From contig PMBY01000196.1 of NCBI GenBank assembly GCA_003153875.1, positions 1 through 7,509 on the forward strand: a DNA stretch of 7,509 bases, written 5' to 3'. Both the position numbers and the translations under genes were made by a program. Numbering within the stretch: position 1 is the stretch's first letter; each line of letters starts with the position of its first letter. Shown piece by piece: positions 1-7,509 of the stretch. A model generated the notes under the pieces. It saw only the letters and a program-made list of their open reading frames with translations, was not told the origin of the DNA and made no database searches. The DNA is from Myxococcales bacterium (lineage in GTDB: Bacteria > Myxococcota > Polyangia > Fen-1088).

Positions 1-698
1 AGCTCAAGCCCGGCGACTTCGATTGGGGCGCCATCTTCAAGATCGGCGTCCGCTGGTGCCACAGTGGCGGCTTCTTCGCTGTACTGTCCGAGACCACCGG
101 CGAAGTCATCATCGAGGGCATGAAGGCCGCCAAAGCAGCAGGCGCCATCTGCAGCTTCGATCTCAATTTCCGCGAGAAACTGTGGAACATCTGGGGCGGC
201 GCACACAAGGCGGCCGAGGTGGTCGGTCGCATCGTGGCCAATGCCGACGTGCTGGTGGGCAACGAGGAAGATCTGCAGAAGGGGCTGAACATTACCGGTC
301 AGGATGTGGAGAAGCGCTCCAAGCTCGACCCCGGCGCGTTCTTCGCCATGATCGACAAGGTCACGGCCAAGTTCCCGCAGGTCAAGGTCGTGTGCACGAC
401 CCTGCGCGAGGTTGCCTCCACCAATCGCCACGCCTGGGGCGCCGTGGCCTGGGTGAACGGAAAGACGCATGTCTCTCCCACCTGCGACCTCGATGTGCAC
501 GATCGCGTGGGCGGCGGCGACGGCTTTGCCAGCGGCTTCATCTATGGGTTGCTTTCCGGCGAATCAGCCGACGAAGCCCTCAAGCTCGGCTGGGCCCACG
601 GGGCGCTGCTCACCACCACGCCCGGCGACACCACCATGGTAACGCTGGAACAGGTCAAGGCCTTCGCCAAGGGCGGCTCCGCGCGCATTCAACGCTAG
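1..698 (+). CDS. PfkB-family sugar kinase, probably 2-keto-3-deoxygluconate kinase (partial, N-terminus missing)
   Basis: This is the C-terminal 231 residues of a cytosolic ribokinase-fold kinase; the reading frame is open from base 3 and the start lies left of the window. PfkB kinases phosphorylate a sugar or sugar acid with ATP. Visible landmarks are HSGGFFAVLSETT near residues 20-32, the substrate-side segment FDLNFREKLW around residues 53-62, and the second PfkB signature DRVGGGDGFASGF at bases 501-539. The Asp of GGGD (bases 519-521, about residue 173) would be the catalytic base. The DRVGGGD form, rather than the commoner DTxGAGD, resembles the KDG kinase branch, which feeds uronate breakdown into 2-keto-3-deoxy-6-phosphogluconate. 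The C-terminal AHGALLTTTPGDTT fits the same branch. Full-length relatives have roughly 310-360 residues, so about a third is missing. A fructokinase or other sugar kinase cannot be excluded. No terminator is visible in the 72 bases that follow. Confidence 0.88.
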   Translation, partial: LKPGDFDWGAIFKIGVRWCHSGGFFAVLSETTGEVIIEGMKAAKAAGAICSFDLNFREKLWNIWGGAHKAAEVVGRIVANADVLVGNEEDLQKGLNITGQDVEKRSKLDPGAFFAMIDKVTAKFPQVKVVCTTLREVASTNRHAWGAVAWVNGKTHVSPTCDLDVHDRVGGGDGFASGFIYGLLSGESADEALKLGWAHGALLTTTPGDTTMVTLEQVKAFAKGGSARIQR

Positions 699-770
699 TC
701 GCCTGGCCTGTCAAGACGATCGGGTTCCGTGGTTGACCCATGCAAGTGCGCGGGCCATCATGGATTTCGC

Positions 771-1232
771 ATGCTCGATCTCTACGAGGAATTCGCGGTC
801 CTGATCGACGCGCTGGAAAACGCCAAGACAGAGTACGCGGTGTGTGGCGGGCTGGCCATGGCCATCCATGGGCTACCGAGGGCCACGATTGACGTTGATC
901 TCATCGCGCCGGCGAAGGCCGGCGACCAGGTGCTCGATGTCGCACACAGGCTCGGCTACACGATTTCTGCCGAGCCGATGACATTCGCCGCGGGTGCAGT
1001 CCCCATCCGGCGCGTGACCAAGATCGATTCAACTGTGCACGATCTGCTCAGCTTGGATCTCCTGCTTGTGACTCCGGCTACCGAAAGCGCCTGGCAGACA
1101 AGAATGCGCGTCCGCTGGGAGAGGGGCGAGGTTTGGGTCGTGTCGAGGCAGGGGCTGGTCAGTTTGAAGCGCCTGCGGGGCTCGGGGCAGGATCAGGACG
1201 ACATCCGGCGCCTCGAAGAGGTCGAACCGTGA
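771..1232 (+). CDS. Minimal nucleotidyltransferase (AbiEii/MNT-like)
   Basis: This is a 153-residue protein of the small nucleotidyltransferase superfamily. The core motif is clear: CGGLAMAIHG (residues 25-34), then R37, T39 and the metal-binding pair D41/D43 in RATIDVDLI. A likely third acidic residue is D96 in LLSLDLLLV. The C-terminal VVSRQGLVSLKRLRGSGQDQDDIRRLEE is the usual ending of this family. Relatives transfer nucleotides to protein or RNA targets, and many act as halves of toxin-antitoxin or abortive-infection pairs; the target here is unknown. I chose ATG 771 because it places the GG motif at the normal distance from the N-terminus. An in-frame GTG at 729 is possible, and neither start has a clear ribosome binding site. 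The stop overlaps the GTG of the next small ORF, suggesting coupled translation. Confidence 0.85.
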   Translation: MLDLYEEFAVLIDALENAKTEYAVCGGLAMAIHGLPRATIDVDLIAPAKAGDQVLDVAHRLGYTISAEPMTFAAGAVPIRRVTKIDSTVHDLLSLDLLLVTPATESAWQTRMRVRWERGEVWVVSRQGLVSLKRLRGSGQDQDDIRRLEEVEP

Positions 1233-1390
1233 AGGTCGATATGTCGGCTGATGCGGTCACTGCGCGCCTCAAGCGCGTGGCGCAGCTCCGGCGCCTTTGC
1301 CTAGCACTGGGCAAGGCAACCCCTGTTGTCCCGGCGCCTTCAGCACCCCCGCCAAAGCGCGAGCTCGGGGCTTCGCGGTCAGGGAAGTGA
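1229..1390 (+). CDS. Small hypothetical protein coupled to the nucleotidyltransferase
   Basis: This is a 53-residue ORF whose GTG start overlaps the nucleotidyltransferase stop as GTGA. A GAAGAGG motif at 1215-1221 lies seven bases before the GTG. An alternative ATG at 1241 has GAAGG just before it and would give 49 residues. The first half, SADAVTARLKRVAQLRRLCLALGK (residues 6-29), reads as a basic amphipathic helix with regularly spaced Leu and Val. The second half is a Pro/Ala-rich basic tail (PVVPAPSAPPPKRE) that is probably disordered. I do not recognise a named family. Position and coupling suggest that it partners the nucleotidyltransferase, perhaps as a regulator or cognate small component, but this is inference. 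Its last 12 bases overlap the 3' end of the opposing ATPase gene. Confidence 0.6.
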   Translation: MKVDMSADAVTARLKRVAQLRRLCLALGKATPVVPAPSAPPPKRELGASRSGK

Positions 1391-2638
1391 TTGAGGTGCC
1401 GTACCCGGCGGTCCATCGAGCAAGAACTGCTGCCAGGTGATGGCCGGCACCTCCGCGCGCTCGGCGGTCGCGCGGCCGTCGGCGCTGCACACGACCAGGG
1501 GCTGGAAGCCGGGGTGACGGCGCGTGAACTCCAGCAACCCGGTGAGTTCGTTCATCTGGAACTTGCCGGTCTTTACCTCGATGGCCCACTTGCCCCAGCT
1601 CCCCTCTAGGATGCCATCGACATCGAGCGGCTCCTCGCGCCAGTAGGAGACGCCCTGGCCGGAATTCCACGCGTGCGCCAGGCATGCGTTCTCGACCCAG
1701 GCGCCGAAGCGCGCCGGATCGGACGTGCCGTCGACGATACCCTGCGGGGCCATGACCGCGACCAGGGCGTTGTTCAGCGTCACCAGCTTCGGGGGCGCGG
1801 CTCTACGGCGGACCGCGCGCGTCGAGTACTTCGGCAGCGCTGCCACCAGGAAAGCCTCCTCAAGCAGCGCCAGGTAGCTGGCGACCGTCTCGAGGGCGCC
1901 GGCATCCTGCAATTGGCCCCGGATTTTCTGCAAAGACACGATCTGTGCCGGCGACGAGGCCGCTACGCCGAAGACCTGGCGAAGCAGGGCGGGCCGGCGC
2001 ACGGCTGCCAGCGCGAGGATGTCGCGGCCGATGGCGGGCTCGAGGATGGCGTCGCGCACGTAGGCCGACCAGCGCGACACGTCCTTGTGCAAGGGAAAGG
2101 CGCCCGGGTAGGACCCCATGCGCACGACCAGGTCGGCGGCCCTGTCAGGCTGGACATGGAAGGCTTGCGCGACCGAGCGCGCCGACCAGTGGGTCAGGGT
2201 TAGTCGCTCGAACCGGCCGGCCAGGCTCTCGCGCGAGCCCACGGCCAGGTGAAGTGCAGAAGATCCGGTGGCAACGATGTGAATCGGCGTCTTCTTGCGC
2301 CGGAAGCTGTCCCACGCGCCCTTGAGGTGCCCAGCCCAGCCGTGCAACAGGTGGGCCTCGTCCAGCAGCAGGATTGCGCGCTTCTGGGCAACGGCGGTGT
2401 CAGCAGCCCGCGCGAGCAGGCGTTCCCAAAAGCCTGGCAGCGCAGCCTCAGGTGCGTCGGCCGCCGCATACACCGCCTGCTTGCCCACCCGTTCCGCGAT
2501 CTCGAGCAGCAGCGTGGTCTTGCCGACCTGCCGGGGACCAGCGAGCAACTGGATTCGCCCGGGGGCTGGCTCGGCCAGCCGCCTACCCAGCGCGTCCCGA
2601 CAGGCGTGGTAGCTGAGCCGGAAGTCTTCCGTGGACAT
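1379..2638 (-). CDS. AAA-family ATPase with DUF4143 domain
   Basis: This is a 419-residue P-loop ATPase of the widespread bacterial AAA_14/DUF4143 type. Walker A is GPRQVGKTT (residues 34-42), Walker B is ILLLDEAH (89-96), and the sensor-like strand is IVATGSSA (121-128). It is followed by the family hallmark SLAGRFERLTLTHWS (138-152) and by GSYPGAFPL (175-183). The C-terminal half is DUF4143-like: FGAWVENACLAHAW (311-324) matches the usual G-x-FEN segment. YWREEPLDVDGIL (332-343) followed by AIEVKTG (352-358) keeps the D...ExK pattern of a PD-(D/E)XK nuclease-like fold. Cellular function is not established for most members. The length is normal and the frame is intact. No Shine-Dalgarno sequence precedes ATG 2638, and the gene is divergent from the lipoprotein gene. 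It converges on the nucleotidyltransferase pair, so it is not part of that operon. Confidence 0.9.
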   Translation of the reverse strand: MSTEDFRLSYHACRDALGRRLAEPAPGRIQLLAGPRQVGKTTLLLEIAERVGKQAVYAAADAPEAALPGFWERLLARAADTAVAQKRAILLLDEAHLLHGWAGHLKGAWDSFRRKKTPIHIVATGSSALHLAVGSRESLAGRFERLTLTHWSARSVAQAFHVQPDRAADLVVRMGSYPGAFPLHKDVSRWSAYVRDAILEPAIGRDILALAAVRRPALLRQVFGVAASSPAQIVSLQKIRGQLQDAGALETVASYLALLEEAFLVAALPKYSTRAVRRRAAPPKLVTLNNALVAVMAPQGIVDGTSDPARFGAWVENACLAHAWNSGQGVSYWREEPLDVDGILEGSWGKWAIEVKTGKFQMNELTGLLEFTRRHPGFQPLVVCSADGRATAERAEVPAITWQQFLLDGPPGTAPQSLP

Positions 2639-2643
2639 AGTCT

Positions 2644-2653
2644 AATAATTATT
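2644..2653. promoter_or_regulatory. AT-only 10-bp palindrome before the ATPase start
   Basis: AATAATTATT is a perfect 10-bp palindrome, the only run of A/T this long in the divergent gap, and it ends six bases before the ATPase ATG on the minus strand. It overlaps a weak minus-strand promoter candidate: TTGCTT at 2673-2668, a 17-base spacer, then AATTAT at 2650-2645. Transcription from that would begin at or next to the start codon, which would fit the missing ribosome binding site. It could be a promoter element, a regulator site or both. Confidence 0.3.
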
Positions 2654-2680
2654 CGAGTACGTTCGGAAAGCAAGAAGGTC

Positions 2681-2686
2681 TATAAT
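2681..2686 (+). promoter_or_regulatory. Consensus -10 element for the lipoprotein gene
   Basis: TATAAT is an exact match to the sigma-70 -10 hexamer and stands out in this GC-rich DNA. The expected transcription start is about 2692-2695, giving a leader of roughly 20 bases before ATG 2714. No good -35 hexamer lies 16-18 bases upstream and there is no TGn extension, so the promoter would probably need an activator or be weak. Confidence 0.5.
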
Positions 2687-2699
2687 CGACGCGCGTCGA
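2686..2699. promoter_or_regulatory. 14-bp GC palindrome over the predicted transcription start (candidate operator)
   Basis: TCGACGCGCGTCGA is a perfect 14-bp palindrome that shares its first base with the -10 hexamer and is centred on the predicted transcription start. A protein bound here would block initiation, so this is a candidate repressor site for the lipoprotein gene. Palindromes of this composition can arise by chance in GC-rich DNA, but the placement is striking. Confidence 0.4.
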
Positions 2700-2712
2700 G
2701 GAGGCGCGCGTC
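2688..2712 (+). promoter_or_regulatory. Possible RNA hairpin with the lipoprotein ribosome binding site in its loop
   Basis: GACGCGCG (2688-2695) is the exact reverse complement of CGCGCGTC (2705-2712). The 8-bp stem would enclose a nine-base loop, TCGAGGAGG, that contains the Shine-Dalgarno sequence GAGGAGG (2698-2704). The ATG follows one base after the stem, so folding would hinder ribosome access to the start. The left arm would be transcribed only if RNA begins upstream of about 2688, which conflicts with using the TATAAT at 2681. The strong ribosome binding site, nine bases before ATG 2714, also settles the start of the lipoprotein. Confidence 0.4.
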
Positions 2713-2713
2713 C

Positions 2714-4792
2714 ATGACGACCTCGTTCTTTAGGCTGGCTGCAATTCTTCTGTCGGTCGCGCTTTCCGCTTGCAGTGGTGGCGCGAAAAGTTCCAGTGGC
2801 GGCATTGCGGGCACAGCCGGCATGGGCACCGGCGGCGTCATCGCGAGCGGCGGGCTGGTCGCTGGCGGCAGCACGACGGGCACGGGCGGCGCGGGCCCAG
2901 GTGGCACCACGGGCACGCCCAGCACTGGCGCACTCGGGTCGACCGTCGGATCGATTGAACTCTACGGGACATTCCACGCCATGGGCGTGATCGCCACGCT
3001 GCCGGCAGGCACGGACGCGAACAGCAACGCCGTGGCCAACGTCGAGTATCGCGTCTCGGGCACCGGCGACTACCTGCGCGGATTTCCCCTCACGCGGGTC
3101 TCTGCCACCAGCTTCGTGGGCAGCCTGTTCTGGCTTGTGCCAGGGACCAGCTACGATGTCCGCGTCCGCTACGCCGATCCTGACGGCGCGCCGCTGGACG
3201 GCGCCGGTGCAGGCGCGACTGCCTCGACCCGCGCCGAGATCTCCATCCCCTCGCCGACACGCACCCTGCAGGTCAGCCCCACCGGATCCGGCACGGCCTG
3301 CTCGACAGCGGCGCCCTGCCCGCTCTCCCAGGCGGTCAGCCAGGCCCAGGCCGGCGACGAGGTGCTGCTGGCGGCCGGCACCTACTACCAGGGAGAGTTC
3401 ACCATCTCGCGCTCAGGCACAGCGGCCGCGCCCATTTCCATCCGTGGAACCACCGGCGCGATTCTCGACGGTTCTGATCCTGCGACCTTCACCTGGACCA
3501 GTCAGACTGGCGGTGTCTTTGCCACCACCGTGAACCGGCCCGATCCCCACCTGGTCACCGCCAATGGCGCGCGCCTTTACCCGTACAGCGATCTCGCCTC
3601 GCTCACCGCTCTTTCCGCCAGCAGCACGCCCGGTCTCTTTGCCAATGGCACCGCGCTCAGCGTGCACCTGGCCGGCGGTGCCAGCCCGACGACTGTCTCC
3701 ATGGCCGTCTCTCGCTACAACTATGCCTTCACCATCACCGGCAGCTTTGTGTTCATCCGCGACCTCACTTTCCAAAACTACGGCCAAAGTGACTACGCCA
3801 AGGCCATCTACATCCGCGACGGCAGCGACAACCTGGTCCAGGGCTGCCGCTTCATCACCAACGATCTTGGCATTGGCCTCAAGGGAACCACCGACCGCAA
3901 CGTGATCCAGGACAATGAGTTCTCGGACACCATCTTCAACTGGACCTGGGAAGACGTGAAGGCCGAGGGAAACCTAGAGACCGGCGGTGTCCGTTTCTAC
4001 AGTCCAGATGATGGACGCGGGACGGTGATCCGGCGCAACAAGTTCCACGACTTCTTCGACGGCCTCGGGATCTGCCCGACGGAATCAGCGGCAGTGACCA
4101 ACGAGACCGACTTCTACGAAAACCAGAGCTACAACAACGGCGACGACGGCGTGGAGACCGACGGCCGCTGTTCCAACGTGCGTCTGTGGTCCAACATTTT
4201 CCATGACACGCTCTCAGGAATCTCGCTGGCGCCGGTTGGGGACGGGCCGGTCTACTGCCTGCGCAACCAGATCTACCTGGCGGGTGCCGGGCACAGCCAG
4301 GCCGGGTACACCGCGATTCCCTTCAAGTTCAACAGCAGCGACGGCGCATCAGGGGCTATGTATCTGTTCCACAACACGGTGGACGCCCAGCGCGCCGGCA
4401 ACGACGGGTTCAGGATCCTCGGCCCCGGCACCTGGCAACTCCTCTATACGCGCAACAACGTCTGGTCGGGAACGCTGCAAGCGATGGAGAACTCAAACCC
4501 AAGCCAGCCTCTCGACATGGACTACGACGATCTCTGGGCCAGCGGCGGCGACTACCTGGTCTATTGGGATGGGCTGACCAACAGACACCTCGCCACTATT
4601 CCCGAGGTCGCGGCCGCCACCGGCCAGCAGAGCCACGGCATCAGTGCCGCGCCGGTTTTCACTTTGCCTTCCACGGCGAACTTCACCCTCGGCCCGTCGA
4701 GCCCACTCATCGACCGCGGGATCTACATCCCCGGAATCAACGATGGATTCGCCGGGCAGGCCCCCGACATCGGAGCCGTCGAGAGTCAATAG
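2714..4792 (+). CDS. Secreted lipoprotein with fibronectin-like segment and right-handed beta-helix
   Basis: This is a 692-residue envelope lipoprotein. The N-terminus is a type II signal peptide: MTTSFFR, a hydrophobic stretch, then the lipobox LSAC with the lipidated Cys at residue 20. Residues 21-79 are a flexible Gly/Thr/Ser/Ala linker, common in myxobacterial lipoproteins. Residues 80-172 look like a fibronectin type III or Ig-like beta-sandwich (VEYRVSG, PGTSYDVRVRYADPDG). From about 185 the protein is a parallel beta-helix of the pectate-lyase superfold: it opens with LQVSPTGSG and AQAGDEVLLAAGTYYQGEFTIS, and has repeated turns such as NLVQGCRFITND, NVIQDNEFSD, TVIRRNKFHDF and VRLWSNIFHD. 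It ends with PLIDRG and APDIGAVES, the usual close of such proteins. Such folds bind or cleave acidic polysaccharides, but I cannot identify catalytic residues. The start is fixed by the signal peptide and GAGGAGG. The frame is open farther upstream, but that stretch only mirrors the ATPase gene. Confidence 0.9.
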   Translation: MTTSFFRLAAILLSVALSACSGGAKSSSGGIAGTAGMGTGGVIASGGLVAGGSTTGTGGAGPGGTTGTPSTGALGSTVGSIELYGTFHAMGVIATLPAGTDANSNAVANVEYRVSGTGDYLRGFPLTRVSATSFVGSLFWLVPGTSYDVRVRYADPDGAPLDGAGAGATASTRAEISIPSPTRTLQVSPTGSGTACSTAAPCPLSQAVSQAQAGDEVLLAAGTYYQGEFTISRSGTAAAPISIRGTTGAILDGSDPATFTWTSQTGGVFATTVNRPDPHLVTANGARLYPYSDLASLTALSASSTPGLFANGTALSVHLAGGASPTTVSMAVSRYNYAFTITGSFVFIRDLTFQNYGQSDYAKAIYIRDGSDNLVQGCRFITNDLGIGLKGTTDRNVIQDNEFSDTIFNWTWEDVKAEGNLETGGVRFYSPDDGRGTVIRRNKFHDFFDGLGICPTESAAVTNETDFYENQSYNNGDDGVETDGRCSNVRLWSNIFHDTLSGISLAPVGDGPVYCLRNQIYLAGAGHSQAGYTAIPFKFNSSDGASGAMYLFHNTVDAQRAGNDGFRILGPGTWQLLYTRNNVWSGTLQAMENSNPSQPLDMDYDDLWASGGDYLVYWDGLTNRHLATIPEVAAATGQQSHGISAAPVFTLPSTANFTLGPSSPLIDRGIYIPGINDGFAGQAPDIGAVESQ

Positions 4793-4811
4793 GTTCTTCT
4801 ATGCACACGCT

Positions 4812-5180
4812 TCAGCGCTTGGCGTAGTCGCGCAGCCCCTGGAAGTCCACCACCACCACGGGTTCGTTGCCTACCACCCAGGCATCGTGGCCTGCTGTGA
4901 ACATGGACACGTCCCCGGCCTTGCACTCGAACTCGGTACCGTCGTCCATCCGGACCGCCAACGTCCCCGACAAGTGGTACTGGAAATGCGGCGCCTCGCA
5001 GCTTTCGGTCTTGACGATCGGCTTCACGCTGGTGGACCACCGCCAGCCAGGCAGGAAGGTGGCCCGCCCCACCGTGGCCCCGCCCAGAGTCACCAACTCG
5101 ACCTTTCCTCTGGGAAACTCGCGTACCTCCTCTGGCTTGCCGATGTGCTTGACCTCGGACTTTTCACCTGCTTTGCCCAT
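4812..5180 (-). CDS. Cupin domain protein
   Basis: This is a 122-residue single-domain cupin, probably cytosolic since no signal peptide is visible. The core runs from VELVTLGGATVGRATFLPGWRWS (residues 27-49) through APHFQYHLSGTLAVRMDDGTEFECKAGD (63-90) to AGHDAWVVGNEP (96-107). H65, H69 and H98 are possible metal ligands, but the classic first motif (HxH with a later Glu) is not intact, so metal binding is uncertain. The phrases FPRGKVELVTLGG and GHDAWVVG are typical of a cupin group of unknown function. I chose ATG 5180 because GAGGAGGG lies four bases upstream on the minus strand. A longer in-frame start at 5279 would add 33 residues with no cupin character and no comparable ribosome binding site. 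The gene ends 19 bases from the convergent lipoprotein and lies downstream of the Hsp70-like fusion on the same strand. The 154-base gap makes its own promoter likely. Confidence 0.87.
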   Translation of the reverse strand: MGKAGEKSEVKHIGKPEEVREFPRGKVELVTLGGATVGRATFLPGWRWSTSVKPIVKTESCEAPHFQYHLSGTLAVRMDDGTEFECKAGDVSMFTAGHDAWVVGNEPVVVVDFQGLRDYAKR

Positions 5181-5334
5181 GACACCCTCCTCTCCGCAGG
5201 CCCAGCTCCCCAGCAGCGGCCGAGGCACATCCTCTGCCTGCTTAACTGTTGGATGCCAGTCGGCACGTTGGGGTACCACCGACGGAACGTGCAGTACTTG
5301 CGCGGCTCCCGGCGATACGCGCGGCCGATGCGCC
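5181..5334. other. Intergenic region between the Hsp70-like fusion and the cupin
   Basis: This is a 154-base gap on the minus-strand side. It contains the cupin ribosome binding site at 5185-5192 (GAGGAGGG on the minus strand) and one inverted repeat, GCACGTT (5263-5269) / AACGTGC (5286-5292), with 16 bases between the arms. I see no Rho-independent terminator after the Hsp70-like fusion and no convincing -35/-10 pair for the cupin. The repeat lies about 80-110 bases upstream of the cupin start, a reasonable place for an activator site, though a 7-bp repeat is weak evidence. Confidence 0.4.
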
Positions 5335-7509
5335 TCACTCGCCCTTGGGCCCGCGGTGCTGCATCTTTGCCAGTTGGATCAGTTCGTCCTTCAGCCGCGT
5401 GGTTTCGCGGGTCGCCTCGGCGACGCCGCGCCAGGCGTTCCACTCGGACTGGCTGTCCGCGATCGACTCGATGGCCTCGTAGTCCACGTCAGGATGGATC
5501 GACAGCAGGTAATTGCGACGTTGGCTATCGACCGAGACGACTTGGTAGGCCTTGGCGGCGCGGGCCAGAATCTTGGCCGCTGCCTCGGGCGCCGCCTGCT
5601 CGCCCCGGCTGCCAGATCCCAGCATCTCCTGTAAAGCGCGATAGGCGCGTTCGATATCGGCGCGCGGAACGCTCCAGTGAATCCCCAGGGCCTCGAAGTG
5701 GTCGACGTGATCGATCTTGGCGGCACGTGCGTTGAGTTGGTCAGCCAGGGTTTCACCGCCCGTGCGCTCGGCCCGCAGCCATTCCAGCGCACCGAAAACA
5801 TGCAACACGAACAAGATCTGGATGGCGGTGTCCTTGCCGATCCCGCCGCGGGCGAAAATGTCCGAGGCGGACGTCACCCCATCCATGACGTGCTCCACGA
5901 AGCGCAATTCCCGCGGTGACAGCCCCATCAGCGGGATGATGGGCAAGCGACTCGGCACCACACGCGGAGCCTCACCCAGGTGGGGCTCGATGATCTTCAT
6001 GACGTCGGCCAGGTTCAGCGAGCGTAGCGCCGAGCGGATACCGTGGATGACTACGCTGACCACGGGAATGCGCTTGATGTTCGGCCGCAGGGGCACCTCG
6101 CCGGTAATCTTGTACTGGCCTGCGGGCCACTCGAAACTGCGGCGAAGCTGCTCCATTTCCAGGGGGCTACCACCCACCCCGCCGCGAAGGATGGCGATGT
6201 TGGCGCGGCTGGATCGGTAGGTCAGCTTGAGAGTCCCATTCAGCTGGCGACGCCGGCCGATGGCCAGCAGAAGCACCGGGATGGGTAAGGGTGGTCGCAT
6301 GCGCAGCGCCCCGCCCAACGCCAGCGCTGCCATGTCCTGCGCCGTGCGTGGGTTCTTGAAGGCGCCCTCCGAGGGCAAGGTGGGCAGGTTCGCCGGCGCC
6401 GCCATCGGGCGTTCGGGCGCCAAAGTCGGCGGCGCGTCTGAGCGGCTCGCGGCCGGAGCCGATCGCCACGGGGCAGGCTGGGGCGGAGGGGCCTCGGGAG
6501 CGCGCCCCTGAACCGGCCCTTGCTGCGAGGCGGACTCAGCAGGGGCGGCAGCCATGTCGTCGAGACTGGGCGGGGGCGTGATGATGGGTGCCTCGCGCAC
6601 CTGGGCCGAACCCTCCCGAGGCGCGGGCCGCAGGTCGCGCGCGAACTCAATTTCGGCCGGGGGTACCACCGGATCTTGAGCCGTGGGCTCGTCGCTCACC
6701 ATCTCAGGCACGGCCTCGGCGGTGGCGTCCGGATTCGCGGCCGAGACGGAACCCGGTTCGGCCGAGGCAGAGGACGTCTCGAGAATCAGGTCCGGCGTGG
6801 GCGTCAAGGCAGGAGGCGGAACCGGCTGGCCCCAGCCAGCGCCCGCTGTCACGTCGGTCGACGGTTCCAGTGCATCGAGGATCTCGAGGCGAATTTCACC
6901 CGTGGCCGCCGCGGCCAAAAAGGCCGCCCCGCGGGCCACGGCACCCTCGACGTCGCCCGCTTTGTGCGGCTCGCGGCCGAACAGCCTCGCTACTTGCGAA
7001 CGCACGGCCGGCATCCGGGCCAGACCACCCACCAGGATCAGCTCGGTCACCTCGGTCAGTTCGATCCCCGCCTGGACCGATGCCTCCCGACACACGGTTT
7101 CGATGGCGTCGAAGAGAGGCCGCGCCACGCTCTCGACCAGCGGCCGATCGAGACTGCCCACCGGCGTGCCCGTCACCCCGATGAGGGACGCCAGAAATGG
7201 CATGCTGACATCCACCATCGCCAGGGTGGAAAGGTTGATGCGCGCGTTCTCGCACTGCTCGCGCAGCAGGGCGTAGCAGATGCGGTTCTTCAGGATCTGG
7301 CGTTCGTGGTCAGGGGACACGCTGTGGGCCATGGCGCGAACTAGCTGGCCGTCCAACCAGCTGGCGCCGATGGTCGCATCCACGCTGCGGCCCAGGGGCC
7401 TCACCTGGCCGGGCGCCAGCGCGATGATGGCAGCCTCCAGCTTCCAGCTGCCCACGTCCACCACCGCGACGGTGCCCGTGAGCGCGCGCTCGATCAGGTG
7501 CGCGGCCGC
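5335..7509 (-). CDS. Degenerate Hsp70-like / DUF4388 / J-like fusion protein (partial, N-terminus missing)
   Basis: At least 724 residues are visible; the frame is open to the right edge, so the start is outside. Numbering is from the edge. Residues 1-205 are the second half of an Hsp70 nucleotide-binding domain: the phosphate-2 region reads VVDVGSWKLEA (16-26) instead of DLGGGTFD, while the adenosine motif LILVGGLARMP (157-167) and GAVARGAA (189-196) are well kept. No Hsp70 substrate-binding domain follows. Residues 211-385 are a disordered Pro/Ala/Glu linker. Residues 400-500 resemble DUF4388/PATAN (PIPVLLLAIGRRRQLNGTLKL, FEWPAGQYKITGEVP). A winged-helix-like segment follows (LSPRELRFVEHVMDG, about 530-580). 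Residues 600-670 look like a J domain (HFEALGIHWSVPRADIERAYRAL, then AAKAYQVVSVDSQRRNYL) without HPD after helix II. The last 45 residues are a charged helix. A signalling or scaffold role is more likely than folding. GTG 7464 is an internal codon, not the start. Confidence 0.85.
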   Translation of the reverse strand, partial: AAAHLIERALTGTVAVVDVGSWKLEAAIIALAPGQVRPLGRSVDATIGASWLDGQLVRAMAHSVSPDHERQILKNRICYALLREQCENARINLSTLAMVDVSMPFLASLIGVTGTPVGSLDRPLVESVARPLFDAIETVCREASVQAGIELTEVTELILVGGLARMPAVRSQVARLFGREPHKAGDVEGAVARGAAFLAAAATGEIRLEILDALEPSTDVTAGAGWGQPVPPPALTPTPDLILETSSASAEPGSVSAANPDATAEAVPEMVSDEPTAQDPVVPPAEIEFARDLRPAPREGSAQVREAPIITPPPSLDDMAAAPAESASQQGPVQGRAPEAPPPQPAPWRSAPAASRSDAPPTLAPERPMAAPANLPTLPSEGAFKNPRTAQDMAALALGGALRMRPPLPIPVLLLAIGRRRQLNGTLKLTYRSSRANIAILRGGVGGSPLEMEQLRRSFEWPAGQYKITGEVPLRPNIKRIPVVSVVIHGIRSALRSLNLADVMKIIEPHLGEAPRVVPSRLPIIPLMGLSPRELRFVEHVMDGVTSASDIFARGGIGKDTAIQILFVLHVFGALEWLRAERTGGETLADQLNARAAKIDHVDHFEALGIHWSVPRADIERAYRALQEMLGSGSRGEQAAPEAAAKILARAAKAYQVVSVDSQRRNYLLSIHPDVDYEAIESIADSQSEWNAWRGVAEATRETTRLKDELIQLAKMQHRGPKGE

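Follow-up and report, generated by a model that had tools for sequence, protein, structure and literature searches.

Pseudoenzymes are well known among kinases, and Pam16, a J-like protein without an HPD motif, acts in an Hsp70 import motor.

Two reports give Myxococcus xanthus 15 Hsp70-family genes (PMC8265645) and place the Hsp70-like StkA of Myxococcus between pili and exopolysaccharide (PMC4319316). In cyanobacteria, the proposed target of PATAN response regulators is the type IV pilus (PMC7690835); DnaK1 of Nostoc contacts PilB in a two-hybrid test and that of Synechocystis made no contact with it, and pilus activity in the DnaK1/PilB system is tied to polysaccharide secretion (PMC9239167). 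Here we describe a Myxococcales gene that joins an Hsp70 nucleotide-binding domain (NBD), a DUF4388/PATAN-like domain and a J-like domain in one chain. "The window" below is the whole stretch of DNA analyzed (7,509 nucleotides).

Architecture of the Fusion Protein

The minus strand of the window carries a stop-free frame of 724 residues that is open at the window end. A protein of 860 aa, P0002, matches it with 100% identity across all 724 residues and, together with relatives, puts the full fusion protein at ∼860 to 875 aa; the relatives with the longest N termini start ∼12 residues upstream of the P0002 start, with VxVLGVDVGS. As the frame is cut by the window end, the NBD in the window comprises lobe II only, and the rest is supplied by relatives.

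5335..7509, minus strand: fusion-protein frame, C-terminal 724 aa plus stop; ∼136 to 148 N-terminal residues lie beyond the window
6865..7509, minus strand: Hsp70/DnaK-like NBD, lobe II only (PF00012, DnaK structures, AlphaFold2 model)
6385..6864, minus strand: disordered Pro/Ala-rich linker (pLDDT <50 at P0002 residues 352 through 511)
6094..6372, minus strand: DUF4388/PATAN-like domain without helical insertion (profile comparison, models)
5779..6066, minus strand: helical segment of winged-helix-like strand-helix-helix-helix-strand order, common to DUF4388-J paralogues
5494..5706, minus strand: J-like domain, HPD absent
5353..5487, minus strand: C-terminal tail, two long helices with IHPDVDY before them (model and alignment)

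The first-pass annotation had read this order, from Hsp70 NBD through linker, DUF4388/PATAN and winged-helix-like segment to J-like domain, in a single chain; profile–profile comparison, AlphaFold2 (AF2) modeling and structure comparison bear it out, with a linker of ∼160 residues and two helices after the J-like domain, and the fusion architecture in the window is confirmed. It is also almost certainly one gene and not two joined by a frame error, since the same open frame occurs in L001, L002 and L003; comparable long frames are present in six further genomes.

AF2 modeling with the 18-member family places the NBD at residues ∼1 through 340 and disorder at 352 through 511, followed by a structured C-terminal half. 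Modeled alone, this half reaches a pLDDT of 83.5 and a pTM of 0.75; the full-length model has a pTM of 0.46, and its relative domain orientation is left uninterpreted. Foldseek with the C-terminal model returned no match at E ≤ 0.001, and the comparison of this model with solved structures (VIA list) covers mostly residues 197 through 344 and says little on the PATAN domain or winged helix. The DUF4388 and J domains proposed for the C-terminal half miss the Pfam cut-offs in the window protein, but profile–profile and structure comparison back both.

The Nucleotide-Binding Domain

The PF00012 match of the window protein (E = 1.4e-30) ends at profile position 380 of 599. In P0002 the best stretch spans profile positions 104 through 380, and the best DnaK structures align with the NBD part in the window at chain residues ∼177 through 400. 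The AF2 model retrieves Hsp70 NBDs (best 50 matches, E = 1.4e-19 to 5.3e-17), so that profile and structure match both place the domain in the actin/Hsp70 fold. Where the profile match stops, disorder and then the PATAN-like region follow; no substrate-binding domain is present in the chain, as had been claimed at the outset.

7432..7464, minus strand: degenerate phosphate-2 motif, DVGSWKLE (DLGGGTFD in DnaK), with Lys at the T199 and Glu at the D201 equivalent
7000..7038, minus strand: adenosine-motif-like ILVGGLARMPAVR, kept (family alignment)

Residue columns were taken from sequence alignments and carry DnaK residue numbers; Lys70, Glu171 and Thr199 are catalytic residues of DnaK, and subdomain IB is a part of the NBD. 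The window itself contains the T199 and D201 changes only, and the K70 and E171 columns are read from P0002 and relatives. Across the 18 aligned members, Lys is absent from the K70 column (0/18; Ala 16, Val 1, Leu 1), Glu from the E171 column (0/18; P0029 has Glu one column earlier) and Thr from the T199 column (0/18; Lys 17, Arg 1). The D201 column holds Asp in one member and Glu in 17, and the G198 column holds Trp in 16. All four residues, K70, E171, T199 and D201, are each found in 24 of 24 control loci (L040 through L063), which are all the Hsp70 loci of the relatives' genome search outside the fusion family and whose frames were chosen by adenosine-motif pattern, independently of the residues counted.

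Throughout the window's family alignment the members keep the phosphate-2 Asp and, in the adenosine motif, the GG (18/18 each); the phosphate-1 Asp is kept in four of the five members whose sequence reaches that position. All 18 lack some 25 residues of subdomain IB. An LxVVD-like stretch, similar to the hydrophobic Hsp70 interdomain linker, follows the NBD in 17. Among nine more distant members (L094 through L102), T199 is found in none (one member is poorly aligned), K70 is kept in three with a gap at that column in four, and Glu occupies the E171 column in two; in L095, L097 and L099 the phosphate-2 Asp is gone, as is the GG pair. This varied loss indicates an architecture that has diverged widely, with the NBD active site lost to different degrees.

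From these residues we infer that the fusion NBD lacks what is needed for ATP hydrolysis; the altered site could hydrolyze slowly or bind another ligand. The early reading of the protein as something other than a chaperone agrees with the absence of K70, E171, T199 and the HPD motif from 18/18 members and with the missing substrate-binding domain. Its companion proposal, ATP or nucleotide sensing, is weakened. With those three residues gone from 18/18 and the phosphate-2 Asp from three of nine distant members, nucleotide binding appears unlikely as a conserved function of the whole fusion family; in the window's own clade, to judge by the retained Asp and GG, binding without hydrolysis is possible.

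DUF4388/PATAN Domain and Its Relatives

PF14332 has no match at E ≤ 1 in the window protein. Two of the 18 members match at E ≤ 10 (best 0.12), short of the cut-off, and L067 scores 22.2 bits against a cut-off of 25. Homology to PATAN emerges at the profile level, with 92.6% probability and a score of 44.6, whereas 200 shuffles reach at most 22.1. A narrower PATAN alignment gives 42% probability against short domains (score 30.3; 100 shuffles at most 21.3) and no support against long-form paralogues (2.5%, score 24.1). The C-terminal half as a whole is homologous to DUF4388-winged-helix-J proteins (score 98.9; 100 shuffles ≤22.7). The classic PATAN α-helical insertion is missing from alignments and models, a short form that is not unique, as some DUF4388 domains recognized by Pfam, e.g. 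in L004, are also short.

In paralogues from three MAGs, DUF4388 is preceded by a REC domain (L016, L019) or a protein kinase (L030), which puts the pseudo-Hsp70 in the place of an input domain. Three proteins from the same MAGs (L019, L023, L027) have the PATAN, winged-helix and J order in common with the fusion over an HMM–HMM alignment of 260 columns. They differ at the N terminus, where L019 has REC, L023 and L027 have no other Pfam domain, and the fusion has Hsp70; they differ also in the J domain, as L019 and L023 keep HPD and carry TPRs while L027 has neither HPD nor the His-Trp signature described below. The fusion agrees with a scheme of variable N-terminal domains on a constant PATAN-winged-helix-J part. 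A gene of the DUF4388-J-TPR type with an intact HPD lies at L001:2702-4594 (plus strand), on the strand of the fusion gene and ∼3 kb upstream of it; its Pfam-tested counterpart, L023, is ∼15 kb from the fusion gene in the contig of L002.

The J-Like Domain

5611..5619, minus strand: loop at the HPD position, Gly-Ser-Gly (alignment of 18 members)

The C-terminal half contains a J-domain fold, for which PF00226 gives the window protein 14.5 bits, below its cut-off of 27.8. HPD, which in J domains sits between helices II and III, is absent from the J loop of 18/18 members and, in a second alignment, of the 16/16 fusion rows with cover. The His position is taken by Lys (8), Gly (5), Arg (3), Gln (1) or Met (1), the Pro position by Pro (16), Ser (1) or Leu (1), and the Asp position by Gly in all 18. 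A His-Trp-Ser in the helix I–II loop is invariant among these members.

An IHPDVDY sequence lies after helix IV of the J-like domain (window:5479-5499, minus strand), off the J-domain HPD position, with HPD in 17 of the 18 main-alignment members. We considered this displaced HPD as a functional J motif and rejected it because distant members lack it, having FPDY, YPGM, YPLD, YPTV or FPKK instead.

Non-fused relatives (L072 through L093) have His at the fusion's His-Trp position and no HPD in the loop (22/22 for both); the ordinary J domains of L019 and L023 have HPD and no such His. Pfam, run on four of these relatives, detects DUF4388 in L078, L080 and L086 (above cut-off only in L086), not in L072, and HSP70 in none of the four; L078 also has a subthreshold PilZ match (19.1 versus 22.5 bits). 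Together these relatives define an HPD-less class of J-like domain, marked by a conserved His in the helix I–II loop and present in many genomes of the phylum.

Selection and Distribution

The fusion coding sequence, NBD included, is under purifying selection and shows no decay. Whole-frame dN/dS is 0.23 against L001, 0.25 against L002 and 0.37 against L003, the last being the more distant comparison. In the same order, the NBD gives 0.094, 0.100 and 0.32 and the linker 0.55, 0.58 and 0.55; constraint is weaker than in the NBD for both the J-like domain (0.15, 0.35 and 0.40) and the C-terminal tail (0.21, 0.47 and 0.70). The linker is the least constrained part only against L001 and L002, because against L003 the tail exceeds it.

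The full family occurs in at least 6 of 59 relatives' genomes (up to 16 candidates scored per genome); in G016 and G018 a contig end truncates it. A protein search yields 28 relatives at E ≤ 2.6e-74. The precomputed Pfam column lists HSP70 for 27 of them, and the other is a 460-aa fragment; searching with the C-terminal half yields 29, of which 28 have HSP70 and one is a fragment (7998 candidates scored). L001 is a Myxococcales MAG and thereby of the Myxococcota. At least 7 of 282 genomes of its phylum match over most of the C-terminal module at E < 1e-30, a lower bound with up to seven candidates scored per genome. At least 127 of the 282 have some match to the module at E ≤ 1e-5; the remaining matches listed are partial, covering mostly the winged helix and J-like domain.

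Among the six of those seven strong-match genomes other than G001, from which the nine more distant members (L094 through L102) come, the HSP70 Pfam cut-off is passed in L065, L066, L067 and L070. L068 is below it (14.7 versus 20.6 bits) and L069 has no match at E ≤ 0.5, so the Hsp70 N terminus of these two is assigned by position and alignment only. L100 (same gene as L069) is apparently misaligned in places; L096, L097 and L102 belong to the residue alignment and lie outside the Pfam set, and the called frame of L097 stops short of the J-like domain.

In a tree of 39 rows, one branch separates the 16 fusion rows from the 23 others (support 78/81, 75% of bootstraps), and a single origin of the fusion is one possible reading; OTH_L027 forms a long branch and OTH_L091 has an odd make-up. 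FUS_L097, OTH_L019 and OTH_L023 were left out for short cover, and during row collection OTH_L071 (wrong frame) gave no match and OTH_L016 negligible matches only.

Gene Neighborhood and Host Genomes

All-against-all blastp of gene calls from 15 loci and the window found no neighbor in more than 4 of 16 stretches, and hence no conserved operon. An enoyl-CoA-hydratase-like cluster lies beside the fusion gene in L100, L101, L103 and L105 (Pfam on the L100 member), a convergent MopE/FGE-sulfatase-like gene in the sister loci L103 through L105 (Pfam on L103), and nitrite/sulfite reductases in L094 and L102. One cluster, known by blastp only, recurs in L001, L002 and L099, and there are several clusters found at two loci each, for the most part within the closely related group of L001, L002 and the window.

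A small cupin-like gene (window:4812-5279, minus strand; subthreshold Pfam) lies immediately downstream of the fusion gene in the same orientation, an order repeated in L002; the cupin-like gene was not called in L001. The window also encodes an AAA_14 and DUF4143 ATPase (1379-2638, minus strand; PF13173, PF13635), a lipoprotein-like secreted protein with a right-handed β-helix match (2399-4792, plus strand; PF13229) and a small nucleotidyltransferase-like protein (729-1232, plus strand) with weak matches to DUF6036 and related families, all below cut-off.

Other Hsp70 matches, known by match and not by residues, are present in 6/6 close genomes, and GrpE in 10 of the 12 genomes holding the fusion. 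The PilT family is found in 12/12 fusion genomes but also in 6/14 controls, and is unspecific; PF00437 is found in 6/6 genomes but also in 13/14 controls.

Discussion

The fusion probably represents a rare family of non-catalytic signaling scaffolds in the phylum to which these Myxococcales MAGs belong. Beside the lost catalytic residues, the missing HPD and the purifying selection, we count for a scaffold with exchangeable input the REC and kinase swaps and the winged-helix/J-like relatives without Hsp70, as well as the separate Hsp70 matches and GrpE of host genomes, by which chaperone parts exist apart from the fusion. Counting against it are the distant members that keep K70 (3/9) or Glu at the E171 column (2/9), the truncation of L097, the lack of a neighbor gene conserved across the family, and the Hsp70 parts of L068 and L069 that Pfam does not recognize. 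An actin-like scaffold, as first suggested, is compatible with the evidence. The pseudo-NBD would be the input module, binding a protein or a ligand, at the position that other N-terminal domains occupy in related proteins; the disordered linker would tether it flexibly, and the PATAN domain, winged helix and HPD-less J-like domain would form the output or docking end. A speculative target is a pilus or polarity machine. The pilus is suggested by the action proposed for cyanobacterial PATAN response regulators, and a type IV pilus link of the family is a lead and only a guess; equally speculatively, the fusion protein might divert the cell's true DnaK or DnaJ.

More tentatively, and in our judgment unlikely, the dead Hsp70 and the HPD-less J-like domain might be retained on a single polypeptide because each still binds the other. 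Such an ATP-independent NBD–J clasp, opened by a partner or ligand, would expose or hide the PATAN domain, and J-like domains of the HPD-less His-Trp type would in that case form their own class within the J fold, for docking rather than Hsp70 stimulation.

Close to the first-pass view, and overlapping with the scaffold, is a switch whose NBD, binding ATP or ADP but not hydrolyzing it, would inform the PATAN end of the energy state or of another nucleotide. The retained phosphate-2 Asp, GG and phosphate-1 Asp and the NBD dN/dS of 0.09 to 0.32 speak for it; Lys or Arg in place of Thr199 (18/18), Trp for G198 (16/18) and the loss of Asp and GG from L095, L097 and L099, by which binding is no family-wide need, make it rather unlikely. 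The retention of folds whose catalytic residues are gone, the GrpE of host genomes and the precedent of Pam16 would also suit a decoy, in which the inactive NBD or J-like domain binds and modulates real J proteins, GrpE or DnaK, possibly while acting as a scaffold. Yet J-like relatives lacking HPD are also found in proteins that have no Hsp70 match, and subdomain IB is missing throughout; we think such titration quite unlikely.

A self-contained chaperone, carrying the J partner in cis and using its C-terminal half as a novel part for substrate binding, could draw on the two folds in one chain and the LxVVD-like stretch, but K70, E171, T199 and HPD are all missing in 18/18 members and so is the substrate-binding domain, making it highly improbable. 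The degenerate look of both chaperone halves might be put down to a pseudogene or to two genes joined by a frame error. This is barely credible given the 28 related proteins, the shared frame of L001, L002 and L003, the long frames of six more genomes and an overall dN/dS of 0.23 to 0.37; independent genomes contradict it.

Returning to the scaffold, the fusion points to a PATAN-centered modular signaling family with interchangeable N-terminal domains, and offers a natural test of whether an Hsp70–J interface can function in the absence of ATP hydrolysis or HPD. In the portions available of literature on DUF4388, PATAN and Hsp70 (including PMC11580455, PMC9239167, PMC7690835, PMC8265645 and PMC4319316), no such fusion was found. 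Its domains are known and their combination appears to be new, the surprising part being an inactive Hsp70 paired with an inactive J-like domain. The divergent Hsp70 paralogues of myxobacteria (SglK, StkA, cd10170 group) likewise come with many Hsp70 copies and complex life cycles (PMC8265645, PMC4319316); the available descriptions of them mention no PATAN or J fusion. The fusion differs from the DnaJ J domain (PF00226) in lacking HPD, in the invariant His-Trp-Ser of its helix I–II loop and in its subthreshold match in the window protein. With DnaK/Hsp70 (PF00012) it shares the NBD fold, a GGLARMP adenosine-like motif and, in 17 of 18 members, the LxVVD-like stretch, and it differs in having neither the substrate-binding domain nor, in 18/18, the equivalents of K70, E171 and T199.
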